NCBI GenBank assembly: GCA_016190825.1
Contig: JACPPV010000009.1
Coordinates: forward strand, 1-64,000
Length of the DNA stretch: 64,000 nt
Reading direction: 5' to 3'
From: Chloroflexota bacterium
GTDB taxonomy: Bacteria > Chloroflexota > Dehalococcoidia > Dehalococcoidales > UBA2162
Of the stretch, positions 1 through 64,000 are shown piece by piece (the first letter of the stretch is position 1; every line of letters starts with the position of its first letter). The position numbers were made by a program, and so were the translations under genes. The notes under the pieces are model-generated. The model had not been told where the DNA came from, did no database searches, and saw only the letters and a program-made list of their open reading frames with translations.

Positions 1-931
<931 letters not shown>

Positions 932-1004
932 AAGTTATTGACTTCGCTTGACTCTTCTTCTCGCTATCCAATTGTTAAGGTGCAATGCACTCTCGCAGAA
1001 ATAT

Positions 1005-1033
1005 AAGTTATCACATATCGGTAAACTTGTCAA
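1005..1033 (-). promoter_or_regulatory. Likely sigma70-type promoter of the rRNA gene
   Basis: On the minus strand a perfect TTGACA -35 box (1028-1033) is separated by 17 bp from TAACTT (1005-1010). This lies about 70 bp upstream of the 16S 5' end. Box quality and spacing are seen in the sequence; use as the rRNA promoter is inferred. Confidence 0.55.
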
Positions 1034-1099
1034 CTGCGCCCTGCGCGTAACCTACTGTTTCAGTTACCGTGGTTGGTGATGTGCTATAATATTTGGTGA

Positions 1100-1288
1100 T
1101 GTAAAAGCACGGCATCAATCAAAAAAGGGAGAAGACATTTTGTAGTCACGGAGAAAGATCGGAAAACTGCGGCACTTTTATCTATGAAAGAGTATCAGGA
1201 ACTTCTTGAAGGTCTTGCTGTCATCGCAGAGCGCAAAGAAGAGCCTTCGTTGCCAGAGGTTGGTCATCGTCGCGAAGTGTATCGTTGA
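1100..1288 (+). pseudogene. Phd/YefM-type antitoxin remnant
   Basis: The frame ending at TGA 1286-1288 reads VVTEKDRKTAALLSMKEYQ and then a glutamate-rich tail. This resembles the second half of Phd/YefM/RelB-type antitoxins (the 'vvv.e.grpvAaLvsleeYe.Ll' part). No ATG or GTG opens this frame; an in-frame TGA at 1097 closes it upstream, and the DNA-binding N-terminus is missing. A TATAAT box at 1085-1090 could be what is left of its promoter. No toxin gene follows before rplY. A truncated relic is the simplest reading; a very short protein from a TTG start is possible. Confidence 0.4.
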
Positions 1289-1396
1289 GCATATCTTATA
1301 CTAACCGGAGTTGCGTTTCTCTCCTGTCCATACAATAATCCCCCCTGACGTGCTATCATAGAAACAATCATCTAATCAAGAAGGAGCAATTATCAT

Positions 1397-2044
1397 ATGG
1401 AGCGGATTGAACTTGAGTGTGATACCAGGCAAGTGCTGGGGAAAAAAGTCAAGTCCCTGCGCCGGCAGGGAATGACCCCCATTCACCTTATCGGCCACGG
1501 GATTGATTCCCTGTCTTTGCAGTGTGAGACCGCGCAGCTGAAACGGGTGCTTTCTCAGGCAGGCAGTACCAGACTTGTTGACCTGACAATCGATAAGACG
1601 AGGAAACCGGTGAAGGTACTTGTCCGCGACATACAGCGCGACCCAATCAGACGGGACGTGGTCCATGTTGATCTCTACCAGGTGCGGATGGAGGAAAAGG
1701 TGCGCGTGGAGGTGCCCCTCGTTCTCGTGGGTGAGGCTCCGGCCCTGGGGCAAAAGGGCACATCTCTCAGCCAGGAGTTGACCCGCTTGAACATCGAGTG
1801 CCTGCCGGGTGCCATTCCTGACAGGCTGGAGGTTGACATCAGCTCTCTTGTCGAGCCGGACCAGGCGATACACGTGAAAGATATTCCGGTGGGCGCCGGC
1901 ATCGAAGTCGCGGACCATCCTGACCAGCTGGTGGTGAGAATCAGCGTGGCGCACGTGGTGGAAGAAGAAGAGAAAGTCGCGGCTAAGGAAGCGGAGGCTG
2001 TCCCAACTGCGGCTGAGGGCGCTGAAACTACCGAAGAAGAATAG
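1397..2044 (+). CDS. rplY: 50S ribosomal protein L25/TL5 (Ctc family)
   Basis: This is a 215-residue protein of the long L25/Ctc family, which binds 5S rRNA in the large ribosomal subunit. Residues about 1-90 form the L25 beta-barrel domain and about 95-185 the extra TL5/Ctc C-terminal domain. The last 25 or so residues are a highly acidic Glu/Ala tail. The start is supported by AAGGAG at 1381-1386, ten bases before ATG 1397. The gene stands alone, convergent with the trxB operon. The antisense frame over the same region is a shadow. Confidence 0.93.
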   Translation: MERIELECDTRQVLGKKVKSLRRQGMTPIHLIGHGIDSLSLQCETAQLKRVLSQAGSTRLVDLTIDKTRKPVKVLVRDIQRDPIRRDVVHVDLYQVRMEEKVRVEVPLVLVGEAPALGQKGTSLSQELTRLNIECLPGAIPDRLEVDISSLVEPDQAIHVKDIPVGAGIEVADHPDQLVVRISVAHVVEEEEKVAAKEAEAVPTAAEGAETTEEE

Positions 2045-2072
2045 GACCAAACGAAAGGCGCTGAAGAGTCGA

Positions 2073-3002
2073 CTATCTGCTTTCGGTCAAGAATCTTTCG
2101 ACGCTCAGCGCTGCTGTGGCGCCATCTCCGGCCGCGGTGATAGCCTGCTTGGCGGAGTTATGGCGGATATCTCCCGCTGCCATGATGCCCGGGATATCAG
2201 TCTCCATTCTCTCGTTGGTGATAATGTGACCGGCGCTATCCAGCGGCAGGATACCGCGCAGATAATCGGTATCCGGCCTGAATCCGATGGAAACAAAAAC
2301 CCCGCTCACTTCGATGGCTGATTTCGTCCCTGTCTTGACGTTGTTAACCCGCAGCTTCTCGACGAATTTCTTCCCTTCGACGGATTCAACCGTTGTATCC
2401 CAGAGAAGCTGTATTCTTGGCTCGGCGAAAGCTCTCTCTTGCAGAATGCCGGTCGCTCGCAGCTCATCGCGCCGGTGAATTAATGTTACTTTAGAGGCAA
2501 ATTTGGCGAGGTGCAGCGCTTCGCTGATTGCTGAATCACCGCCGCCAACTACCGCAACCGCCTGGTCCTGGAAAAAGGCTGCATCGCACGTGGCGCAGTA
2601 AGAGACTCCCTTGCCGGTGAACTCCTCTTCTCCGGGGACTGCCATTTTTTGACGCTGCGAACCACCGGCGACGATTACCGTCCTTGCCACGAGGTCTCCC
2701 TCCGAGGTCTTAACAATCTTCAGGCCGCCCTGAAGTTCGATGCCGGAAGCTTCGGCAGAGATAGTCTTCAAACCGAACTTTTCGGCCTGTTCCATCATAA
2801 ACTGGCCGAGTTCCATGCCGCTGATGCCGTTGGGGAAGCCGGGATAGTTTTCAACATGTTCCGTGGTAGCAATTTGCCCGCCGAAAAGCCCGCGCTCGAT
2901 GAGCAGGGTACTAAATCTGCCTCGTGAAGCATAAAGTCCCGCCGTTAGACCGGCTGGACCTCCGCCGATAATCACCACATCATAAACCGGGCTCTGTGTC
3001 AT
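2073..3002 (-). CDS. trxB: Thioredoxin reductase
   Basis: NADPH-dependent flavoprotein that reduces thioredoxin in the cytoplasm. The 309 residues have the family's usual length: FAD-binding GGGPAGLTAG near residue 14, the redox pair CATC at 136-139, and an NADPH-binding VVGGGDSAISEA segment near 151. The start ATG overlaps the stop of the preceding thioredoxin-fold gene, so the two are translationally coupled. With trxA just upstream this is a complete thioredoxin system at the end of the operon beginning at 7748. A second TrxB-like protein is encoded at 11952. Confidence 0.95.
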   Translation of the reverse strand: MTQSPVYDVVIIGGGPAGLTAGLYASRGRFSTLLIERGLFGGQIATTEHVENYPGFPNGISGMELGQFMMEQAEKFGLKTISAEASGIELQGGLKIVKTSEGDLVARTVIVAGGSQRQKMAVPGEEEFTGKGVSYCATCDAAFFQDQAVAVVGGGDSAISEALHLAKFASKVTLIHRRDELRATGILQERAFAEPRIQLLWDTTVESVEGKKFVEKLRVNNVKTGTKSAIEVSGVFVSIGFRPDTDYLRGILPLDSAGHIITNERMETDIPGIMAAGDIRHNSAKQAITAAGDGATAALSVERFLTESR

Positions 3003-3346
3003 GGCATACCTCCGATGTCAGTTTCGGCTTCAATAGCTTCCAGAAGCTGACGATAATCGAATCCGCCAGAGATTTTCAGCCGGCCATTGATAATTAGCAG
3101 GGGAAACCAGAGACCACCAGCCGAGACTATCTTCTCCAGCGGCAAGGCCTCCACCTTGTCGTCATCTTGTGCCACGTCCAGATAGCATAATCGTACGCCT
3201 GGTCCCAGGCGATCCAGAATCTGACGCTCAGCGAGGGCGATAGCCTCCGGCGCAGACCAGTCTACTCCACAGGCGGCTTCACATGCCCGCAGACGACCGT
3301 CATCAACGATGACCGCATCAACCACTGGCCTAGCCGAGAACGGCAT
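2999..3346 (-). CDS. Small thioredoxin-fold protein (putative disulfide/redox partner)
   Basis: A 115-residue protein set between trxA and trxB with overlapping ends. It has a CEAAC pair (C22 and C26) followed by a helix, a beta-strand LCYLDV, and the cis-Pro-like element WFPLLIINGRLKISGG typical of thioredoxin/glutaredoxin folds. The CxxxC spacing differs from the classical CxxC. It weakly recalls the YuzD-like small redox proteins. The context implies a thiol-exchange role fed by TrxB; the substrate is unknown. Confidence 0.6.
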   Translation of the reverse strand: MPFSARPVVDAVIVDDGRLRACEAACGVDWSAPEAIALAERQILDRLGPGVRLCYLDVAQDDDKVEALPLEKIVSAGGLWFPLLIINGRLKISGGFDYRQLLEAIEAETDIGGMP

Positions 3347-3656
3347 CGAAATTTCGCCTCAGTTCTTCCTTGGGACGGAAACCAACGATGTGCGAAACCG
3401 GCTGGCCGTTCTTGAAGACCAGAAGCGTTGGAATGCTCATAATATTGTATTTCGCCGGCGTCTTCGGATTCTGGTCAACGTCAATCTTGACGAAGTGTAT
3501 CTTACCGCTGTATTTTTCAGCCAGGTCGTCCAGCACCGGCGCCAGCATCTTGCACGGCTGGCACCACGTGGCCCAGAAATCAACCACAACCGGGCTTCCG
3601 GCCTTTAACACTTTCTGCTCAAATTCAACGTCATTTATCGCCGTTGGCTTGCTCAT
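3330..3656 (-). CDS. trxA: Thioredoxin
   Basis: A 108-residue classical thioredoxin with the active site WCQPC (C32 and C35), preceded by the VVVDFWAT strand and followed by the IPTLLVFKNG cis-proline segment. The start is set at ATG 3656 (MSKPTAINDVEF) because GGAGGAG sits just upstream at 3661-3667; the longer frame adds 22 basic residues unlike the family. It overlaps the 3' end of plsX by 26 bp and the next gene by 17 bp, so it is part of one operon with trxB. Confidence 0.94.
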   Translation of the reverse strand: MSKPTAINDVEFEQKVLKAGSPVVVDFWATWCQPCKMLAPVLDDLAEKYSGKIHFVKIDVDQNPKTPAKYNIMSIPTLLVFKNGQPVSHIVGFRPKEELRRNFDAVLG

Positions 3657-4644
3657 ACTGCTCCTCCTTGATTTTCTGGCAGAGTTCTTTCTCGGCTGTC
3701 CGTTTCGCCATACCGATCGCATTCATAATCGCCTTTGCCTGGCTGCGGCCATGTGCAATAATGATATTCCCATTCACGCCGAGCAAAGTAGCTCCGCCCG
3801 ATTCCTTGTAGTCCAGCTTTTTCGCCCAGGAATCTATGCCCATATCGCGGTGTAGTGCTTGCCGTGAAAGGCGGTAGGCTTTAGAGAAGACCTGCCCTAC
3901 CTGAGTTAGGGAATTCAACCAGTTGTCCCCCAGCCCCTCAATGGTCTTGAGAATAATGTTTCCGGTAAAGCCATCGGTAACAATAACATCGGCCCTATCC
4001 CGAACAAAATCATGCCCCTCAACATTGCCAATGAAGTTAAGGTCCGTCTGCTTGAGAAGGTCGTAGCTCTCTCTGGCCAGGCGGTTTCCTTTGCCTGGCT
4101 CTGCCCCATTATTGAGGAGACCTATGCGTGGAGAAGCGATGCCGAGGATTTCCCGGGCGTAAACATTACCCAGCCGGGCAAAGTGGACAAGATGTATTGG
4201 CCGGCAGTCCGTATTGGCTCCGGAGTCAATGAACAGCGTTTGACCATTGGAGCTGAGGCCAAGTAGCGTGCCGATTGCCGGCCGTTCGATCCCGTTGAGC
4301 CTGCCAAGAATGGATATTGCTGCATAAAATACCGCTCCGGTGTTTCCCGCCGAAATAAAAGCCGCCGCCGAGCCTTCTTTAACCAGGTTCGTACCGATGA
4401 CGATAGACGATTGCGGCTTGCATGTTACGGCTTCCACTGCATGCTCATGGAAACCGATGACTTCGTTGGCATCAACAATGGTCATGCCCAGCTTGTCGAG
4501 ATGCTTACCAGCCAGAACATGCAGAATATCCCTCCGCCCGACAAGGGCGATTTCCACTTCATGTTCCTGGGCTGCCTTAATGGCGCCCTTAACTACTTCA
4601 TGCGGAGCGTAGTCTCCGCCTTCCGCATCAACAGCTATTATCAT
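3631..4644 (-). CDS. plsX: Phosphate acyltransferase PlsX
   Basis: PlsX converts acyl-ACP and phosphate to acyl-phosphate, the first step of bacterial phospholipid synthesis through PlsY. The 337-residue protein begins with the conserved MIIAVDAEGGDYAPHEVVKG (normally DAMGGD; here DAEGGD) and retains the glycine-rich segments SAGNTGAV near 115 and TDGFTGN near 225. Unusually it lies in an operon with redox genes rather than fabD/fabG/acpP. It starts 20 bp after the activase gene and its end overlaps trxA. Confidence 0.92.
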   Translation of the reverse strand: MIIAVDAEGGDYAPHEVVKGAIKAAQEHEVEIALVGRRDILHVLAGKHLDKLGMTIVDANEVIGFHEHAVEAVTCKPQSSIVIGTNLVKEGSAAAFISAGNTGAVFYAAISILGRLNGIERPAIGTLLGLSSNGQTLFIDSGANTDCRPIHLVHFARLGNVYAREILGIASPRIGLLNNGAEPGKGNRLARESYDLLKQTDLNFIGNVEGHDFVRDRADVIVTDGFTGNIILKTIEGLGDNWLNSLTQVGQVFSKAYRLSRQALHRDMGIDSWAKKLDYKESGGATLLGVNGNIIIAHGRSQAKAIMNAIGMAKRTAEKELCQKIKEEQYEQANGDK

Positions 4645-4664
4645 TTAGCTCCTTCCGAAACCAT

Positions 4665-5639
4665 TCAGGGAGAACCTTCAGGGTGAACCCTTTCCCACAA
4701 ATCACACCGCCCTCCCCAGCGAGCCAGCACCTTACCATCAAGCGCTAGTTGGGCAATCTCGCAGAGGTTCGGGCAGGCCTTGCACTCGAATGATGAGGTA
4801 ACATAACTGGCCCCCCCGGCATCGAAGCCGGTGAACTGGCTATCACGGTTACCGTCAGTCATCTCCTCATGCGCTAAAAGCGCCGCCCCGATCGCCCCCA
4901 TGATTTCGTGATGGGGCGGGACGATGACCTCGGTCTTCAGTTCATCATTGAATGCTTTGACTATCGCCTGGTTGAAAGCCACTCCACCCTGGAACACGAT
5001 TGGCAATTCAGTCTTCTTGCCCAGGGCGACGTTGTTGAGATAGTTGCGGACCAGTGCCTGGCAAAGTCCGTATAGAATGTCCTCGATGCGGTGTCCCATC
5101 TGTTGCTTGTGGATCATATCCGATTCGCCGAAGACGGTACACCGCCCGGCGATGCGCACCGGCGTGCGGCTTTCCAGCGCCAGGCGGGCGAATTCTTTGA
5201 TATCAATCCCCAGGCGCAAAGCCTGGTGGTCGAGGAAACTTCCTGTGCCGGCAGCACAGACGGTATTCATGCCGAAGTCGGTGACGACCCCATCTTCGAT
5301 TATGATGATTTTGCTATCCTGCCCGCCGATTTCAATGATTGTTCTTGCCTCTGGGATGCTGTGCATGGTGGCTACGGCATGGCAGGTAATCTCGTTCTTG
5401 ACCAGGTCCGCGCCGACGATTACACCCGCCAGGTAGCGGGCGCTGCCCGTTGTACCGGCACCGCAAACGTGAGCATCCGCCGGTAACTCCTTGCTGATTT
5501 CCTTCAGGCCGGTAAGCACCATCTCGATCGGCTTGCCCAGGGTCGGCAGATAGACGTGGCCAATCAGCCTGTCTTCACTGTCAAGGGCTGCCAGCTTCGT
5601 CGTTACTGACCCAACATCAATGCCAAGGTAAATTTCCAT
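4665..5639 (-). CDS. Acyl-CoA dehydratase activase (BadF/HgdC-type ASKHA ATPase)
   Basis: ATP-driven electron activator of the 2-hydroxyacyl-CoA dehydratase/benzoyl-CoA reductase class. The 324 residues show the phosphate loop DVGSVTTK at 8-15, the second loop EIGGQDSK at 103-110, and the two cysteines (C128 in NTVCAAGTGSF and C167 in GRCTVFGESD) that bridge a [4Fe-4S] cluster between subunits of a dimer. A C-terminal extension adds CKACPNLC (286-293) and C312, which could hold another cluster and is not in the minimal HgdC. It is the third gene of the operon. The acceptor protein is probably one of the two upstream products. Confidence 0.88.
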   Translation of the reverse strand: MEIYLGIDVGSVTTKLAALDSEDRLIGHVYLPTLGKPIEMVLTGLKEISKELPADAHVCGAGTTGSARYLAGVIVGADLVKNEITCHAVATMHSIPEARTIIEIGGQDSKIIIIEDGVVTDFGMNTVCAAGTGSFLDHQALRLGIDIKEFARLALESRTPVRIAGRCTVFGESDMIHKQQMGHRIEDILYGLCQALVRNYLNNVALGKKTELPIVFQGGVAFNQAIVKAFNDELKTEVIVPPHHEIMGAIGAALLAHEEMTDGNRDSQFTGFDAGGASYVTSSFECKACPNLCEIAQLALDGKVLARWGGRCDLWERVHPEGSP

Positions 5640-5680
5640 AAATCAGCCGGGGGCTGCCTCCTCCACCGGGGTTACCATAT

Positions 5681-6766
5681 TTATCTATTATAATCTCTCC
5701 GCCGCCGCCGCGCTAGCAGGTCCACAAATGCTTCCAGCCGGGTCACGAGGCCGGTCTTAGCCATCTGCTCATCACACAGCACGGTCAAGACTGGAATATC
5801 TTCCTTCGTCCGCGGCATGATGTTCCGGGCGATTATCTCCGGCATACAGGTAAAAGGTGCCAGGTGGACGATACCGTCATAGCTGCCGGCGTGAAGCACC
5901 TTTTCGCCCACCGATTCCCAACCGTCCCCGCCCACATCACGCTTCAAATAGGGCATAGCGGCACGATGTATCCGGTCCTTCTCCTTGGCAGCAAAGGGAT
6001 TGAAAAGGTAGCTGAGCTTTGTCCAACCGGAAATAAAGGTGCTCCGTCTCACCTCGACGCCCAGCTTGCCCAGTTCGCTCTCAATATCGAAGCTGGAAAA
6101 CGGCTCGAGCACCACGTAGAACTCGCCGATAACGCCGACCACCAACGGTTTGATTTGCTCATCCACCGGCACCTGGCCCAACTGCTCCGCGTAATCCTTT
6201 TCTACTTTTTTCAAAGTCCGGTAATCATCGGCGTGGTCGATTTCTTTTACTCCCTGCACCAGTAGCGCGCTGGCAGTACCTTTCGCCAGCTCCACCGCGC
6301 GAACCTTCTGGGTAAGCCGCTCGAGACGGTCCATGGCGCTCATCTTGCTCAGGCCGAAGCGAAAGGCGGAGATAATTTTCAGCCAGGAAGCATTGTTCGA
6401 CAATGATTTGACTGTTCTCAGCAGGCCGGAGAGCTTATCCTGGGAAACGCCAATCCCGACCACGTTGACATGGCCGTATCCAATGTCTTGCAGTATTTGC
6501 TCTTGCGTCTTGGCGTAATAGCCGAGTCGGCAGATGCCGTAGCCCGCCGGCATCAGCCAGGTATCAGCGCCAAGCTCGGCTGCCTCAATGAGATTGCCCA
6601 GGGTCAGCTTGAACGGGATGCACAGTCCTTCAGGGGAATGCCTCACGCCCAGGGCCAGGGTGCGCTGACTGGTAGGTGGAGGAATCACGTAGTCCATGTC
6701 CAGCCTTTGAAGCATGGCTCCGAGTGCGACATACAGATTGCCCATGTGAGGAAATCCTACGCGCAT
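5681..6766 (-). CDS. HgdB/DUF2229-like acyl-CoA dehydratase-type protein
   Basis: A 361-residue protein with the SPEGLCIPFK signature (C49) and YGICRLGYY (C79) found in the 2-hydroxyglutaryl-CoA dehydratase-related family, plus a third conserved-looking cysteine in FTCMPEI near 305. These cysteines are candidates for Fe-S ligands. It begins 4 bp after the previous gene and lies 41 bp before the activase. In many anaerobes this module is one large fused activase protein; here it is split into three genes. The substrate cannot be told from sequence. Confidence 0.75.
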   Translation of the reverse strand: MRVGFPHMGNLYVALGAMLQRLDMDYVIPPPTSQRTLALGVRHSPEGLCIPFKLTLGNLIEAAELGADTWLMPAGYGICRLGYYAKTQEQILQDIGYGHVNVVGIGVSQDKLSGLLRTVKSLSNNASWLKIISAFRFGLSKMSAMDRLERLTQKVRAVELAKGTASALLVQGVKEIDHADDYRTLKKVEKDYAEQLGQVPVDEQIKPLVVGVIGEFYVVLEPFSSFDIESELGKLGVEVRRSTFISGWTKLSYLFNPFAAKEKDRIHRAAMPYLKRDVGGDGWESVGEKVLHAGSYDGIVHLAPFTCMPEIIARNIMPRTKEDIPVLTVLCDEQMAKTGLVTRLEAFVDLLARRRRRDYNR

Positions 6767-6770
6767 CAGC

Positions 6771-7748
6771 CTACCGCCCCTTCTTGCGCCGCTGTATCAT
6801 ATCAGTGAAGGCTTCAAGCCGTGTAACCAGGCCAGCCTCAGCGGTATGTTCGTCCAGAGTAATTGACATGAACGGGGTCGACTTCAGCCTCGCCGCCCGG
6901 CGATCCACCATATCCATCATGAGTGAGTCCGGGCCGCAGCCAAAAGCCATGACGCCGATTACGCCGTCGACCGTGTTCTGGAGGTAGTGCCCGCCGGCGC
7001 CGACGATTTCCTCTTCATATGTCCAGTAAGCCCCGCCTACCATCCGGGCCGTGGCAGCTGTCAGTTCGCTGACAGTCAGCATTTCCGGAGTAACCACCCG
7101 GATGTTCGCCTGCTCGAGGCGTCGGACAATGCGATGGTTTACATAAACATCAAACAGGATATAGGGATGGCCGATGACGGCGATGGTAGCCCGGTATGGT
7201 TCCGGTTTAGCGGGAGGTCTCTGCCCAGCCTCCCGTGCTTCCATTACCTGACTCAGCATCAGTTTCTCCCCCGCCATTGTCTGTCGATGACGCTGGTAAG
7301 TCTGCCAGGCAGTAAGAGCGGCTCTCTTGATTTTGACAGGGTTCCATGTGAAATGCCGTCCGAGCCGGTAAATTGCCTGATATAGCTGGCGTTTCCCCCG
7401 GTTGATATCAACATCTATATCCAGGATTGGCGGGGACTCAGGTACCGTTGCGCGGGTCATATCAGGCAGTCCTAGAAACTTGGAGCAGTTATAGACGTCA
7501 TTTTTCACACTGCGGATAGCGGGAATAAAAATGCAGTCGCACTTGCCCACCAGCGAAATCACATGGCCGATGAATACTTTCGCCGGCAGGCAGGTATCCG
7601 CCACTAGCCGGGATGAACCTGCGGCCAGCACCGCAGGGGTGGTTGTCGGAGAAATGACCACGCCCGCTCCGAGCTCCTCGAAGAAGACCTGCCACATGGG
7701 ATAATACTGGTAATACAGGAGCGCCCGGGGAATGCCGACTTTGAACAT
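6771..7748 (-). CDS. DUF2229-type component of an acyl-CoA dehydratase activase system
   Basis: A 325-residue protein starting MFKVGIPRALLYYQYYPMW, the N-terminal pattern of the DUF2229 family, with DTCLPAKVF, KCDCIFIP, NCSKF and GCGPDS cysteine sites that may bind Fe-S. I place the start at ATG 7748 because a GGGAAGAGA ribosome site precedes it; the frame remains open 30 codons further upstream without family similarity. It is the first gene of the operon running to trxB at 2073, divergent from csoR. With the next two genes it forms a split ATP-dependent reductase/dehydratase module of unknown substrate. Confidence 0.72.
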   Translation of the reverse strand: MFKVGIPRALLYYQYYPMWQVFFEELGAGVVISPTTTPAVLAAGSSRLVADTCLPAKVFIGHVISLVGKCDCIFIPAIRSVKNDVYNCSKFLGLPDMTRATVPESPPILDIDVDINRGKRQLYQAIYRLGRHFTWNPVKIKRAALTAWQTYQRHRQTMAGEKLMLSQVMEAREAGQRPPAKPEPYRATIAVIGHPYILFDVYVNHRIVRRLEQANIRVVTPEMLTVSELTAATARMVGGAYWTYEEEIVGAGGHYLQNTVDGVIGVMAFGCGPDSLMMDMVDRRAARLKSTPFMSITLDEHTAEAGLVTRLEAFTDMIQRRKKGR

Positions 7749-8015
7749 ATGATTTCTCTTCCCTATCAGACCACTAGATTGACATAATGTACCTGACGAA
7801 CCGGTAATGCGGAGAGGGGTCAGAGTAACTACGGACAATTATAGCGTAACGTTCCAACTATTTCCATGTCCTTCGAAAATGGTTCTCTTGCAGAATGATG
7901 CAGGTCAATTCTGTTCCTGATGCCAGACACACATGGAAGGTACGAGATTGGCAATAGATGAGCGATCCTAAGAACCAGATGGGCACAAGCGAGATTCATG
8001 ATTTCTTCGTCAGGG

Positions 8016-8044
8016 TTGACAGAAAGTATACCCTATGGTAGTAT
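8016..8044 (+). promoter_or_regulatory. csoR-copA promoter with overlapping CsoR-type operator
   Basis: TTGACA (8016-8021), a 17-bp spacer and TAGTAT (8039-8044) form a near-consensus sigma70 promoter. The spacer and -10 contain TATACCCTATGGTAGTAT (8027-8044) with the inverted core TACC-N4-GGTA. This closely recalls the ATACCC..GGGTAT-type operators bound by copper-sensing CsoR. Repression by CsoR and relief by Cu(I) are inferred. Confidence 0.65.
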
Positions 8045-8091
8045 CTAGTATCATCGGTCTGGTATTGAATTACTATTTGTAGGAGATGAGC

Positions 8092-8385
8092 ATGGCGGTA
8101 ACCGCAAAACGGTACAGCTACGCCGGCGATAAAGCCTCTATAACAGCGAGGCTGAAGAAGATTGAGGGGCAGGCGAAGGGTATACGGGAGATGATTGAAA
8201 ACGACCGCTACTGCATAGACATCGTGCAGCAGCTAACTGCCCTCAGCGCCGCCGCTGACGAAGTGGCGCTCCTCATCCTGGAAAAGCACATTGAAAGCTG
8301 TGTTTCCGATGCCATCCGCGAAGAGCGTGGCGAAGAGTATATCCACGAACTCGTAAAGACAATTCGAAAGGCTATCCGGCGGTAG
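8092..8385 (+). CDS. csoR: Copper-sensing transcriptional repressor CsoR
   Basis: A 97-residue, all-helical DUF156 repressor. From ATG 8092 it has the Cu(I) ligand set C41, H66 and C70 (DRYCIDIV and EKHIESC), the Cys-His-Cys signature of CsoR as opposed to RcnR/FrmR. An ATG at 8086 is in frame, but AGGAG (8081-8085) sits directly against it and is 6 bp from 8092, so the latter is preferred. It is followed by copA and preceded by an operator-like palindrome, implying autoregulation. When Cu(I) binds, the family releases DNA. Confidence 0.9.
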   Translation: MAVTAKRYSYAGDKASITARLKKIEGQAKGIREMIENDRYCIDIVQQLTALSAAADEVALLILEKHIESCVSDAIREERGEEYIHELVKTIRKAIRR

Positions 8386-8479
8386 TATGAGATCATATAT
8401 GCGAGGCACTGGTACCAGGCGAAGTCTTGGCTTATCGGGACCGTAGGCTTCGCCCTCGCAATGCTTAGGAGGCGTTAGT

Positions 8480-11059
8480 ATGGTAACAGCTGAGACCGGA
8501 AGACTGAGAAAAATCACCCTGCAAATTTCGGGCATGACCTGCGCTTCGTGCGTTGCCCACAATGAGGAGGCGCTGGGAGGTTTGCCCGGCGTCGAAAAGG
8601 TGGTGGTGAACCTGGCGACGGGGAAAGCCACCGTAGAATATGACCCGAAACGGGTGACGCTGACTGACATGAGAAAGGCGGTGGCGGATATCGGCTACGA
8701 GGTTGTACTCGATAACGCCCAGCTTCACATAACGGGCATGACCTGCGCTTCATGCGTCGCCAACATCGAGAAGGCGGTGGGTGACCTGCCCGGGATCGGC
8801 AAGATCGTTGTCAGCCTGGGGACAGAGACCGCCACGCTCGAATACGCCTCCGGTATCACCTCAATGGCTGAGATAAAGAAGGCAATTCAGGACATCGGCT
8901 ATGGCGTATCGGAAAAGGTAGCCGGACAGGAGGCGCTGGACAGGGAGCAGGAGGCGCGCCGGCGGGACGTGCGCCGCCAGTTCATCAACCTGATTATCTC
9001 CGGCACGCTCGGCATGCTGGTCATGATCGGTATGCTGCAGCCGTATTTCTTCAAGTTTCTCCCCGATTGGATGAATAACAAAGTTCTCCTCTTCTTTCTG
9101 ACAACGCCAATTGTTTTTGGACCGGGGCGCCAGTTCTTCATAAATAGCTGGAACGGCCTGCGGCGCGGCATCACCGATATGAACCTGCTTTACGCAACCG
9201 GAATCGGCGCGGCTTACGGCATCGCCGTCATCAATACTTTCTGGCCGGACGCCGGCTTCGGCGGCAAAGAGGCCACTTTCTACGAGGCGGCAGCTCTGCT
9301 TACCGCCTTTATCATCCTGGGCAGATATCTTGAGGCGGTGACACGCGGGCGGACTTCTGAGGCGATTCGCCGGCTACTCAAGCTTCAGCCGAAGATGGCA
9401 AGGGTGGTCCGTGACGGGCAGGAAACAGAAATAGCCGCCGAGGATGTGCAGCTCGATGATATCCTGGTGGTCCGTCCGGGAGAGGCTGTACCGGTAGATG
9501 GGATAGTCACCGATGGCTACTCATCGGTCGACCAGTCAATGATTACCGGCGAAAGCATACCGGTTGAAAAGAAGACGGGCGATGAAGTCATTGGGGCGAC
9601 GCTCAACAAAACAGGCGCCTTTAAGTTCCGGGCTACCAGGGTGGGCAAAGACACCGCGCTATCCCAGATTATCAAGCTGGTAGAGGAAGCGCAGACCACC
9701 AAGGCGCCCATCCAGCGCCTGGCGGACAAGGTCGCCGGTCATTTCATCCTCGGTGTTCATGCTCTTTCTCTGGCAACATTCCTGTTCTGGTTTTTTGTCG
9801 GCTTCAGTTTGTGGTTCACACCGGACAGCCGCCTCATCTTGACCCCTTATGTTCTGGAAGCGGTCGGAGCGTTCGGCTTTGCCCTCCTGGTATCGGTGAC
9901 GGTGCTGGTTATCTCTTGCCCGTGCGCGGTTGGACTGGCAACGCCGAGTGCCATAATGGCAGGCAGCGGCAAGGGCGCTGAGTATGGAATCCTGTTCAAG
10001 GGCGCCGATGCCATCGAAGCCACCGCCAAACTCCAGGTTGTTATCTTCGATAAGACCGGTACCCTGACAAAAGGCAAGCCTTCCGTGACCGACGTCATCG
10101 CCAGCCGCGGGTCCGAGGAAGAGGTGCTGCATCTGGCGGCGGTGGCGGAGAAGAACTCCGAGCACCCGCTGGGCGAGGCAATTGTCAGCGGTGCCCGGGC
10201 GCAGAGCATTTCCCTCGAAGACCCGGAGACTTTCGAGGCCGTGCCGGGGCAGGGCGTCATCGCCGGGCTTAACGGTAAGACCATCTTATTGGGGAATCGC
10301 CGGCTGATGGCTGAAAAGAAAATATCTTTTGACGGCCTTGTGTCAGAGGCCGAGCGCCTGGAGCATGAGGGAAAGACAGCAATGTTCGTGGCTGTCAATA
10401 ACCAATCTGCCGGCATTGTTGCTGTGGCTGATACCCTCAAAGAGACCTCGGCGCTGGCCGTCGATGAACTGCATCGCATGGGCATCGAGGTGGCGATGAT
10501 TACCGGCGATAACCGCCGCACGGCAGAGGCAATTGCGAAGCAGGTAGGGATAGACCGCGTTCTGGCTGAGGTCATGCCGGAGGACAAGGCAAACGAGGTG
10601 AGGAAATTGCAGGATGAGGGCAAAAGCGTTGCCATGGTGGGAGACGGCATCAACGATGCGCCGGCGCTCGCGCAGGCTAACGTTGGCATTGCCATTGGCT
10701 CTGGCACAGATATTGCCAAGGAGACGGGGCAGGTGATCCTCATCAAAGATGACCTGCTTGACGTGGTCAGCGGTATCCAGATAGCCAAGGGCACTATCCG
10801 CAAGGTGAAAGAAAACCTCCTCTGGGCTTTCGGCTACAATACGCTGGCGATACCGCTGGGAATGGGACTGATTTATCCTGCCACCACCCAGGTGGTGAGC
10901 CCGGAACTGGCTGCCCTTTTGATGGCGTTCAGCTCCGTTTCGGTGACGCTGAACACCTTGCGGATGCGCGGATTTGTTCCGGCGATCCGGCGGCGGGGAA
11001 AGGGAGGCGACGAACAGGTGGCGCCAGTACCGCACCCGGTTGGTGCCCATAGCAGCTAA
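8480..11059 (+). CDS. copA: Cu(I)-exporting P1B-type ATPase
   Basis: An 859-residue copper efflux pump of the inner membrane. Two N-terminal heavy-metal-associated domains each carry GMTCASC (C21/C24 and C89/C92). The membrane copper site is CPC at 480-482, with the later YN and MxxxS elements ([18 protein letters not shown]) diagnostic of the Cu(I) subgroup. The phosphorylation site DKTGT starts at D524; ITGES and GDGIND are present. The start has a clear AGGAGG site. It lies 94 bp after csoR and 12 bp before a small membrane gene. Long antisense frames over it are shadows. Confidence 0.96.
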
Positions 11060-11071
11060 GGATATCCATCT

Positions 11072-11278
11072 ATGAAAAGCGTAGGTTTTGTCAGCGCAGT
11101 CGTTTACACAAGCGTATCAGTACTGGCAGCAGGGCTTTTCCTCCTGGCAACCCTGCCCGGTCAGTATACGCTGGTTGAACGCATCGGCGGAACGGCCTGG
11201 GTATTTATGCTCTCAATGATCATTCTGATGCCCGTTGTTACCCCGCTGATTAAGAAGAGGCTGGGCGCCACGGGATAA
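11072..11278 (+). CDS. Small two-helix membrane protein of the copper operon
   Basis: 68 residues with two predicted membrane helices (about 5-27 and 40-60) and a short basic C-terminus (KKRLGATG). No metal-ligand cysteine or histidine is present and I do not recognise a family. It follows copA by 12 bp, so it is very probably cotranscribed; a role helping CopA or copper stress is only inferred from position. Confidence 0.6.
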   Translation: MKSVGFVSAVVYTSVSVLAAGLFLLATLPGQYTLVERIGGTAWVFMLSMIILMPVVTPLIKKRLGATG

Positions 11279-11329
11279 GGCGATCACTCTTATGCATAAT
11301 AAGTAGACAAATTAATGCTCTTTCATTAT

Positions 11330-11455
11330 CATACCCGCGAAGCTTGTCCCGTATCCCTTCATCAAGTACAGGACAGGCCGCGATACAGGAATGGGTATTT
11401 ACAGGCTGAATTTTCTGGATTCCGGCCTGCGCAGGAATAACACGTAAAAATAGGA
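11330..11455. repeat. REP-like dispersed intergenic repeat
   Basis: The gap before the YHS gene contains CCCGCGAAGCTTGTCCCGTA and GGATTCCGGCCTGCGCAGGA, fragments resembling those at 13365-13475 and 17219-17238. The sequence is of a common GGATTCC...GCGGGAATGAC type. No gene is evident here. Confidence 0.4.
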
Positions 11456-11478
11456 AAAAATTTTTAGGAGGTGCCATT

Positions 11479-11628
11479 ATGGCAGTTGACCCGGTTTGCA
11501 AAATGACGGTGGATGAGAAGAAAGCGGCGGCTACATCGGAATACAAGGGGCAGAAGTATTACTTCTGTGCGGTAGGCTGCAAGCGATCTTTCGACCAAGA
11601 GCCCGAAAAATATCTGGCAAAGAAATAG
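11479..11628 (+). CDS. YHS domain metal-binding protein
   Basis: A 49-residue protein that is a single YHS domain: DPVCKMTVD at the N-terminus (C7) and YYFCAVGCKRSF (C30 and C34). YHS domains bind heavy metals and occur fused to or next to copper pumps and mercury/copper resistance genes. AGGAG at 11466-11470 supports ATG 11479. It lies 200 bp after the copA operon and is followed by a strong terminator, so it fits as the last gene of the copper module, perhaps a small copper chaperone. Confidence 0.85.
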   Translation: MAVDPVCKMTVDEKKAAATSEYKGQKYYFCAVGCKRSFDQEPEKYLAKK

Positions 11629-11650
11629 TTCCCCGAGTGGCTCAAATTAG

Positions 11651-11684
11651 AGGCGGGCCCGGATTACCGGGCCCTGCCTTTCTT
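11651..11684 (+). terminator. Rho-independent terminator after the copper/YHS module
   Basis: GGCGGGCCCGG and CCGGGCCCTGCC form an almost perfect 11-12 bp GC stem around ATTA, followed by a TTTCTT tract. It separates the plus-strand copper genes from the convergent minus-strand redox operon. Confidence 0.8.
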
Positions 11685-11692
11685 ATTAATTT

Positions 11693-11938
11693 CTATTCTT
11701 TGAAGGCGCCCCTCCGGCGTCTCCCTGATTTCAGTCCACGAATCCCGGACCGGTGCCAGTGCCCCTGCCCAATCGGGACGGCGTGCTGCGTAATCTCTAT
11801 ATTGCAAGCCTGGTGCTCTTCGCAATACTGCTGGCATTTCTCCGCCCACGCCTTTTCTTCGTAGGCGAAACCGCAGGCTTCACACTGAAACAGGGTCCTT
11901 CTTTCCTCGTTAACTTCTCTTATTATCATTTTGACCAT
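11693..11938 (-). CDS. Small Cys-rich (zinc-ribbon-like) protein, unknown function
   Basis: From ATG 11938 this is an 81-residue protein with five cysteines (C19, C22, C35, C39 and C45; FQCEACGFAY then CQQYCEEHQAC), suggesting one zinc or Fe-S site. GGAAG upstream and a 13-bp gap after the TrxB-like gene support that start; the longer frame reads into the neighbour. It is the last gene of the glutaredoxin-TrxB operon. The function is unknown. Confidence 0.6.
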   Translation of the reverse strand: MVKMIIREVNEERRTLFQCEACGFAYEEKAWAEKCQQYCEEHQACNIEITQHAVPIGQGHWHRSGIRGLKSGRRRRGAFKE

Positions 11939-11951
11939 TGCACGCTTCCAG

Positions 11952-12869
11952 TCAAGCTGCCAGCCGTTGAAGATAGCGGTGAGCCTGAAGTGCTGCCTTT
12001 GCACCCTCTCCGGCGGCAACGACAATCTGCTTTTCCGGCACGTTGGTCACATCTCCGGCAGCATACAATCCCGGAACACTCGTTTCGCAGGAGGGGGTTA
12101 TCACTACTTCGCCCCACTTGTTCAGTTCCGCCAGTCCCTTGACTGGTTCCGAGTTTGGTATCAGGCCGATCTCGATGAAAACGCCGCCGACATCAAGACG
12201 CTTGGTCTCTCCGCTCCTGACGTCCCTGACCAGGAGCGCCTCAACGAAGTCCTTGCCCTCGATTTTTTCTACCTGGTGCTCCACGAAAACGGTAACGTTC
12301 TGGGAAGCCTTGAGTTTTTCAATGAGTATAGGTTCGGCGGACAGCTGCTTCAGTTCCACCAGGTAGGTGTATTCGGCTATCTTCACCAGGTCCAGAGCGG
12401 CCTCGACTCCCGAACTGCCCCCGCCGACAACGGCCACCTTCTTACCGGCAAAAAGCGGTCCATCACAGATAGCGCAGTAAGAAACACCCCGGCCAGTAAA
12501 CTCGCTCTCTCCGGGGACATTGAGAGGTCGGGGCCTTTTCCCGGCTGTAAAAATAACCACTCTCGATTGATATGTTTCGCCCCCATCTTCCGTCGTCGCT
12601 TCGAAGCCGCCGGGAATTTTATCGAGCCTGGCAACCCTGTACCCTATCTTCTGGTCGATTGGATACTGGGCTACCTGTTCATGGAACTTACTAATCAGCT
12701 CAGGCCCCTCGATAAACTGGTAACCCAGGTAGTTTTCGATATCCATGGTCAGGTTTAGCTGGCCGCCGAGGTCGCCGCTAATGAGCAGTGCACTGAGGCG
12801 CTTCCGCGCCACGTATACTGCCGCCGATAAGCCCGCAGGACCACCACCAACAATAATGATATCGTACAT
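11952..12869 (-). CDS. TrxB-like pyridine nucleotide-disulfide oxidoreductase
   Basis: A 305-residue flavoprotein related to thioredoxin reductase: FAD site VGGGPAGLSAAVYVA near 7-21, redox motif CAIC at 132-135, and NAD(P)H site VVGGGSSGVEAALDL near 147. It differs clearly from the TrxB at 2073. It follows the selenocysteine glutaredoxin gene by about 136 bp on the same strand, so the glutaredoxin is its likely electron acceptor. Which pyridine nucleotide it uses is not obvious from sequence. Confidence 0.88.
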   Translation of the reverse strand: MYDIIIVGGGPAGLSAAVYVARKRLSALLISGDLGGQLNLTMDIENYLGYQFIEGPELISKFHEQVAQYPIDQKIGYRVARLDKIPGGFEATTEDGGETYQSRVVIFTAGKRPRPLNVPGESEFTGRGVSYCAICDGPLFAGKKVAVVGGGSSGVEAALDLVKIAEYTYLVELKQLSAEPILIEKLKASQNVTVFVEHQVEKIEGKDFVEALLVRDVRSGETKRLDVGGVFIEIGLIPNSEPVKGLAELNKWGEVVITPSCETSVPGLYAAGDVTNVPEKQIVVAAGEGAKAALQAHRYLQRLAA

Positions 12870-13005
12870 GATCGGTCACGCTCAGCCATGCACGTCAGCA
12901 AACAGGTTGCTGTAACATGCCAGCCCTCCCCCTAACGAAAACCCCTGGGCGATACATCTTGTCCCCCCCGGGTGTCAAAACGTCTTACGTACGTTGTCCC
13001 AGACT

Positions 13006-13248
13006 CTAGTTCAGGCCGAGCGCCTGGTCCAACTTAGCTTGATTGAAGCCGACGATGACCTGACCGTCAACAGTAATAACCGGTACGCCCATCTGCCCGG
13101 ATTTCTTGATCATCTCCCGGGCTTTTTCCTGATTTTCACCTACGTTATGCTCGACATATGAAATGCCTTTTCGCGAAAGATACTCTTTCGCCCGATGACA
13201 CCACGGTCAGGTGCTCGTCGTATAGATTACTACCTGTTTGTCTGCCAT
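13006..13248 (-). CDS. Selenocysteine-containing glutaredoxin-like protein (YruB/NrdH-like)
   Basis: Reading through one in-frame TGA (13207-13209, codon 14) gives an 80-residue glutaredoxin. It runs MADKQVVIYTTST-Sec-PWC, then HRAKEYLSRKGI, the cis-proline element GVPVITVDGQ near 54-63 and GFN-KL near the end. The usual active site is CPWC, so TGA falls exactly on the catalytic first cysteine. GGAGG lies 6 bp before ATG 13248. A perfect hairpin follows the TGA at SECIS distance. It heads the operon with a TrxB-like reductase. A nonsense mutation or read error is the alternative, but it would have to hit this one codon and leave the rest perfect. Confidence 0.82.
13173..13191 (-). promoter_or_regulatory. 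Candidate bacterial SECIS hairpin of the glutaredoxin gene
   Basis: On the mRNA strand GCGAAAGA-GTA-UCUUUCGC forms a perfect 8-bp stem with a 3-nt loop starting with G. The loop begins 23 nt after the UGA. Bacterial SECIS elements are known to lie within the coding region with the apical loop roughly 16-37 nt after UGA and a G at the start of the loop, so this fits. Confidence 0.68.
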
Positions 13249-13364
13249 TCCGCACCTCCATGCCTATATTATAATTTTACCTTGTGCTTAGGACGGCGTC
13301 AACCCGAGCGCATAAGACACGAGCGTTATGCGGGCAATCCGGGCGTAATAAAGCTCCCATTCCC

Positions 13365-13475
13365 TTGTTGTCACTCTCGGACTTGACCCGAGAATCCAGA
13401 TAACTACCTTTTGCCCAGGATTCCCGCTCCCGTAACAAGTACGGGACAAGTTTCGCGGGAGTGACAAAGAAACGA
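13365..13475. repeat. REP-like dispersed repeat before dapF
   Basis: The 328-bp gap between the glutaredoxin gene and dapF holds GATTCCCGCTCCCG paired with a distal CGCGGGAGTGACA, plus GTCCCGTA-type fragments like those at 11330. Nothing coding is apparent. A dapF promoter is presumably at 13500-13560 but no clear boxes were seen. Confidence 0.45.
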
Positions 13476-13576
13476 AGGGTGGAAATTCGCATCCTGAATT
13501 GAAAACGCGCCTTTGCATATGCTAACATTCTATTCAGTGTCACAAGTAGGGTTTTTCTGTTCGGAACGGGTAACGC

Positions 13577-14440
13577 ATGAGATTCACTAAGATGCAAGGG
13601 ACCGGCAACGATTTCGTGGTTATCGAGCCGGAAAACGTGTCCCGTAATTGGCCCCGCCTGGCTATCGCTATGTGCGACCGCCATTATGGCATCGGCGCTG
13701 ATGGTTTGCTGGTAATGCTGCCTTCAACTAAAGCCGACTTCGCCTGGCGCATTTTCAATGCAGACGGCTCCGAGTCAGAAACCTGCGGTAACGGGCTGAG
13801 GTGCTCGGCGAAGTATTTTGTGGACAGGGGAATAGCCAGGCCTGGGCAGAAAGAAATAGCGATAGAAACAATTTCTGGCATCAGAAAAGTCGTTATCACC
13901 AAAAAGGGCGACAAAGTAGTCAGGGTCAAGGTCGGTATGGGCGACCCAAAATTCAGAGCCGAGGACGTTCCCGTTGTACCCAGGCGAAACCAGGGGAAAA
14001 TAAAACAAATGATAACCTGCCCGATGATCATTGACGGCAAGGAATTAAGGCTGAATCTAATCTCAATGGGCAATCCTCACGCTGTCTTTTTCTATCGGGG
14101 GGATGTGGATAAGTTCCCACTGGCCAGCATCGGACCCAAGGTGGAACACCACAAACTCTTCCCCGCCCGGGTCAATTTTGAGGTGGTGCGGGTCCTGGGT
14201 AATGGACGCATAGAGAGCCGCACTTGGGAAAGGGGCGTTGGAGAAACACTGGCCTGCGGAAGCGGTGCCTGTGCCACAGCCGTAGCCGCCAAACTGCGCG
14301 GATACATTAAGGAAAGGGCAGAGATAAGACTACGCGGCGGGGTAGTGGACATCGAGTGGGACGGAAAAGGGGAGGTCTTCCTGAGCGGCCCGGCTGAGAC
14401 TGTGTTTACTGGAGAATGGGTTGACAGTGATCCTGATTAA
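13577..14440 (+). CDS. dapF: Diaminopimelate epimerase
   Basis: Cofactor-independent racemase converting LL- to meso-diaminopimelate for lysine and, where present, peptidoglycan. The 287 residues contain both catalytic cysteines: C70 in SETCGNGLRC and C227 in LACGSGACATA. The N-terminal MxGxGNDF motif (KMQGTGNDFVVI) is intact. It is followed 18 bp later by dapL, so the last two diaminopimelate steps form an operon. Confidence 0.95.
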   Translation: MRFTKMQGTGNDFVVIEPENVSRNWPRLAIAMCDRHYGIGADGLLVMLPSTKADFAWRIFNADGSESETCGNGLRCSAKYFVDRGIARPGQKEIAIETISGIRKVVITKKGDKVVRVKVGMGDPKFRAEDVPVVPRRNQGKIKQMITCPMIIDGKELRLNLISMGNPHAVFFYRGDVDKFPLASIGPKVEHHKLFPARVNFEVVRVLGNGRIESRTWERGVGETLACGSGACATAVAAKLRGYIKERAEIRLRGGVVDIEWDGKGEVFLSGPAETVFTGEWVDSDPD

Positions 14441-14458
14441 CAGATTGAAAGGAGCAAA

Positions 14459-15649
14459 ATGAAGGTAGCAGAACGCATCGCGAATTTACCCCCTTATCTT
14501 TTTGTAGAAATTACCAAGAAAATTGCCGAAAAAAGGGCAAGAGGCGAAGAGGTCATTAGCTTTGCCATTGGCGATCCCGATATCCCGACGCCGCCTCATA
14601 TCATCAACCGCCTGGTTGAAGCGGCGAAGGATCCGGTAAACCACCGTTACCCTGAATCAGCCGGTCTGCCAGACCTGCGACGGGCAATCGCCGAGTGGTA
14701 CCAAAAGCGCTTCGGCGTATCCCTCGAGCCTGACAAAGAAGTGTTGCCACTAATCGGTGCAAAAGAAGGGATTGCTCACATAGCCTTTTGCTTCATTGAC
14801 CCCGGAGATGCTGCCCTGGTACCTGACCCCGCCTACCCGGTTTATGCTATCGGCACTAATCTGGCCGGCGGACGCCCTTACTACCTCCCCCTTACAGCCA
14901 GGAATAATTTTCTCCCCAATCTTGACGCCATCCCCCAAAATGTGCTGGGAAAAACCAGCCTTCTCTGGATAAACTATCCAAACAATCCCACCGGGGCGGT
15001 GGCTGACCTCGATTTCTTTAATCGCGTGGTTGAGTTTGCCAAAAAGAACAATATCGCCGTTTGCCATGATGGTCCCTATACAGAGGTTGCCTTTGATGGC
15101 TACCGTCCGGTCAGCTTTTTGCAGGCTGACGGCGCCAAAGATGTGGGCGTAGAGTTCCATTCCCTATCGAAAAGTTTTAACATGACTGGCTGGCGCATCG
15201 GAATGGTAGTAGGCAACCCGGAAATGGTCAAAGCCCTGACTACCCTCAAGTCAAACATCGATTCTGGAATCCCCCAGGCAATCCAATACATGGCTATCGA
15301 AGCCCTTCGCGGTCCCCAGGACTGCATTCAGGAACACAACTCAATTTATCAGCGGCGCCGGGACCTGGTGGTGGAAGGGCTGAACAAGATGGGCCTTGAG
15401 GCGCAGTTGCCGAAAGCCAGCCTCTACGTATGGGCAAAAGTACCATCCGGCTACACATCCGCCAGTTTCGCCACCGACCTGCTGGAGCAGGTGGGAGTGG
15501 TCGTCACTCCAGGGCTCGGCTATGGCAGAAGCGGTGAAGGCTACATCCGCCTGTCTTTGACCATCCATGACGCTTCTCTGGTAAAGGGACTGTCAAAAAT
15601 GGCGGGGTGGCGGGACAACGTCAACAAGTTCAAACTAAAAGTTAGTTGA
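14459..15649 (+). CDS. dapL: LL-diaminopimelate aminotransferase
   Basis: A PLP-dependent class I/II aminotransferase of 396 residues. DapL makes LL-diaminopimelate directly from tetrahydrodipicolinate, bypassing the succinyl or acetyl route. The PLP lysine is K238 in SLSKSFNMTGWRIGM; NNPTGA near 180 and the arginine-containing C-terminal RLSLT are present. AAAGGAG precedes ATG 14459. Pairing with dapF supports DapL over other aminotransferases of this clade. DapL is common in Chloroflexota and other anaerobes. Confidence 0.9.
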   Translation: MKVAERIANLPPYLFVEITKKIAEKRARGEEVISFAIGDPDIPTPPHIINRLVEAAKDPVNHRYPESAGLPDLRRAIAEWYQKRFGVSLEPDKEVLPLIGAKEGIAHIAFCFIDPGDAALVPDPAYPVYAIGTNLAGGRPYYLPLTARNNFLPNLDAIPQNVLGKTSLLWINYPNNPTGAVADLDFFNRVVEFAKKNNIAVCHDGPYTEVAFDGYRPVSFLQADGAKDVGVEFHSLSKSFNMTGWRIGMVVGNPEMVKALTTLKSNIDSGIPQAIQYMAIEALRGPQDCIQEHNSIYQRRRDLVVEGLNKMGLEAQLPKASLYVWAKVPSGYTSASFATDLLEQVGVVVTPGLGYGRSGEGYIRLSLTIHDASLVKGLSKMAGWRDNVNKFKLKVS

Positions 15650-15703
15650 CATAATAATAACGACTGAGGAAATTAGCAAGGTACTATCATTAAGAACCGG
15701 GAT

Positions 15704-16858
15704 TTGCCAGAAAAAGCCTTTCTTGTCGCCGTTGCCGTCCCGGCACAGCGGGACCAGTGGTCGGCAGAGGATTCCATTGCCGAGCTGGGGCAGTTGGCGG
15801 CTACCGCCGGGGCAGATGTGGTGGGGCAAATCATCCAGAAACTTCCTGCACCGACAAGAGCCTACTATCTTGGCCGCGGGAAGCTCGAAGAGCTCTTGTC
15901 CTTGAGAGAGAGCACCGGCTACGATGTTGTTATCTTCGATGACGAGCTTTCCCCCATGCAGCAACGTAATCTCGAGGATTTTCTAGAGGTAAAGATTATT
16001 GACCGGGTCGCCCTTATCCTGGATATTTTCGCGCAGCGCGCCCACACGCGGGAGGGTCAGCTCCAGGTGGAGCTTGCCCAGCACCAGTATCTATTTCCAC
16101 GCCTCGCCGGGCAATGGCAGCACCTGGAAAGACTGGGCGCCGGCATTGGCACGCGTGGGCCGGGTGAATCGCAGCTTGAAACTGACCGCCGCCTGATCCG
16201 GCGCAAGATTCACCGCCTCGAAGAACAGCTGGAGCGGGTCAAAAAGCACCGTCTTCTGTACCGGCAGAAGCGAAGAAGAAGCGGCGTTCCCATCGTTGCC
16301 CTCGTGGGGTATACCAATACCGGCAAAAGCACCCTTTTCAATACCCTGACCAGGGCGGAAGTCTTCGTTGAAAACAAGCTTTTTGCGACCCTGGACCCGA
16401 CTACCCGGCGCCTGGCCCTGCCCGATAAGAGAATAGTCCTGATTACCGATACGGTGGGTTTCATCCGCAAACTTCCACCCACGATTGTCAACGCTTTCCA
16501 CGCAACTCTGGAAGAGCTATCCGAGGCGAGCGTTCTGGTCCACGTGGTAGACATTGCTTTACATAACGCTGCAGAGCAGAACCAGGTAGTGGAGGGTATC
16601 CTGGCAGAGCTCGGTCTCCAGGACAAGCCCCGGATCACCGCGCTGAATAAGATAGACCTCTTGCTGGATGTCAGCCGGACCTGGACGGAAGAAGCGGCGA
16701 TGACCTATCTTGCGGACAAGGAAGCACCGCCCGCGGAAAATACGGCGCTTGTTTCTGCCACCAGGGGGTGGGGACTCAAGAGGCTGCTGGAGCTGGTCAG
16801 TCAGATCCTGGCGAAAACGAAGACCGAAACCACGCCGCCCAAAAACAACGCGCTGTAA
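15704..16858 (+). CDS. hflX: GTPase HflX
   Basis: Ribosome-associated GTPase that splits stalled 70S ribosomes. The N-terminal HflX domain includes the Gly-rich nucleotide-binding segment around YYLGRGK and the RAHTREGQLQVELAQ helix. The G domain has GYTNTGKST near 203, DTVGFIRKLP and NKID. The frame here opens with TTG 15704; an ATT at 15689 with AAGG seven bases upstream would add five residues, so the start is uncertain. It is separated from dapL by about 54 bp and may be cotranscribed. Confidence 0.92.
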   Translation: MPEKAFLVAVAVPAQRDQWSAEDSIAELGQLAATAGADVVGQIIQKLPAPTRAYYLGRGKLEELLSLRESTGYDVVIFDDELSPMQQRNLEDFLEVKIIDRVALILDIFAQRAHTREGQLQVELAQHQYLFPRLAGQWQHLERLGAGIGTRGPGESQLETDRRLIRRKIHRLEEQLERVKKHRLLYRQKRRRSGVPIVALVGYTNTGKSTLFNTLTRAEVFVENKLFATLDPTTRRLALPDKRIVLITDTVGFIRKLPPTIVNAFHATLEELSEASVLVHVVDIALHNAAEQNQVVEGILAELGLQDKPRITALNKIDLLLDVSRTWTEEAAMTYLADKEAPPAENTALVSATRGWGLKRLLELVSQILAKTKTETTPPKNNAL

Positions 16859-16953
16859 TCGGATTCTAGGCTTGTAAAAGCCGGAGGCAATGGTTGGTGT
16901 TACCCCTGAAGGGTCAGGAAGCCTTGTTCACCCCACTTTTTCTCGTGCCTTAT

Positions 16954-17166
16954 TTACATATCCAGAAGCAGTTGTCCCTTCATGATCTGTGCCACTGAGG
17001 TTTTCTGCTTTGCATCGAAGAAAAGGTCGTAACCGACGACCCTGCCGTTGCGGAAATAAGGGACTTTGTAGATGGGAACTATTCCCCGGCTAAAGCGAAG
17101 GTAAACCGAGTTGTCATCGGTATAAAGTGCTAGCTTATCGCCGACGGCTCTTAGCTCTGCGGTCAT
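16954..17166 (-). CDS. Hypothetical small protein
   Basis: A 70-residue soluble protein, MTAELRAVGDKLALY through a predicted all-beta region (VYLRFSRGIVPIYKV, GRVVGYDLFFD) to GQLLLDM. I do not recognise a family and no good Shine-Dalgarno is visible. The protein-like alternation of hydrophobic and charged residues, without overlap with another gene, makes it plausibly real. Confidence 0.4.
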   Translation of the reverse strand: MTAELRAVGDKLALYTDDNSVYLRFSRGIVPIYKVPYFRNGRVVGYDLFFDAKQKTSVAQIMKGQLLLDM

Positions 17167-17218
17167 CTGCGTGTATTTTAGGTTAGATTAGTCGGCAAAA
17201 CAATATCTTCACCTTGTC

Positions 17219-17238
17219 ATTCCAGCGAAGGCTGGAAT
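17219..17238. repeat. Short perfect inverted repeat (REP-like) in a 315-bp gap
   Basis: ATTCCAGC-GAAG-GCTGGAAT is a perfect 8-bp palindrome in the gap 17167-17481. It belongs with the other ...TCATTCCAGCGAAGGCTGGAATCC-type units dispersed in the window. The rest of the gap shows no gene; a TATAAT-like AT-rich stretch lies near 17440-17455 before the GH13 gene. Confidence 0.5.
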
Positions 17239-17481
17239 CCGGGTTTACTTCGTTTTTATGTAAAACATTTTTCTTATAGATGCCGCTTTGGTTCGCACTA
17301 TATATGTTATGTCATATAACTGAGTTACAGGAAACAATCAAACAATGGGAACACTGCCGGAGGGCACGCTCCTTCAGTGCCCTATCTGCGAAACAAGCCT
17401 GAATCTCTCAGTGCATCCGACTCATGCCAGTTGGTCTCTATGTTAATATATTATACGACTTCCCGTACGGGTTAGGATAAT

Positions 17482-18963
17482 ATGAAATCTAATCCCCATC
17501 TTTATGAGGCCAGTGCCCGCCTGTTTATCCGGCGGCTCTCGGAGAGATACGGCCGTACCGTAACCCTGGACAGCGTTCCCGAGGAGGAATGGGAGACGTT
17601 GAAAGATCGGGGGTTTGACCTGCTATGGTTGATGGGCGTATGGCGACGCAGTGCCGCCGCCCGAAGTGAGGCACTCGTCAATACCGGACTTCGTCGGGAA
17701 TACGGCGAGGCGCTGCCAGGCTGGAAGGAAGAGGATATTGCCGGCTCGCCCTATGCCATTTACGGGTATGAGATTGACTCCTACCTCGGCACAGCGGGGG
17801 ATCTCGCCCGCCTCAAATCCCGGCTAAATAGCCTAGGTATTGGTCTCATCGTTGATTTCGTTCCAAACCACCTGGCCTCTGACCATCCCTGGACGCTTTC
17901 TCATCCGCAGAGATTCGTTACCGGCAGGGGTGCCGTTCTTGAACGCCATCCCGAGTGGTTTTTCCGGGCCGCCGGTGGCGCCTGGCTCGCCCACGGCCGC
18001 GACCCGAACTTCCCGCCCTGGACGGACACCGCTCAGATGAATTTTTTCTCAGATGACCTGCGCCAGGCGCTGATTAGAGAGTTACTCAGAATTGCCGAAA
18101 TCGCCGATGGCGTGAGATGTGATATGGCAATGCTCACCCTTAACAGCATCTTTGAGATAGTTTGGGGCGAGATGGTGCGGGATTACTCTGTCCCGAAAAC
18201 GGAGTTCTGGGTTGAGACAATTGATCGGGTGAAGCAGCGTTACCCGCATTTTTTATTTCTATCTGAAGCCTACTGGGGCTACGAAAGGAAACTGCAGGAG
18301 TGTGGTTTCGATTTCACCTACGACAAAGCGCTTTATGACCGCCTGCGGTATTCTGCTGCCAGCGATGTTCGACAGCATCTCGCCAGCGATGAAGGCTACC
18401 TGAAACGTTCGGTGCATTTCATCGAGAACCATGATGAAGCGCGCGCTGCGACCGCCTTCGGACGGGAGCGCTCGATGGCGGCCGCTATCATCATTGCGAC
18501 CACTCCGGGCATGCGCTTATTCCACGATGGGCAGCTTGAGGGGAAACGTTTGCGGCTTCCCGTTCAGCTCACACGCGCGCCGGAGGAGACAGCGGACCCG
18601 GAGATAATACGTTTCTATGACCGGCTACTGAAGATATCCGGCTCAGAGATCTTTCATGAGGGAAAGTGGAAGCTATTTGAGATTGCTTCTGCCTGGCCTG
18701 GAAATGAAAGCCACCAGAATCTCCTCGGCTGGTCATGGATTCACGGTGATCAGATTAAGACCGTCGTGGTGAACTACTCACCGCACCAGGCACAGGGCTG
18801 GCTGAAGCTGCCGCGAGCGTGGAATGGAGGCAAGAGTGTCTTCTTCCTGGACGAGCTCACCGGATTAGTCCATGACCGGAACCCTCTGGAGCTCAATCAG
18901 AAAGGGCTCTATGCTGACCTCGCTCCATGGCAATCGCACATAATGAGCGCTGCGCTCTATTAG
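17482..18963 (+). CDS. GH13 alpha-amylase family glycoside hydrolase/transferase
   Basis: A 493-residue TIM-barrel enzyme of the alpha-amylase superfamily. The catalytic triad is recognisable: nucleophile D214 in GVRCDMAM, acid/base E262 in FLSEAYW, and D318 in FIENHDEAR, preceded by IVDFVPNHLA near 125. No signal peptide is seen, so it should act in the cytoplasm. The substrate specificity (maltodextrin, trehalose or glucosyl transfer) cannot be called. It is convergent with gmhB and stands alone. Confidence 0.82.
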   Translation: MKSNPHLYEASARLFIRRLSERYGRTVTLDSVPEEEWETLKDRGFDLLWLMGVWRRSAAARSEALVNTGLRREYGEALPGWKEEDIAGSPYAIYGYEIDSYLGTAGDLARLKSRLNSLGIGLIVDFVPNHLASDHPWTLSHPQRFVTGRGAVLERHPEWFFRAAGGAWLAHGRDPNFPPWTDTAQMNFFSDDLRQALIRELLRIAEIADGVRCDMAMLTLNSIFEIVWGEMVRDYSVPKTEFWVETIDRVKQRYPHFLFLSEAYWGYERKLQECGFDFTYDKALYDRLRYSAASDVRQHLASDEGYLKRSVHFIENHDEARAATAFGRERSMAAAIIIATTPGMRLFHDGQLEGKRLRLPVQLTRAPEETADPEIIRFYDRLLKISGSEIFHEGKWKLFEIASAWPGNESHQNLLGWSWIHGDQIKTVVVNYSPHQAQGWLKLPRAWNGGKSVFFLDELTGLVHDRNPLELNQKGLYADLAPWQSHIMSAALY

Positions 18964-18989
18964 CGCAAGCGGATTTTCGGTGACCGATT

Positions 18990-19562
18990 TCACATGCTGC
19001 CGGGTCGGTCAGCGATATTGAGAAGCCATTTGACCGCTTGATACAGGTCACAGGCGATGTAGCTCGGCAACGCCGGGCTTGCAAAGTCGACCGGTTTGCT
19101 GCTACCCGCAAGAAGGACCGTGCGGCAGCCGGCGCGGCGACCGGCTTCGATATCGCTCAACTGGTCACCAATCACAAATGATGCCGCGAGATCTATATTA
19201 AAATCACGCACTGCCTGTTCGATCATTCCGGTATTCGGCTTGCGGCAGTCACATGCTTTTCTGTACTCTTCGATGATCCCTTCGATGTGGTGGGGACAAT
19301 AATAGAACCGGTCGATCAGCGCTCCCTGTGCAGCAAGCGATTCCCGGATATACCTGTTCAGTTCGCGGACGATCCCCTCGGTATAGTAGCCACGGGCGAC
19401 TCCGGCCTGGTTGGTCACGATGATAATTTTGAAACCAGCGCGGTTCAGCAGCCCAATTGCTTTGTCCACATCCGGGAAAAATCTCACCTTCTCCCGCTCG
19501 TGGAGGTAACCGGTATCTTCAACGATGGTGCCATCGCGGTCAAGAAAAACAGCTTTTGCCAT
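18990..19562 (-). CDS. gmhB: D-glycero-D-manno-heptose-1,7-bisphosphate 7-phosphatase
   Basis: A HAD-superfamily phosphatase of 190 residues with FLDRDGT (nucleophile D8 and D10), IIVTNQAGVARG, and the zinc-loop ligands YYCPHH and ACDCRKP that distinguish GmhB from generic HAD enzymes. It begins 6 bp after gmhA, so the two make an operon for ADP- or GDP-heptose synthesis. The kinase/nucleotidyltransferase partner is not in the window. Confidence 0.88.
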   Translation of the reverse strand: MAKAVFLDRDGTIVEDTGYLHEREKVRFFPDVDKAIGLLNRAGFKIIIVTNQAGVARGYYTEGIVRELNRYIRESLAAQGALIDRFYYCPHHIEGIIEEYRKACDCRKPNTGMIEQAVRDFNIDLAASFVIGDQLSDIEAGRRAGCRTVLLAGSSKPVDFASPALPSYIACDLYQAVKWLLNIADRPGSM

Positions 19563-19568
19563 GTGATC

Positions 19569-20171
19569 CTACGAGCCGGCGAGTTCCCTTTCCACCAGCT
19601 CACAGATAATATGCCCGATGGTGATATGCGCTTCCTGGATGCGCGGGGTGCTCTGTGAAGGCACTATCAGGCAGAGATCGCACACTTCCACCATGCGGCC
19701 ACCGTCGCCGCCGGTTAGCCCGATGGTCGTTGCCCCCTTGTTTCTAGCCGCCTTCAGCGCATTGATTACATTGGGGGAGTTTCCGCTGGTGCTGATGCCA
19801 ACGACGACATCCTTTTCGCTGGCCAGCGCTTCTATCTGGCGGCTGAAGACAGTCTCGTAACCGTAGTCATTAGCCAGGGCGGTTATTATGGAGGTATTTG
19901 AGTTAAGGGCTATGGCTGGAAAAGCCCTTCTTTCCAGCTTGAATCTCCCCACAAGCTCGCCAGCGATGTGCTGGGCATCAGCGGCGCTGCCACCGTTACC
20001 AAAAATGATTACTTTGCCGCCGCTTCGATATGTCCCAACGACCAGTTCCACCATGCGCTCAATTTCACCCGCCTGGCTTCCGGCAAGCGCCTGTTTTACC
20101 CGGGCGCTTTCCTCAAGCCGGCGGCTTATCTCCTCCCGCCGGAAGGCTGATTTGTCTGCCATTCCTGCCAT
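19569..20171 (-). CDS. gmhA: Phosphoheptose isomerase (SIS domain)
   Basis: Sedoheptulose-7-phosphate isomerase, first step of nucleotide-activated heptose synthesis. The single SIS domain includes [31 protein letters not shown] and the metal/active-site region [16 protein letters not shown] at the C-terminus. Three ATGs lie close together; 20171 is chosen because GGGGGA is 7 bp upstream, with 20186 and 20162 as alternatives. Coupled to gmhB. Confidence 0.88.
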
Positions 20172-20306
20172 TGCTTCATCCCCCATTCATGGTGAGCGAA
20201 GTCGAATCCATAGTAAGTGGGGATAGCGGCAAAGTCAAGCTCAAATTATGGTCTTGGACAAAAAGCCGAAACACGCTATAATAGCGATGGTCGCAGACAC
20301 GTTCGG

Positions 20307-20380
20307 GGCGCATTCGTCTAGAGGCTTAGGACACTTCCCTCTCAAGGAAGAGATCACCGGTTCGAATCCGGTATGCGCTA
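20307..20380 (+). tRNA. tRNA-Glu (anticodon CTC)
   Basis: A complete cloverleaf is visible. The acceptor GGCGCAT pairs with ATGCGCT (G1-U72 wobble). The D stem is GTCT/GGAC, the anticodon stem CTTCC/GGAAG has loop CTCTCAA (anticodon CTC), and the T arm is ACCGG-TTCGAAT-CCGGT, followed by discriminator A. CCA is not encoded. The 3' end is the attachment site of the downstream element. Confidence 0.96.
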
Positions 20381-20381
20381 C
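20366..20381 (+). repeat. attL: 16-bp direct repeat in the tRNA-Glu 3' end
   Basis: ATCCGGTATGCGCTAC, the T-arm and acceptor 3' end of tRNA-Glu, recurs exactly at 27928-27943. Tyrosine integrases commonly insert at tRNA 3' ends and leave such direct repeats. The integrase gene is next to this copy. Confidence 0.85.
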
Positions 20382-20390
20382 TTGGACAAT

Positions 20391-20440
20391 AAAAAGCCCC
20401 TGTTTTGAAGCTAAATCCTTCTGACAGGGGCTTTCTTTTT
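20391..20440 (+). terminator. Strong hairpin terminator, duplicated at 29629
   Basis: AAAAGCCCCTGT pairs with ACAGGGGCTTT around a 20-nt loop and is followed by CTTTTT. It can terminate the tRNA transcript on the plus strand and, having an A tract on the other side, the integrase transcript on the minus strand. The 40 bp at 20394-20433 recur exactly at 29629-29668. Confidence 0.75.
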
Positions 20441-20449
20441 GAGGCTTTG

Positions 20450-21600
20450 CTACAAATTTGCTACAAATCCGTTTGTGGTTGCTATCAGCGTGTCAAACTT
20501 CTGCGCAGCGGCCTCTTGCAAGCCCGGTGTGACGTGGCTGTAAATGTCCAAAGTCATCTCAATAGAGCTATGGCCAAGCCGTTCCTGGACAATTTTAGGG
20601 TGTATGCCTTGCTTCAGCATAAGGCTTGCGTGGGTATGGCGGGAGTCATGCAGGCGGATGACTTTAACGCCTGCCTTGATAGCCAGGAATCGCCAGGCGT
20701 TTGTCACTGTGTTTGGCCGGAGCGGTTTATCGAGGTTGCCGAATACCAAATCAGTTTCCTGAAGTGTTCCGCCTAGTAGCTTGCGCTCAAACGTCTGCTT
20801 TGCCTTGTGCTCTTGAAGTAGCAAGGCCAGTGACGGCGGGAGCGCGATGGTTCGCCTGCTCTTAACGCTCTTAGGTTCAGTTACCACATAGCCACCATTG
20901 CGTAATTGATGCAGGCCGCGTGTAACGGATATTTGTCCGAATATCAGGTCTACCTCTTGCCAGCGTAAGCCAAGAAGTTCTGAGCGCCTCATGCCGGTGA
21001 AAATAGCTGTGTAGAAAAGCACATGATAGGGAGTCTCTTTGGCAGCTTCAAGGAAGTGGTTGACTTCGACTTCATCCCACGTTTGCATTTCGGCGCGGCG
21101 GACACGTGGCACGTCCAGAGCATCCGCCACGTTACGGGCCAGCAATCCCCACTTAACAGCCGTGCTCAAGGCCTTGTGCATGACGGCATGGTAGTATCTG
21201 ACTGTCCCCGTGCTCAGTCCAGCCTTCAGGCGGTCGGCGTAGTGCTTCTGAAGATGCTCCGGTCTGAGTTGTGCGAGTTGAATACCACCAAGAGAGGGTA
21301 TCAAGTCACCTTCCACGATACTGCAATACCTGTCATAGCCTCTTGGCGATAAGTTTGGCTGGCAGTGTCGGATAGCCACCTTTGTAGGAAGTCGGCCAGG
21401 GTAGTCTTGCCGGGCTTCATGTAGTTTCCGGTATCAAGCTGGTGAAGAAGCTCTGCCAGGCGTTTCTCAGCGTCCCTTTTTGTCCCTGGGACAGCTTCCC
21501 AATGCTGGCCATACTTGCCAGTTGCGGGATCGAAGCCTAAGCTAATCCTGATTGCGTAATTCCGGCTTCCCTTCGGGCGTTCGACTATCGTTCCTCTCAT
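20450..21600 (-). pseudogene. Tyrosine recombinase/integrase, single-base frameshift
   Basis: Two overlapping frames make one phage-type integrase. The N-terminal part (21600 to about 21380) has the arm-binding AP2-like domain (RNYAIRISLGFDPATGKYG) and the start of the SAM-like domain (FLQRWLSDTA). The rest (from about 21375 to 20450) continues PNLSPRGYDRY through the catalytic domain with R in TGMRRSELLGLRW, HDSRHTHAS, LGHSS and tyrosine in TLDIYSHV. Restoring one A near 21373-21376 (GCCAGCC to GCCAAGCC) would join them as ..DTAKPNLSP... All catalytic residues survive, so the lesion is recent or a read error. Confidence 0.85.
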
Positions 21601-22274
21601 TTTCCACCTTCCTTTTTGTTTAATATGGCATTTGCCTTCTTAGCCGAGTCAGGGAATCTTGTTATCTTCTCCGCTAATAGATACCCCATGCCGCCATTCC
21701 ATAAGGCATTATCTATCGCGCTTGAATCAAACTCAGATTCACCGGCGAACTCAGACATTAACTCGAAATAAGTATATAGGTGGGAAGCAGTCCATAAATG
21801 TTGTAAATCCTTCTCATTGAGTTTCTTAGCTTCCTTTGCCAGCACCGGATAGTATTGCGACAGCCAAAAAGCCTGCCGGATACTGATCTTCGGCTCAGGT
21901 GGCCTTTGTGATTCCCCCCATTCGTTTACCTTGAAAATATAAGGGATCGTTCCGTGGGCTAAAGGATATTTTTTCAATGTGCCCATATGCCAGGGTTTTT
22001 CAAGTTCCTCAAATCTCTCTTTAGCGAGTTTTCCTTCTTCCGTCTTGGGGAAGTCCCAATCACGAATCGCTTGTTGAATCGTTCGCACGCTAGGAATCCT
22101 CATGCCTTTGAGGGTAGGTTCACGCTTGGCCTGCCGTTGTATCTCTAACGCGGTCATATCGGGGGCTTTCGTATGCAGTCCTCTAATCCAGCCTTTGACT
22201 GCATTTTTAACGCGTGGCTGAACTCGTGGATTTTTAGCTTTGTTTTCTGCGTTCACCATTCGCTTTACCCTCAT
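21597..22274 (-). CDS. Hypothetical protein of the integrated element
   Basis: A 225-residue basic, soluble protein starting MRVKRMVNAENKAKN, with a helical middle (MTALEIQRQAKREPTL, VRTIQQAIRDWDFPKT) that could form a helix-turn-helix, and a hydrophobic C-terminal half. It overlaps the integrase start by 4 bp and so is cotranscribed upstream of it. I do not recognise a family; a regulatory or Int-accessory role is suggested only by position. Confidence 0.6.
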   Translation of the reverse strand: MRVKRMVNAENKAKNPRVQPRVKNAVKGWIRGLHTKAPDMTALEIQRQAKREPTLKGMRIPSVRTIQQAIRDWDFPKTEEGKLAKERFEELEKPWHMGTLKKYPLAHGTIPYIFKVNEWGESQRPPEPKISIRQAFWLSQYYPVLAKEAKKLNEKDLQHLWTASHLYTYFELMSEFAGESEFDSSAIDNALWNGGMGYLLAEKITRFPDSAKKANAILNKKEGGK

Positions 22275-22280
22275 ACTTTG

Positions 22281-22321
22281 CGCTATTTAGCGTTGACACA
22301 TAAGTTAGCTTGCGTTTAACT
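22281..22321 (+). promoter_or_regulatory. Divergent regulatory region of the element (promoter plus palindrome)
   Basis: CGCTATTTAGCG (22281-22292) has 5-bp inverted arms and abuts TTGACA (22293-22298), 17 bp before TTAACT (22316-22321). It sits between the minus-strand integrase operon and the plus-strand HTH genes, the usual site of a lysogeny-type switch. The binding protein is unknown. Confidence 0.45.
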
Positions 22322-22366
22322 AATAGTAACATTGCATCAAAAGTCGTGTCAAGGGGGTAAAGGTAA

Positions 22367-22552
22367 ATGGAAGAAAAGTTTATCACCACAAAAGAGGCCG
22401 CCGACATTCTGCATCTGGCAGTGGAGACAGTCCGGCGATTCGTGCGGGACGGGAAGTTGCCAGCGCAACGACTACCGGGGGGATTCTATCGCGTTCGGTT
22501 AAGCGATGTTGAGGGCATGCTTCAGCCAGCCGGACGAAAAGATCGGAGTTAG
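22367..22552 (+). CDS. Excisionase/MerR-type HTH protein
   Basis: A 61-residue DNA-binding domain: FITTKEAADILHLAVETVRR, then a wing GKLPAQRLPGGFYRVRLSDVEG. This is the winged HTH_17 'excisionase family' fold. AAGGTAA upstream of ATG 22367 is a modest ribosome site. It is the first plus-strand gene of the element and a candidate recombination directionality factor or repressor. Confidence 0.75.
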   Translation: MEEKFITTKEAADILHLAVETVRRFVRDGKLPAQRLPGGFYRVRLSDVEGMLQPAGRKDRS

Positions 22553-22563
22553 GGGGGTTCGCC

Positions 22564-22764
22564 ATGACAACCGAAGTAACAGACAGGCTCACGCTTAGCA
22601 TAGCTGAGGCGGCGCAAGTCCTGGGGATCAGCCGGAATTCTTGCTATCTGGCAGTCAAGACAGGTGAGCTTCCGAGTATCAAGATAGGCAGCCGGATTTT
22701 AATCCCGCGCCTGTCTTTGGAACGGATGCTGGCTGAGGCGGGCCGGGAGGCGCGCCATGAGTAA
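22564..22764 (+). CDS. Excisionase-family HTH protein
   Basis: 66 residues with the HTH_17 pattern LSIAEAAQVLGISRNSCYLA and the wing GELPSIKIGSRILIPRLSLERML. It follows the other HTH gene by 11 bp and overlaps the PrimPol start by 8 bp. Two tandem members of one family in one element suggest one excisionase and one regulator, but which is which cannot be told. Confidence 0.75.
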   Translation: MTTEVTDRLTLSIAEAAQVLGISRNSCYLAVKTGELPSIKIGSRILIPRLSLERMLAEAGREARHE

Positions 22765-25108
22765 CGCACTCTTTGACCATGCGCTGGCATACGCTGAGAA
22801 GGGCTTCCCCGTATTCCCTTTACTCCCACGCCTCAAAATACCCTTCGGCAACTCGGGCGGGCATAAAGACGCAACCACGAACGCAGACACTATCAAGAAC
22901 TGGTGGGAGAATGTCCCGGATGCAAATATCGGGCTTCGCTGCAATGGCAAACTGGTTGCTGATTTTGACGGCTATGAAGGCGTGGAAAGCCTCAACCGGA
23001 TGCAATCAGAGCATGGGGAGCTGCCAGCTACTTGGATCATCCGAACAGGCGGCGGGACTGAAGCTGAACCAAAAGAACAAGGTCTTCAGTATGTTTACTC
23101 CGCGCCGCCTGAGTTAGATATCCGGCCCGGAGCGGGGAAGTATGGGTATGCTAAATTCGATATTCGGGCGAATGATTCTTACATCTGCGCCGTGCCTTCA
23201 GTTACCCGACTACCCTACGAGACAATATCCGGCTCACCGGATAAACTAGCCCCGGCCCCGGAATGGCTTATCGAGCTTGCCATGTCCGGCAACAATGGCA
23301 GTAAGCCAACATCTCGCCCTGTAACTGAACTGAAGCCCGGTCAGAGGCACGCAGACTTGATCTCATTCATTGGAAAATGGCGGGGGAAGGGCTTTACCGA
23401 GGCGGAGATCGAAATACAAGCTCTCGCACTCAACGCCGCGAGCGAAGCACCTTTGCCTGATTTTGAAGTTCTCAAAATGTGCGCGGAATACCGGCCCGCC
23501 GAAGCAAGCAGGCACAAAAAAGAATACATCAAGACCAGCGATAAGGGTAAGCAATCGCTTGACTTAGAAGCTCTGGTAACTGATTTATTAGATAGTCGCA
23601 CTTTTATTACTCTCAGAGACAATGAGGACATCCTGCTTTATCAAGATGGATATTATCAATCAGGCGGGAAGCGGTTTATCAAGGCGGAATGTCAGCGATT
23701 GGTAGGGGTAACGCCAATTCTTACCGAGCACTCTATTAACGAAGTCATCGGACATATCGCCAGAAGCACCTATATTGACCGGAAACAACTGAATCAAGAT
23801 AAGGACACCCTCAACCTGGTAAATGGATTGCTTGATACGCGGACCCGAGAACTTCGACCGCATACTCCTGACTTGCTATCTACTATCCGAATCCCCGTTA
23901 CTTTCGATGACAACGCGGATTGCCCCGTTATCAAGCAATTCTTAACAGACGTTCACCATCCAGACGATATACCCACAGTGGAAGAAATAGCTGGGAACTG
24001 CCTGACGCCCGATAACTCTATGCAGAAGGCAATCCTGAATGTGGGCGGCGGTGACCAGGGCAAAAGCACGGAATTATCATTACTGAAGGCTTTGTTAGGT
24101 GCTGAGAATGTTTCCAATGTGCCCTGGCACGCTCTAGAACTCAACCGATTCGCTATGTCGGCACTAGAAGGGAAGTTAGCCAACATATTCGCTGACCTAC
24201 CGAGCACGAGCTTAAACCTGACCAGCAACTTTAAGATGTTGACCGGCGGCGATACTATCGGGACTGAAAAGAAGTTCGGCGATTATTACTCATTTGTGAA
24301 TCATGCCAAGCTGATATTCTCAGCGAACAAGCCGCCGAAAGTCACAGACGAAGATAGTTACGCGTTCTGGCGCCGGTGGATAATTATTGATTTTCCTAAC
24401 CAGATAGCACCAGACAAAAAAGACCCTCACATTCTTGATAAACTGACTACCCCGCAGGAACTATCAGGATTCTTAAATATGGCTCTTGACGGCCTTGCAC
24501 GTCTCAGAGTTAACGGAAGATTCTCTTATGCCAAATCGGTAGAGGATACCACCGAGTACTACCTACGGGCAAGTGACCCCGTGTATGCCTTCCTGCAGGA
24601 CTGCACCGAGCAAAGTCCTCCTGACTACATCACAAAAGATGACCTTTATGACGCCTTCGTTAAGTATTGCATCGAGGAAAAGCTACCCGTTACCAAGCCT
24701 AACAGCTTCGGGCGAAGCCTACAAAATCAGGTAGCCTACAAAATAAAGGCTACCCGGCCGGAAGTAGACGGGAAACGAGTAACCGCATGGCAAGGCATCA
24801 AGTTTTCCGTCAGGGATGTCAGGGATGTCAGGGATTTTGCCTTATCTTCTTTATCGCAGGGAAAAAAGGATTTATCAAAGTGTGTATTAGATAAAGAAAA
24901 AAACAGTGACATCCCTGACGCAATAGCTTCGAATAGTCTCGACACTAAAACCCTGACGGAAACCGCCGAAACCCTGACGGAAACCGCCGAGCTACCGGAT
25001 TGTCTCCATTGTGGTGAAAATTCCTGGGTCATGCAGCCGGACGGGGGTTACTACTGCACGGAATGTTCCAATATCACGAAATTTGAGGGGGTGAATCATG
25101 GTCACTGA
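22757..25108 (+). CDS. PrimPol / D5-type helicase replication protein with zinc ribbon
   Basis: A 783-residue replicase. The N-terminal bifunctional primase-polymerase domain (about 1-190) has KLVADFDGYEG with the acidic metal ligands and the GGTE.. segment. The middle and C-terminal part is a D5/P4-alpha-like superfamily 3 helicase with the Walker A NVGGGDQGKST near 430. A four-cysteine ribbon (CLHCGENSWVM..YYCTEC) ends the protein. It probably initiates replication of the excised element. The linker before the ribbon contains tandem-repeat DNA (see 24809-24991). Confidence 0.85.
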   Translation: MSNALFDHALAYAEKGFPVFPLLPRLKIPFGNSGGHKDATTNADTIKNWWENVPDANIGLRCNGKLVADFDGYEGVESLNRMQSEHGELPATWIIRTGGGTEAEPKEQGLQYVYSAPPELDIRPGAGKYGYAKFDIRANDSYICAVPSVTRLPYETISGSPDKLAPAPEWLIELAMSGNNGSKPTSRPVTELKPGQRHADLISFIGKWRGKGFTEAEIEIQALALNAASEAPLPDFEVLKMCAEYRPAEASRHKKEYIKTSDKGKQSLDLEALVTDLLDSRTFITLRDNEDILLYQDGYYQSGGKRFIKAECQRLVGVTPILTEHSINEVIGHIARSTYIDRKQLNQDKDTLNLVNGLLDTRTRELRPHTPDLLSTIRIPVTFDDNADCPVIKQFLTDVHHPDDIPTVEEIAGNCLTPDNSMQKAILNVGGGDQGKSTELSLLKALLGAENVSNVPWHALELNRFAMSALEGKLANIFADLPSTSLNLTSNFKMLTGGDTIGTEKKFGDYYSFVNHAKLIFSANKPPKVTDEDSYAFWRRWIIIDFPNQIAPDKKDPHILDKLTTPQELSGFLNMALDGLARLRVNGRFSYAKSVEDTTEYYLRASDPVYAFLQDCTEQSPPDYITKDDLYDAFVKYCIEEKLPVTKPNSFGRSLQNQVAYKIKATRPEVDGKRVTAWQGIKFSVRDVRDVRDFALSSLSQGKKDLSKCVLDKEKNSDIPDAIASNSLDTKTLTETAETLTETAELPDCLHCGENSWVMQPDGGYYCTECSNITKFEGVNHGH
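24809..24991 (+). repeat. Iteron-like and 21-bp tandem repeats inside the PrimPol gene
   Basis: GTCAGGGAT occurs three times in tandem (24809-24835) and once inverted as ATCCCTGAC (about 24911-24919). A 21-bp unit beginning ACCCTGACGG is then repeated (24950-24970 and 24971-24991). All units share the CCCTGAC core. They lie in the variable linker before the zinc ribbon and translate as RDVRDVRD and TLTETAE repeats. Confidence 0.7.
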
Positions 25109-25463
25109 AGTTACGCAACTGGAACTAACCTTACCCGGCCATATCCAAACGGCGGCAGAAGTTTGTCCTAATTTCGAGGGGTGCGCTGCGCCTATCTGTC
25201 CACTGGACAAGGCAAGCCTCAAAAACGCACTTTGGTATCCCGATGAGCCGATCTGTAAGCGGCGCGGCCTGGGGCTGAAGTGGTTGACAATGCAACGCCG
25301 GATTGCGAAGAAAGCCAAGAGGCCGGAGCGATATTTCACCTATGCGGACTTTCATGGAAGTCGGGTAAGAAATCCGCAAGGGCATGACCCCGACAGTGGA
25401 CTAGCTGGCAAGAAGTTAGTGGCAGATAACGAGCGTGGTAGTGGGCAAGAGGGCTTGCAGTAA
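25098..25463 (+). CDS. Hypothetical Cys-containing protein of the element
   Basis: 121 residues with a CPNFEGCAAPICPLD cluster (C23, C28, C34 region) and a further cysteine at CKRRGLG, resembling short phage proteins with a metal site. It overlaps the PrimPol stop by 11 bp and the next start by one base, so it is coupled on both sides. The basic C-terminal half could contact nucleic acid. Function unknown. Confidence 0.6.
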   Translation: MVTEVTQLELTLPGHIQTAAEVCPNFEGCAAPICPLDKASLKNALWYPDEPICKRRGLGLKWLTMQRRIAKKAKRPERYFTYADFHGSRVRNPQGHDPDSGLAGKKLVADNERGSGQEGLQ

Positions 25464-25672
25464 TGGAATTCATCGGGGGAGCAATAGTTCGTGCGGATAA
25501 AACGCCTGATTGTCCGCCATGTTGGTGGCTTATCGAGCCGGACGGCTGGGGGCGTTGCAAGAAGTGCGGTGAAGTCCGTGAGTTCCCTCACGAGCCTTCA
25601 GGGATGCGGGAGAAGCATACGCTGGCAATGGCGGCCCGGGCGGAAGTTCTCAAGGGCAAGGTGACGGCATGA
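25463..25672 (+). CDS. Hypothetical small zinc-ribbon protein
   Basis: 69 residues with CPPCWWLIEPDGWGRCKKCGE, a four-cysteine ribbon. It overlaps both neighbours (TAATG-type and ATGA junctions), consistent with one polycistron from the HTH genes onward. Unknown function. Confidence 0.6.
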   Translation: MEFIGGAIVRADKTPDCPPCWWLIEPDGWGRCKKCGEVREFPHEPSGMREKHTLAMAARAEVLKGKVTA

Positions 25673-26216
25673 AGGCAGCTCTGTATCTTCGAGTCAGCAG
25701 CGAATCCCAGCATACCGATAACCAATTACCGGAGTTGCAGAACTATGCCGGACGGCGCGGCTGGGAGATTATCGCAGTCTACGCCGAATCTGAGACGGCC
25801 TGGAAGTCCGGTCACCAGCAAGAACTAGCCCGGCTGTTGCATGACTGCCGGAAGGGTCACGGGCGGGTTGACATAGTGCTGTGCTGGGCATTAGAGACAG
25901 GCTATCGCGGGAAGGGGCGGCGGCAATTCTAAACATGGTCAACACCTTTAAGTTATATGGGGTTCATGTGGTGAGTCTTCAAGAGTCCTGGACGGAAGCG
26001 CCGGGGCCTGTTGCTGAAATACTCTATGCCGTGACGGGCTGGGTTGCCAGGATGGAGTCACAACGGCGATCAGATCGAACAAAGGCGGGACTGGCACGTC
26101 TAAAGGCGATGGGGAAGACGTTAGGCCGTCCGGCTGGCAGCAAGGACCGGAAAAAGCGTCAAAAAAAGGTGCGGAAGATTTACGCACAACACTTCACGCC
26201 TACGGGTGTTTGGTGA
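25669..26216 (+). pseudogene. Serine recombinase (resolvase/invertase), frameshifted
   Basis: The first frame gives the resolvase N-terminus LYLRVSSESQHTDNQLPEL with the catalytic serine, and the C-terminal frame gives DRLSREGAAAILNMVNTF, then a basic end with LGRPAGSKDRKKR. The breakpoint near 25897-25902 looks like a duplicated GA (GAGACAGG for GACAGG), which would restore WALDRLSREG. The gene is otherwise complete. Either a real recent mutation or an assembly indel is possible. Confidence 0.82.
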
Positions 26217-26243
26217 TAAAGGAACGTTTTTTGGAGGGCAGGA

Positions 26244-26432
26244 ATGGCTAGGCAAAGGTCGAGCTTTGGCAGTATCGGGGAATTGCGCTGGCATAGGCTC
26301 GGATGTTTCGAGATTGCCTTTGATCTTTATATTAAGGGACAGGTGCCAGCGAGCTACGTTCAAGAGCGATGGCGGAAGCTCCAGCAAGTGGGGCTGCCGG
26401 AGATGACGCAGGTAAACCGGCGTGGGCGATGA
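26244..26432 (+). CDS. Hypothetical small basic protein of the element
   Basis: 62 residues, MARQRSSFGSIGELRW through VQERWRKLQQVGLPE, basic and helical. GGAGGG is seven bases before ATG 26244, a strong ribosome site that supports it being a gene. No family recognised. Confidence 0.5.
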   Translation: MARQRSSFGSIGELRWHRLGCFEIAFDLYIKGQVPASYVQERWRKLQQVGLPEMTQVNRRGR

Positions 26433-26545
26433 TAGATGAGCATCTTAGAGCTTGAAAAAAGGGTATTCTCATAGCTGGTAGGTTATATATCTGATAATGC
26501 TAACTGTGTCGTCACACACGCCTGGGTGTGTGGCAAGGGGGCTAA

Positions 26546-26917
26546 ATGGCAAGGGTCATACTTCGAGGCAAGCGTAACCGGAGCAAGCTCAAGGCGTGGC
26601 TGATGCTTGAGGGTGTCCAGCAACGATACCCGCAGGCAAACCTGTCTGCCAGCGAGTTGTCGAAGCTGACGGGCGTCAATGGTGATTACCTCTCCGGTCG
26701 TTTGCCATTGTGGGCTGAATGGGGATATGTCCTGCGTCATGTCCGCCTGGGCGATGGTAGGCCGTTCTGTGTCTATCGGCTGAGCGCAAAGGGTATTGAG
26801 ACGTGCGCGGGACTGAGTGCTGATGATCGGGAGCTGATAGTAAAGCTCATTCAAGAGCATCAAAAGAAATCGGGCTGGCGATATGCCGGCGGGAGGTTGA
26901 GCAATGTCAATTGGTGA
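26546..26917 (+). CDS. Predicted winged-helix protein of the element
   Basis: 123 residues: a helical start, then LSASELSKLTGVNGDYLSGR (a likely HTH), LWAEWGYVLRHVRLGDGRPFCVYRLS (wing-like strands) and a charged C-terminal helix. AAGGGGG precedes ATG 26546. It overlaps the next gene by 14 bp. A transcriptional regulator is likely from fold only. Confidence 0.55.
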   Translation: MARVILRGKRNRSKLKAWLMLEGVQQRYPQANLSASELSKLTGVNGDYLSGRLPLWAEWGYVLRHVRLGDGRPFCVYRLSAKGIETCAGLSADDRELIVKLIQEHQKKSGWRYAGGRLSNVNW

Positions 26918-27362
26918 TGCATTTCACAGAGTGGTTAAACGTCCGGCAATAGTCTGGAAACTCAATATTCATACGGGGACAAAGCCGCGTCCTGGGGGCG
27001 TGAGCATGTTAAAAGAGGATGGTGACAAGGTGAGTATGCTTAGTGGTGGTGTACCGGCGGACAAGGTAAAGGCAAAGGTCAAGGCAAAGTCGAAGCAAGA
27101 GCTTGAGGCTGAGAAGCGAAACAAGAGGCGGGCTGTCTCTCGTCCGGGACCGGCGCGGGATATTCTGGTCAAGGTTGACCAGGGCGACCTTGCTGAGGAT
27201 GGTTCTAAGAATAAAGAGGACAAAGGGCGTCCGGCTGTCATGCCTGGGCGGGATAAAATGGTTCAACTTGGCCGGGACAAGGCAGTCGCTGACAAACGTG
27301 AGCGTTTGAGTGACAATAAGACGCCTCGAATGACTGACCGGACGCTTCCTAAGATTCGATAA
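26904..27362 (+). CDS. Hypothetical Lys/Asp-rich protein
   Basis: 152 residues, largely low complexity and strongly charged (runs such as KVKAKVKAKSKQELEAEKRNK). It is probably disordered and may bind nucleic acid. No family recognised. Overlap with the preceding gene supports translation. Confidence 0.45.
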   Translation: MSIGDAFHRVVKRPAIVWKLNIHTGTKPRPGGVSMLKEDGDKVSMLSGGVPADKVKAKVKAKSKQELEAEKRNKRRAVSRPGPARDILVKVDQGDLAEDGSKNKEDKGRPAVMPGRDKMVQLGRDKAVADKRERLSDNKTPRMTDRTLPKIR

Positions 27363-27373
27363 GGTGGTGAGCG

Positions 27374-27547
27374 ATGGTTCAAGCTGAGATTGCTTGTCCC
27401 CTGGGCGGGAAGTCCCCGGCCGCTGACTTCAAGAGGGAGCGGGAGACGTGCCTGAGTTGTCCATTGCCAAAGTGTGTCCATGATACTCCGCAGCAGCCAT
27501 ACCAGAATACTCGCCGGAGCTTTCATGCCACTAAAACAGGCACGTAG
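27374..27547 (+). CDS. Small Cys-rich protein at the element's right end
   Basis: 57 residues, MVQAEIACPLGG, then CLSCPLPKCVH and a short basic tail. The cysteine pattern (C8, C26, C29, C34) resembles the small CxxC...CPLPKC proteins seen in phage-like elements, possibly one metal site. It starts 11 bp after the preceding gene, with GGTGG upstream. Confidence 0.5.
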   Translation: MVQAEIACPLGGKSPAADFKRERETCLSCPLPKCVHDTPQQPYQNTRRSFHATKTGT

Positions 27548-28059
27548 TGAGCCTGTTATGGTCAACTAAAGCCTGTTTCCAACCTCTCCACGCCTGAGAC
27601 AATCATTCCCCCCGGCTCTCGCCGTTGTGAATGGGGGGGGTGGTAATTATTCCCCTTTCGCCGTTTATAATATGCTCTCTACAGGAGCTTTCAGCAAGTC
27701 AGGCTCGTGCCGATGTGGGGGATACTTTTACATCGCTTCCCCCGGCTCACTAAGGGCTTTCAAGTCTTTACACGGAAAGGTGTAGTTATCTTGCTACAAA
27801 TTTGCTACAAATCGGGATGGTAGGGGCTGGTAAGGGTTGGTATTCTACGCACAAACTCGAAAATGGACTACCAAGCGGAAAGTGACGTTTTGTGCGTAAA
27901 GTGACGGGTTGGTAAGCTGCCTTAAGCATCCGGTATGCGCTACCAGTTGGATTTGGAAGAGCATGGCTATTGAAAGCTGTGCCTTTTTGTTTACGCAACG
28001 TGATATAATATGTTCATTAGAGAATGGACAGCATCATATCGTAAAGGAGCCGACCTCCC
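27548..28059. other. Noncoding right end of the element and attR
   Basis: This 512-bp stretch has no convincing gene. It holds G-rich and C-rich blocks near 27610-27645, a second copy of the double TTGCTACAAAT repeat (27791-27813; first copy 20447-20469), the attR repeat (27928-27943) and, beyond the element, a TATAAT box (28004-28009) in front of mntA. Confidence 0.6.
27928..27943 (+). repeat. attR: 16-bp direct repeat of the tRNA-Glu 3' end
   Basis: Exact copy of 20366-20381. Its 3' flank GCTACCAGTTGGATTTGG (27939-27956) is itself repeated with 16 of 18 matches at 28741-28758, suggesting an older insertion boundary after the toxin-antitoxin pair. Confidence 0.85.
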
Positions 28060-28368
28060 GTGGCGAACAAAATAACGCACAGCTTAGAAGACATCGAGGC
28101 TATCTTGAGGCAACACAAGGCACGTCTTCAGACGGAGTTTAATGTTGCGGAGATGGCTATTTTCGGCTCCTATCTTAGGCGGGAACAAACCGCGTCAAGT
28201 GATTTGGACCTTCTTGTTGAATTTTCCGAACCAATTAGCCTGTTCAGCTTCATCCGCCTGCGAAACCTGTTGTGTGAATTGCTCGGCATGAAGGTCGACC
28301 TGGTAATGAAAGATACACTCAAGCGCAGAATCAGGGATAAGGTAGTCCATGAGGCGCAACGAGTGTGA
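28060..28368 (+). CDS. mntA: MNT-type nucleotidyltransferase antitoxin
   Basis: A 102-residue minimal nucleotidyltransferase. The catalytic signature is FGSYLRREQTASSDLDLLVEF (GS...SDxD) near residues 35-53. MntA proteins neutralise HepT toxins, in studied cases by adding AMP to the toxin. The start is GTG 28060 with AAGGAG upstream; a TATAAT lies at 28004-28009. The stop overlaps the HepT GTG start (GTGA). Confidence 0.85.
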   Translation: MANKITHSLEDIEAILRQHKARLQTEFNVAEMAIFGSYLRREQTASSDLDLLVEFSEPISLFSFIRLRNLLCELLGMKVDLVMKDTLKRRIRDKVVHEAQRV

Positions 28369-28721
28369 ACAGGGACGTTCTCCTTTACCTCGATGACATA
28401 CTGGAGGCGATTCGCAAGATAGACAAGTACGCCGATGCTTCTTCGCTGGACGAGTTCTCCAATAACGGAATGGCCATAGATGCTATCGTGCGTAATTTTG
28501 AGGTTATGGGAGAAGCAACCAAGCATATCCCGGAAAGCATTCGACGAAAGTATCCTGCCGTACCATGGAAAATAATGGCAGGTATGCGTGATGTTCTCAT
28601 ACATCAGTATTTTGGAGTGGACATCCCTGCATTGTGGAAGACTATCAAAGAGGACTTGCCTGGCGTCGAGCCGCAAATCGAGGCGTTACTGAAAGACCTC
28701 GATAACCGCGACCGCGCGTGA
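28365..28721 (+). CDS. hepT: HEPN-domain toxin (HepT-like RNase)
   Basis: A 118-residue helical HEPN protein with the ribonuclease motif RX4HXY as RDVLIHQYF near residue 78. GTG start 28365 overlaps the antitoxin stop, the normal arrangement of the MntA/HepT type VII system. Its own stop overlaps the next gene's GTG (GTGA again), linking a third gene to the pair. Confidence 0.85.
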   Translation: MNRDVLLYLDDILEAIRKIDKYADASSLDEFSNNGMAIDAIVRNFEVMGEATKHIPESIRRKYPAVPWKIMAGMRDVLIHQYFGVDIPALWKTIKEDLPGVEPQIEALLKDLDNRDRA

Positions 28722-29524
28722 CCAAGGCAATCCAACCCCCGCTACCAATTGGATTTGACCAGTTAAAGAAGTGCTACAATACCATTATGACCTACTGGAA
28801 CTTGAATCAAATAACGTGCGGTTTTGAAAAAAAGGCTGAAAAGCTGGCCGGTAGCAGTAGCGCTTTGATATTGAAAGGCAAAACGGTTGATAACCAGCCA
28901 TTGTTAACTAAGTTAGATACCATTGTCGCTAACATACCAAATACTGAACGAACAAAACTTAAGAAAAGGTTCTCAGATATAATCCCCGATAGGGCGGTAG
29001 AGTATGTTCGGGAATTTGATGACCAATTCCTAGAAGCCTGCGTGGAGGCTCTGGGATGGGGCTGGTTAAAAGAGAGGTATCCATCACACTATCTGAATTT
29101 CAACCACCCTAAATCACCTGACCTGTTAGTGAAAGATAAAGCAGACCAGGTAATAGCGGCTATGGAATGTAAGAAGATACGAACTTCCGATGAAGACAGG
29201 GATTACTACAAGCATAAGCAAGGGCAAGTGCTAGAAGTGAAGTACGGGCTTACCTCTTCAAACTACGATGAAAATCCTTTTTTGCGAAAACTTGTGGATA
29301 CCTTGTCCAGGGCCGAGGAGCAAATAAGTCATTGTGGCGCACGAAACAAGTTCATTTTTCTGGACTTAACTTTTGACACGCCATTGGAGTTTGCAGTCTT
29401 GAAAGAGCCGACAATTTGCGAGGTCTTGCGTATCGCCTCTGAACTATGTAAGAATGGAATCCGCTTGGTTTCATTCGAACAGTATCAAGTGGAGAAGCCA
29501 ATCACCGGGGGAGGACTGCCTTAA
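28718..29524 (+). CDS. Predicted PD-(D/E)XK nuclease-like protein coupled to MntA/HepT
   Basis: A 268-residue protein without a recognised family. Around residues 133-152 it has SPDLLVKDKADQVIAAMECK, that is PD then a short hydrophobic strand and ExK, the core of restriction-type PD-(D/E)XK nucleases. GTG 28718 overlaps the HepT stop; ATG 28787, preceded by TACAAT, is an alternative start that would shorten it by 23 residues. Linkage to the toxin-antitoxin pair suggests defence. Catalysis is inferred from the motif only. Confidence 0.55.
   Translation: MTKAIQPPLPIGFDQLKKCYNTIMTYWNLNQITCGFEKKAEKLAGSSSALILKGKTVDNQPLLTKLDTIVANIPNTERTKLKKRFSDIIPDRAVEYVREFDDQFLEACVEALGWGWLKERYPSHYLNFNHPKSPDLLVKDKADQVIAAMECKKIRTSDEDRDYYKHKQGQVLEVKYGLTSSNYDENPFLRKLVDTLSRAEEQISHCGARNKFIFLDLTFDTPLEFAVLKEPTICEVLRIASELCKNGIRLVSFEQYQVEKPITGGGLP
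28741..28758 (+). repeat. Degenerate third att-like repeat
   Basis: GCTACCAATTGGATTTGA matches 27939-27956 at 16 of 18 positions and is preceded by ATCC, as at the other att sites. It lies within the first codons of the nuclease-like gene if that starts at 28718. It could mark an older insertion or be coincidence. Confidence 0.35.
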
Positions 29525-29610
29525 CATTTTGCTTCGGCAACCAACAGTCGCTGCACCGCTGAAATCAGTCCCCTTCTTCTCAAACACCAGTCCGGGATGC
29601 TTCAAATGGG

Positions 29611-29700
29611 GTCTACTTAGACAGCAATAAGCCCCTGTTTTGAAGCTAAATCCTTCTGACAGGGGCTTAATTTTTGTGGTTTTGCTAATGAATTGCTAAA
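29611..29700. mobile_element. Remnant of the left end of a second, related element
   Basis: TCTACTTAGACA (compare GCTACTTGGACA after the tRNA) is followed by an exact 40-bp copy of the terminator (29629-29668) and then TTTTGCTAATGAATTGCTAA. The last part aligns with the integrase 3' end (TTTGCTACAAATTTGCTACA). So terminator and integrase tail are both present, but no integrase gene. The gap 29525-29734 has no other content. Confidence 0.6.
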
Positions 29701-29734
29701 AAGAGGCTCTGGCTGAGTCATCTATTCTCAGAGG

Positions 29735-31087
29735 CTAAATTCTGGTAGCGGCCACTTCGGCGTGTGGTTTGGGCGGCCTGATAAGAGCGGCGATGATTGC
29801 AGAAACAGCCAGTAAAACCGCGGCTAAGGTATAGGCACTTATGTAGCTACCGGTTGTGTCATAAGTCCAGCCAAAATAGATGGGAGCGACTATTGATACC
29901 GGCGATGTCAGCACCAGGGCCAGTCCAGCTATAGAACCGTAATACTTGCGCCCAAAGTAGCGCCCTCTCATTGGCGAGGTTACCCCAATCGCCAGTCCAC
30001 TCCCAATTCCATATAGAACAAACCAGACATAAATCATTGGTATGGTCCGAGTGAACAGAAAGACAGCTGTCCCAAGTGACTGCAACATGTAGGAGCCACC
30101 CATGAGGAAGCGCAGATGCTCTTTGCTGACACGGTCGGCGATCCATCCGCCTAACAGCCTGTTTGGGAGCCCAGAGAACTGCATCAACGACAGAATTCCC
30201 GCAGCCAGCAGTGGGTCAATCCCCAAATCAGTGAGGAAGGGAATAGCATGCAAAACGAAGGCTCCTGCAGCGAGCATGTGAGAGGCTTCGGCGACGCTCA
30301 GTAGCCAGAAGGTCGGCGTTTTCATTGCCTGCTTCACGGTAAACTCGAACTCGCCAAGCTGAGCGGCATACTTTACTCCGTGCTCGAGTATCTGGCTTTT
30401 TCCCGCTCCCTCCTCTAACCTGGCGCCATCGGGTAGCAAACCGTACTGTTCCGGCCGGCCACTTTTTACAAAGAACCAGACCAAGGGCAGGCCGACCACC
30501 AACATAACCACCCCACCAATAACGCACGTTATCCGCCAACCCTGAGTAGCGATGAGCCAGGCAACTATGGGCAGTACCACTACACCGGAAAGCCCCTGCA
30601 AACTCATTTGCACGCCCTGAGCAAAACCTCTTTTCTTGACGAACCAATTGGCGATTGCCGTCCGCACCGATAACGTTAGCGCCAGGTTTGATCCTGTCCC
30701 CAGCAAAACCCCCCAGACCAAATAAAAAGACCAGAGCGAATTGACAAAATACATCGCTATCAGGGAGATACCCATGATGGAAATACCAAACATTGTCGGA
30801 AACTTGGCGCCAAATTTGTCACACAGAAAACCGGTGAACCACGCTTCAAAGCCACCTTCAAACCTGGAGATGGCAGTGGGTACCGAGGCGGCAGTGCGGC
30901 TGAAATTCAGTTCGGTAGATATCGGCTTGAAAAGGGCGGAGAATCCGAAAAGGCTGTAGCCAAATCCCCACATCCCCACGATGGAGCTGGCAAAAACCAT
31001 CCACCACCCTGGATATATTTTGGATAACCTTGCTTGTTTGATCGAAGTAACTCTTTTCTTCTGCAAACTAGAAGCTAACAGCACCAC
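29735..31087 (-). CDS. Major facilitator superfamily transporter (OFA-like)
   Basis: A 450-residue inner-membrane carrier with about 12 hydrophobic helices. Loop motifs include LCDKFGAKFPTMFG between helices 2 and 3, and GGWIADRVSKEHLR between helices 8 and 9. The first 28 residues are cytoplasmic and basic. Overall layout recalls the oxalate:formate antiporter/monocarboxylate family. Substrate unknown. It lies alone just outside the integrated island. Confidence 0.8.
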   Translation of the reverse strand: MVLLASSLQKKRVTSIKQARLSKIYPGWWMVFASSIVGMWGFGYSLFGFSALFKPISTELNFSRTAASVPTAISRFEGGFEAWFTGFLCDKFGAKFPTMFGISIMGISLIAMYFVNSLWSFYLVWGVLLGTGSNLALTLSVRTAIANWFVKKRGFAQGVQMSLQGLSGVVVLPIVAWLIATQGWRITCVIGGVVMLVVGLPLVWFFVKSGRPEQYGLLPDGARLEEGAGKSQILEHGVKYAAQLGEFEFTVKQAMKTPTFWLLSVAEASHMLAAGAFVLHAIPFLTDLGIDPLLAAGILSLMQFSGLPNRLLGGWIADRVSKEHLRFLMGGSYMLQSLGTAVFLFTRTIPMIYVWFVLYGIGSGLAIGVTSPMRGRYFGRKYYGSIAGLALVLTSPVSIVAPIYFGWTYDTTGSYISAYTLAAVLLAVSAIIAALIRPPKPHAEVAATRI

Positions 31088-31398
31088 TGGTGAGCGTGTT
31101 CAACTATCAGCCCCTGATATTCTTAACTTGGCACACTCTACACCACCAACGTGGAAAAGTCAAGGACTCGCTCAACGCTAGTTACGCTCGTGAAGAATTG
31201 ACACACAGATTCAAAAAGGTTAGAATATAGCCAGTCGGGTCTTCATGGTTATGAGAGGCAAACCACCTTGCTGAAAAAGTGGAAATACCATAACCAGTAA
31301 GATACCTGCACATCAACATATTCTTGTGGCGCTGATGTCGGCAAACCTGCAAAATCTTGAGTTCTGAAATTCACCGGTGAGGTAACAAAGGAGAAAAT
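31088..31398. other. Intergenic region without a gene
   Basis: 311 bp between divergently transcribed genes. The only clear signal is AGGAG in front of the GTG start of the VWA gene; ATG 31397 opens a 10-codon frame that overlaps this start. No hairpin or repeat stands out. Confidence 0.5.
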
Positions 31399-32589
31399 GT
31401 GGTCACATCTTTTCCCAGTGTCAAGATGACTAAATATCGCTATTCGCAGTGGGATGGCACGCAACGCGTATTTGAATCTGATGCCGATGAGTTGCTGAAT
31501 GAATTAGAGCGCGAATTGATGGCTAATGGCGATCTCGATAAAGCTTTGCAGATGCTGCAGCTTATGAACCCACCAATCCCGGAAGATAGCCAGCTATCTG
31601 AAGAGGCATTGCAAGATAGTCAGCAGCCCCTTCCTGATCTGGAAGCAGCGCGACTGGCCGAAGCAGAAAGATTGCGCGAGATTACCCGTATCCTGGAGGA
31701 GGCCGGTTACATTCGCTTAAAGGATGACGGCACGTGGGAATTGACATCGCGGGGCATGCGGAAGATAGGGCACAAAGTGTTAGCGGAAATGTTTGCTGAT
31801 ATAAAGCTGGACCGGAAAAAGAGTCGAAATGTCAACCTGAAGAGCATTCAAAGAGAGCGAACAGGAGAAACTAGAAAATTTGAGTTCGGCGATGACCTCG
31901 AGTTACATGTGCAAAAAACGCTTATGAATGCTATCGGTCGGCAGGCCGGGACGCGCCCAATAAAATTGGCCGTTGAGGATTTTGAGGTATATTGTGATGA
32001 AGCTGTGCCGCGCTCGGCGACCGTTCTTATGCTGGACCTGAGCCTGTCAATGTCGAGACGAGGCAATTTTCAAGCTGCAAAACGAGTGACTGTCGCCCTA
32101 GATAGTCTCATTCGTAGCCAGTACCCAAGAGACAGCCTTCATGTCATCGGCTTTTCAAACGAGGCGCGTCTGATCAAGAATGATGCGCTTATTTGTATGG
32201 ATTCGGACGAGTTTGAGCCATACACCAATATTCAACAGGGCCTTCGTCTTGCGTACAAAATATTGTCCCAGGAACGAGGCACTAATAAGCAAATCATAAT
32301 GATTACCGATGGCGAACCGACGGCGCATCTTGAAGGTGGCAAGTTCTTTTCGCAGTTTCCGCCGAGCGATCGTACTTTGGAATTGACCCTCAAGGAAGCG
32401 ATAGCTTGCACTCGAAATGGCATTATTATCAATACTTTCATGTTGGAGAGCGGTCGTTTTCTGGGTCATTTTGTCCACCAGATGACGCGTATCAACAAAG
32501 GAAAAATATTTTTGACGAGTGCTGACAACATTGGGCAATACCTATTGGTAGACTACATCTCTAACAAAACAAAGAAGAAGTTTGAGTAA
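31399..32589 (+). CDS. VWA (von Willebrand factor A) domain protein
   Basis: A 396-residue protein. Residues about 1-190 are acidic and helical; about 205-390 form a VWA domain with a complete metal-ion-dependent adhesion site: D213-L-S-L-S, the Thr in PYTNIQQG and the Asp in ITDGEP. GTG 31399 has a good ribosome site (AAGGAG). Bacterial VWA proteins of this type usually partner with a MoxR AAA ATPase, and none is next to it here. No signal peptide, so probably cytoplasmic. Confidence 0.8.
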   Translation: MVTSFPSVKMTKYRYSQWDGTQRVFESDADELLNELERELMANGDLDKALQMLQLMNPPIPEDSQLSEEALQDSQQPLPDLEAARLAEAERLREITRILEEAGYIRLKDDGTWELTSRGMRKIGHKVLAEMFADIKLDRKKSRNVNLKSIQRERTGETRKFEFGDDLELHVQKTLMNAIGRQAGTRPIKLAVEDFEVYCDEAVPRSATVLMLDLSLSMSRRGNFQAAKRVTVALDSLIRSQYPRDSLHVIGFSNEARLIKNDALICMDSDEFEPYTNIQQGLRLAYKILSQERGTNKQIIMITDGEPTAHLEGGKFFSQFPPSDRTLELTLKEAIACTRNGIIINTFMLESGRFLGHFVHQMTRINKGKIFLTSADNIGQYLLVDYISNKTKKKFE

Positions 32590-32627
32590 GTTTATGACCT
32601 TCCGGAGGACTTGTTCAAGCCTCCAAT

Positions 32628-33701
32628 CTATGAGTTAAACGGTAGCCACAGGAACCTGACCAGTATCAAGGAAACAACGCCTGCGAAGATAGCTACTGTC
32701 AATCCTCCCAGGAATGCTTTTAGACCGACCGCTCGAATAGAAGAGATTTTTACCTTCAAACCGACGGCCGCAAAAGACCAGGCCAGCAAAAAAGTAGTAG
32801 CTGGTGTCAGGTAAGTTTGACTCAAAGAAAGCCATATATCCCGGATGGGGAGAGATTCCAGTACGAAATGAGTCAAGCTAAAGATGACGAAGAAGAGAGC
32901 AAACCACGGAACTGTTATTTTAGTATGTCTGGATTCGGTGGTTCTGCTGAAACGATGAAACAAGAACAGACTTATAAACACCATCGGGCCAATCGTGAAT
33001 ATGCGAATAAACTTGGCTGAACTGGCTGTCGAAAGCGCGTGATTCACTTGACTTGCCGCTGCGATTACCTGAGCGGTCTCATGGACTCCGGTTCCAACCC
33101 ACATTCCGTAAGCCAAGTGATTATTGGCGAGCCAATCCGCCAGGAGTCCAGCAAATAGCAGAGGATAAAGAAACATGGCCAAAAGTCCAAAAAGGGTAAT
33201 AACTGCCACTGACAGCCCCATTTGCTCTGCTTTTGCCTTGAGTGCGGGACCAACCGCTGCGATTGCTGAAGCTCCACAAACACTCGTTCCAACCGAAATC
33301 AGCAATGATAAGGCATTATCTAATTTGAGAATATATTTGCAGAAGACGATACCGAATGAAAAAACCAGAGCCATGTTAATTAGCACTATCGCCAGTCCGA
33401 TGCTTCCCATCTTCACCCATACTGAGGCACTGACGGTCAGGCCAAGGAGAGCGATGGACCAGCGGAGTAGCGTAGTCGAAGAAAACTCTACTCCCGGATT
33501 GAACTTACCCTCAGATAACGCCGGTCGAAAAGCGATTATGACAATAGAATAGATGAAAGCCCATAAAAGGGCACTGAATTTGATCCACGCATCTCGCAAG
33601 AACCACCAGGTGATGAAAGCGATTACAGCCAAGGCTAAGGTAACCAAAAGTCCTGGAGCAAGGCAGCTGATTCTATTCGCCCAGCTTTTGTAATTGATCA
33701 T
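32628..33701 (-). CDS. YeiH/UPF0324 family membrane protein (putative sulfate exporter)
   Basis: A 357-residue polytopic membrane protein with about ten helices. It contains the family markers ALLGLTVSASVW, SVGTSVCGASAIAAVGP and MWVGTGVHETAQVIAAA. The family is annotated as putative sulfate exporter, but transport is proven for few members. It is convergent with the VWA gene. Confidence 0.83.
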   Translation of the reverse strand: MINYKSWANRISCLAPGLLVTLALAVIAFITWWFLRDAWIKFSALLWAFIYSIVIIAFRPALSEGKFNPGVEFSSTTLLRWSIALLGLTVSASVWVKMGSIGLAIVLINMALVFSFGIVFCKYILKLDNALSLLISVGTSVCGASAIAAVGPALKAKAEQMGLSVAVITLFGLLAMFLYPLLFAGLLADWLANNHLAYGMWVGTGVHETAQVIAAASQVNHALSTASSAKFIRIFTIGPMVFISLFLFHRFSRTTESRHTKITVPWFALFFVIFSLTHFVLESLPIRDIWLSLSQTYLTPATTFLLAWSFAAVGLKVKISSIRAVGLKAFLGGLTVAIFAGVVSLILVRFLWLPFNS

Positions 33702-34234
33702 TTTATTAACACAAATTCTTAATTTACCATGGACTTTTTCAACTCCTGATCAATCCAGAAAACTCAGTGAATCTCTCGGGCGACACTTGGTATGCTCTTT
33801 GTTTTAACCGTGGCAATTCTTCCATCGGGCACTCGAAACCCGCCTGTTGCGGACGGATAAGATGCCGCTACTTGCGGGTAACCAAAAGATACCTCATCAA
33901 AGCTGTCTCGTCAATAGGTTGAAGCGTTTGCTTACCACCCGGCCCTGCTCGGCGTGCGTTCGGCAGCTCTCTTCCCGCAACCTGATTATCTCGGTGTAGC
34001 GCAGCCTTTCACACTCTACAATCGCGTTTGCCTGGTTCGATGCTGGCATCGTTGGCAAAAGCGTCGTAAGCACGTGTTCAGAGAAGTTTCGAAGCAATAC
34101 TACCCTGCCAAGCAGATCACAAAGGTGGCCCGCAACAATCATACTGCGATGGAATTTTTGCGATATAGCTCGTGGACTGCGTACCTCGCTTAAGAAGCCG
34201 AGTATCAGATGATCTTGACATAGCGGGATTGGTT
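33702..34234. other. 533-bp region without a confident gene
   Basis: A minus-strand frame continues past the corrinoid-activation gene to 33897. Its last 90 or so residues (for example ECERLRYTEIIRLREESCRT) look protein-like, but no good start or ribosome site exists and its N-terminal part is the shadow of the next gene. The plus-strand frame 33954-34193 overlaps it. A decayed or small unknown gene is possible; nothing else was seen. Confidence 0.35.
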
Positions 34235-35017
34235 CTATAGCGCCATCTCGAGGTATTTCTTGACTAAAGCGGCGTCGTAGGGGATGTTTCTGCCAATACA
34301 CGGCTCGGGGCACAATACACATCTCCTAAAGTTACTATCGGCGGGGAAAGCAATCCTGGTACCCGAAAATAACGGCCATAGCATGTATGGCAGAGGGTTT
34401 TTCACAGGCGCTATCAAATAAGGCTCGGTTACCTTTACTCCTATCAATTTGTCCACGTCTCCAAATAGTGAAAAGTGGTCTAAAAATTGTACGACGGGCC
34501 AATGCACAAGTTCTCCCGGCGGATTCAGGCGTTTAATCTCGCCCAGCGCATATTGTTCACACAAATGATCATGAAGATAGTTATTTGCCGAGCCATAAAC
34601 CATACGCTTAATCATGTTTAGACAATGTTGCTCCGTAGCGTCGTTGTCTGAAGCCTGTATGGCATTTATCTCTTGCCCGCAGGTGGAAACGGTCGGAAAT
34701 ACCTCTTCTACTTTGTTAAAGATAAGGACGCCTTTGAGAAGACGATCAGTGAACTTAACACCGTCAACTTCCACCGTGTCTTCACTACTTAGGGTAACAC
34801 GAGCAACCCTATAGAGCGCTTTGGGTCGCGCTAGTGGCAGTACTATATCGATTAACTTCTGGGCGATTTCCTTGTAGCGTTTTTCTTCAATCTGCACTTT
34901 CATGCGCTTGAGTCGTCTTTGTTCATTCGGCGAATTAAGGCGCTCAAGGATTTTATCAACATCCAGGTCTAACGGAATGTTGTCCAGCAATTGTACATCA
35001 TCAAGCATACGACTCAT
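34235..35017 (-). CDS. MetH activation-domain-like protein (corrinoid metabolism)
   Basis: A 260-residue protein resembling the isolated vitamin-B12-dependent methionine synthase activation domain. It has a VRVDG-type strand (VEVDGVKFTDRLLKGVL), STCGQEI, the segment LNPPGELVHWPVVQF and the C-terminal cysteine site CVLCPEPCIGRNIPYD. Stand-alone versions occur in anaerobes with corrinoid methyltransferases and may bind the cofactor or its protein during reductive reactivation. It is divergent from the Fe-S reactivator gene, which supports a shared role. Confidence 0.78.
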   Translation of the reverse strand: MSRMLDDVQLLDNIPLDLDVDKILERLNSPNEQRRLKRMKVQIEEKRYKEIAQKLIDIVLPLARPKALYRVARVTLSSEDTVEVDGVKFTDRLLKGVLIFNKVEEVFPTVSTCGQEINAIQASDNDATEQHCLNMIKRMVYGSANNYLHDHLCEQYALGEIKRLNPPGELVHWPVVQFLDHFSLFGDVDKLIGVKVTEPYLIAPVKNPLPYMLWPLFSGTRIAFPADSNFRRCVLCPEPCIGRNIPYDAALVKKYLEMAL

Positions 35018-35425
35018 TGATTTCGTCCTCCCTTCCTCGATTTCCTACCAGTATAAGTTTTGGCCACGTGGCTGCATCTTTTGGTAAAAACGCCCACACC
35101 CATTCCGGTATTGCGAAAGGCTGCGCCCCGCAACTGGTGGAAATTTTCATAAGCATATCTTATACCCCTTTGCCATCTTAGTCAAATCTTCTGCCCTTTT
35201 GAACGCTCCTCATCAGAATATCGAAGACCATCGTCAGTGCTAAGCCGTTGTTTCCTTTAACCTGTAGCTCCTGTTCACTGGCATCGATATCTTGTAAATT
35301 TATTTGCGGAAGTGGTTGACCTGTCCTCCGCCATTGCGCTATCATCATTCTTGATACTCAGGCACGTCCCCCCCCCCCGCGGATATCCAGGAGTTATGCG
35401 TGCTAGAAACTTACGAAAGAGGAAG
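35018..35425. other. Divergent intergenic region of the corrinoid-activation pair
   Basis: About 408 bp separate the two divergent genes. There is a C-run at 35368-35379. I saw no cobalamin-riboswitch-like sequence, terminator hairpin or clear promoter pair. In-frame alternative starts for the downstream gene lie at 35312 and 35396. Confidence 0.4.
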
Positions 35426-37339
35426 ATGCGCAAGTTCAAAGTGACCTTTCTCCCTGACCAGAAAGAGGTGGAAGTGGATGAAGGTACCTCCTTACTTCAG
35501 GCGGCCGAGAAAGCGGATGTCTACGTGAACAGCATCTGCGGAGGCGAGGGTTCGTGCGGCGAGTGCCGCGTTCAGGTGCTCAGCGGGAAGGTAAAGAGTG
35601 ACAGGTATGCCATTGGCTTTTTCTCCACCGAGGAAATCAAGAGCGGCTATGTCCTGGCCTGCCAGACCCCCGTGGAAGACAACCTGCAGGTTATGGTCCC
35701 GGCACGGTCCCGTATGGAGATGGAGAAAATAATCACCGAAGGCATCCCTACCTATGGTGAACCTGCCGAGGAATACCTGCCTAAAGCTCCCCGTAAGGCC
35801 GCAGCCGTCACCGAGCCTTTGGTCAAAAAGGTCTACCTGGAGCTGCCTCATCCAACGATGTCTGATAATGTGTCGGATATCGATCGGATAGTCCGGGAGC
35901 TGGAGAAGCAGCTTACCTTCTCCAGCTTCGATATGCCCCTGGGCTGCCTGCAAGACCTGGCGAACAAGCTGCGCGAGCATGACTGGAAAGTGACCGCTAC
36001 CGTGGCGCGGCATAATGCCACTGGCCGCATACTCCAGATCGAAGGGGGAGATACAACGGCGCGCAGCTACGGACTGGCTGTGGATGTGGGTACAACGACC
36101 GTGGTGGCCCAGTTGGTCAACCTCAAGACTGGCGCAGTCCTCGGCGTAGAAGCCAATCATAACCTGCAGGCTCGCTATGGTGAAGATGTCATCTCCCGCA
36201 TGATCTATGCCTGCGGGAAGGGCTCGCCCCATCTATTGCAATCGGCGATAGTCACCAACATAAACACTTTGACCAGGGCTCTGGTAAAAGAACACGGGAT
36301 TGAGACTAGGGATATTCTCGCCCTTGTTGCCGCCGGAAACACCACCATGACCCACTTTCTGCTGGGGTTGACTCCGTGCTCCATTCGATTGGAGCCCTAT
36401 GTTCCGACTGCCACCGTCTATCCCCAGGCGCTGGCGAAAGACATTGGCATCAATATCAATCCTGAAGGGATAGTCGAAGTGTTGCCCAGCGTTGCCAGCT
36501 ACATTGGTGGGGATACAGTGGCAGGAGTCCTGGCCTGCGGAATGGGCAATCAGTCCGAGATTAAGTGCCTGATTGATTGTGGCACTAATGCTGAAATCGT
36601 TGTTGGCAATAATGAATGGCTTGTCACCTGCTCAGCTTCAGCCGGCCCCGCTTTCGAGGGTGGTGGCACCAGGTTCGGGATGCGGGCATCACTGGGAGCT
36701 ATCGAAAAGGTGGAAATCAATGGCGGCAGAGTAAACTACCAGACCATCGGCAACGCTAAGCCGAGGGGCATCTGTGGTTCCGGCATAATCGATTGCATCT
36801 ACGAGCTCGCGCGGAACAGGATAATTGGCCAGGATGGCAAATTCGAGCTGTCCATGAGTGACCCCCGTATCACCACTGAGGACGGGATTCCGCAGTATAT
36901 CCTTGCCTTTCCGGAGGAAAGCGAGTCCGGCAAGGCAATCACAATCACCGAGACCGATATTGCTAATATCATCAAATCGAAGGGGGCAGTGTTCGCTGCC
37001 CTAAAATCACTGATGGATTATGTCGGCTTGAAATTCACTCAGCTTGATACCGTGTACCTGGCTGGTGGATTTGGAAGCTCCCTCAATACACGCAAGGGGG
37101 TTGCCATTGGCCTTTTGCCGGACATTGACCCGGCACGCATCAAGTTCATCGGAAATAGCTCTGTCACCGGAGCCCGTATGGCGCTATTGTCCGGGCCAGC
37201 TTTCGAAGCCACCAGGCATATCGCCCGGCGAATGACCAACATAGAGCTGTCTAACTACGTGCCTTTCATGAATGAGTTTATCGCTGCCCTTTTCCTGCCT
37301 CATACTGATGGCAAGCTATTCCCGTCGGTGCACTTTTGA
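35426..37339 (+). CDS. Corrinoid activation/regeneration protein (RACE/RamA-like, 2Fe-2S plus ASKHA)
   Basis: From ATG 35426 a 637-residue protein. Residues 1-95 are a plant-type [2Fe-2S] ferredoxin domain with C38, C44, C47 and C79. The C-terminal part is the DUF4445 ASKHA ATPase-like domain, with AVDVGTTTVVAQLV and NTTMTHFLLG and late GGFGSSLN. Such proteins use ATP and electrons to reduce inactive Co(II) corrinoid proteins back to Co(I), in acetogens and demethylating anaerobes. The acsC product at 63285 is a plausible client. Starts at 35396 or 35312 are in frame but extend beyond the domain. Confidence 0.88.
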   Translation: MRKFKVTFLPDQKEVEVDEGTSLLQAAEKADVYVNSICGGEGSCGECRVQVLSGKVKSDRYAIGFFSTEEIKSGYVLACQTPVEDNLQVMVPARSRMEMEKIITEGIPTYGEPAEEYLPKAPRKAAAVTEPLVKKVYLELPHPTMSDNVSDIDRIVRELEKQLTFSSFDMPLGCLQDLANKLREHDWKVTATVARHNATGRILQIEGGDTTARSYGLAVDVGTTTVVAQLVNLKTGAVLGVEANHNLQARYGEDVISRMIYACGKGSPHLLQSAIVTNINTLTRALVKEHGIETRDILALVAAGNTTMTHFLLGLTPCSIRLEPYVPTATVYPQALAKDIGININPEGIVEVLPSVASYIGGDTVAGVLACGMGNQSEIKCLIDCGTNAEIVVGNNEWLVTCSASAGPAFEGGGTRFGMRASLGAIEKVEINGGRVNYQTIGNAKPRGICGSGIIDCIYELARNRIIGQDGKFELSMSDPRITTEDGIPQYILAFPEESESGKAITITETDIANIIKSKGAVFAALKSLMDYVGLKFTQLDTVYLAGGFGSSLNTRKGVAIGLLPDIDPARIKFIGNSSVTGARMALLSGPAFEATRHIARRMTNIELSNYVPFMNEFIAALFLPHTDGKLFPSVHF

Positions 37340-37502
37340 GTAGTCTCACTTACACTGCCCGGTTTGACAAGTTCGCTGCGATTTCCTATATTTGGGACTA
37401 CCCGGATAGAAGCACGTACGAAGAGGAGTATTACAGGAAACACTCTTTCAGCCAGAACGATCACCAAAGCAGCCAGAGAAATCAAAGTGTGACAGGAAGC
37501 AG

Positions 37503-38012
37503 ATGTTTTTTAATAAAAAATGCCCCAACTGTGGGGCAAGGAATGCCAGGAGCGCCAGAAGCTGTACTACCTGCGGCGCATCGCTTGAATCGAAGCCGGT
37601 AAAGCCGCCTGAAGGTATCAGTGATTACGATGAGGCCATTCGGCTGAACCCTGAGAACGCAGAGGCTTTTTACCAGAGAGGCTTCGTATACCAGCGAGCG
37701 GGCCAAAATGAACCAGCCATCAAGAACTTCGACAAGGCAATCAGTCTCAATCCGCAGTTTGCCAAGGCCTACGGCAATCGAGCCTATATCTTACTGAACC
37801 AGGGACAGTATGACCGGGCGATCGCCGATTGCACCGAGGCCATCAAGCTTGATCCTGATGATACGGTATCCCTTTTGAACCGGGGGGTGGCTTACCGGCT
37901 ACAGGGCAACAACGGCGCAGCCAGAGCTGACTTTGAAAAGGTCATCGCTACTTCTGACAATCCCCGGGCAGTCACGATGGCGAAACGGAATATCAAAGAA
38001 CTGCCCAGGTAA
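37503..38012 (+). CDS. TPR protein with N-terminal zinc ribbon
   Basis: 169 residues. The first 25 form a four-cysteine ribbon (C7, C10, C21, C24), followed by three to four tetratricopeptide repeats (AIRLNPENAEAFYQRGFVY, AISLNPQFAKAYGNRAYIL, AIKLDPDDTVSLLNRGVAY). TPRs mediate protein contacts. It is not clearly linked to a neighbour and has no membrane segment. Confidence 0.75.
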   Translation: MFFNKKCPNCGARNARSARSCTTCGASLESKPVKPPEGISDYDEAIRLNPENAEAFYQRGFVYQRAGQNEPAIKNFDKAISLNPQFAKAYGNRAYILLNQGQYDRAIADCTEAIKLDPDDTVSLLNRGVAYRLQGNNGAARADFEKVIATSDNPRAVTMAKRNIKELPR

Positions 38013-38343
38013 CGCAGGGCAGCAATTCGCCAAAAAGAACAGCATGCTGCTGAAAGACTCTCCCTCCACGTTGCTATATCCCTCTCAAGAAAAGAGCCTG
38101 TCGCACCCGCCACTTGATACGGGATTGACACGGAAGGCTTTGACCTGGAGTTCAAGATTTACATTTCTTCACAATATTTTCCTTTTCAAGCCAGCCCAAT
38201 GAAATCGGGATTCACGAAAGGGAGCGGAAATGGCTTTGTGTGGTTTCTTGTTAATCTGCTAGTACCAAATAACGCTTAATCCCGCCCTGCTGGCACGGAC
38301 GTTACTGCCCGTGCTTTACCGGAAAAAGTCGCGTTGCGGCCTG
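38013..38343. other. Intergenic region without a gene
   Basis: 331 bp between convergent genes. An imperfect inverted repeat GCACGG-N10-CCGTGC lies near 38295-38318 without a T tract. No coding frame is credible. Confidence 0.4.
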
Positions 38344-38577
38344 CTAGTCGTGGGTCTTCTTGACGTAGACCCGAAATTCTCCGTCCTTCTCTTCAATTGC
38401 CAGGCATTCGTGCCCGGTGGTTCGGCACCACGCCGGCATGTCCAGTTTTATCCCCTTGTCATCGGCCAGTACTTCCAGCACCTGACCTCTCTTTAGTTCC
38501 TTAATCTTAGCAGCCGTCTTCACGATGGGTATGGGGCAATATGTTCCCGTGCAATCCAGTGTCTGGTCGGCTTTCAT
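38344..38577 (-). CDS. TusA/SirA family sulfur-carrier protein
   Basis: A 77-residue TusA-fold protein. The signature CPIP (C14) follows LDCTGTY, where the first cysteine of CPxP carries persulfide sulfur. Start ATG 38577 has AGGAGG five bases upstream; the longer frame adds nine residues. It is downstream of a DsrE-like gene, the same order as in sulfur-relay clusters in which sulfur passes from a cysteine desulfurase through TusA and DsrE. Confidence 0.85.
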   Translation of the reverse strand: MKADQTLDCTGTYCPIPIVKTAAKIKELKRGQVLEVLADDKGIKLDMPAWCRTTGHECLAIEEKDGEFRVYVKKTHD

Positions 38578-38734
38578 TCCTGCCTCCTCATCTTGGCTTG
38601 ACAACTTAGGTAACGGCGCCGCTGCAAAGACTCCCGTTCAGGCAAAGGTTTTCCAATTATACACCTTTCTGCCTCAGCAAAAAAGATTTACGGTGGACGC
38701 GGAAGCGCAAGTTTCCGCTCTTCCGGAGGAGTGG

Positions 38735-39226
38735 CTATATGAAAAGGGTAGCTTTGGACTCGTTGGCTTCGCCCAGGAAATAGGCGGCGCCAGCCAGGCT
38801 GGTGACTTCGCTGCGGAAGGAGTCTTCGGAAACGCCCATCACCCCGCACGTGGTAGTGCAGGCAACAAGCTTGACCCCCATCTCGTTCGCCATCGTGATA
38901 AGCTCATCAATGGTCGGCATATTGACCTCTTTCATTAGCTTCTTCATCATCCAGGTCCCCATGCCCATCATGTGAAATTTGGATAGCGCGAGTCTTTTCG
39001 AGCCTCCACGGTTCATCGTGTTCAGCATCTTGAGCATCCATCCCTGGCTTTTGAGGCTACCCTCATTCTTTTTGATGACGTTGAGTCCCCAGAAAGTGAA
39101 GAACATCGTTACCTCCATGCCCATGCTGGCAGCGGTGGTGGCGATGATGAAAGCAGCCAGCGCCCGGTCCAGGTCTCCGCTGAAAACTACCATCGTCAGT
39201 TTTTCCTTGCACTGTGCTTGTACCAT
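38735..39226 (-). CDS. DsrE/DsrF-like sulfur-relay protein
   Basis: 163 residues of the DsrE/DsrF/DrsH-like superfamily: KLTMVVFSGDLDRALAAFII at the N-terminus, MGMEVTMFFTFWG, and the putative persulfide-binding cysteines in LVACTTTCGVMG near the C-terminus. It is membrane-free and Met-rich. It sits between a zinc ribbon gene and tusA on the same strand. Confidence 0.82.
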   Translation of the reverse strand: MVQAQCKEKLTMVVFSGDLDRALAAFIIATTAASMGMEVTMFFTFWGLNVIKKNEGSLKSQGWMLKMLNTMNRGGSKRLALSKFHMMGMGTWMMKKLMKEVNMPTIDELITMANEMGVKLVACTTTCGVMGVSEDSFRSEVTSLAGAAYFLGEANESKATLFI

Positions 39227-39250
39227 TTTTGCACGCCTCCTATCCGGTTC

Positions 39251-39436
39251 TTATGCTTTGACACTCGCCCCGCAGTGGGGACAAACCATTTTATCCCGCG
39301 CTACAGGCTGCCGGCAGTTGGGGCAGCAGAAAACCTTCACCCGACATGCCTGGCAGAAAGGTGACTCCTCGTCCATCAGTTCGCTATCACAATATGGACA
39401 GCACAGTTTTCTAGGTTCCTGTTCCTTTGTACTCAT
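39251..39436 (-). CDS. Small double zinc-ribbon protein
   Basis: 61 residues holding two four-cysteine ribbons: CPYCDSEL..CQAC and CPNCRQP..CPHCGASV. Its ATG overlaps the nifU stop by 4 bp, so it is translated with nifU. Function unknown; the position suggests an accessory to the Fe-S/sulfur locus. Confidence 0.75.
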   Translation of the reverse strand: MSTKEQEPRKLCCPYCDSELMDEESPFCQACRVKVFCCPNCRQPVARDKMVCPHCGASVKA

Positions 39437-39822
39437 GCTTGAACTCCTTTTTTCTGCTTTTCCAGGTAGTCCTCAATGGCTTTGTGCAGCGCCTGCGCCC
39501 CCAGATTAGAGCAGTGAAACTTGTTCTTCGGCAATCCTTCCAGTTCATTCGCCACGGATTGCGGCGTAATTTTCAGCGCTTCCTCCAGGGTTCGGCCCTT
39601 GGCCATCTCGCTGACCATGCTTGAAACAGCAATGGCCGCCCCGCAGCCAAAGGTCTGGAACTTTACGTCCTCCAGTCGATTATCTTTGACTTTGATGTAG
39701 AAGGTCATCATGTCTCCGCAGACCGGGTTGCCCTCTTCGCCGATACCATCCGGATTCTCAATCTCACCCACATTGCGCGGATTCATGAAGTGGTCCATTA
39801 CCTTCTGGCTATATACTGGCAT
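39433..39822 (-). CDS. nifU: Fe-S cluster scaffold protein NifU/IscU-type
   Basis: A 129-residue scaffold with the three cluster cysteines C35 (NPVCGD), C60 (FGCGAAIA) and C104 (HCSNLG), and the conserved Asp after C35. It builds Fe-S clusters with sulfur from a cysteine desulfurase and starts immediately after the NifS-like gene. Only the IscU-type domain is present, not full-length NifU. Confidence 0.9.
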   Translation of the reverse strand: MPVYSQKVMDHFMNPRNVGEIENPDGIGEEGNPVCGDMMTFYIKVKDNRLEDVKFQTFGCGAAIAVSSMVSEMAKGRTLEEALKITPQSVANELEGLPKNKFHCSNLGAQALHKAIEDYLEKQKKGVQA

Positions 39823-41010
39823 CTATCTAACTCCTTTGCCCGCTTTCTCGAACTTGGCGTAGAGAGGAGACATCTGCCGCAGCCGGGTGACTATTGGCGG
39901 CAGCACTTCGAGAATGTAATCGACGTCTTCCACTGTACTGTCAATTCCGAAAGTAAAGAGGAGTGAGCCCTGAGCGAGCTCATGGGATAGACCCGAAGCG
40001 ATAAGTACGTGAGAAGCTTTCAATGCCCGGGAGGTGCAGGCTGAGCCGCTGGAGACGGCAACGCCCTGCATGTTCAGCCACATGAGCATTGACTCTCCTT
40101 CGATGAACTCGATGCAAAAGCTGGCATGCCCGGGTAAACGTTTCTGGGGGTGACCGGTGATTACCACGTGGTCAATCTTCGCCGGCAACTGCGTGATAAG
40201 CCGGTCCCGCAAAGCGGTCAATAGTTTGATCCTGGCATCCATATTAGCAGTTGCCAATTCTGCCGCCTTGCCCAGTCCGACTATCGCCGGTACATTTTCG
40301 GTGCCGGCGCGTTTGCCGCCCTCCTGTATTCCTCCGTCAAGAAGGGGCATAATGCGCACACCCCGCCGCACCCAGAGAGCGCCGACACCCTTCGGTCCGT
40401 AGAACTGGTTCCCGGCCAGGCTTAACGCATCGACTCCTAGTTCCTTTACATTCACCGGAATGGTCCCCGCCGTGGCGACGGCGTCAGTATGGAGAGGGAT
40501 ATTCATCTCCTTCGTTATCTTCGCTATTTCCTTTATCGGCTCAATGGTACCGATTTCTCCGTTGGCGTGCATCACCGAAACAAGTATTGTGTCCTTTCTA
40601 ATCCTTCTCCTCACGTCATCGGGATCGACCGTGCCGTACTTGTCTACCGGGACCTCGCTTACCTGAAAACCCAGCTTCTCCAGTGTCCGGGCAGAATGGA
40701 GTACCGAAAAATGTTCGACAGCAGATATGATTATGTGATTGCCCTTCTTCTGATTTGCCATCGCCAGTCCTTTGATAGCAAAATTGTTGCTTTCGGTGCC
40801 GCTACCGGTAAAGATGATTTCCTCCACCTGGGCGCCGATTAGCCCGGCGACTTGCACGCGCGCCGTCTCGACTGCCTCTCGTGCCGGGTCCCCCCAGCTA
40901 TGGAGAGATGATGGATTGCCAAAAACCTCGCCAAGAAAGGGCATCATCGCCTCGCGTACCTCGGGGAGAAGAGGTGTAGTTGCAGCATTATCCAGGTAAA
41001 CCCTTCTCAT
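39823..41010 (-). CDS. NifS/IscS-like protein lacking the PLP lysine
   Basis: A 395-residue class V aminotransferase-fold protein that resembles cysteine desulfurase throughout: [21 protein letters not shown] (the ring-stacking His), RAGTENV and the mobile active-site cysteine in [11 protein letters not shown]. However the PLP-lysine motif, normally SGHKxYGPKG, reads [10 protein letters not shown] here, with N201 for His and Q202 for Lys. So PLP could not form the internal aldimine. I recall that an archaeal IscS (Archaeoglobus) likewise lacks this lysine. Start ATG 41010 has AGGAGGT upstream. Paired with nifU. Confidence 0.88.
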
Positions 41011-41026
41011 TTCTGTACCTCCTTGC

Positions 41027-41236
41027 TCATGGGTAGAGCTGATTCCCGCCATCGTCTTCCAGGATGATGGCATCCTCCGGGCAGCTCTGCGCGGCTTCTA
41101 AAAGGGTATCTTCTTCAACGGAAAAGGCATCGAGGATAACGGCTTTGTTTTCTCTATCGAGCTTGAAAACGGTAGGGGCAATCGCCACGCAATTGCCCAG
41201 TCCACGGCATAAGTCCCGGTCAACCCTTATCTTCAT
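41027..41236 (-). CDS. Small ferredoxin, probably [3Fe-4S]
   Basis: 69 residues from ATG 41236 (GGAGGA seven bases upstream). Only three cysteines are placed as cluster ligands: C10 and C16 in CRGLGNC and C52 in SCP. The position of the usual second cysteine is Gly/Leu, so a [3Fe-4S] or incompletely coordinated cluster is expected. It is the first gene of the nifS-nifU locus, 16 bp before it, and may supply electrons for cluster assembly. Confidence 0.82.
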
Positions 41237-41382
41237 GTCATATTCCTCCGAATTTCTCAACCTCTATTATAATCTTTTGTTCAACCAATAGTAATGGTAT
41301 CGCACTATCCTGAAGAAGAAAATGACATACGTCTTATCAGGGAAGATTCAGCCTGGGGAAATCAGGGGTATTCCACGGGCCT

Positions 41383-43521
41383 TTAAGGAATAGATTGTCC
41401 GGAGACAGGATCGAGGTTGAGAAACGGCTTAAGAGGTTCTACCCTGCCTCCGGCCCCCACCGCCGGAATCTCAATAAATGACTCCGAGTCGAGAAAAGGA
41501 TTCCCCTGAGAGTTCTGGAGGCCATCCCCTGCCGGGACAAAGAGTTGCGGATGATCAAAAGGTGCCTTCTCGAACCTGACGCGGTCATCGGTCAGGGTAA
41601 GCAAGAATCTGACCAGGTTAGACCGTCTCTCCGGCTTGTTTATCAACTTGCCTATCTCGCCGATATCCTGGTCCAGGTCGTTTACATTGGCAGAGGGAAA
41701 GTTGCCACCCCGGGTATAAAACTCGATCACGTGCTGTAATATCGAAGCCCCACCGTTATGAAGGTATGGTCCGGTTAATTCGAGATTACGTAGGCTAGGA
41801 GTCTTGAAGGCACCATCCACGGCTGCCCGGCTAATGCCAGGGTCTCCCGGAAGGTCGGGGATAAACTGGGCAACATCCGCGGGCAGCAAGCCCGCTCTCT
41901 TAAGTAGCCCAAGGCGGGAGAAAGACAGAGGGAACGGTTCACCTGTCAGCGGGTTTGTGAACGGACTATCACCGCCCCTGCTGCGATCGTCCCCCGTTCG
42001 CGTGACGCTTATGTTGTAGATGCCTCTGTCATAGAAGGCTTTCCCATCAGCCATGTTCATGCGTTCTATCGCGTTACCAGCCAGGAATCCGGGAGGCTGC
42101 GGCAGCGCGCCGCCTCTGATCTGCGATACGGAATGGTTGGTGAACTCCGGGCCTCCATGGCACTTATCGCATCTTCCGGCGCCAAAGAATATGTTTTCTC
42201 CGTCCTTCTCCTCGCGGCTCAGCCTGGCGCGGGCCTCCCTGACCCGGTCAAACTTGGAATCATCAGAGACAAGGGTGGCTTCGTAGAGCTGGACTGCCAG
42301 CCCGAAGAAGAGGGAGAAATCCGCCTCCATCTGAGTAAACTGACCGGTATCATTTGGGTCAGCCGGGGCATTAACGATGGTGGGAATGCCGTTCGCCCAG
42401 TAGTAACTCCGTGGGTCATCGCGATCCGGCTCGTGCCAGTACGCGGCGGTTATGTTAAAGGTGATGTGCTGGCCCGGTGAGTTCCAGTACCTGTCCTGGA
42501 AGGCCTGCTTGATCAGGCTCACGTAGGCGTTCTCTTCGGGGGCGATCTCTTTCAGGCCCGTCGGGCTATCTGCGAGGTCACCGAGTTGACTATCCGTAGG
42601 GTCTATCTTCTGCCGGCTGAGGGGCTTCAGCGCCGGTGAAAGGACCTTCTTGCCGATTTTGGCAAAGGTACGCCCCTCGAATGACATTTCAAGGTCACTC
42701 AATGGCGGCCCTACCGCCTGGGAAGCAAGGCTGGCGTCCGGTATCCTGATGATTTCCGGGACCGGACTTATTACGCCGCCCTCCTGCACAAAGATGCCGC
42801 TTTGCTGGTCCAGCTCTCCAAGTGGGTTTACGCCGTTAAAGATATTACGCGCCCGTCCATCCCAGAAATTGGAAAAATTGAAGACGGCGTTTATCACCGT
42901 CGGAGCATTACGCGGCTCCACCCGCCTTGTATTGTTGCCCGAAACGTTAAAGATGGGGTCGGGCTCAGGCGTGCCGAGGTCAAAAGGGCTGCCAATGACA
43001 ATGTCCTGGAACCTCGTGTTGAAAACCCCCATCGAGGACATGACGTCGTTGATGTCACGGACTACGCTTGATTCCTGCCTGTCCGCCGGTTGCCGCTGGT
43101 TAAAGGGGAAATCGATGGCAGCCACCGGCTCATTTGGACCACTAACCTGGAAGGTGTTATCGTCGGCAAAAAGGCCCGGGCTCATTTGGTTGCTGGTGCG
43201 GTTGTCTGCCCCCGCGCTAAAATGGCAGGATGCGCAGGCCTGCCCGTCACTGCCAATGTTCATATCCCAGAAAAGCGCCTTGCCCAGCTTAATGGCTGCC
43301 GCCTTCGCGACCGGGTCCACATTGGGAAATCCGGCGTCATTGAATCCCGGTGCCGACTTCAGAAAAAGGCCAAGATTCACCGGCTCCGGCACCGGCACAT
43401 CTTTCAGCGAACCCGGACTGCCGTCTGAATCAAAGAAAACACCCCTTCCGGCAAACAGCGCTACTCCAGAGAGCATTACCAGCCCGGTCGCCAGCATGAA
43501 CATGGTGGCGAAATTCTTCAC
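41383..43521 (-). CDS. Large di-heme cytochrome c peroxidase-family protein
   Basis: A 712-residue exported protein. A signal peptide or anchor covers residues 1-25 (FMLATGLVMLSGVALFAG). Two c-type heme sites are seen: C96-A-S-C-H100 near the start and CDKCHGG near residue 455. Length is about twice that of standard di-heme peroxidases (MauG/CcpA family). It should act outside the cytoplasmic membrane, reducing peroxide or oxidising a protein substrate. No cytochrome c maturation gene or electron donor lies next to it. The plus-strand frames over it are shadows. Confidence 0.85.
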   Translation of the reverse strand: MKNFATMFMLATGLVMLSGVALFAGRGVFFDSDGSPGSLKDVPVPEPVNLGLFLKSAPGFNDAGFPNVDPVAKAAAIKLGKALFWDMNIGSDGQACASCHFSAGADNRTSNQMSPGLFADDNTFQVSGPNEPVAAIDFPFNQRQPADRQESSVVRDINDVMSSMGVFNTRFQDIVIGSPFDLGTPEPDPIFNVSGNNTRRVEPRNAPTVINAVFNFSNFWDGRARNIFNGVNPLGELDQQSGIFVQEGGVISPVPEIIRIPDASLASQAVGPPLSDLEMSFEGRTFAKIGKKVLSPALKPLSRQKIDPTDSQLGDLADSPTGLKEIAPEENAYVSLIKQAFQDRYWNSPGQHITFNITAAYWHEPDRDDPRSYYWANGIPTIVNAPADPNDTGQFTQMEADFSLFFGLAVQLYEATLVSDDSKFDRVREARARLSREEKDGENIFFGAGRCDKCHGGPEFTNHSVSQIRGGALPQPPGFLAGNAIERMNMADGKAFYDRGIYNISVTRTGDDRSRGGDSPFTNPLTGEPFPLSFSRLGLLKRAGLLPADVAQFIPDLPGDPGISRAAVDGAFKTPSLRNLELTGPYLHNGGASILQHVIEFYTRGGNFPSANVNDLDQDIGEIGKLINKPERRSNLVRFLLTLTDDRVRFEKAPFDHPQLFVPAGDGLQNSQGNPFLDSESFIEIPAVGAGGRVEPLKPFLNLDPVSGQSIP

Positions 43522-43807
43522 CTCTCACTTCCTGGCATTACTTTACATGGGCGCTCGCCACACCCTATCATCTATACAGATTCAGGCAATGGGAAAAGCC
43601 CCGCCCAATGTGGTCCCCTAGCTCTATTCTACCGGAATTTCCATTCCTCTCAAATATGTAGAGATACGTAATTATCTGCGGGACACGGGTGCAAGACTAT
43701 TGAGCGTACCGGCTAAATCCTCAGGTCTACTGGTGGCGGCGTAATGACACATGCGCTAAACTTGTTACTAGGTATTCCTCAAAAATCCAGTTCGGCGAGG
43801 AGGCAAA

Positions 43808-44719
43808 ATGAAGGTTATCGTTGTCGGAGGCTCAGGCTTCATCGGGAGCCATCTTGTCGCTGCTCTACTGGGAAGGCGGCACAGCGTGATTGTCTTTGAC
43901 CGTCATCCGCCCAGGCAGAGCGTGGATTTTGTCCGGGTGGACCTTACCGGGCAAGTGCTATCGCCGGAACTTTTCAGCGGTGCGGATGCCATAATCCACC
44001 TGGCGGGCAGAAACGTTTTCGCCCGCTGGAACGAAAAGGTGAAGAAAGAAATTTATGATAGCCGCATATTATCGACAAGAAGCCTCGTGTCTTCGATCGA
44101 AAGGCTGGAGCGCAAGCCAGGGGTCCTGGTCTCGGCATCGGCAGTGGGCTATTATGGCGACCGTGGAGAGGAAGAACTGGATGAGTCTTCTGCCCCGGGA
44201 AACGATTTCCTGGCCGGGGTGTGCATAGATTGGGAAGCGGAAGCCCGCAAGGCAGAGGCCTCTGGCTTACGCACGGTCCAGGTCAGGACGGCTCCGGTTA
44301 TGGGTCACGGGGGCATTCTGGGCAAGATGGTACCTCTATACCGGTGGGGTCTGGGCGGACCGATGGGCAACGGCCGGCAGTGGTTCCCTTGGATACATAT
44401 CCAGGATATTGTCGGCATATATGTTCTCGCCGTAGAGAGCGAGGCTATGAGTGGGCCTGTGAACGCCTGCGCGCCGGGCCGGGTCCGAAACAAAGAGTTT
44501 TCTGATGCCCTGGCAAAAGTGCTCAAAAGACCAGCCTTCATGACTATTCCACAGTGGGCAACAAGAATCGCCCTGAACGGGCTGGCAGACGTTGTCCTGT
44601 CCAGCCAGAAGGCTATCCCGAAGAAGATCGTTGGACTGGGTTACCGGTTTCTCTTTCCTGATATCGCCGGAGCGCTGATAGACTTGCTGGCGCGCCCGCA
44701 GAAAAAGCAAGGGAATTGA
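43808..44719 (+). CDS. TIGR01777/YfcH-type NAD(P)-dependent epimerase
   Basis: 303 residues, extended SDR superfamily. The nucleotide-binding motif GGSGFIGSHL is at 7-16, and SASAVGYYGDRGEEELDE and WFPWIHIQDIVG are the family markers. AGGAGG is five bases from ATG 43808. The reaction is unknown for this family. It is convergent with cofE. Confidence 0.85.
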   Translation: MKVIVVGGSGFIGSHLVAALLGRRHSVIVFDRHPPRQSVDFVRVDLTGQVLSPELFSGADAIIHLAGRNVFARWNEKVKKEIYDSRILSTRSLVSSIERLERKPGVLVSASAVGYYGDRGEEELDESSAPGNDFLAGVCIDWEAEARKAEASGLRTVQVRTAPVMGHGGILGKMVPLYRWGLGGPMGNGRQWFPWIHIQDIVGIYVLAVESEAMSGPVNACAPGRVRNKEFSDALAKVLKRPAFMTIPQWATRIALNGLADVVLSSQKAIPKKIVGLGYRFLFPDIAGALIDLLARPQKKQGN

Positions 44720-44789
44720 ATGTGGAGGCGCTATTTGGCGTAAGTTACTGTTGCCAGTCTCGCTGTAAAGGCACAGGCGATCCTGATAC

Positions 44790-45683
44790 CTACCCACCCG
44801 GTCGAAAGAGCCATCTTAAGCCCAGAGCTCTTATAGAACAGCTTATTATCTCTATGGCGATCTTGCGGCTTGTTTTAGGGTCGAAAGGATAATCCGAAAC
44901 TCCCTCTTCGCTTTTTTCGTATATGTATCCCCTGACTATGACCGCTGGCACACCCTCGGCTGCTTGGCCCATCAGAAGCACGGCGGCGCAGGCTATCTCG
45001 TCCACTATGCTATCCACTCCTCCGTACTTTGGCTTCCCATATCGGTCTGGGGCGCCCAGTTTCCTGGCATTGATTTGTATGCCTGAAGCGCCAATGGCAA
45101 CATCGAGGGTTCCCAGCCTCGAAAACCATTCGGTATCGGTTATGACCACAGCGACGTCATGCCCGGTGACCTCCTTGATTTCCTGCCGAAACTTTCGTGC
45201 AATTTCATCGGCATTCCTGGGAGGAACGCTGGCTATTCCTGCCGGATGATTCGATGTATCCAGTCCGGCATTACCCTTAGGCTGATTTGCCGTCACCGTG
45301 ATTAACTCGCAGGAAGTGTTCTTCAGAGCCTCCCACGCTTTTTCTTCATTGCTTGAAATTTTCCCCAGGCTGCGGGCTTTCCTGGCTAACTGGTAAACCG
45401 GCACCACAAAAAGGACAGCATCGCTGTTATCAAGCACGGCTTGAATAACCCTCGGGTCACCGCCGGACACTCTGGCAATATGAGAAGCCTTCTTCGATGG
45501 TCTTATTTTGTCCAGTTCGATAAGCAGTCCGGAGGCCTTGGCGACGATTTTGCTCGTGACGACGAGAACATCCCCTTCCTTTATCCCGCCGGCGGTTTGC
45601 CCGGCCTCCTGCAATATGAGGTTTACCACCTTGTCTCCCGTCACTATTTCGCCAAGCTTTAACCCGAACATTTCTATCTTCAT
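44790..45683 (-). CDS. cofE: CofE-type F420-0:glutamate ligase family protein
   Basis: 297 residues from ATG 45683. The CofE family adds glutamates to coenzyme F420-0 using GTP. Recognised segments are LKLGEIVTGD, EGDVLVVTSKIVAKA, DTEWFSRLGTLDVAIGASGI and the VDSIVDEIA helix. No other F420 synthesis gene is in the window, so the physiological substrate is uncertain; FbiB-like or folate-type side reactions are possible. Five upstream residues are optional. Confidence 0.8.
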   Translation of the reverse strand: MKIEMFGLKLGEIVTGDKVVNLILQEAGQTAGGIKEGDVLVVTSKIVAKASGLLIELDKIRPSKKASHIARVSGGDPRVIQAVLDNSDAVLFVVPVYQLARKARSLGKISSNEEKAWEALKNTSCELITVTANQPKGNAGLDTSNHPAGIASVPPRNADEIARKFRQEIKEVTGHDVAVVITDTEWFSRLGTLDVAIGASGIQINARKLGAPDRYGKPKYGGVDSIVDEIACAAVLLMGQAAEGVPAVIVRGYIYEKSEEGVSDYPFDPKTSRKIAIEIISCSIRALGLRWLFRPGG

Positions 45684-45911
45684 CGCTGCCACCTGCAATC
45701 CCCGTCTCTTTACCTCTTATTATGGACTGGATTGCCCGCGTCTTCCAGAGGGAATAAGTAATAGCACTCGTAATAAGTAGTGCTACGTATTACATCTATC
45801 CTTTGTACGGGGTACAATTTTAATAGTCAGCGTGATTGGAGGTAATGCTAATGGCACAATAGTCAACCTGTGTCGTAGTAGACATTGGAGGAATTACTAT
45901 GGAGGATTACT

Positions 45912-47435
45912 ATGGTGACAAGTGAGAAAAAGAGTTTCCAGAGATTGTTGACCTTCTTTACGGTGGGCGTGGTCTTCCTCGTCTTGCTTCTGTCTGCCTG
46001 CCAGTCCGGGGCTACCACTCGGGATATTGAGGGTGTGGTCCAGGCCGTGGACGGGAAAGAGGTGGTCTTAACGCTCCCTGATGGTAGCAGGATCCGCGTC
46101 GAGGCCGAAAAGCAGGCCGAGAATGCCAGCAACATGATCGGCGAAGGAGTCAAAGCGAAGATCGAGGTTGGTGATGACAATCCCAAGCTCATCGAGATGG
46201 AGAAATCGTCCGGCATCGGTGTAGCGACCTCGCCCGAGGACTTCCACTTTAGTGGCACCATCGAGTCCATGGGCGCAGACGCCTGGGTTGTGGGTGGAAA
46301 ATCCTTCAAAGTCAATAATGCCACCATCCTGGATAACGGGCTGGCGATTGGCGTCCTGGCCGAAGTCGAGTTCATCACGCTCGCTGACGGCACGATGCTG
46401 GCCACCAAGATTGAGACTCCGGCTTCGGATGACATCGCTGAGGACTTCTCCCTTACCGGGGTCATCGGGTCAATCAGTGCCAACGAAATAGTTCTTGGCG
46501 GCAAGACATTCAAGATTGACGCCAACACTATGCTGGACAACGGACTGGCTCCAGGCGTAGTGGCAAGAGTGGAGTTTGTGATGCAGGGCGATGGTTCCTT
46601 GCTTGCCCTGGAAGTAGAGACTGATGCCCCTGGTGCGGGCGTTGGAGAGGACTTTACTGCTGGCGGGACTATCCAGTCCATGGATTCGGTCTCGGTGACA
46701 GTGGACGGCAGAAAGTTTGTCATCGATGGCACCACCATTCTCGACAGCGGACTGGCTCCAGGCGTGCTGGTCAGGGTGGAGTTCATCGTCAGACCGGATG
46801 GTACGTTGCTGGCGAAGGAAATAGAGACTGCCGGCTTTGACGAAGGCGTGAACCTGTATTTCGCCGGTCCTATTGAGTCCATCACTCCAACTGCCTGGGT
46901 CATCGGTGGCAAGACCTTCATCGTAACTGCGGCAACGCTGCTCGATAACGGTCTCGCGGTGGGAGTCAATGCTAACGTAGAGTTCGTTATCATGCCGGAT
47001 GGTTCTTTCCAGGCTGTCCATATCGAAGATTCGGGTTTTGAGTTCACCGGCATGGTGCAGGCGATTGCGCCGGACGCTTATACTATTGGCGGCAGAATCT
47101 TCAAGATCAATGCTAATACCCTCATCGATCGTGGTCTCAAGGTGCGCAAGCTGGCGCAGGTAAATTTCCTCATTCAACCTGACGGCTCGCTCCTGGCACT
47201 GAAGATCAAGACCGCCAAGACGAAGGTACAGGGATTTTCCTTCAAAGGCGTGGTGCAGTCCATGAGCGCGACATCAATAGCAGTTACCGGGCAGACATTC
47301 CAGATTGAACCAACGACCGTTGTTGGTGCGGGTGTCGCCGTAGGTATTGAGGTCGACGTAGTGTTCGACATAAAACCCGGTAATGTCCTATCGGCCACGT
47401 CGGTTCAGACAGCAAAAACCGTCCTGAACAGGTAA
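45912..47435 (+). CDS. Repetitive DUF5666-domain lipoprotein
   Basis: A 507-residue protein with a lipoprotein signal (FFTVGVVFLVLLLSAC, lipobox LSAC at about residue 31). It is built of about seven repeats of some 70 residues following the pattern 'G.I.S.....V.GK.F.I...T.LDNGL..GV.A.VEF...DGTLLA..IE'. These match the DUF5666 beta-domain. The start is ATG 45912 with GGAGGA upstream; a near-identical site at 45899 gives only eight codons. Probably displayed on the cell surface; partner unknown. Confidence 0.75.
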   Translation: MVTSEKKSFQRLLTFFTVGVVFLVLLLSACQSGATTRDIEGVVQAVDGKEVVLTLPDGSRIRVEAEKQAENASNMIGEGVKAKIEVGDDNPKLIEMEKSSGIGVATSPEDFHFSGTIESMGADAWVVGGKSFKVNNATILDNGLAIGVLAEVEFITLADGTMLATKIETPASDDIAEDFSLTGVIGSISANEIVLGGKTFKIDANTMLDNGLAPGVVARVEFVMQGDGSLLALEVETDAPGAGVGEDFTAGGTIQSMDSVSVTVDGRKFVIDGTTILDSGLAPGVLVRVEFIVRPDGTLLAKEIETAGFDEGVNLYFAGPIESITPTAWVIGGKTFIVTAATLLDNGLAVGVNANVEFVIMPDGSFQAVHIEDSGFEFTGMVQAIAPDAYTIGGRIFKINANTLIDRGLKVRKLAQVNFLIQPDGSLLALKIKTAKTKVQGFSFKGVVQSMSATSIAVTGQTFQIEPTTVVGAGVAVGIEVDVVFDIKPGNVLSATSVQTAKTVLNR

Positions 47436-47469
47436 TCGCGGCCTGAGAAAGGTGCGCGGAAAAACGAGC

Positions 47470-47491
47470 AGGGCGGCCGCAAGGCCGCCCT
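47470..47491. terminator. Hairpin between convergent genes
   Basis: AGGGCGGCC-GCAA-GGCCGCCCT is a perfect 9-bp stem with a GNRA tetraloop. It can terminate both the DUF5666 gene and the facing DinB gene, although it lacks a long T tract. Confidence 0.6.
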
Positions 47492-47542
47492 ATCCATTAG
47501 CGGGAGTATGCCGGGACCTGGAGAGAGTCACAGTCTGTGCCG

Positions 47543-48064
47543 CTATATGCGCCCCTCGGCTTTCAACAGACCTCGGATATAAGAAGCTTCGCCCGTATGT
47601 AGCCAGCAGTCAGACAGAACGTCCTGCAAAATCTGGCCTAATGTCGGATTCGGGTTGGACCACGGCAAATCACTCGTGCGGCTGAGATCAGATAGCTGTA
47701 GAGATTTTATGTAACGCCGCATCCTCTCCAACACAGCGTTGTGGTAGGCCATCTGCACTTTGACGCCCGGTGACCTGAACGCCCTCACCTGCTCCGGCGT
47801 ATGACCGTAACCGCTATCCATCGGATCAGCCGGCATCTTGAACTTCTTATGCCAGCCGCCCGCGGTCCATAGCTGGTCTTCACCCAGGAGGCTTGAGGAT
47901 ACATCATCGGGGAGCCGTGTCAGGTGCCAAACGGTCCAGCCGATGCTGTTACAATCCGGGTGAGGCTGTACGTTCAGGTCGGCTACGCTGAGACCGCGCA
48001 GTATTACCGCAAGCAATTCGGCGACGCTCTCATACCCGTACAGGACCATCGAATTCCAATCCAT
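47543..48064 (-). CDS. DinB-family protein
   Basis: 173 residues with a four-helix DinB/YfiT-like fold. The putative metal ligands include His in SIGWTVWHLTRLPDD near 49 and the C-terminal LHTGEASYIRG. Such proteins are often thiol transferases or of unknown role. It starts 24 bp after the Kelch gene on the same strand. Confidence 0.7.
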   Translation of the reverse strand: MDWNSMVLYGYESVAELLAVILRGLSVADLNVQPHPDCNSIGWTVWHLTRLPDDVSSSLLGEDQLWTAGGWHKKFKMPADPMDSGYGHTPEQVRAFRSPGVKVQMAYHNAVLERMRRYIKSLQLSDLSRTSDLPWSNPNPTLGQILQDVLSDCWLHTGEASYIRGLLKAEGRI

Positions 48065-48088
48065 ATTTTCCTCCCTGGTCTCTCGCTG

Positions 48089-49099
48089 TCAACGGTTGAA
48101 GGCTTCGTTGGCGGTACTATCGCTGGAACCGGGGGCCAAACCTCCGCCCACTACGTAGATGGTGTTCCCTACCACTGCCGCTCCCAGTCCATGCCGGGCA
48201 GTGGGCATCGGGGTGAACGTTTCCCAGGTGTCCGTGACCGGCTCGTAAGCCTCATTTTCAGCGAAAGTGCCGCCGGGCGATTCCCCACCAAAAACATATA
48301 TTTTGCCGTTAAGCACGGCCGACGCAATGCCACTGCGCGCTGTGGGCAGGGCAGCCCTGGCAGTCCACAGGTCCTCCAGCGGGTCATAAACTTCGTTGGC
48401 ATCCAGGTTGGAAGCGAAACTGTGGCGCAATCGACCGCCAATAGCGTAGATTTTGCCGCCAACAACGGCGACTCCAAGATGGTCGCGCGCTGTCGGCATC
48501 GGCGTTTTCGTTTCCCAGGTGTTGGTCGCCGTATCATAAACTTCCAGGGCGGCGATATTGTTGCCGCCGAACCCCGTCACCCCGCCAACGGCATAGATTT
48601 TGGTGCCAATTACCGCTGCCGCCAATGCCCCGCGAGGTGTCGGCAGTGAGGCCACCGTCTGCCACGTATTCGTCGCCGGGTTGTAGGCGAAGACATCGGC
48701 CAGAGGTCCGGCCAGACCGAAGCCGCCGATTACGTAAATTTTATCGTCAAGGGCAACGGCGCTGGCGTGATGGACAGGCAGCGGGAAATCCGCTTTCCGT
48801 TCCCACCAGTCAGCGGCTGGGTCGTAGGCTTCTACCAGGCTGGTGGCGCCGGCGCCGGGCGTAAGACCACCGATTATGTAGACCTTCCCGCCGAGGGCCG
48901 CCGCGGTCACCTCGCTCCGGGGCGAGGGCAGAGGAGACCGCTTCTCCCATTTGCCCAAAGTGGCCGTAGATACAAACTCCGGCGTGATCGGTGCGGTCGT
49001 CCTTGCCTGCTCCGGAGAAGAGCAAGCAACCAGCAATGCCAGGCACACCAATGCCTCCAAGACCGCAGCCCATTGCATTCTGATCATAATGTTCTTCAC
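48089..49099 (-). CDS. Kelch-repeat lipoprotein
   Basis: 336 residues. The signal ends with LVACSS, a lipobox-type cysteine near residue 26. Six Kelch repeats follow (AAALGGKVYIIGGLTPG..., DDKIYVIGGFG..., GTKIYAVGGVTG..., GGKIYAIGGRL..., NGKIYVFGGES..., GNTIYVVGGGL), enough for a complete beta-propeller. Presumably tethered outside the membrane; ligand unknown. Confidence 0.85.
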   Translation of the reverse strand: MKNIMIRMQWAAVLEALVCLALLVACSSPEQARTTAPITPEFVSTATLGKWEKRSPLPSPRSEVTAAALGGKVYIIGGLTPGAGATSLVEAYDPAADWWERKADFPLPVHHASAVALDDKIYVIGGFGLAGPLADVFAYNPATNTWQTVASLPTPRGALAAAVIGTKIYAVGGVTGFGGNNIAALEVYDTATNTWETKTPMPTARDHLGVAVVGGKIYAIGGRLRHSFASNLDANEVYDPLEDLWTARAALPTARSGIASAVLNGKIYVFGGESPGGTFAENEAYEPVTDTWETFTPMPTARHGLGAAVVGNTIYVVGGGLAPGSSDSTANEAFNR

Positions 49100-49197
49100 C
49101 GTCCTGTTTGGAATAAGAAAACCTAGAAAATTATAGCATGCGGCATCAGGGATGAGTTGATTTGATGTCGCTTTCTATGACATCATGTTCACTAAGA

Positions 49198-49524
49198 ATG
49201 GCTGAAACTTCGTATGTTGTTATACTCGTCACCGCCAGCAGCAATGAAGAGGCGCGCAAAATCGCCGACCGGTTACTCACGGAGCGGAAAGCCGCTTGTG
49301 TGAGCATCGTGCCTGGCGTGAACTCACTTTTCTGGTGGCAGGAGAGGCTTAGTGCGGCGGAAGAGTGCTTGCTCATTGTAAAGACAAAGGGTGCGCTTTT
49401 GCCGGAGGTCGTTAGCCTGGTGAAAGGATTGCACAGCTACGAGATGCCGGAGGTCGTGGCATTCCCGGTGATTGGGGGTAATCCAGAATACCTGGCATGG
49501 ATTGACCGGGAAACATGGTCATAA
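49198..49524 (+). CDS. cutA: CutA-like divalent-cation tolerance protein
   Basis: 108 residues from ATG 49198. The CutA core reads VVILVTASSNEEARKIAD, LTERKAACVSIVPGVNSLFWW and LHSYEMPEVVAFPVIGGNPEYLAWI. The protein forms very stable trimers; its role in copper tolerance is debated. An upstream ATG at 49162 is in frame, but the core begins at 49198. Confidence 0.88.
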   Translation: MAETSYVVILVTASSNEEARKIADRLLTERKAACVSIVPGVNSLFWWQERLSAAEECLLIVKTKGALLPEVVSLVKGLHSYEMPEVVAFPVIGGNPEYLAWIDRETWS

Positions 49525-49534
49525 ATAATTTCCT

Positions 49535-49605
49535 CTCCCTTGAGGGGAGAGGCTAGGTGATCCCGATAAATCGGGATTCACTCTAACTCTCTCCCGCAGT
49601 GAGCG
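49535..49605. repeat. REP-like palindromic repeat
   Basis: CTCTCCC-TTGA-GGGGAGAG followed by ATCCCGATAAATCGGGAT, two small palindromes in the gap between cutA and the moaD-like gene. They may also act as a terminator. Confidence 0.5.
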
Positions 49606-49630
49606 GATACTAAGTTGGAGGATATTCTGG

Positions 49631-49903
49631 ATGGGCGTGAAAATCTATATTGCTCCATACCTGCAACAATACACTGCGGATACGCCGGTCATCGAGGCAG
49701 AAGGACAGCGAATCGGGGAATGCCTTGGCCACTTGGTCGAGAAGTTTCCCGATGTGAAGAGAGCACTTTTCGACCAGGAAGGGAAACTCTTTCCTCACGT
49801 GGCTATATTCAAAAATCTGTCAGATGTCTACCCGGATGACCTCGCCAAACCGGTCACCGATGGTGATGAACTTTACGTCGCCTACATCATCGCCGGGGGA
49901 TAA
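49631..49903 (+). CDS. MoaD/ThiS-type ubiquitin-fold sulfur carrier
   Basis: 90 residues of beta-grasp fold with the required C-terminal Gly-Gly (YVAYIIAGG), the site activated as adenylate then thiocarboxylate by a MoaD/ThiS-activating enzyme. The pathway (molybdopterin, thiamine or another) is not given by context, though mobA lies about 11 kb away. Its last 22 bp overlap the 3' end of tgt on the other strand. Confidence 0.8.
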   Translation: MGVKIYIAPYLQQYTADTPVIEAEGQRIGECLGHLVEKFPDVKRALFDQEGKLFPHVAIFKNLSDVYPDDLAKPVTDGDELYVAYIIAGG

Positions 49904-51093
49904 GGTTGCCCCGTGCCATCATCTGTGCTCACATGCTCCCTGAGCCATTTCCTCTTTTGCTCCAGGCGCACCGGCTCATTGGTTGTCCGGTAGCCAGCCA
50001 GGAACTCGTCTTTGAGAGAGTTGAATGAGCCGTCCATAATGCTGTCCCGTATTTGTGCCATCAGACGGCTGATAAAGGTGAGATTGTGTAGCGTTGCCAG
50101 GCGGTAGGCAAGAAGCTCTCGGCTATTGAACAGGTGATGCAGGTAGGCAGCGGAAAAGGTGCGGCAAGTGTGACAATCGCATTTAGGGTCAACAGGCTGC
50201 TCCACCTGGCGGTAAGCGGCATTACGGATGTTAATTCGGCCACTGCGTGTGAAAAGGCTGCCGTTTCGAGCGACGCGGGTCGGCAGGGCGCAATCGAAAA
50301 GGTCAATTCCTCTGGCCACACCCTCGACCAAGTCTTCTGGTGAACCTACTCCCATGAGGTAGCGGGGTTTGCCCGGCGGCAGAAGTGCCACCGTCTCTTT
50401 GATAATAGCGTTCATCTCCTTTTTCGGTTCTCCTAGGCTCAGGCCGCCAATCGCATAGCCGGGAAAATCCAGCGCGGTCAGGAATCGCGCTAATTCACGC
50501 CTCAGTTCGGGAAAGGTGCCACCCTGAACAATGGCGTAGAGCATTTGGTCGCAGCGGCGTTGGGCTTTGAGGCAGCGTTCTGCCCAAAGATGAGTGCGCC
50601 TTGCCGCCTCTCGCACCTTTTCGAAGCCTCCGTCCGGAGCGGGACATTCGTCCAGCGCCATGATAATGTCCGCCCCAATAATCTCTTGGAATTGCACAGC
50701 GAGCTCCGGCGTGAACAAATGCTCGCTGCCATCTATGTGCGAACGAAAGGTTACGCCTTTATCGGTTATGCGCCGGAGAGTTGCCAGGCTGAAAACCTGA
50801 TAACCTCCGGAATCGGTAAGAATGGGTCCATCCCACCCCATGAACCTGTGGAGTCCGCCGAACCTTTCGATCACCGGGAGGCCGGGTCTGAGATAGAGGT
50901 GGTAAGTATTGGACAGAAGCATGGCATACCCCATGCCCCTCACTTCGTCGGGAAGCAGTGTTTTGACTGTGCCCTGCGTGGCAACGGGCAGAAAAGCGGG
51001 TGTCTGGACTTTTCCGTGAGGGGTGGTCAGCTCGCCGCGGCGCGCCTTACTCTGCGCATCAGTTTTGAGCAGCCGGAAGTTGCTATCACTCAT
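49882..51093 (-). CDS. tgt: Queuine/preQ1 tRNA-guanine transglycosylase
   Basis: Exchanges the wobble guanine of GUN-anticodon tRNAs for preQ1. The 403-residue protein has the nucleophile region (DSGGYQVFSL), GIDLFDCALPTR and the zinc site CDCHTC with a later His. Start ATG 51093 overlaps the ruvX stop, indicating coupling; an extra 28 residues upstream are not family-like. Confidence 0.94.
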   Translation of the reverse strand: MSDSNFRLLKTDAQSKARRGELTTPHGKVQTPAFLPVATQGTVKTLLPDEVRGMGYAMLLSNTYHLYLRPGLPVIERFGGLHRFMGWDGPILTDSGGYQVFSLATLRRITDKGVTFRSHIDGSEHLFTPELAVQFQEIIGADIIMALDECPAPDGGFEKVREAARRTHLWAERCLKAQRRCDQMLYAIVQGGTFPELRRELARFLTALDFPGYAIGGLSLGEPKKEMNAIIKETVALLPPGKPRYLMGVGSPEDLVEGVARGIDLFDCALPTRVARNGSLFTRSGRINIRNAAYRQVEQPVDPKCDCHTCRTFSAAYLHHLFNSRELLAYRLATLHNLTFISRLMAQIRDSIMDGSFNSLKDEFLAGYRTTNEPVRLEQKRKWLREHVSTDDGTGQPYPPAMM

Positions 51094-51682
51094 GGGCGGG
51101 AATCTCATCGAGATAGCTCTGTAAAATGATGGCGGCGGCGATGGCGTCATCAGCGACTTTTCTTTTGCCCCTTCCAATGCCGGCTTCGCTCATCCGACGT
51201 CGGGCTTCCACTGTGGTCAGGCGCTCGTCCCGCAGCATCACTTCTGCCCGAGTGCAATTCCGTAGCTTCTCGGTGAAATCCAGCACCTTTTCCGCCTGCG
51301 TTCCGATGCTGCCGTTCATCGAACGGGGCAGCCCGACGACCACCCTGCTGACCTCGTGCTGATCGATGAGCATAACGATAGCTTCAATATCCCTGCTTTC
51401 GGTCTTGCGTTCAAGTATAGTCAACGGGCTGGCGAGCACTCCCATCGGGTCGCTGAGCGCTACTCCTATCCTCCGGTCCCCTACATCAAGTGCTAAAGTG
51501 CGCGTTGACGATTTCTCCTGTCTCGTTGATAGATTCCAGCCATTCCCGCCCCATCCCAGATGCCTCGGGGCCTTCGTTGGAATGACGACGTGTGGGTTGC
51601 TATCTCTGCTCCTCAACCAACCGCTGGACCAGCCTGAGCGCTTCATCCAGTTTATTCTTGTTCTTACCGCTGCCTTGTGCAA
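51086..51682 (-). CDS. ruvX: RuvX/YqgF Holliday-junction resolvase-like protein
   Basis: RNase H-fold protein implicated in rRNA maturation or recombination. Catalytic acidic residues sit in LALDVGDRRIGVALSD, RDERLTTVEA and DDAIAAAIIL. The family part starts about residue 60 of this frame; no ATG/GTG/TTG lies just before it. The ATG at 51682 is inside the 3' end of alaS, and the 5' part crosses a dispersed repeat. So the true start, perhaps a non-standard codon after AGGAG near 51520, is unclear. Confidence 0.85.
   Translation of the reverse strand: MHKAAVRTRINWMKRSGWSSGWLRSRDSNPHVVIPTKAPRHLGWGGNGWNLSTRQEKSSTRTLALDVGDRRIGVALSDPMGVLASPLTILERKTESRDIEAIVMLIDQHEVSRVVVGLPRSMNGSIGTQAEKVLDFTEKLRNCTRAEVMLRDERLTTVEARRRMSEAGIGRGKRKVADDAIAAAIILQSYLDEIPAHE
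51540..51600. repeat. REP-like repeat across the ruvX/alaS junction
   Basis: Minus-strand CGTCATTCCAACGAAGGCCC..GGGCGGGAATGGCTGGAATC is of the same family as the palindrome at 17219. It lies between the alaS stop and the ruvX family region. Confidence 0.45.
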
Positions 51683-54224
51683 GCGTCGGTTTGCCCCCTC
51701 CGCCTCCTGCGGTTGACCTGGCTACCTCGCGGACTATCTTCCCGGCATCATAGCCCTTAGTTACGAGGTCAGGAGTTACCGCGGCCACAAAGGCTGGCTT
51801 GTCCTCGTAGACCGTTCCCAGCACAATGATGCCGCTGCCGAGCTTTTCTCTCAGCAGGTCGCTCATCTCCCGCATAATCTCAAAGCTTCGCGAAGAGACT
51901 CTTGCCGCGAGCACTTTTACACCGTTTACCGTTTCCTCCTGTCCCAGGAGGGCGTTCGCCTCTATTCGCGCCAGTTCCCTCTCCAGGCCCTCAACGCGTC
52001 GCCGCGCCAGGTCCAGCTCATTGACAGCCGCTTCGACCTTTTCGCGGACATTGTCCGGCGTAGCGCCGACTTCCCGAGCGATGGCACGCAGGTCTGAAAG
52101 ATGCTTTTCAAGCTGCGCTTCTGCCTCCCGGCCGGTGACTGCCTCTATCCGGCGCATCCCGGAGCCGATGCTGCGCTCAGTCAAGATATAGAAGAAGCCG
52201 ATTTCGCCGGTTGTGGTAACGTGAGTTCCGCCGCACAGCTCGGCGCTGACCGGCGGACGGCCAACTCTGAGCACCCTGACTTTTTCGCCATATTTTTCGT
52301 CAAAGAGGGCGATGACTCCCTCCTCGATTGCTTTCCTGTAGGGCAATTCCTCATCGTAGACGGGCAGATTCTGCCGCACTCTATCATTGACAACGCGCTG
52401 CACTTCATGTATTTCTTCGGGCATAAGCGCCGTCAGATGGGAAAAGTCGAAGGTAAAACTATCCGGCGCTACCAGCGAACCCCTCTGCTGAACGTGCTCC
52501 CCTACCACCTGCCGCAGCGCCATCTGGAGCAGATGGGTGGCGGTATGGTTCCGGGCGATGTCCCGCCGGCGCTGCTCGTCCACGGTAGCTATCACGACAT
52601 CTTCCACGCTCAGAACGCCCTCCACGACCTTCCCGCGGTGGACTATGATACCCGGCGGTATACGTACCGTATCGGTAACCTGGAAACGTCCGGTGGCGCC
52701 TGAAATATCCCCCGTATCGCCAACCTGTCCGCCCATTTCGCCATAAAAGGGCGTGGCTTCCAGGATAATCCCGGCCTCCTGCCCGTCTGTAACTTCCTTG
52801 ACCGCACTGCTATTCACGACGATAGCGGCGATCGCCGAGTCAACCCTCAACGTAGAGTATCCGGCAAAACGAGTGCCCTTTATGCCCGCCAGACCTTCTA
52901 TCTGCGCCTTTTCGCCCAACTCAAACTTGTGGGCTGCTCTCGCCTTTTCCCGCTGCTCTTCCATCTCGTATTCGAAACCATTTTGGTCCACGGAGAAACC
53001 CTCATCGCTGGCGATTTCAGCGGTAAGCTCCGCCGGAAAACCATAGGTATCGTAAAGTCTGAAAACTTCCCCCCCTGAGAGGCTTTTCTCCCTCTTGCCT
53101 GCACCCCTGTCCATGATAGCTTCCAGCATCTCCAATCCAGTGTTCAGCGTCTCGCGGAACCTGGCTTCTTCGTGCTGGACTGTCCGGAGAATCGCGTCCC
53201 GTCTCTGCCTCAGCTCAGGATAGACGTGGATCATCTGGTCGATTGTCACCTGAGCCGTCTCGGTCAGGAAAGGCTTATCCAGCCCCAGCCTGCGCCCGAA
53301 CAATGCCGCCCGGCGTAACAGCCGCCGCAGAACATATCCCCGTCCCTCGTTTGAAGGCAAGACACCATCTCCAGTGAGAAAGACAATTCCCCGGCTGTGC
53401 TCAGCCACAATCCGCATGGCGTGGTCGGTCTCTTCATCGGCGCCATATTTCTTTCCGGTCAGCTTCGAGACGCGCTCCAGCAGCGGCGCAAAGACGTCGG
53501 TTTCATATACGGTTAGTTTGCCCTGCATGACCGCCGCCACACGCTCAAGTCCCATACCGGTATCGATGTTCGGTTTGGGGAGCGGCGTGCGCTTGCCGCC
53601 CTTGTCCTGGTTGTACTCGGTGAAAACCAGGTTCCATATCTCGGAGAAGCGGGTGCACTCGCAGCCCGGAGCGCAGGTATCACGCCCGCAACCAAACTCG
53701 ATGCCGAGGTCGTAGTTGATCTCGCTGCATGGCCCGCAGGGGCCCGAATCGCCGGCGGGACCCCAGAAATTGTCTTCTTCTCCAAGCCGGGTTATTCTGT
53801 CTTCGGGGACTCCGATCTCACGCCAATAGCGAAAAGCCTCGTCATCATCCAGGAAGATGGTGATCCACAATTTCTCTTCGGGTATCTTGAGGTGTTTGGT
53901 GACGAACTCCCAGCCCCAAGCGATTGCCTCTTTTTTGAAATAATCGCCAATGCTGAAGTTGCCCAGCATCTCAAAAAAAGTAAGGTGAGTGGGATCGCCG
54001 ACCCTTTCAATATCGGTGGTGCGAAAACATTTCTGGCAGGAGGCAAGACGAGGACTTGGCGGCATTTCCTGTCCCAGGAAGTAGGGCTTGAACTGCACCA
54101 TTCCGGCGGTGGTCAGAAGCAGTGTCGGGTCGCCGTGGGGTATCAGGGAAGAGCTGGGGATGATCCTATGCCCTTTGCTCTCAAAAAAACTCAAAAAACC
54201 GGAGCGGATTTCATCACTGTTCAA
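51600..54224 (-). CDS. alaS: Alanyl-tRNA synthetase
   Basis: Charges tRNA-Ala. The 874 residues cover the class II catalytic domain (motif 1/2 around FKPYFLGQEMPPSP and TFFEMLGNFS), the tRNA-recognition region, the zinc-dependent editing domain (HTATHLLQMALR, LCGGTHVTTTGEIG) and the C-terminal oligomerisation domain with a Gly-rich GGGGGKPTLAQGSG. Full length and apparently intact. Confidence 0.97.
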   Translation of the reverse strand: MNSDEIRSGFLSFFESKGHRIIPSSSLIPHGDPTLLLTTAGMVQFKPYFLGQEMPPSPRLASCQKCFRTTDIERVGDPTHLTFFEMLGNFSIGDYFKKEAIAWGWEFVTKHLKIPEEKLWITIFLDDDEAFRYWREIGVPEDRITRLGEEDNFWGPAGDSGPCGPCSEINYDLGIEFGCGRDTCAPGCECTRFSEIWNLVFTEYNQDKGGKRTPLPKPNIDTGMGLERVAAVMQGKLTVYETDVFAPLLERVSKLTGKKYGADEETDHAMRIVAEHSRGIVFLTGDGVLPSNEGRGYVLRRLLRRAALFGRRLGLDKPFLTETAQVTIDQMIHVYPELRQRRDAILRTVQHEEARFRETLNTGLEMLEAIMDRGAGKREKSLSGGEVFRLYDTYGFPAELTAEIASDEGFSVDQNGFEYEMEEQREKARAAHKFELGEKAQIEGLAGIKGTRFAGYSTLRVDSAIAAIVVNSSAVKEVTDGQEAGIILEATPFYGEMGGQVGDTGDISGATGRFQVTDTVRIPPGIIVHRGKVVEGVLSVEDVVIATVDEQRRRDIARNHTATHLLQMALRQVVGEHVQQRGSLVAPDSFTFDFSHLTALMPEEIHEVQRVVNDRVRQNLPVYDEELPYRKAIEEGVIALFDEKYGEKVRVLRVGRPPVSAELCGGTHVTTTGEIGFFYILTERSIGSGMRRIEAVTGREAEAQLEKHLSDLRAIAREVGATPDNVREKVEAAVNELDLARRRVEGLERELARIEANALLGQEETVNGVKVLAARVSSRSFEIMREMSDLLREKLGSGIIVLGTVYEDKPAFVAAVTPDLVTKGYDAGKIVREVARSTAGGGGGKPTLAQGSGKNKNKLDEALRLVQRLVEEQR

Positions 54225-54332
54225 AGCGTTTCTCCATCAAAAAAACAACGGTCATTTCCGATTTTAGAGGAAGCGCCCGAAGCTGTCAACGAGACTATGT
54301 AAAACACCTAATCCCCTGAGGTCGTTTAACAT

Positions 54333-54420
54333 TGTTGTCATCGCGAGCGAAGCGTGGCGATCTCAACAAAATCGATAGGGATTGCCACGTTCCGATTTTA
54401 TCGGGACTCGCATGATGAAT
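54333..54420. repeat. REP-like repeat in the gap upstream of alaS
   Basis: GTCATCGCGAGCGAAGCGTGGCGATCTC and a downstream GGGATTGCCACG pair as CGTGGC..ATC/GAT..GCCACG. This is the 'GCGAGCGAAGCG' type of dispersed bacterial repeat. The rest of 54225-54601 has no gene. Confidence 0.55.
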
Positions 54421-54601
54421 GGAGTTGTTGAGCGACCTCAACCTATAGCAATTGCTTTCAAACCAGGTTCGCAAACCCAGGGAAGAATTTGCATCACGGG
54501 TTCACCCTGTGTTATTCTGTGGACGATGCAGGTTTGCTCGCAGTGGATGAGGTGAAAATAGAACAGCGCCTTTGCCTGCGCAGAGATTTCAAGGTCACCT
54601 G

Positions 54602-55405
54602 ATGTACTTTTTTTCCAGAAATCACCACTTTATTTCCCCGCCACGAGTAGAATCAAAAGGATTCAATTACATACCAGAGAAGGGCATCAAGACATACTCG
54701 GACTACAACTATTTGAGGCCGGGTATCTCCTCGTTTTTGCGAACCAGACATTTTGAATATGCTCTCCGGTTAACCCGGGCATACTTCCATAAATGCAATG
54801 TTATCGATTTTGGTTGTGGGGATGGTCCTTTCCTGCCGTCATTAGCCAGGTATTTTAATTGGGTTCTTGGGGTCGACAACAACACCAAGTTCATAGAACT
54901 TGCCGAAAAAGTTATTCAAGCTGCCAGGCTTGAAAACATAAAGCTCATCTGCAGCCAGGGTTTAACAATTGAACATCTGAAGGCGAAGATCGGGAATGAG
55001 AAATATCAAATCCTATTCTTGCTGGAGGTGTTAGAGCATGTCGGTGATAAAAGAGACCCATGGATATCCAGAGTTAATTTTCTCAAAGAGTTAACCCAGT
55101 TGATTAGTGAAGATGGCGTCATCGTGATTTCAGTGCCCAAGATGGTTGGACCGGCCTTCTTTTTGCAAAGGCTGGGACTTTGTTTGTTGAGCTCACAGAG
55201 AGAACCGATTTCGATGAGCAACTTGTTTTGGGCATCGTTTTTGAATAATACCGATAATTTGGAGAGACAGTGGAACGGCGGACACCTGGGTTTCAACCAT
55301 AAGAGACTGGCAACACACCTTAAAAAGGAGTTTCTGATTCTAAGAAAAAAAGACCTGATGTTTCAGCAAATGTATGTTTGCCAGAGAAGATCGAACAATG
55401 GTTGA
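54602..55405 (+). CDS. Class I SAM-dependent methyltransferase
   Basis: 267 residues from ATG 54602 (an upstream TTG 54572 is possible). The SAM motif VIDFGCGDGPFLPSL near 75, the acidic residue ending strand 2 (GVDNNTKFIELAEK), and ILFLLEVLEHVGD are clear. The C-terminus is basic. Similar proteins methylate small molecules or lipids. Codon use looks more AT-rich than the neighbours, which might reflect transfer. Confidence 0.8.
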   Translation: MYFFSRNHHFISPPRVESKGFNYIPEKGIKTYSDYNYLRPGISSFLRTRHFEYALRLTRAYFHKCNVIDFGCGDGPFLPSLARYFNWVLGVDNNTKFIELAEKVIQAARLENIKLICSQGLTIEHLKAKIGNEKYQILFLLEVLEHVGDKRDPWISRVNFLKELTQLISEDGVIVISVPKMVGPAFFLQRLGLCLLSSQREPISMSNLFWASFLNNTDNLERQWNGGHLGFNHKRLATHLKKEFLILRKKDLMFQQMYVCQRRSNNG

Positions 55406-55456
55406 CGTTTTTGATTGAGCTCGGTTCCCATGCCTGGAGCAGAGCAGGATTTTCGT

Positions 55457-56002
55457 TTAGTGGGTTGTTTGCTGCCAGGCGAAAACCGCCGCCCCGAACA
55501 CCCCGGCATCATCGCCAAGCTGTGCCGGCAGAATACGGACGGCACGGGAAAGCAGGGGAAATGCCCTCTCCCGTACCACCTGCCGCGCCGGCTCAAGCAG
55601 AAGTTCGCCCATCTTCGATAGACCACCGCCGATGACGATCATCTCCGGGTTGAGGAGGTTGACCAGGTTTGCCAGACCGATTCCAAGGTAGGTTGCTGCC
55701 TGAGAGACGACTCCCAGGGACAATGGATCGCCGTTCTGCGCCGCAATTCCAATCTTTTCAGCAGTGACATTCTCCAGCTTTCCCCCAACCAGATCAACCA
55801 GGGTGGATTTGTTTCCCGTCTCTGAGGCGGCGGATAGCTTCGCGCGCCACTGCTGTGCCGGAGGCGAGTACTTCCAGACAGCCAGTGTTGCCGCAAGCGC
55901 ACCGCGGGCCGTCCACCTCGATTGTCATGTGTCCTATCTCACCGGCGCCGCCGATGCCGGTGCTCACCGTTATGTAAATAAGATTCTTCATACCTTTGCC
56001 CG
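55457..56002 (-). pseudogene. Decayed duplicate of the ROK kinase at 56785
   Basis: Two fragments (MKNLIYITVSTGIGG..CACGNTGCLEVLASG and SLGVVSQAATYLGIGL..FAWQQTTH) match the C-terminal two thirds of the intact ROK gene. Compared with it, 15 residues (GIII..ASGG) are deleted in frame. A one-base insertion after CGCCGCCTC then shifts the frame to an early TGA, and the N-terminal third is absent. Similarity stops at about 56002, where a repeat begins. Confidence 0.88.
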
Positions 56003-56098
56003 TCCCGCGACACGGGAGCGGGGTCTACTGATTGCGTGAAGTAGATTCTCCGCCGGAGTTTACCCCGTAACGCGATACGGGGCGGAGAATGACAATAA
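56003..56098. repeat. Repeat at the breakpoint of the ROK pseudogene
   Basis: CCCGCGACACGGGAGCGGGG and CCCCGTAACGCGATACGGGG with GGAGAATGACAATAA form a REP-like unit directly where the duplicate loses similarity. The gap to 56253 contains no other gene. Confidence 0.45.
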
Positions 56099-56253
56099 TA
56101 AATGCTTAAACACGACACAGGGCGTACATCGTGAAAAGCCCGCAAAATCAAACCACCATTCAGTTTCGCAGTCGAATTGCTTGCTATGTTAGAATATCAT
56201 AAAAGAGGCAGTAGCCGAAGTCATGAAGAATAAAGGGGCGCGGAGGAGCTAAT

Positions 56254-56736
56254 ATGGGGAAGAAGGCGCGGCGGCAACCCAGGCAACAGCAGAGAAAGAG
56301 AGTGGATGGGTTCTGGCAGCGATATTCGTTGTGGGTTGTGGGAGGGCTACTGGGAATAGTGATAGTGGGGATTGTGTTCCTGGTTTCGCAGGGGAATCAA
56401 AGCAGCTCCGCAGCCCTCGCCGTGCCACGTCTGGAACCGGAAGCAGTGAAGGCCAAAATGGACGCCGGAACGAGGATGACGATTGTTGATACACGTTCGG
56501 CGTTTGAATATGAACAAAGCCACATTAGTGGGGCAGTCTCTATTCCAGTCGAGGAGATTCCTGTCCGCTATACCGAGCTTGACCGGGGAAGCGAGATCAT
56601 AACCTATTGCACCTGACCGCAAGAAGAGACTAGCGCCCGGGCGGCGCAGATACTGTTGCAGGCGGGATTTTCCGATGTTAAGGCGATCAGGGGAGGTCTT
56701 GCGGCCTGGGTGCAAGCTGGTTATCCGCTAGAATAA
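56254..56736 (+). CDS. Membrane-anchored selenocysteine rhodanese-like protein
   Basis: Reading through TGA 56614-56616 gives 160 residues. They have an N-terminal basic stretch, one membrane helix (about 26-46) and a rhodanese domain from about 57 with IVDTRSAFEYEQSHISGAVSIP, then the active-site loop YC119-T-Sec121-PQEETSARAA and GGLAAWVQAGYPLE. Relatives have YCTCPNE.TSA, so TGA takes the second cysteine of a CxC pair. GGAGGAG precedes ATG 56254, and a hairpin lies at SECIS distance. It probably faces outward and handles sulfur or selenium. Chance nonsense is unlikely, as the frame is otherwise perfect. Confidence 0.82.
56633..56647 (+). promoter_or_regulatory. Candidate bacterial SECIS hairpin of the rhodanese gene
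   Basis: GCGCC-CGGGC-GGCGC forms a 5-bp GC stem with a loop whose second base is G. The loop starts 21 nt after the UGA, inside the usual bacterial window. The stem is shorter than that of the glutaredoxin gene. Confidence 0.5.
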
Positions 56737-56784
56737 GGGCTGGACGGCTGGGTTGAACTCATGGATAATCCCGCCCGTTCATCG

Positions 56785-57768
56785 TTAGCTTGCCGTCTGC
56801 TCCCAGGCAAATACCGCCGCCCCGAACACTCCGGCATCGTCGCCGAGCTGCGCCGGGACTATGCGCACGGCCTGAGAAAGCAGCGGGAAGGCCCTCTCCC
56901 GTACCACCTGCCGCGCCGGCTCAAGCAGTAGGTCGCCCATCTTCGATAGACCACCGCCGATGACAATCATCTCCGGGTTGAGGAGGTTGACCAGGTTTGC
57001 CAGTCCAATTCCGAGATAGGTGGCCGCCTGGGAGATGACAGCCAGCGCCAGGGAATCGCCGTTTTGCGCCGCCAGTCCGACCTTCTCGGCGGTAACATCC
57101 TCCACCTTTCCGTTGACCATCTCGTTGAGGACAGATTTGTCTCCCTGCCCGAGGCGGCGGATAGCATCGCGGGCTACCGCCGTGCCGGAGGCGAGTACTT
57201 CCAGACAGCCAGTGTTGCCGCAAGCGCACCGCGGGCCGTCCACGTCGATTGTCATGTGCCCCACCTCGCCGGCGCCACCCGAAGCCCCGGAATAGAGCTG
57301 CCCGTCAATAATAATCCCTCCGCCGATGCCGGTGCTCACCGTTATGTAAATAAGATTCTTCATACCTTTGCCCGCGCCAAAGTAGTGCTCACCCAGCGCG
57401 GCAGCATTGGCGTCATTAACGAGAAAGGTGCGAACGCGGTATTTTCCCTCGACTAGGCTTCTGAGAGAGACGTCATGCCAGCCGGGCAGGTTGGGCGAAA
57501 GGGTGACAATGCCATTAGCGGTATCAATGGCTCCGGCAATAGCCAGGCTGATGCTGTGAATGCCTGCGGTGGCATAACTTGACTTCAGGACCTGGTCGAT
57601 CGCCGAAAATATCCGGTTGACAACCATCTCGGGTCCGTCTCCTGCTCCGGTCAGAATATGCTCGCGGGCAAGAATCTCGCCGCGGCGCGAAATAAGAGCC
57701 GCAAGTATCTTCGTCCCACCGACATCAATGGCAAGAACGGGCAGCGATGATAGTCTAGTTTCCGGCAT
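56785..57768 (-). CDS. ROK-family glucokinase/sugar kinase
   Basis: 327 residues with the N-terminal ATP site LAIDVGGTKILAALI, the catalytic ITVSTGIGGGIII and the ROK zinc motif HMTIDVDGPRCACGNTGCLE (CxCGxxGCxE). The last residues read FAWEQTAS. ROK kinases phosphorylate glucose, N-acetylmannosamine or fructose; the substrate cannot be told. A damaged copy lies at 55457. The GH13 gene at 17482 might feed it. Confidence 0.9.
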   Translation of the reverse strand: MPETRLSSLPVLAIDVGGTKILAALISRRGEILAREHILTGAGDGPEMVVNRIFSAIDQVLKSSYATAGIHSISLAIAGAIDTANGIVTLSPNLPGWHDVSLRSLVEGKYRVRTFLVNDANAAALGEHYFGAGKGMKNLIYITVSTGIGGGIIIDGQLYSGASGGAGEVGHMTIDVDGPRCACGNTGCLEVLASGTAVARDAIRRLGQGDKSVLNEMVNGKVEDVTAEKVGLAAQNGDSLALAVISQAATYLGIGLANLVNLLNPEMIVIGGGLSKMGDLLLEPARQVVRERAFPLLSQAVRIVPAQLGDDAGVFGAAVFAWEQTAS

Positions 57769-57833
57769 TTACTCCTTCACAAAGCACATGTATTCTCGTC
57801 CATTAAAAGAGGGGGGGGCATTACATGTTTTAC

Positions 57834-58877
57834 TCAAACGGGAAATGGCCTCTGATGTGCTACCGACGTGGTATGGTACTGTTGCCGCTGGCACAGTTCG
57901 GCAACAAGGACCTCAACAGCCAGCTCACCATCATATATTCCTGTCTTAACCCAGAGATCGGCCTCGAGGAGCCGCCGGTGAGCAGCTTTCAGCCGCTCCA
58001 GGGAATGACGGCTGGCTTGCTCGATTACTTTCCTGGTAACAAAGGGCGACGGCAGCCCCAAGCGGTTCTGGACCTCCGTCTCTGGCGTTCTCAATGTGCT
58101 CAACTCTCTTGCTCTTATTGCTAGGCGCATCTGGCGACACAGCATAAAAAGAAGATATGTTGGCGCCGCACCCTTGCCCAGCAGTTGTTGGAGCGCGCGA
58201 GATGCGGTTTCTGCCCTGCCTTCGAGGATGGCATCAACCATGTCAAAAACGTCCGCCTGCTGGACCTCGTTGACAATTGTCCTGACGTCATCCTCTTCGA
58301 TACGTCGTCCAGTAGCAAAAAGGGTCAGTTTCTCGATTTCGCCAGCCATACTCCAGAGATTGCTGCCGACCAGTTTCACCAGTAAATCAACGGCTTGAGC
58401 GGAGATGTGACCGTCCCTCTTTCTGACCTCCTGTTGGACCCATTGCTTTAGCCTGTCACCTTTGAGCAAGAGGAACGTCTTTACCGTCGCTCTGCCAGAC
58501 AATCTCTTGAGCAGCGGATTACTATTGCTCAAGCTGTTTTCAATCAGAATGATCTCGGTGCTATCGGGAACGTTTTCAAAGCAGGCGCTGAATGATTCAT
58601 GTTCATCCCGCTGGCGGGTTGATACGGTCTGACGCTGGCGGGGAGAACGCCCGCGCGGCTCGAATCTTTCCAGCAGTCCCTTGATGATAACCAAGCGTTT
58701 GCTGGCAAAAAACGGCACCGTACCGCACTCGTTTGCCAGTTGCTCCGGGGTGACCTCGCGGCCATCGAGCGTGGTTATACCGGCGGAAAAGGCCGATTCC
58801 GAGCCCGCCTGCTTCTTCAGGTCTTCAACCACCTGAGCAATGGAATAATCGTCCGGACCGGAGAGTATCTGTAGCAA
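57834..58877 (-). CDS. holA: DNA polymerase III subunit delta
   Basis: 347 residues. The delta subunit opens the beta clamp within the clamp loader. It has the typical N-terminal GPDDYSIAQVVEDLKK, the LLLKGD strand, the central RDGHISAQAVDLLVKLVGSNLWSMAGEIEKL segment and the C-terminal collar helices with LLFMLCRQMRLAIR. It is followed on the same strand by genes of other functions. Confidence 0.88.
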   Translation of the reverse strand: MLQILSGPDDYSIAQVVEDLKKQAGSESAFSAGITTLDGREVTPEQLANECGTVPFFASKRLVIIKGLLERFEPRGRSPRQRQTVSTRQRDEHESFSACFENVPDSTEIILIENSLSNSNPLLKRLSGRATVKTFLLLKGDRLKQWVQQEVRKRDGHISAQAVDLLVKLVGSNLWSMAGEIEKLTLFATGRRIEEDDVRTIVNEVQQADVFDMVDAILEGRAETASRALQQLLGKGAAPTYLLFMLCRQMRLAIRARELSTLRTPETEVQNRLGLPSPFVTRKVIEQASRHSLERLKAAHRRLLEADLWVKTGIYDGELAVEVLVAELCQRQQYHTTSVAHQRPFPV

Positions 58878-58918
58878 TTCTACCTCTCTGCCTCGGCTTG
58901 TTACCTGGTGTCACGTCC

Positions 58919-60487
58919 TCATGCCGGCATGATCCCGTGCTTTTTCCACGGACCCGTATCTTTTCGCCCCATCGCCATCTCCAGGGCGGCAATCAGCTTA
59001 GACCTGGTTTCCGCCGGATCAATCACGTCATCAATATGCAGGTGCTCCGCGCCGCGGTACGGGTTGGCAAACTCCTCTCGGTATTGTTTGACTTTCTCTT
59101 GAAGCAAACTTCCAGGGTCAGCCGCCATTTCCAATTCCCGGCGGTATATTATCGGGGCGGCGCCTTCAGCACCCATCACGGCCATTTCGGTGCTGGGCCA
59201 GGCGAACACAGCATCAGCCCCGAGGTCCTTGCTGCACATGCCGAGGTAAGCCCCACCGTATGCTTTTCTTATGGTCAGGGTTATCTTGGGCACAGTGGCT
59301 TCCGAATAGGCGTATAGCATCTTGGCGCCGTGGCGAATTATGCCGCCCCATTCCTGAGCGGCGCCGGGCAAATAGCCGGGCACATCAACAAAATTGATTA
59401 GGGGGATGTTGAACGCGTCGCAAAACCGTATAAAACGGGAGGCTTTATCGCTGGCATCAATATCCAAGCATCCCGCCTTGGAACTCGGTTGGTTGGCAAT
59501 TACCCCGACCGTCCAGCCATTGAGGCGGGCGAAACAGGTGATGATATTGGTTGCGAAAAGGGGAAACAGATCGAAATAGTTTTTATTGCCGTTATTCCTC
59601 TGGTCAAAAACCCGCTCGATGACGCGGAACATATTGTAAGGCCGGCTCGGACTCGACGGCACGACATCAAAAAGGGCCGGGTCCCGGCGGTCAGGGGTAT
59701 CGCCCCACTCCTCTCTGGGAGGCTCCTCGCGATTGCTTGATGGCAGGAAGCTAAGCAGCTCTCGGATATTCTGGTAGCACTCAACCTCGCTCTCCTCCGA
59801 ACGGCAAACCACCCCCGCTTTTTTCTGGGCAGCCTGGGCGCCGCCCAACTCTTCATCGGTTATTTTCTCGCCGGTGGCAGCCTCCACCACCCTCGGTCCG
59901 GTGATATAGGCGAAGCCGATGCCTTTTACCATGAAAACAAAGTCCATCAGGGCCGGGGAATAGACAGCCACACCGGCTGAGGGTCCCACAATAGCGGAGA
60001 TCTGGGGAATCACTCCCGAAGCCATCGTATTCCGGTAAAAGAGCTTGCCGCACCCGGACAGGGCGTCCAGCCCATCCTGGATTCTGGCTCCGCCGGAATC
60101 ATTCAAGCTTATGATGGGGCAACCAACTTTAATGGCTTCGTCCAGGATAAAACAAATCTTGTCGGCCTGCGTTTCAGATAAGGTGCCGCCGACGCTGGTA
60201 AAATCCTGGGAGAAGACGTAGACCCGGCGTCCGTTGACTTTACCGTAGCCGGTTATCACTCCGTCAGCGGCCACTTCCCCGTAGCTGGTATTGCGGTTCC
60301 TGGCAAATATGCCAATTTCATTGAATGTTCCCGGGTCCAACAGCGCACAAATTCTCTCCCGCGCCGTCATTTTCCCCTTATTCTTCTGCGTTTCCACCCG
60401 TTCCGCCCCACCCATCGCCATCGCAGCCTTACGGCGCTCCTCCAGTTTCTCCAGCTGCTGTTTCTTGATTTCGATTTCTTCCGTCAT
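58919..60487 (-). CDS. Acyl-CoA carboxylase carboxyltransferase (beta) subunit
   Basis: 522 residues from ATG 60487 (GGGGAG upstream). The carboxyltransferase fold has MTARERICALLDPGTFNEIG near 45, the oxyanion segments GGARIQDGLDALSG and GPSAGVAVYSPAL in the first half, and KAYGGAYLGM and WPSTEMAVMGAEGA in the second. It could be propionyl-CoA/methylmalonyl-CoA carboxylase or a decarboxylase alpha subunit. No biotin carrier or biotin carboxylase gene is adjacent. It follows a small Cys protein by 58 bp. Confidence 0.9.
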   Translation of the reverse strand: MTEEIEIKKQQLEKLEERRKAAMAMGGAERVETQKNKGKMTARERICALLDPGTFNEIGIFARNRNTSYGEVAADGVITGYGKVNGRRVYVFSQDFTSVGGTLSETQADKICFILDEAIKVGCPIISLNDSGGARIQDGLDALSGCGKLFYRNTMASGVIPQISAIVGPSAGVAVYSPALMDFVFMVKGIGFAYITGPRVVEAATGEKITDEELGGAQAAQKKAGVVCRSEESEVECYQNIRELLSFLPSSNREEPPREEWGDTPDRRDPALFDVVPSSPSRPYNMFRVIERVFDQRNNGNKNYFDLFPLFATNIITCFARLNGWTVGVIANQPSSKAGCLDIDASDKASRFIRFCDAFNIPLINFVDVPGYLPGAAQEWGGIIRHGAKMLYAYSEATVPKITLTIRKAYGGAYLGMCSKDLGADAVFAWPSTEMAVMGAEGAAPIIYRRELEMAADPGSLLQEKVKQYREEFANPYRGAEHLHIDDVIDPAETRSKLIAALEMAMGRKDTGPWKKHGIMPA

Positions 60488-60545
60488 ACTGGCTCCCCAC
60501 CAGACCAGAAGTCTTCCCGGCAACCGGTGAAAACTACCATATTTT

Positions 60546-60848
60546 TTACTCCTCCTTGGCCCAGTTACGCATCATCTCCTTGATACGCTGCGCCAGCTCT
60601 GGGCTCCGGCGCAGGCGCTCGATGAAGACTGGGCAGCCTTCCAGCAGAAAGTTCTGCGCCGCCGTTGACATGCTGGAAAAGAAACTTTGCAGCGAAACGT
60701 CCGGTGGGGGCATCATTTGCCCCGGCATCGCGGACAACTGGCGCTGGATATCTTCCCCCGATATCCGCATCGGCGTGACGCAGGACTTATACCACGGGCA
60801 TTCCTTACACTGGACAATCCCGTAAGCTTCGTTCAAAATATCACCCAT
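60546..60848 (-). CDS. Hypothetical protein with CxxC..C site, upstream of the carboxylase
   Basis: 100 residues; the N-terminal VQCKECPWYKSCV (C14, C17, C23 region) plus a later Cys in LEGCPVFIERL may bind a metal or cluster. A helical C-terminus follows. I know no family name. Being 58 bp upstream on the same strand suggests cotranscription with the carboxyltransferase. Confidence 0.55.
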   Translation of the reverse strand: MGDILNEAYGIVQCKECPWYKSCVTPMRISGEDIQRQLSAMPGQMMPPPDVSLQSFFSSMSTAAQNFLLEGCPVFIERLRRSPELAQRIKEMMRNWAKEE

Positions 60849-60976
60849 TCCTGAACCTTCCCTCCCCTGTATTATTAATCAAGCTAGAATCTAACCAACG
60901 GCAATCTTACCCCGAGTCTCCCATCAGTCTTTTGAATTATACCATCCCCTCGATTGATAAGGTAGTGGGTATTGCG

Positions 60977-61576
60977 TTATGCCGCGGCAGCCAGGGCAAT
61001 CGCCCGGTCAAGGTCTGCCTGGTTGTTTATGTTAATGAAGGACCGGAGGTCTGGATCAAACCTCTGGCACTCTTCCCTCTCAACATAGCGGACCCGCACC
61101 GTCGGGAAAAAAGAGTGGATTTCCAGATGCCTGCTCTCCAATTGCGTTCTGATCCTGTCTATGCAGGCCTTGCTGTAAACTGCCTGTAACGGTTCGACAG
61201 TCCCCTGACTCAAGCTAGGGACAACCGCGTCGAAGTCCGGTGACAGGCTGATGAGGTAGTTAATAAGGTGTGCGTTAAGAAAGGGCATATCACAGGCGAC
61301 TGTAATGCTGCGTGGATGCCTCGCGGCGAGCAATCCAGTATATATGCCGGCCAGTGGTCCTTTACCCGGGAACACGTCAATCAGGGTCTCCGTACCGGGT
61401 AAGCTGGGCAGTTCCGGCCGCTCTGCCGAGATGATGATGAGTATTTGCTCCGCCACCGGCCTCAGGCGGTCAACCACGTGCTGGATCAAGCTCTTGCCCA
61501 GGATGGTCTCGATAGCCTTGTTTCGTCCCAGGCGGGCACTCTTCCCACCAGCAAGAATGATAGCGGTTACTTCCAT
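60977..61576 (-). CDS. mobA: Molybdenum cofactor guanylyltransferase
   Basis: 199 residues. It attaches GMP to molybdopterin to make the bis-MGD cofactor of formate dehydrogenase-type enzymes. The nucleotide-binding IILAGGKSARLGRNKA is at 6-21 (usual motif LAGG.S.RMG.DKA, so Asn replaces Asp here), and VACDMPFLNAHLINYL near 95 is the second marker. It lies downstream of acsE and the DUF3786 gene. Confidence 0.9.
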   Translation of the reverse strand: MEVTAIILAGGKSARLGRNKAIETILGKSLIQHVVDRLRPVAEQILIIISAERPELPSLPGTETLIDVFPGKGPLAGIYTGLLAARHPRSITVACDMPFLNAHLINYLISLSPDFDAVVPSLSQGTVEPLQAVYSKACIDRIRTQLESRHLEIHSFFPTVRVRYVEREECQRFDPDLRSFININNQADLDRAIALAAAA

Positions 61577-61604
61577 AAGAATCGTGTCATGAACTCTCTT
61601 TCAT

Positions 61605-61690
61605 TGGTTGCCCCCTTCGCAAAAGGGGATACGAGGGGGATTTCCAGATACAAAATCCCTCTTGTTCTCCCTTTCCCAAAGGGAGAGAAT
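61605..61690. repeat. Dispersed palindromic repeat
   Basis: CCCCCTTCGCAAAAGGGG and CTCCCTTTCCCAAAGGGAG units with GAGGGGGATTTC form small palindromes between mobA and the DUF3786 gene. Confidence 0.5.
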
Positions 61691-61702
61691 ACGGCAAAGT
61701 CC

Positions 61703-62368
61703 TCACGCCGAAGGCTTCCTTGCTCCGACCAGCCTCCATACGATAATCTCACTGAGGATGGTGACGTCTTCCGTGGGCAGGTAATCGGAGATGCTGGAAT
61801 CGAATAACACGTTGCCCTGGGCAGGAAACTCCTCGTCACCTCGCCACATGGCGATGATGACCGGCACTTTTTTGAAAGCGTTGATGATAATTCCCGCATC
61901 GCCGTAGTCCGCCCTTTGCGCCCCCATATCTCCGGCGGCTTCCAATAAAGCGCCTGGGTCCGCGCCAAAATTTTTGACCAGGGGCTGGATTGTCCTCTTC
62001 ACAAAAGTTGGATGATAAACGGCGCCATCGGGAAGCTCGCGGAATGTAATCAGCTTGCCAGAAAGAGGAGTGCCCCTGGCGGTAAGCAAATAATGGAGAA
62101 TCAGAATCCTGTCCCGCAAAGGGGCTGGCTCCGTGCTGTCACGCTGTGAAATGCCTCCATCGGGCAGGGTGACGGAATACAGATGATTAAGGTACTCAAC
62201 GGCGATTATCTTTGTCGACGCCAGGATACTGCACTGCGCCCCGCTCCTCCCGCATAGCGCATTGAGGTCATCCACCCCGGTCAGACGCTGGACTGCCATC
62301 TGGTAAGCGAGGTTGCCCGCCACCTTGGTGTTTTTTGGGGGAGGCAAAGATAGATGTCTGCTTTCCAC
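61703..62368 (-). CDS. DUF3786-domain protein linked to the Wood-Ljungdahl genes
   Basis: 221 residues; GTG start at 62368. Recognised pattern: GDPGALLEAA-type helix (GADPGALLEAAGDMGAQRADYGD), AFKKVPVIIAMWRGDEEFPA and LFDSSISDYLPTEDVTILSE. DUF3786 proteins occur near CODH/acetyl-CoA synthase and corrinoid genes in anaerobes; the function is not known. It starts 22 bp after acsE, so is cotranscribed with it. Confidence 0.75.
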   Translation of the reverse strand: MESRHLSLPPPKNTKVAGNLAYQMAVQRLTGVDDLNALCGRSGAQCSILASTKIIAVEYLNHLYSVTLPDGGISQRDSTEPAPLRDRILILHYLLTARGTPLSGKLITFRELPDGAVYHPTFVKRTIQPLVKNFGADPGALLEAAGDMGAQRADYGDAGIIINAFKKVPVIIAMWRGDEEFPAQGNVLFDSSISDYLPTEDVTILSEIIVWRLVGARKPSA

Positions 62369-62390
62369 GGGACTACCACCGCCCTTCTCT

Positions 62391-63269
62391 CTAAATCTGG
62401 AGCCAGAAATGGGAGTAGAGAGTCTGCCCGGTGAGAACCCGGACCGTCTTGGCGTACTCTAGCTCTTTCGGGCTCAAAGAGGAAAAATCGGGCTGGTAAC
62501 CATCCATCATGCGCCAGACAAGGTCAACTATCCCCGGCATCTCACCCCTGGCAACTTTGACCAGCTCCTGGTCGAAAGCATCAACTATGGCTGAGTACAG
62601 CCCGTGCTTCATCAGCATTACCATGTACGTGCGGTTGAGGTAGGGGCGGAGATGGGCAGGAGCGCCGTTGGACACGTTGGACAACCCGACCGTGGACTTG
62701 CACCCCGGGCAAATCTCGCCGATCATGCTGAGAAACTCGACGCAAGATTTCACTTGGTTTATCTCTACTGATATCGGGCTGGCAATGGGGTCAATCCAGA
62801 TATCTTCATTGGAAATGCCCGCCTCGTTTGCCTTGTAAACCAACTCCACGGCCAGGGCGCACCTTTCATTTGCGTCTCTGGGCATTCCCTCAGCGCCCCA
62901 CAATAGGCCGATCATCGAGGCGTTATGTTCCCTGACCATCGGCAATCCGGCTTCCAACCTTCCAGGCTGCAGAGATATCGAATTGATAAGGGGTTTATTC
63001 TTGCACACCTTCAGTCCTGCCTCCATCGCCACCTGGTTGGTGGTATCCAGAGATAGCGGCCTGTCCGTAGCCTCCTGTACGGTCTCGACGACCCACTGCA
63101 TCAGCTCGTCTCCGCCTCGGCGTGCGGGTCCGATGTTAAGGTCAAGATAGTCCATGCCGGCGGTTGTTTCCGCTCGCGCCAGCTCCTGGACCGGCCCCGC
63201 ATTCCGCTCCTTCATCGCCGCGCCAATGGACTTGGACATGATGTTGATATTCTCGCCAATCAGGATCAT
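62391..63269 (-). CDS. acsE: Methyltetrahydrofolate:corrinoid/iron-sulfur protein methyltransferase
   Basis: Transfers the methyl group from methyl-H4folate to the cobalt of the corrinoid iron-sulfur protein. The 292-residue TIM barrel (pterin-binding family) has GENINIMSKSIG at the N-terminus, MDYLDLNIGPARRG, the pterin-pocket DTTN and IDPIASPIS segments, and GLSNVSNGAP. It starts 15 bp after acsC, the partner's large subunit, matching the known Wood-Ljungdahl gene order. Confidence 0.93.
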   Translation of the reverse strand: MILIGENINIMSKSIGAAMKERNAGPVQELARAETTAGMDYLDLNIGPARRGGDELMQWVVETVQEATDRPLSLDTTNQVAMEAGLKVCKNKPLINSISLQPGRLEAGLPMVREHNASMIGLLWGAEGMPRDANERCALAVELVYKANEAGISNEDIWIDPIASPISVEINQVKSCVEFLSMIGEICPGCKSTVGLSNVSNGAPAHLRPYLNRTYMVMLMKHGLYSAIVDAFDQELVKVARGEMPGIVDLVWRMMDGYQPDFSSLSPKELEYAKTVRVLTGQTLYSHFWLQI

Positions 63270-63284
63270 TCTTCTTTTCCCCTT

Positions 63285-64000
63285 CTATGCCTTCCAGGCT
63301 TTCAGATAACCCGGCAACAACGCGCCGTCTCGTGGCCCCACCATTATCTCCCACTCGGGAAGCTCCTCTTCGAGCCCGCCGCTTTCGGCGGCAGCATAGC
63401 CCGGTATGATGAGCTTGCGGTGTTTCACTTTGTTCCAGACTTCAGACTTCCTCACGAATGGGGCGATAGCGTCGGCAGTGAATTTTCCTGCCGCCCAGGC
63501 GGTCATCACCGATAGTCCTTCCGTATCCATGATGAGGAGATAAGCAGGTACTTTACTGGTCTCGATGTAGCCGGAAACGAGGAAGTAGGTGAGGGAGAAG
63601 TTGGTAGTGATAATGACCGGTGAAGCCTCTTTTGGTACGCCGATTTCGTAGACACCCTGGGTGGTTGCCAGCGGGCGTTGTGGATCGGTGAAGATGTTCA
63701 TTCTCTCCACCAGCAGCGGGAAAAGGCTCTCTCCCTGAAAATCCGAAAGAACGATGATGCTGCCGTATTTGGCCACGAACATCGAGGCAATCATCGCCTC
63801 CATCATCGGGTCGGTGGTCATCTCACAGGGAAAAACAATGGTTGGATAGCCAAGAGGACGGAACTTCTTGACCAGGGCGGAAGCGCGGATAGTCACCTGG
63901 TCCTGAAATGCCTGCCGGATAGCTCTTGAGCCGGAATCTATGATGATGTCATTTACCCCCGCCTGGGTTAGCTTCGCCGTCAGGTCCGCCACCTCATCGA
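63285..64000 (-). CDS. acsC: Corrinoid/iron-sulfur protein large subunit, C-terminal part (truncated by window edge)
   Basis: The last 235 or so residues of AcsC/CdhE. The barrel and C-terminal cobalamin-capping domain show DIIIDSGSRAIRQAF, PVIITTNFSLTYFLVSGYIE, YLLIMDTEGLSVMTAWAAGK and KHRKLIIPGYAA. The N-terminal [4Fe-4S] domain and the start lie beyond 64000. Together with acsE this shows at least the methyl branch of the Wood-Ljungdahl pathway. Confidence 0.9.
   Translation of the reverse strand, partial: DEVADLTAKLTQAGVNDIIIDSGSRAIRQAFQDQVTIRASALVKKFRPLGYPTIVFPCEMTTDPMMEAMIASMFVAKYGSIIVLSDFQGESLFPLLVERMNIFTDPQRPLATTQGVYEIGVPKEASPVIITTNFSLTYFLVSGYIETSKVPAYLLIMDTEGLSVMTAWAAGKFTADAIAPFVRKSEVWNKVKHRKLIIPGYAAAESGGLEEELPEWEIMVGPRDGALLPGYLKAWKA

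Follow-up and report, generated by a model that had tools for sequence, protein, structure and literature searches.

Does a TGA codon that interrupts a glutaredoxin frame in a Chloroflexota genome end translation, or is it read as selenocysteine (Sec)? The question is raised by one locus in a window of 64,000 nucleotides (the whole stretch of DNA analysed, positions 1 to 64,000 of contig JACPPV010000009.1). Judged from sequence comparison, it is very probable (about 0.95) that positions 13248-13006 of the minus strand are a functional Sec-glutaredoxin gene in which UGA at codon 14 is decoded as selenocysteine.

The glutaredoxin frame and its TGA

The following features of the gene are considered, each with its basis in brackets.
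13006..13248, minus strand: predicted selenocysteine glutaredoxin (Uxx-star / YruB type), 80 aa, active site UPWC (frame translation, Pfam/NCBIfam profiles, structure match)
13207..13209, minus strand: in-frame TGA, codon 14, predicted to be read as selenocysteine (TGA or Cys at the same codon in relatives)
13173..13191, minus strand: SECIS-like hairpin, 8 bp, loop GUA, loop start 23 nt past the TGA (conservation, codon resampling, folding, covariation)
13274..13302, minus strand: promoter-like site TTGACG-17-TAAAAT upstream of the glutaredoxin gene (consensus match only, 10/12)

The initial annotation claimed a glutaredoxin frame with a single TGA at the first cysteine of CPWC. Translation and a Pfam match bear this out on the minus strand, which had been left unstated; the plus-strand reading of 13006-13248 gives a meaningless translation. 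The frame runs from an ATG at 13248-13246, with a GGAGGT ribosome-binding site 5' of it, to a TAG stop at 13008-13006, and it is intact on either side of the TGA, which occupies the first active-site cysteine position (UPWC). With TGA written as U, the 80-aa product is MADKQVVIYTTSTUPWCHRAKEYLSRKGISYVEHNVGENQEKAREMIKKSGQMGVPVITVDGQVIVGFNQAKLDQALGLN, whose residues 6-65 are matched by Pfam Glutaredoxin at 2.9e-21. Standard gene callers had been expected to miss a gene whose ATG-to-TGA piece is only 13 codons long, and the standard list of open reading frames (at least 60 aa) indeed holds no entry for this frame. An annotation gap is thereby corrected, as standard codes lose or split the gene.

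In the examined set from the class Dehalococcoidia, TGA stands at the active-site codon in 58 distinct glutaredoxin loci and plain cysteine in 21, a ratio that is no measure of frequency because the TGA loci were chosen for carrying TGA. It can be said that the alignment of homologues, proposed earlier as a check, does reveal cysteine at this codon in relatives. The cysteine homologues of three genomes of the same order (G326, G387, G263) belong to genomes without a selA match. One order yields a clean natural series, from TGA with an intact hairpin through Cys with a decaying hairpin to Cys without a hairpin, and the series spans genomes with and without selA. A weak tRNA-Sec match that was checked in one genome without selA (G220) turned out to be tRNA-Ser, which probably also holds for several weaker matches from genomes lacking selA. 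One locus (L064, G336:C69) has both a TGA-glutaredoxin and its intact hairpin, and its genome gave no match for selA or tRNA-Sec; missing contigs or a recent loss of the Sec machinery may possibly account for this.

The hairpin and the selenocysteine machinery

An 8-bp hairpin with a G-led loop had been described 23 nt after the TGA; it is present as described, and among homologues it is both conserved and covarying. It reads GCGAAAGA-GUA-UCUUUCGC, with a gap of 15 nt from the TGA to the stem and of 23 nt to the loop, and it carries a G within the first two loop positions, which is the bacterial SECIS criterion. When synonymous codons were drawn for the same peptide, the probability of a stem of at least 8 bp was 0.0019 at the observed register and 0.006 if every register with a G-led loop was counted. 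The folding z-score is only -1.9, which is weak on its own, so the case rests on conservation and covariation instead. Among the distinct homologues of the class, a stem of at least 6 bp at equal distance is found in 52/58 TGA loci vs 3/21 Cys loci (Mann-Whitney p = 2.6e-8, a nominal value because the sequences are related). In an alignment of 23 TGA sequences, 97.3% of stem cells are paired, against at most 69% for slid pairings, and a compensatory UA/CG exchange is seen at the second pair from the stem base in 10 of the 23. A chance hairpin is ruled out by this conservation together with the compensatory changes. Two of the three Cys loci that keep the stem (L030, L031) lie in genomes without a selA match, and the hairpin kept in L031 (G387) has A in place of the loop G, as would be expected of a relic.

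Whether the host could decode such a codon had been made dependent on selA, selB, selC (tRNA-Sec) and selD, and all four are found in the same genome, an assembly of 1.8 Mb in 41 contigs that is 91% complete. The matches are above the cut-offs for selA (555.9 vs 267.9 bits), selB (346.1 vs 242.25) and selD (370.5 vs 125), and these three genes adjoin one another on contig C16, with one tRNA-Sec gene nearby and a second on C28. Both tRNA-Sec genes have the anticodon TCA and exceed the Rfam cut-off (L004:1501-1598, G000:C28:41897-41990; L005:1501-1597, G000:C16:157074-157166).

Some further observations concern these genes. The two tRNA-Sec copies also share about 160 bp upstream, with 92.7% identity across a stretch of 261 bp that stops exactly at CCA, and their variable arms are wholly different and paired in both. 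Six relatives, those whose tRNA-Sec sequence was read, have an arm of the C16 type, and the C28 copy looks derived. The selD gene (L021 around 1530; G000:C16:163265-164191) is itself a selenoprotein gene with TGA at the usual Sec/Cys site, and a short GC-rich hairpin stands behind that TGA.

It could be argued that an error of sequencing or assembly produced the glutaredoxin TGA, or that it marks a nonsense-mutated pseudogene, the source record being a 41-contig draft. Dozens of independent genomes, however, share this TGA together with its downstream hairpin, the reading frame beyond the TGA is fully conserved and the source genome has the Sec machinery; both readings are refuted by the independent genomes and excluded in practice. 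It is generally known that in bacteria Sec insertion competes with termination, and on this ground ribosomes might mostly stop at the TGA, with a regulatory role for the 13-residue peptide or for the stop itself and Sec insertion as a minor event. Such a reading is highly improbable, as conservation does not go beyond the needs of the glutaredoxin frame and the hairpin, and no sign of a regulatory leader is seen. Decoding of the codon as selenocysteine is therefore preferred. The hairpin just 3' of the UGA would recruit SelB carrying Sec-tRNA-Sec, so that codon 14 would be translated as Sec, a step to which the comparison of homologues points.

Family placement and neighbouring genes

Among NCBIfam models, the product exceeds the cut-off of TIGR02196 GlrX_YruB (99.7 vs 88.55) and of NF041212 Uxx_star (70.3 vs 66), a family whose name already says "(seleno)protein". 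It scores under the cut-offs of all the named subfamilies UXX-star 1, 2 and 3 (48.7 vs 72 for NF041114, UXX-star selenoprotein family 1) and under that of the glutathione-dependent Grx3 (TIGR02181, 64.4 vs 90). The best sequence match among solved structures is the glutaredoxin PDB 7c10 (6.1e-18), which, when the match is read together with PMC7642778, is taken to be cGrx1 of Clostridium oremlandii. The cGrx1 protein of Clostridium (Alkaliphilus) oremlandii is a native selenoprotein (PDB 7c10, 7c12) and has been proposed to reduce the selenoprotein MsrA (PMC7642778). Like the glutaredoxin studied here, it has about 80 aa and an active site U(or C)PxC in which Sec takes the first place; it differs in belonging to another phylum and in its proposed client MsrA, whereas here the next gene is a TrxB-like reductase. 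Reviews count glutaredoxins, with their UxxC site, as one of the known Sec families (PMC13188914; PMC9312934). The glutaredoxin described here thus belongs to a selenoprotein family known for years, the locus being new and its kind known, and general biology is left unchanged by it because the family has long been known.

It had also been claimed that a TrxB-like reductase gene and a gene for a Cys-rich protein stand behind the glutaredoxin gene, and both do follow on the same strand.
11952..12869, minus strand: TrxB/AhpF-like pyridine nucleotide-disulfide reductase with CxxC (CAIC), next gene of a likely operon (profiles; order kept in relatives)
about 11693..11938, minus strand: small Cys-rich protein (C-x2-C ... 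C-x3-C-x5-C), third gene (start codon set by eye)

The order of glutaredoxin and flavoprotein genes recurs in many Sec and Cys relatives, and the order of all three, with TGA, in two loci (L135, L136); in L132, L134 and L140 the TrxB-like gene does not adjoin the TGA-glutaredoxin. Behind the TrxB-like gene, the Cys-rich gene is conserved in L056, L135 and L136. Its product (11693-11938) has no Pfam or NCBIfam family match, and its sequence is FQCEACGFAYEEKAWAEKCQQYCEEHQACNIEITQHA. The flavoprotein reaches neither the cut-off of TIGR03140 AhpF (332.4 vs 502.9 bits) nor that of TIGR01292 TRX_reduct (293.9 vs 343.45 bits), the AhpF score being the higher. AhpF is an NADH reductase that serves AhpC through a redox domain at its N-terminus, and the pair found here resembles a split AhpF; it differs in its separate genes, its single glutaredoxin domain, a flavoprotein below both cut-offs and the lack of an adjoining AhpC. 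The pair may also be likened to Cp9/Cp34 of Clostridium pasteurianum, where a small glutaredoxin-like protein is reportedly reduced by an NADH flavoprotein, with Cys and not Sec.

Candidate function and the wider branch

By analogy with the known glutaredoxin mechanism, the Sec selenolate would attack a client disulfide, sulfenate or selenenate, and Cys17 would resolve the mixed bond. The oxidised Sec-S bond would then be reduced, most likely by the TrxB/AhpF-like flavoprotein that the next gene encodes, with NAD(P)H as its source of electrons. This reductant is regarded as the likeliest because no match for the glutathione synthetase TIGR01380 (the E. coli type, one of several types) was found in the source genome, which is 91% complete. 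That the flavoprotein reduces the Sec-glutaredoxin, a pairing suggested by gene order, is given slightly better than even odds. Four proteins of the AhpC/TSA family exceed the cut-off in the source genome, and peroxiredoxins are a reasonable guess as clients of the glutaredoxin.

A real seleno-glutaredoxin could also have metal or metalloid binding or trafficking as its main job, with the nearby P-type ATPase and the Cys-rich protein engaged in the same task. The ATPase, which has CxxC metal-binding motifs (8480-11059, plus strand), recurs near the glutaredoxin gene in relatives, and according to a 2026 review the Sec of UXX-star selenoproteins may bind metals (PMC13188914). It is encoded, however, on the opposite strand, and UPWC with a resolving Cys and an adjoining TrxB-like flavoprotein better fit a redox shuttle; a main role in metal handling is accordingly considered unlikely.

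The widest claim of the initial annotation was that the locus may define a selenol-based branch of thiol reduction in this lineage. Two observations speak for such a branch: a gene order that recurs and includes the TrxB-like gene, and the lack of a TIGR01380 match. Sec does not define it, since the family of Sec-glutaredoxins is already known and the same gene cluster has Cys in many close relatives; a new selenol branch is possible but hypothetical. It is tentatively proposed, with the odds somewhat against it, that in glutathione-poor Dehalococcoidales the Sec-glutaredoxin, the AhpF/TrxB-like flavoprotein and the Cys-rich protein form a dedicated selenium-dependent reducing chain, whose shuttle would switch between Sec and Cys forms according to whether a lineage retains the Sec machinery or loses it.

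As to distribution, a search of plasmids for the glutaredoxin returned ordinary Grx3-like proteins only, and the nearest named genomes are those of Dehalococcoidales and other Chloroflexi MAGs. In five loci (L033, L036, L040, L043, L044) the TGA-glutaredoxin domain stands at the N-terminal end of a longer protein, encoded by about 175-225 codons, an arrangement that is seen in many Chloroflexi.
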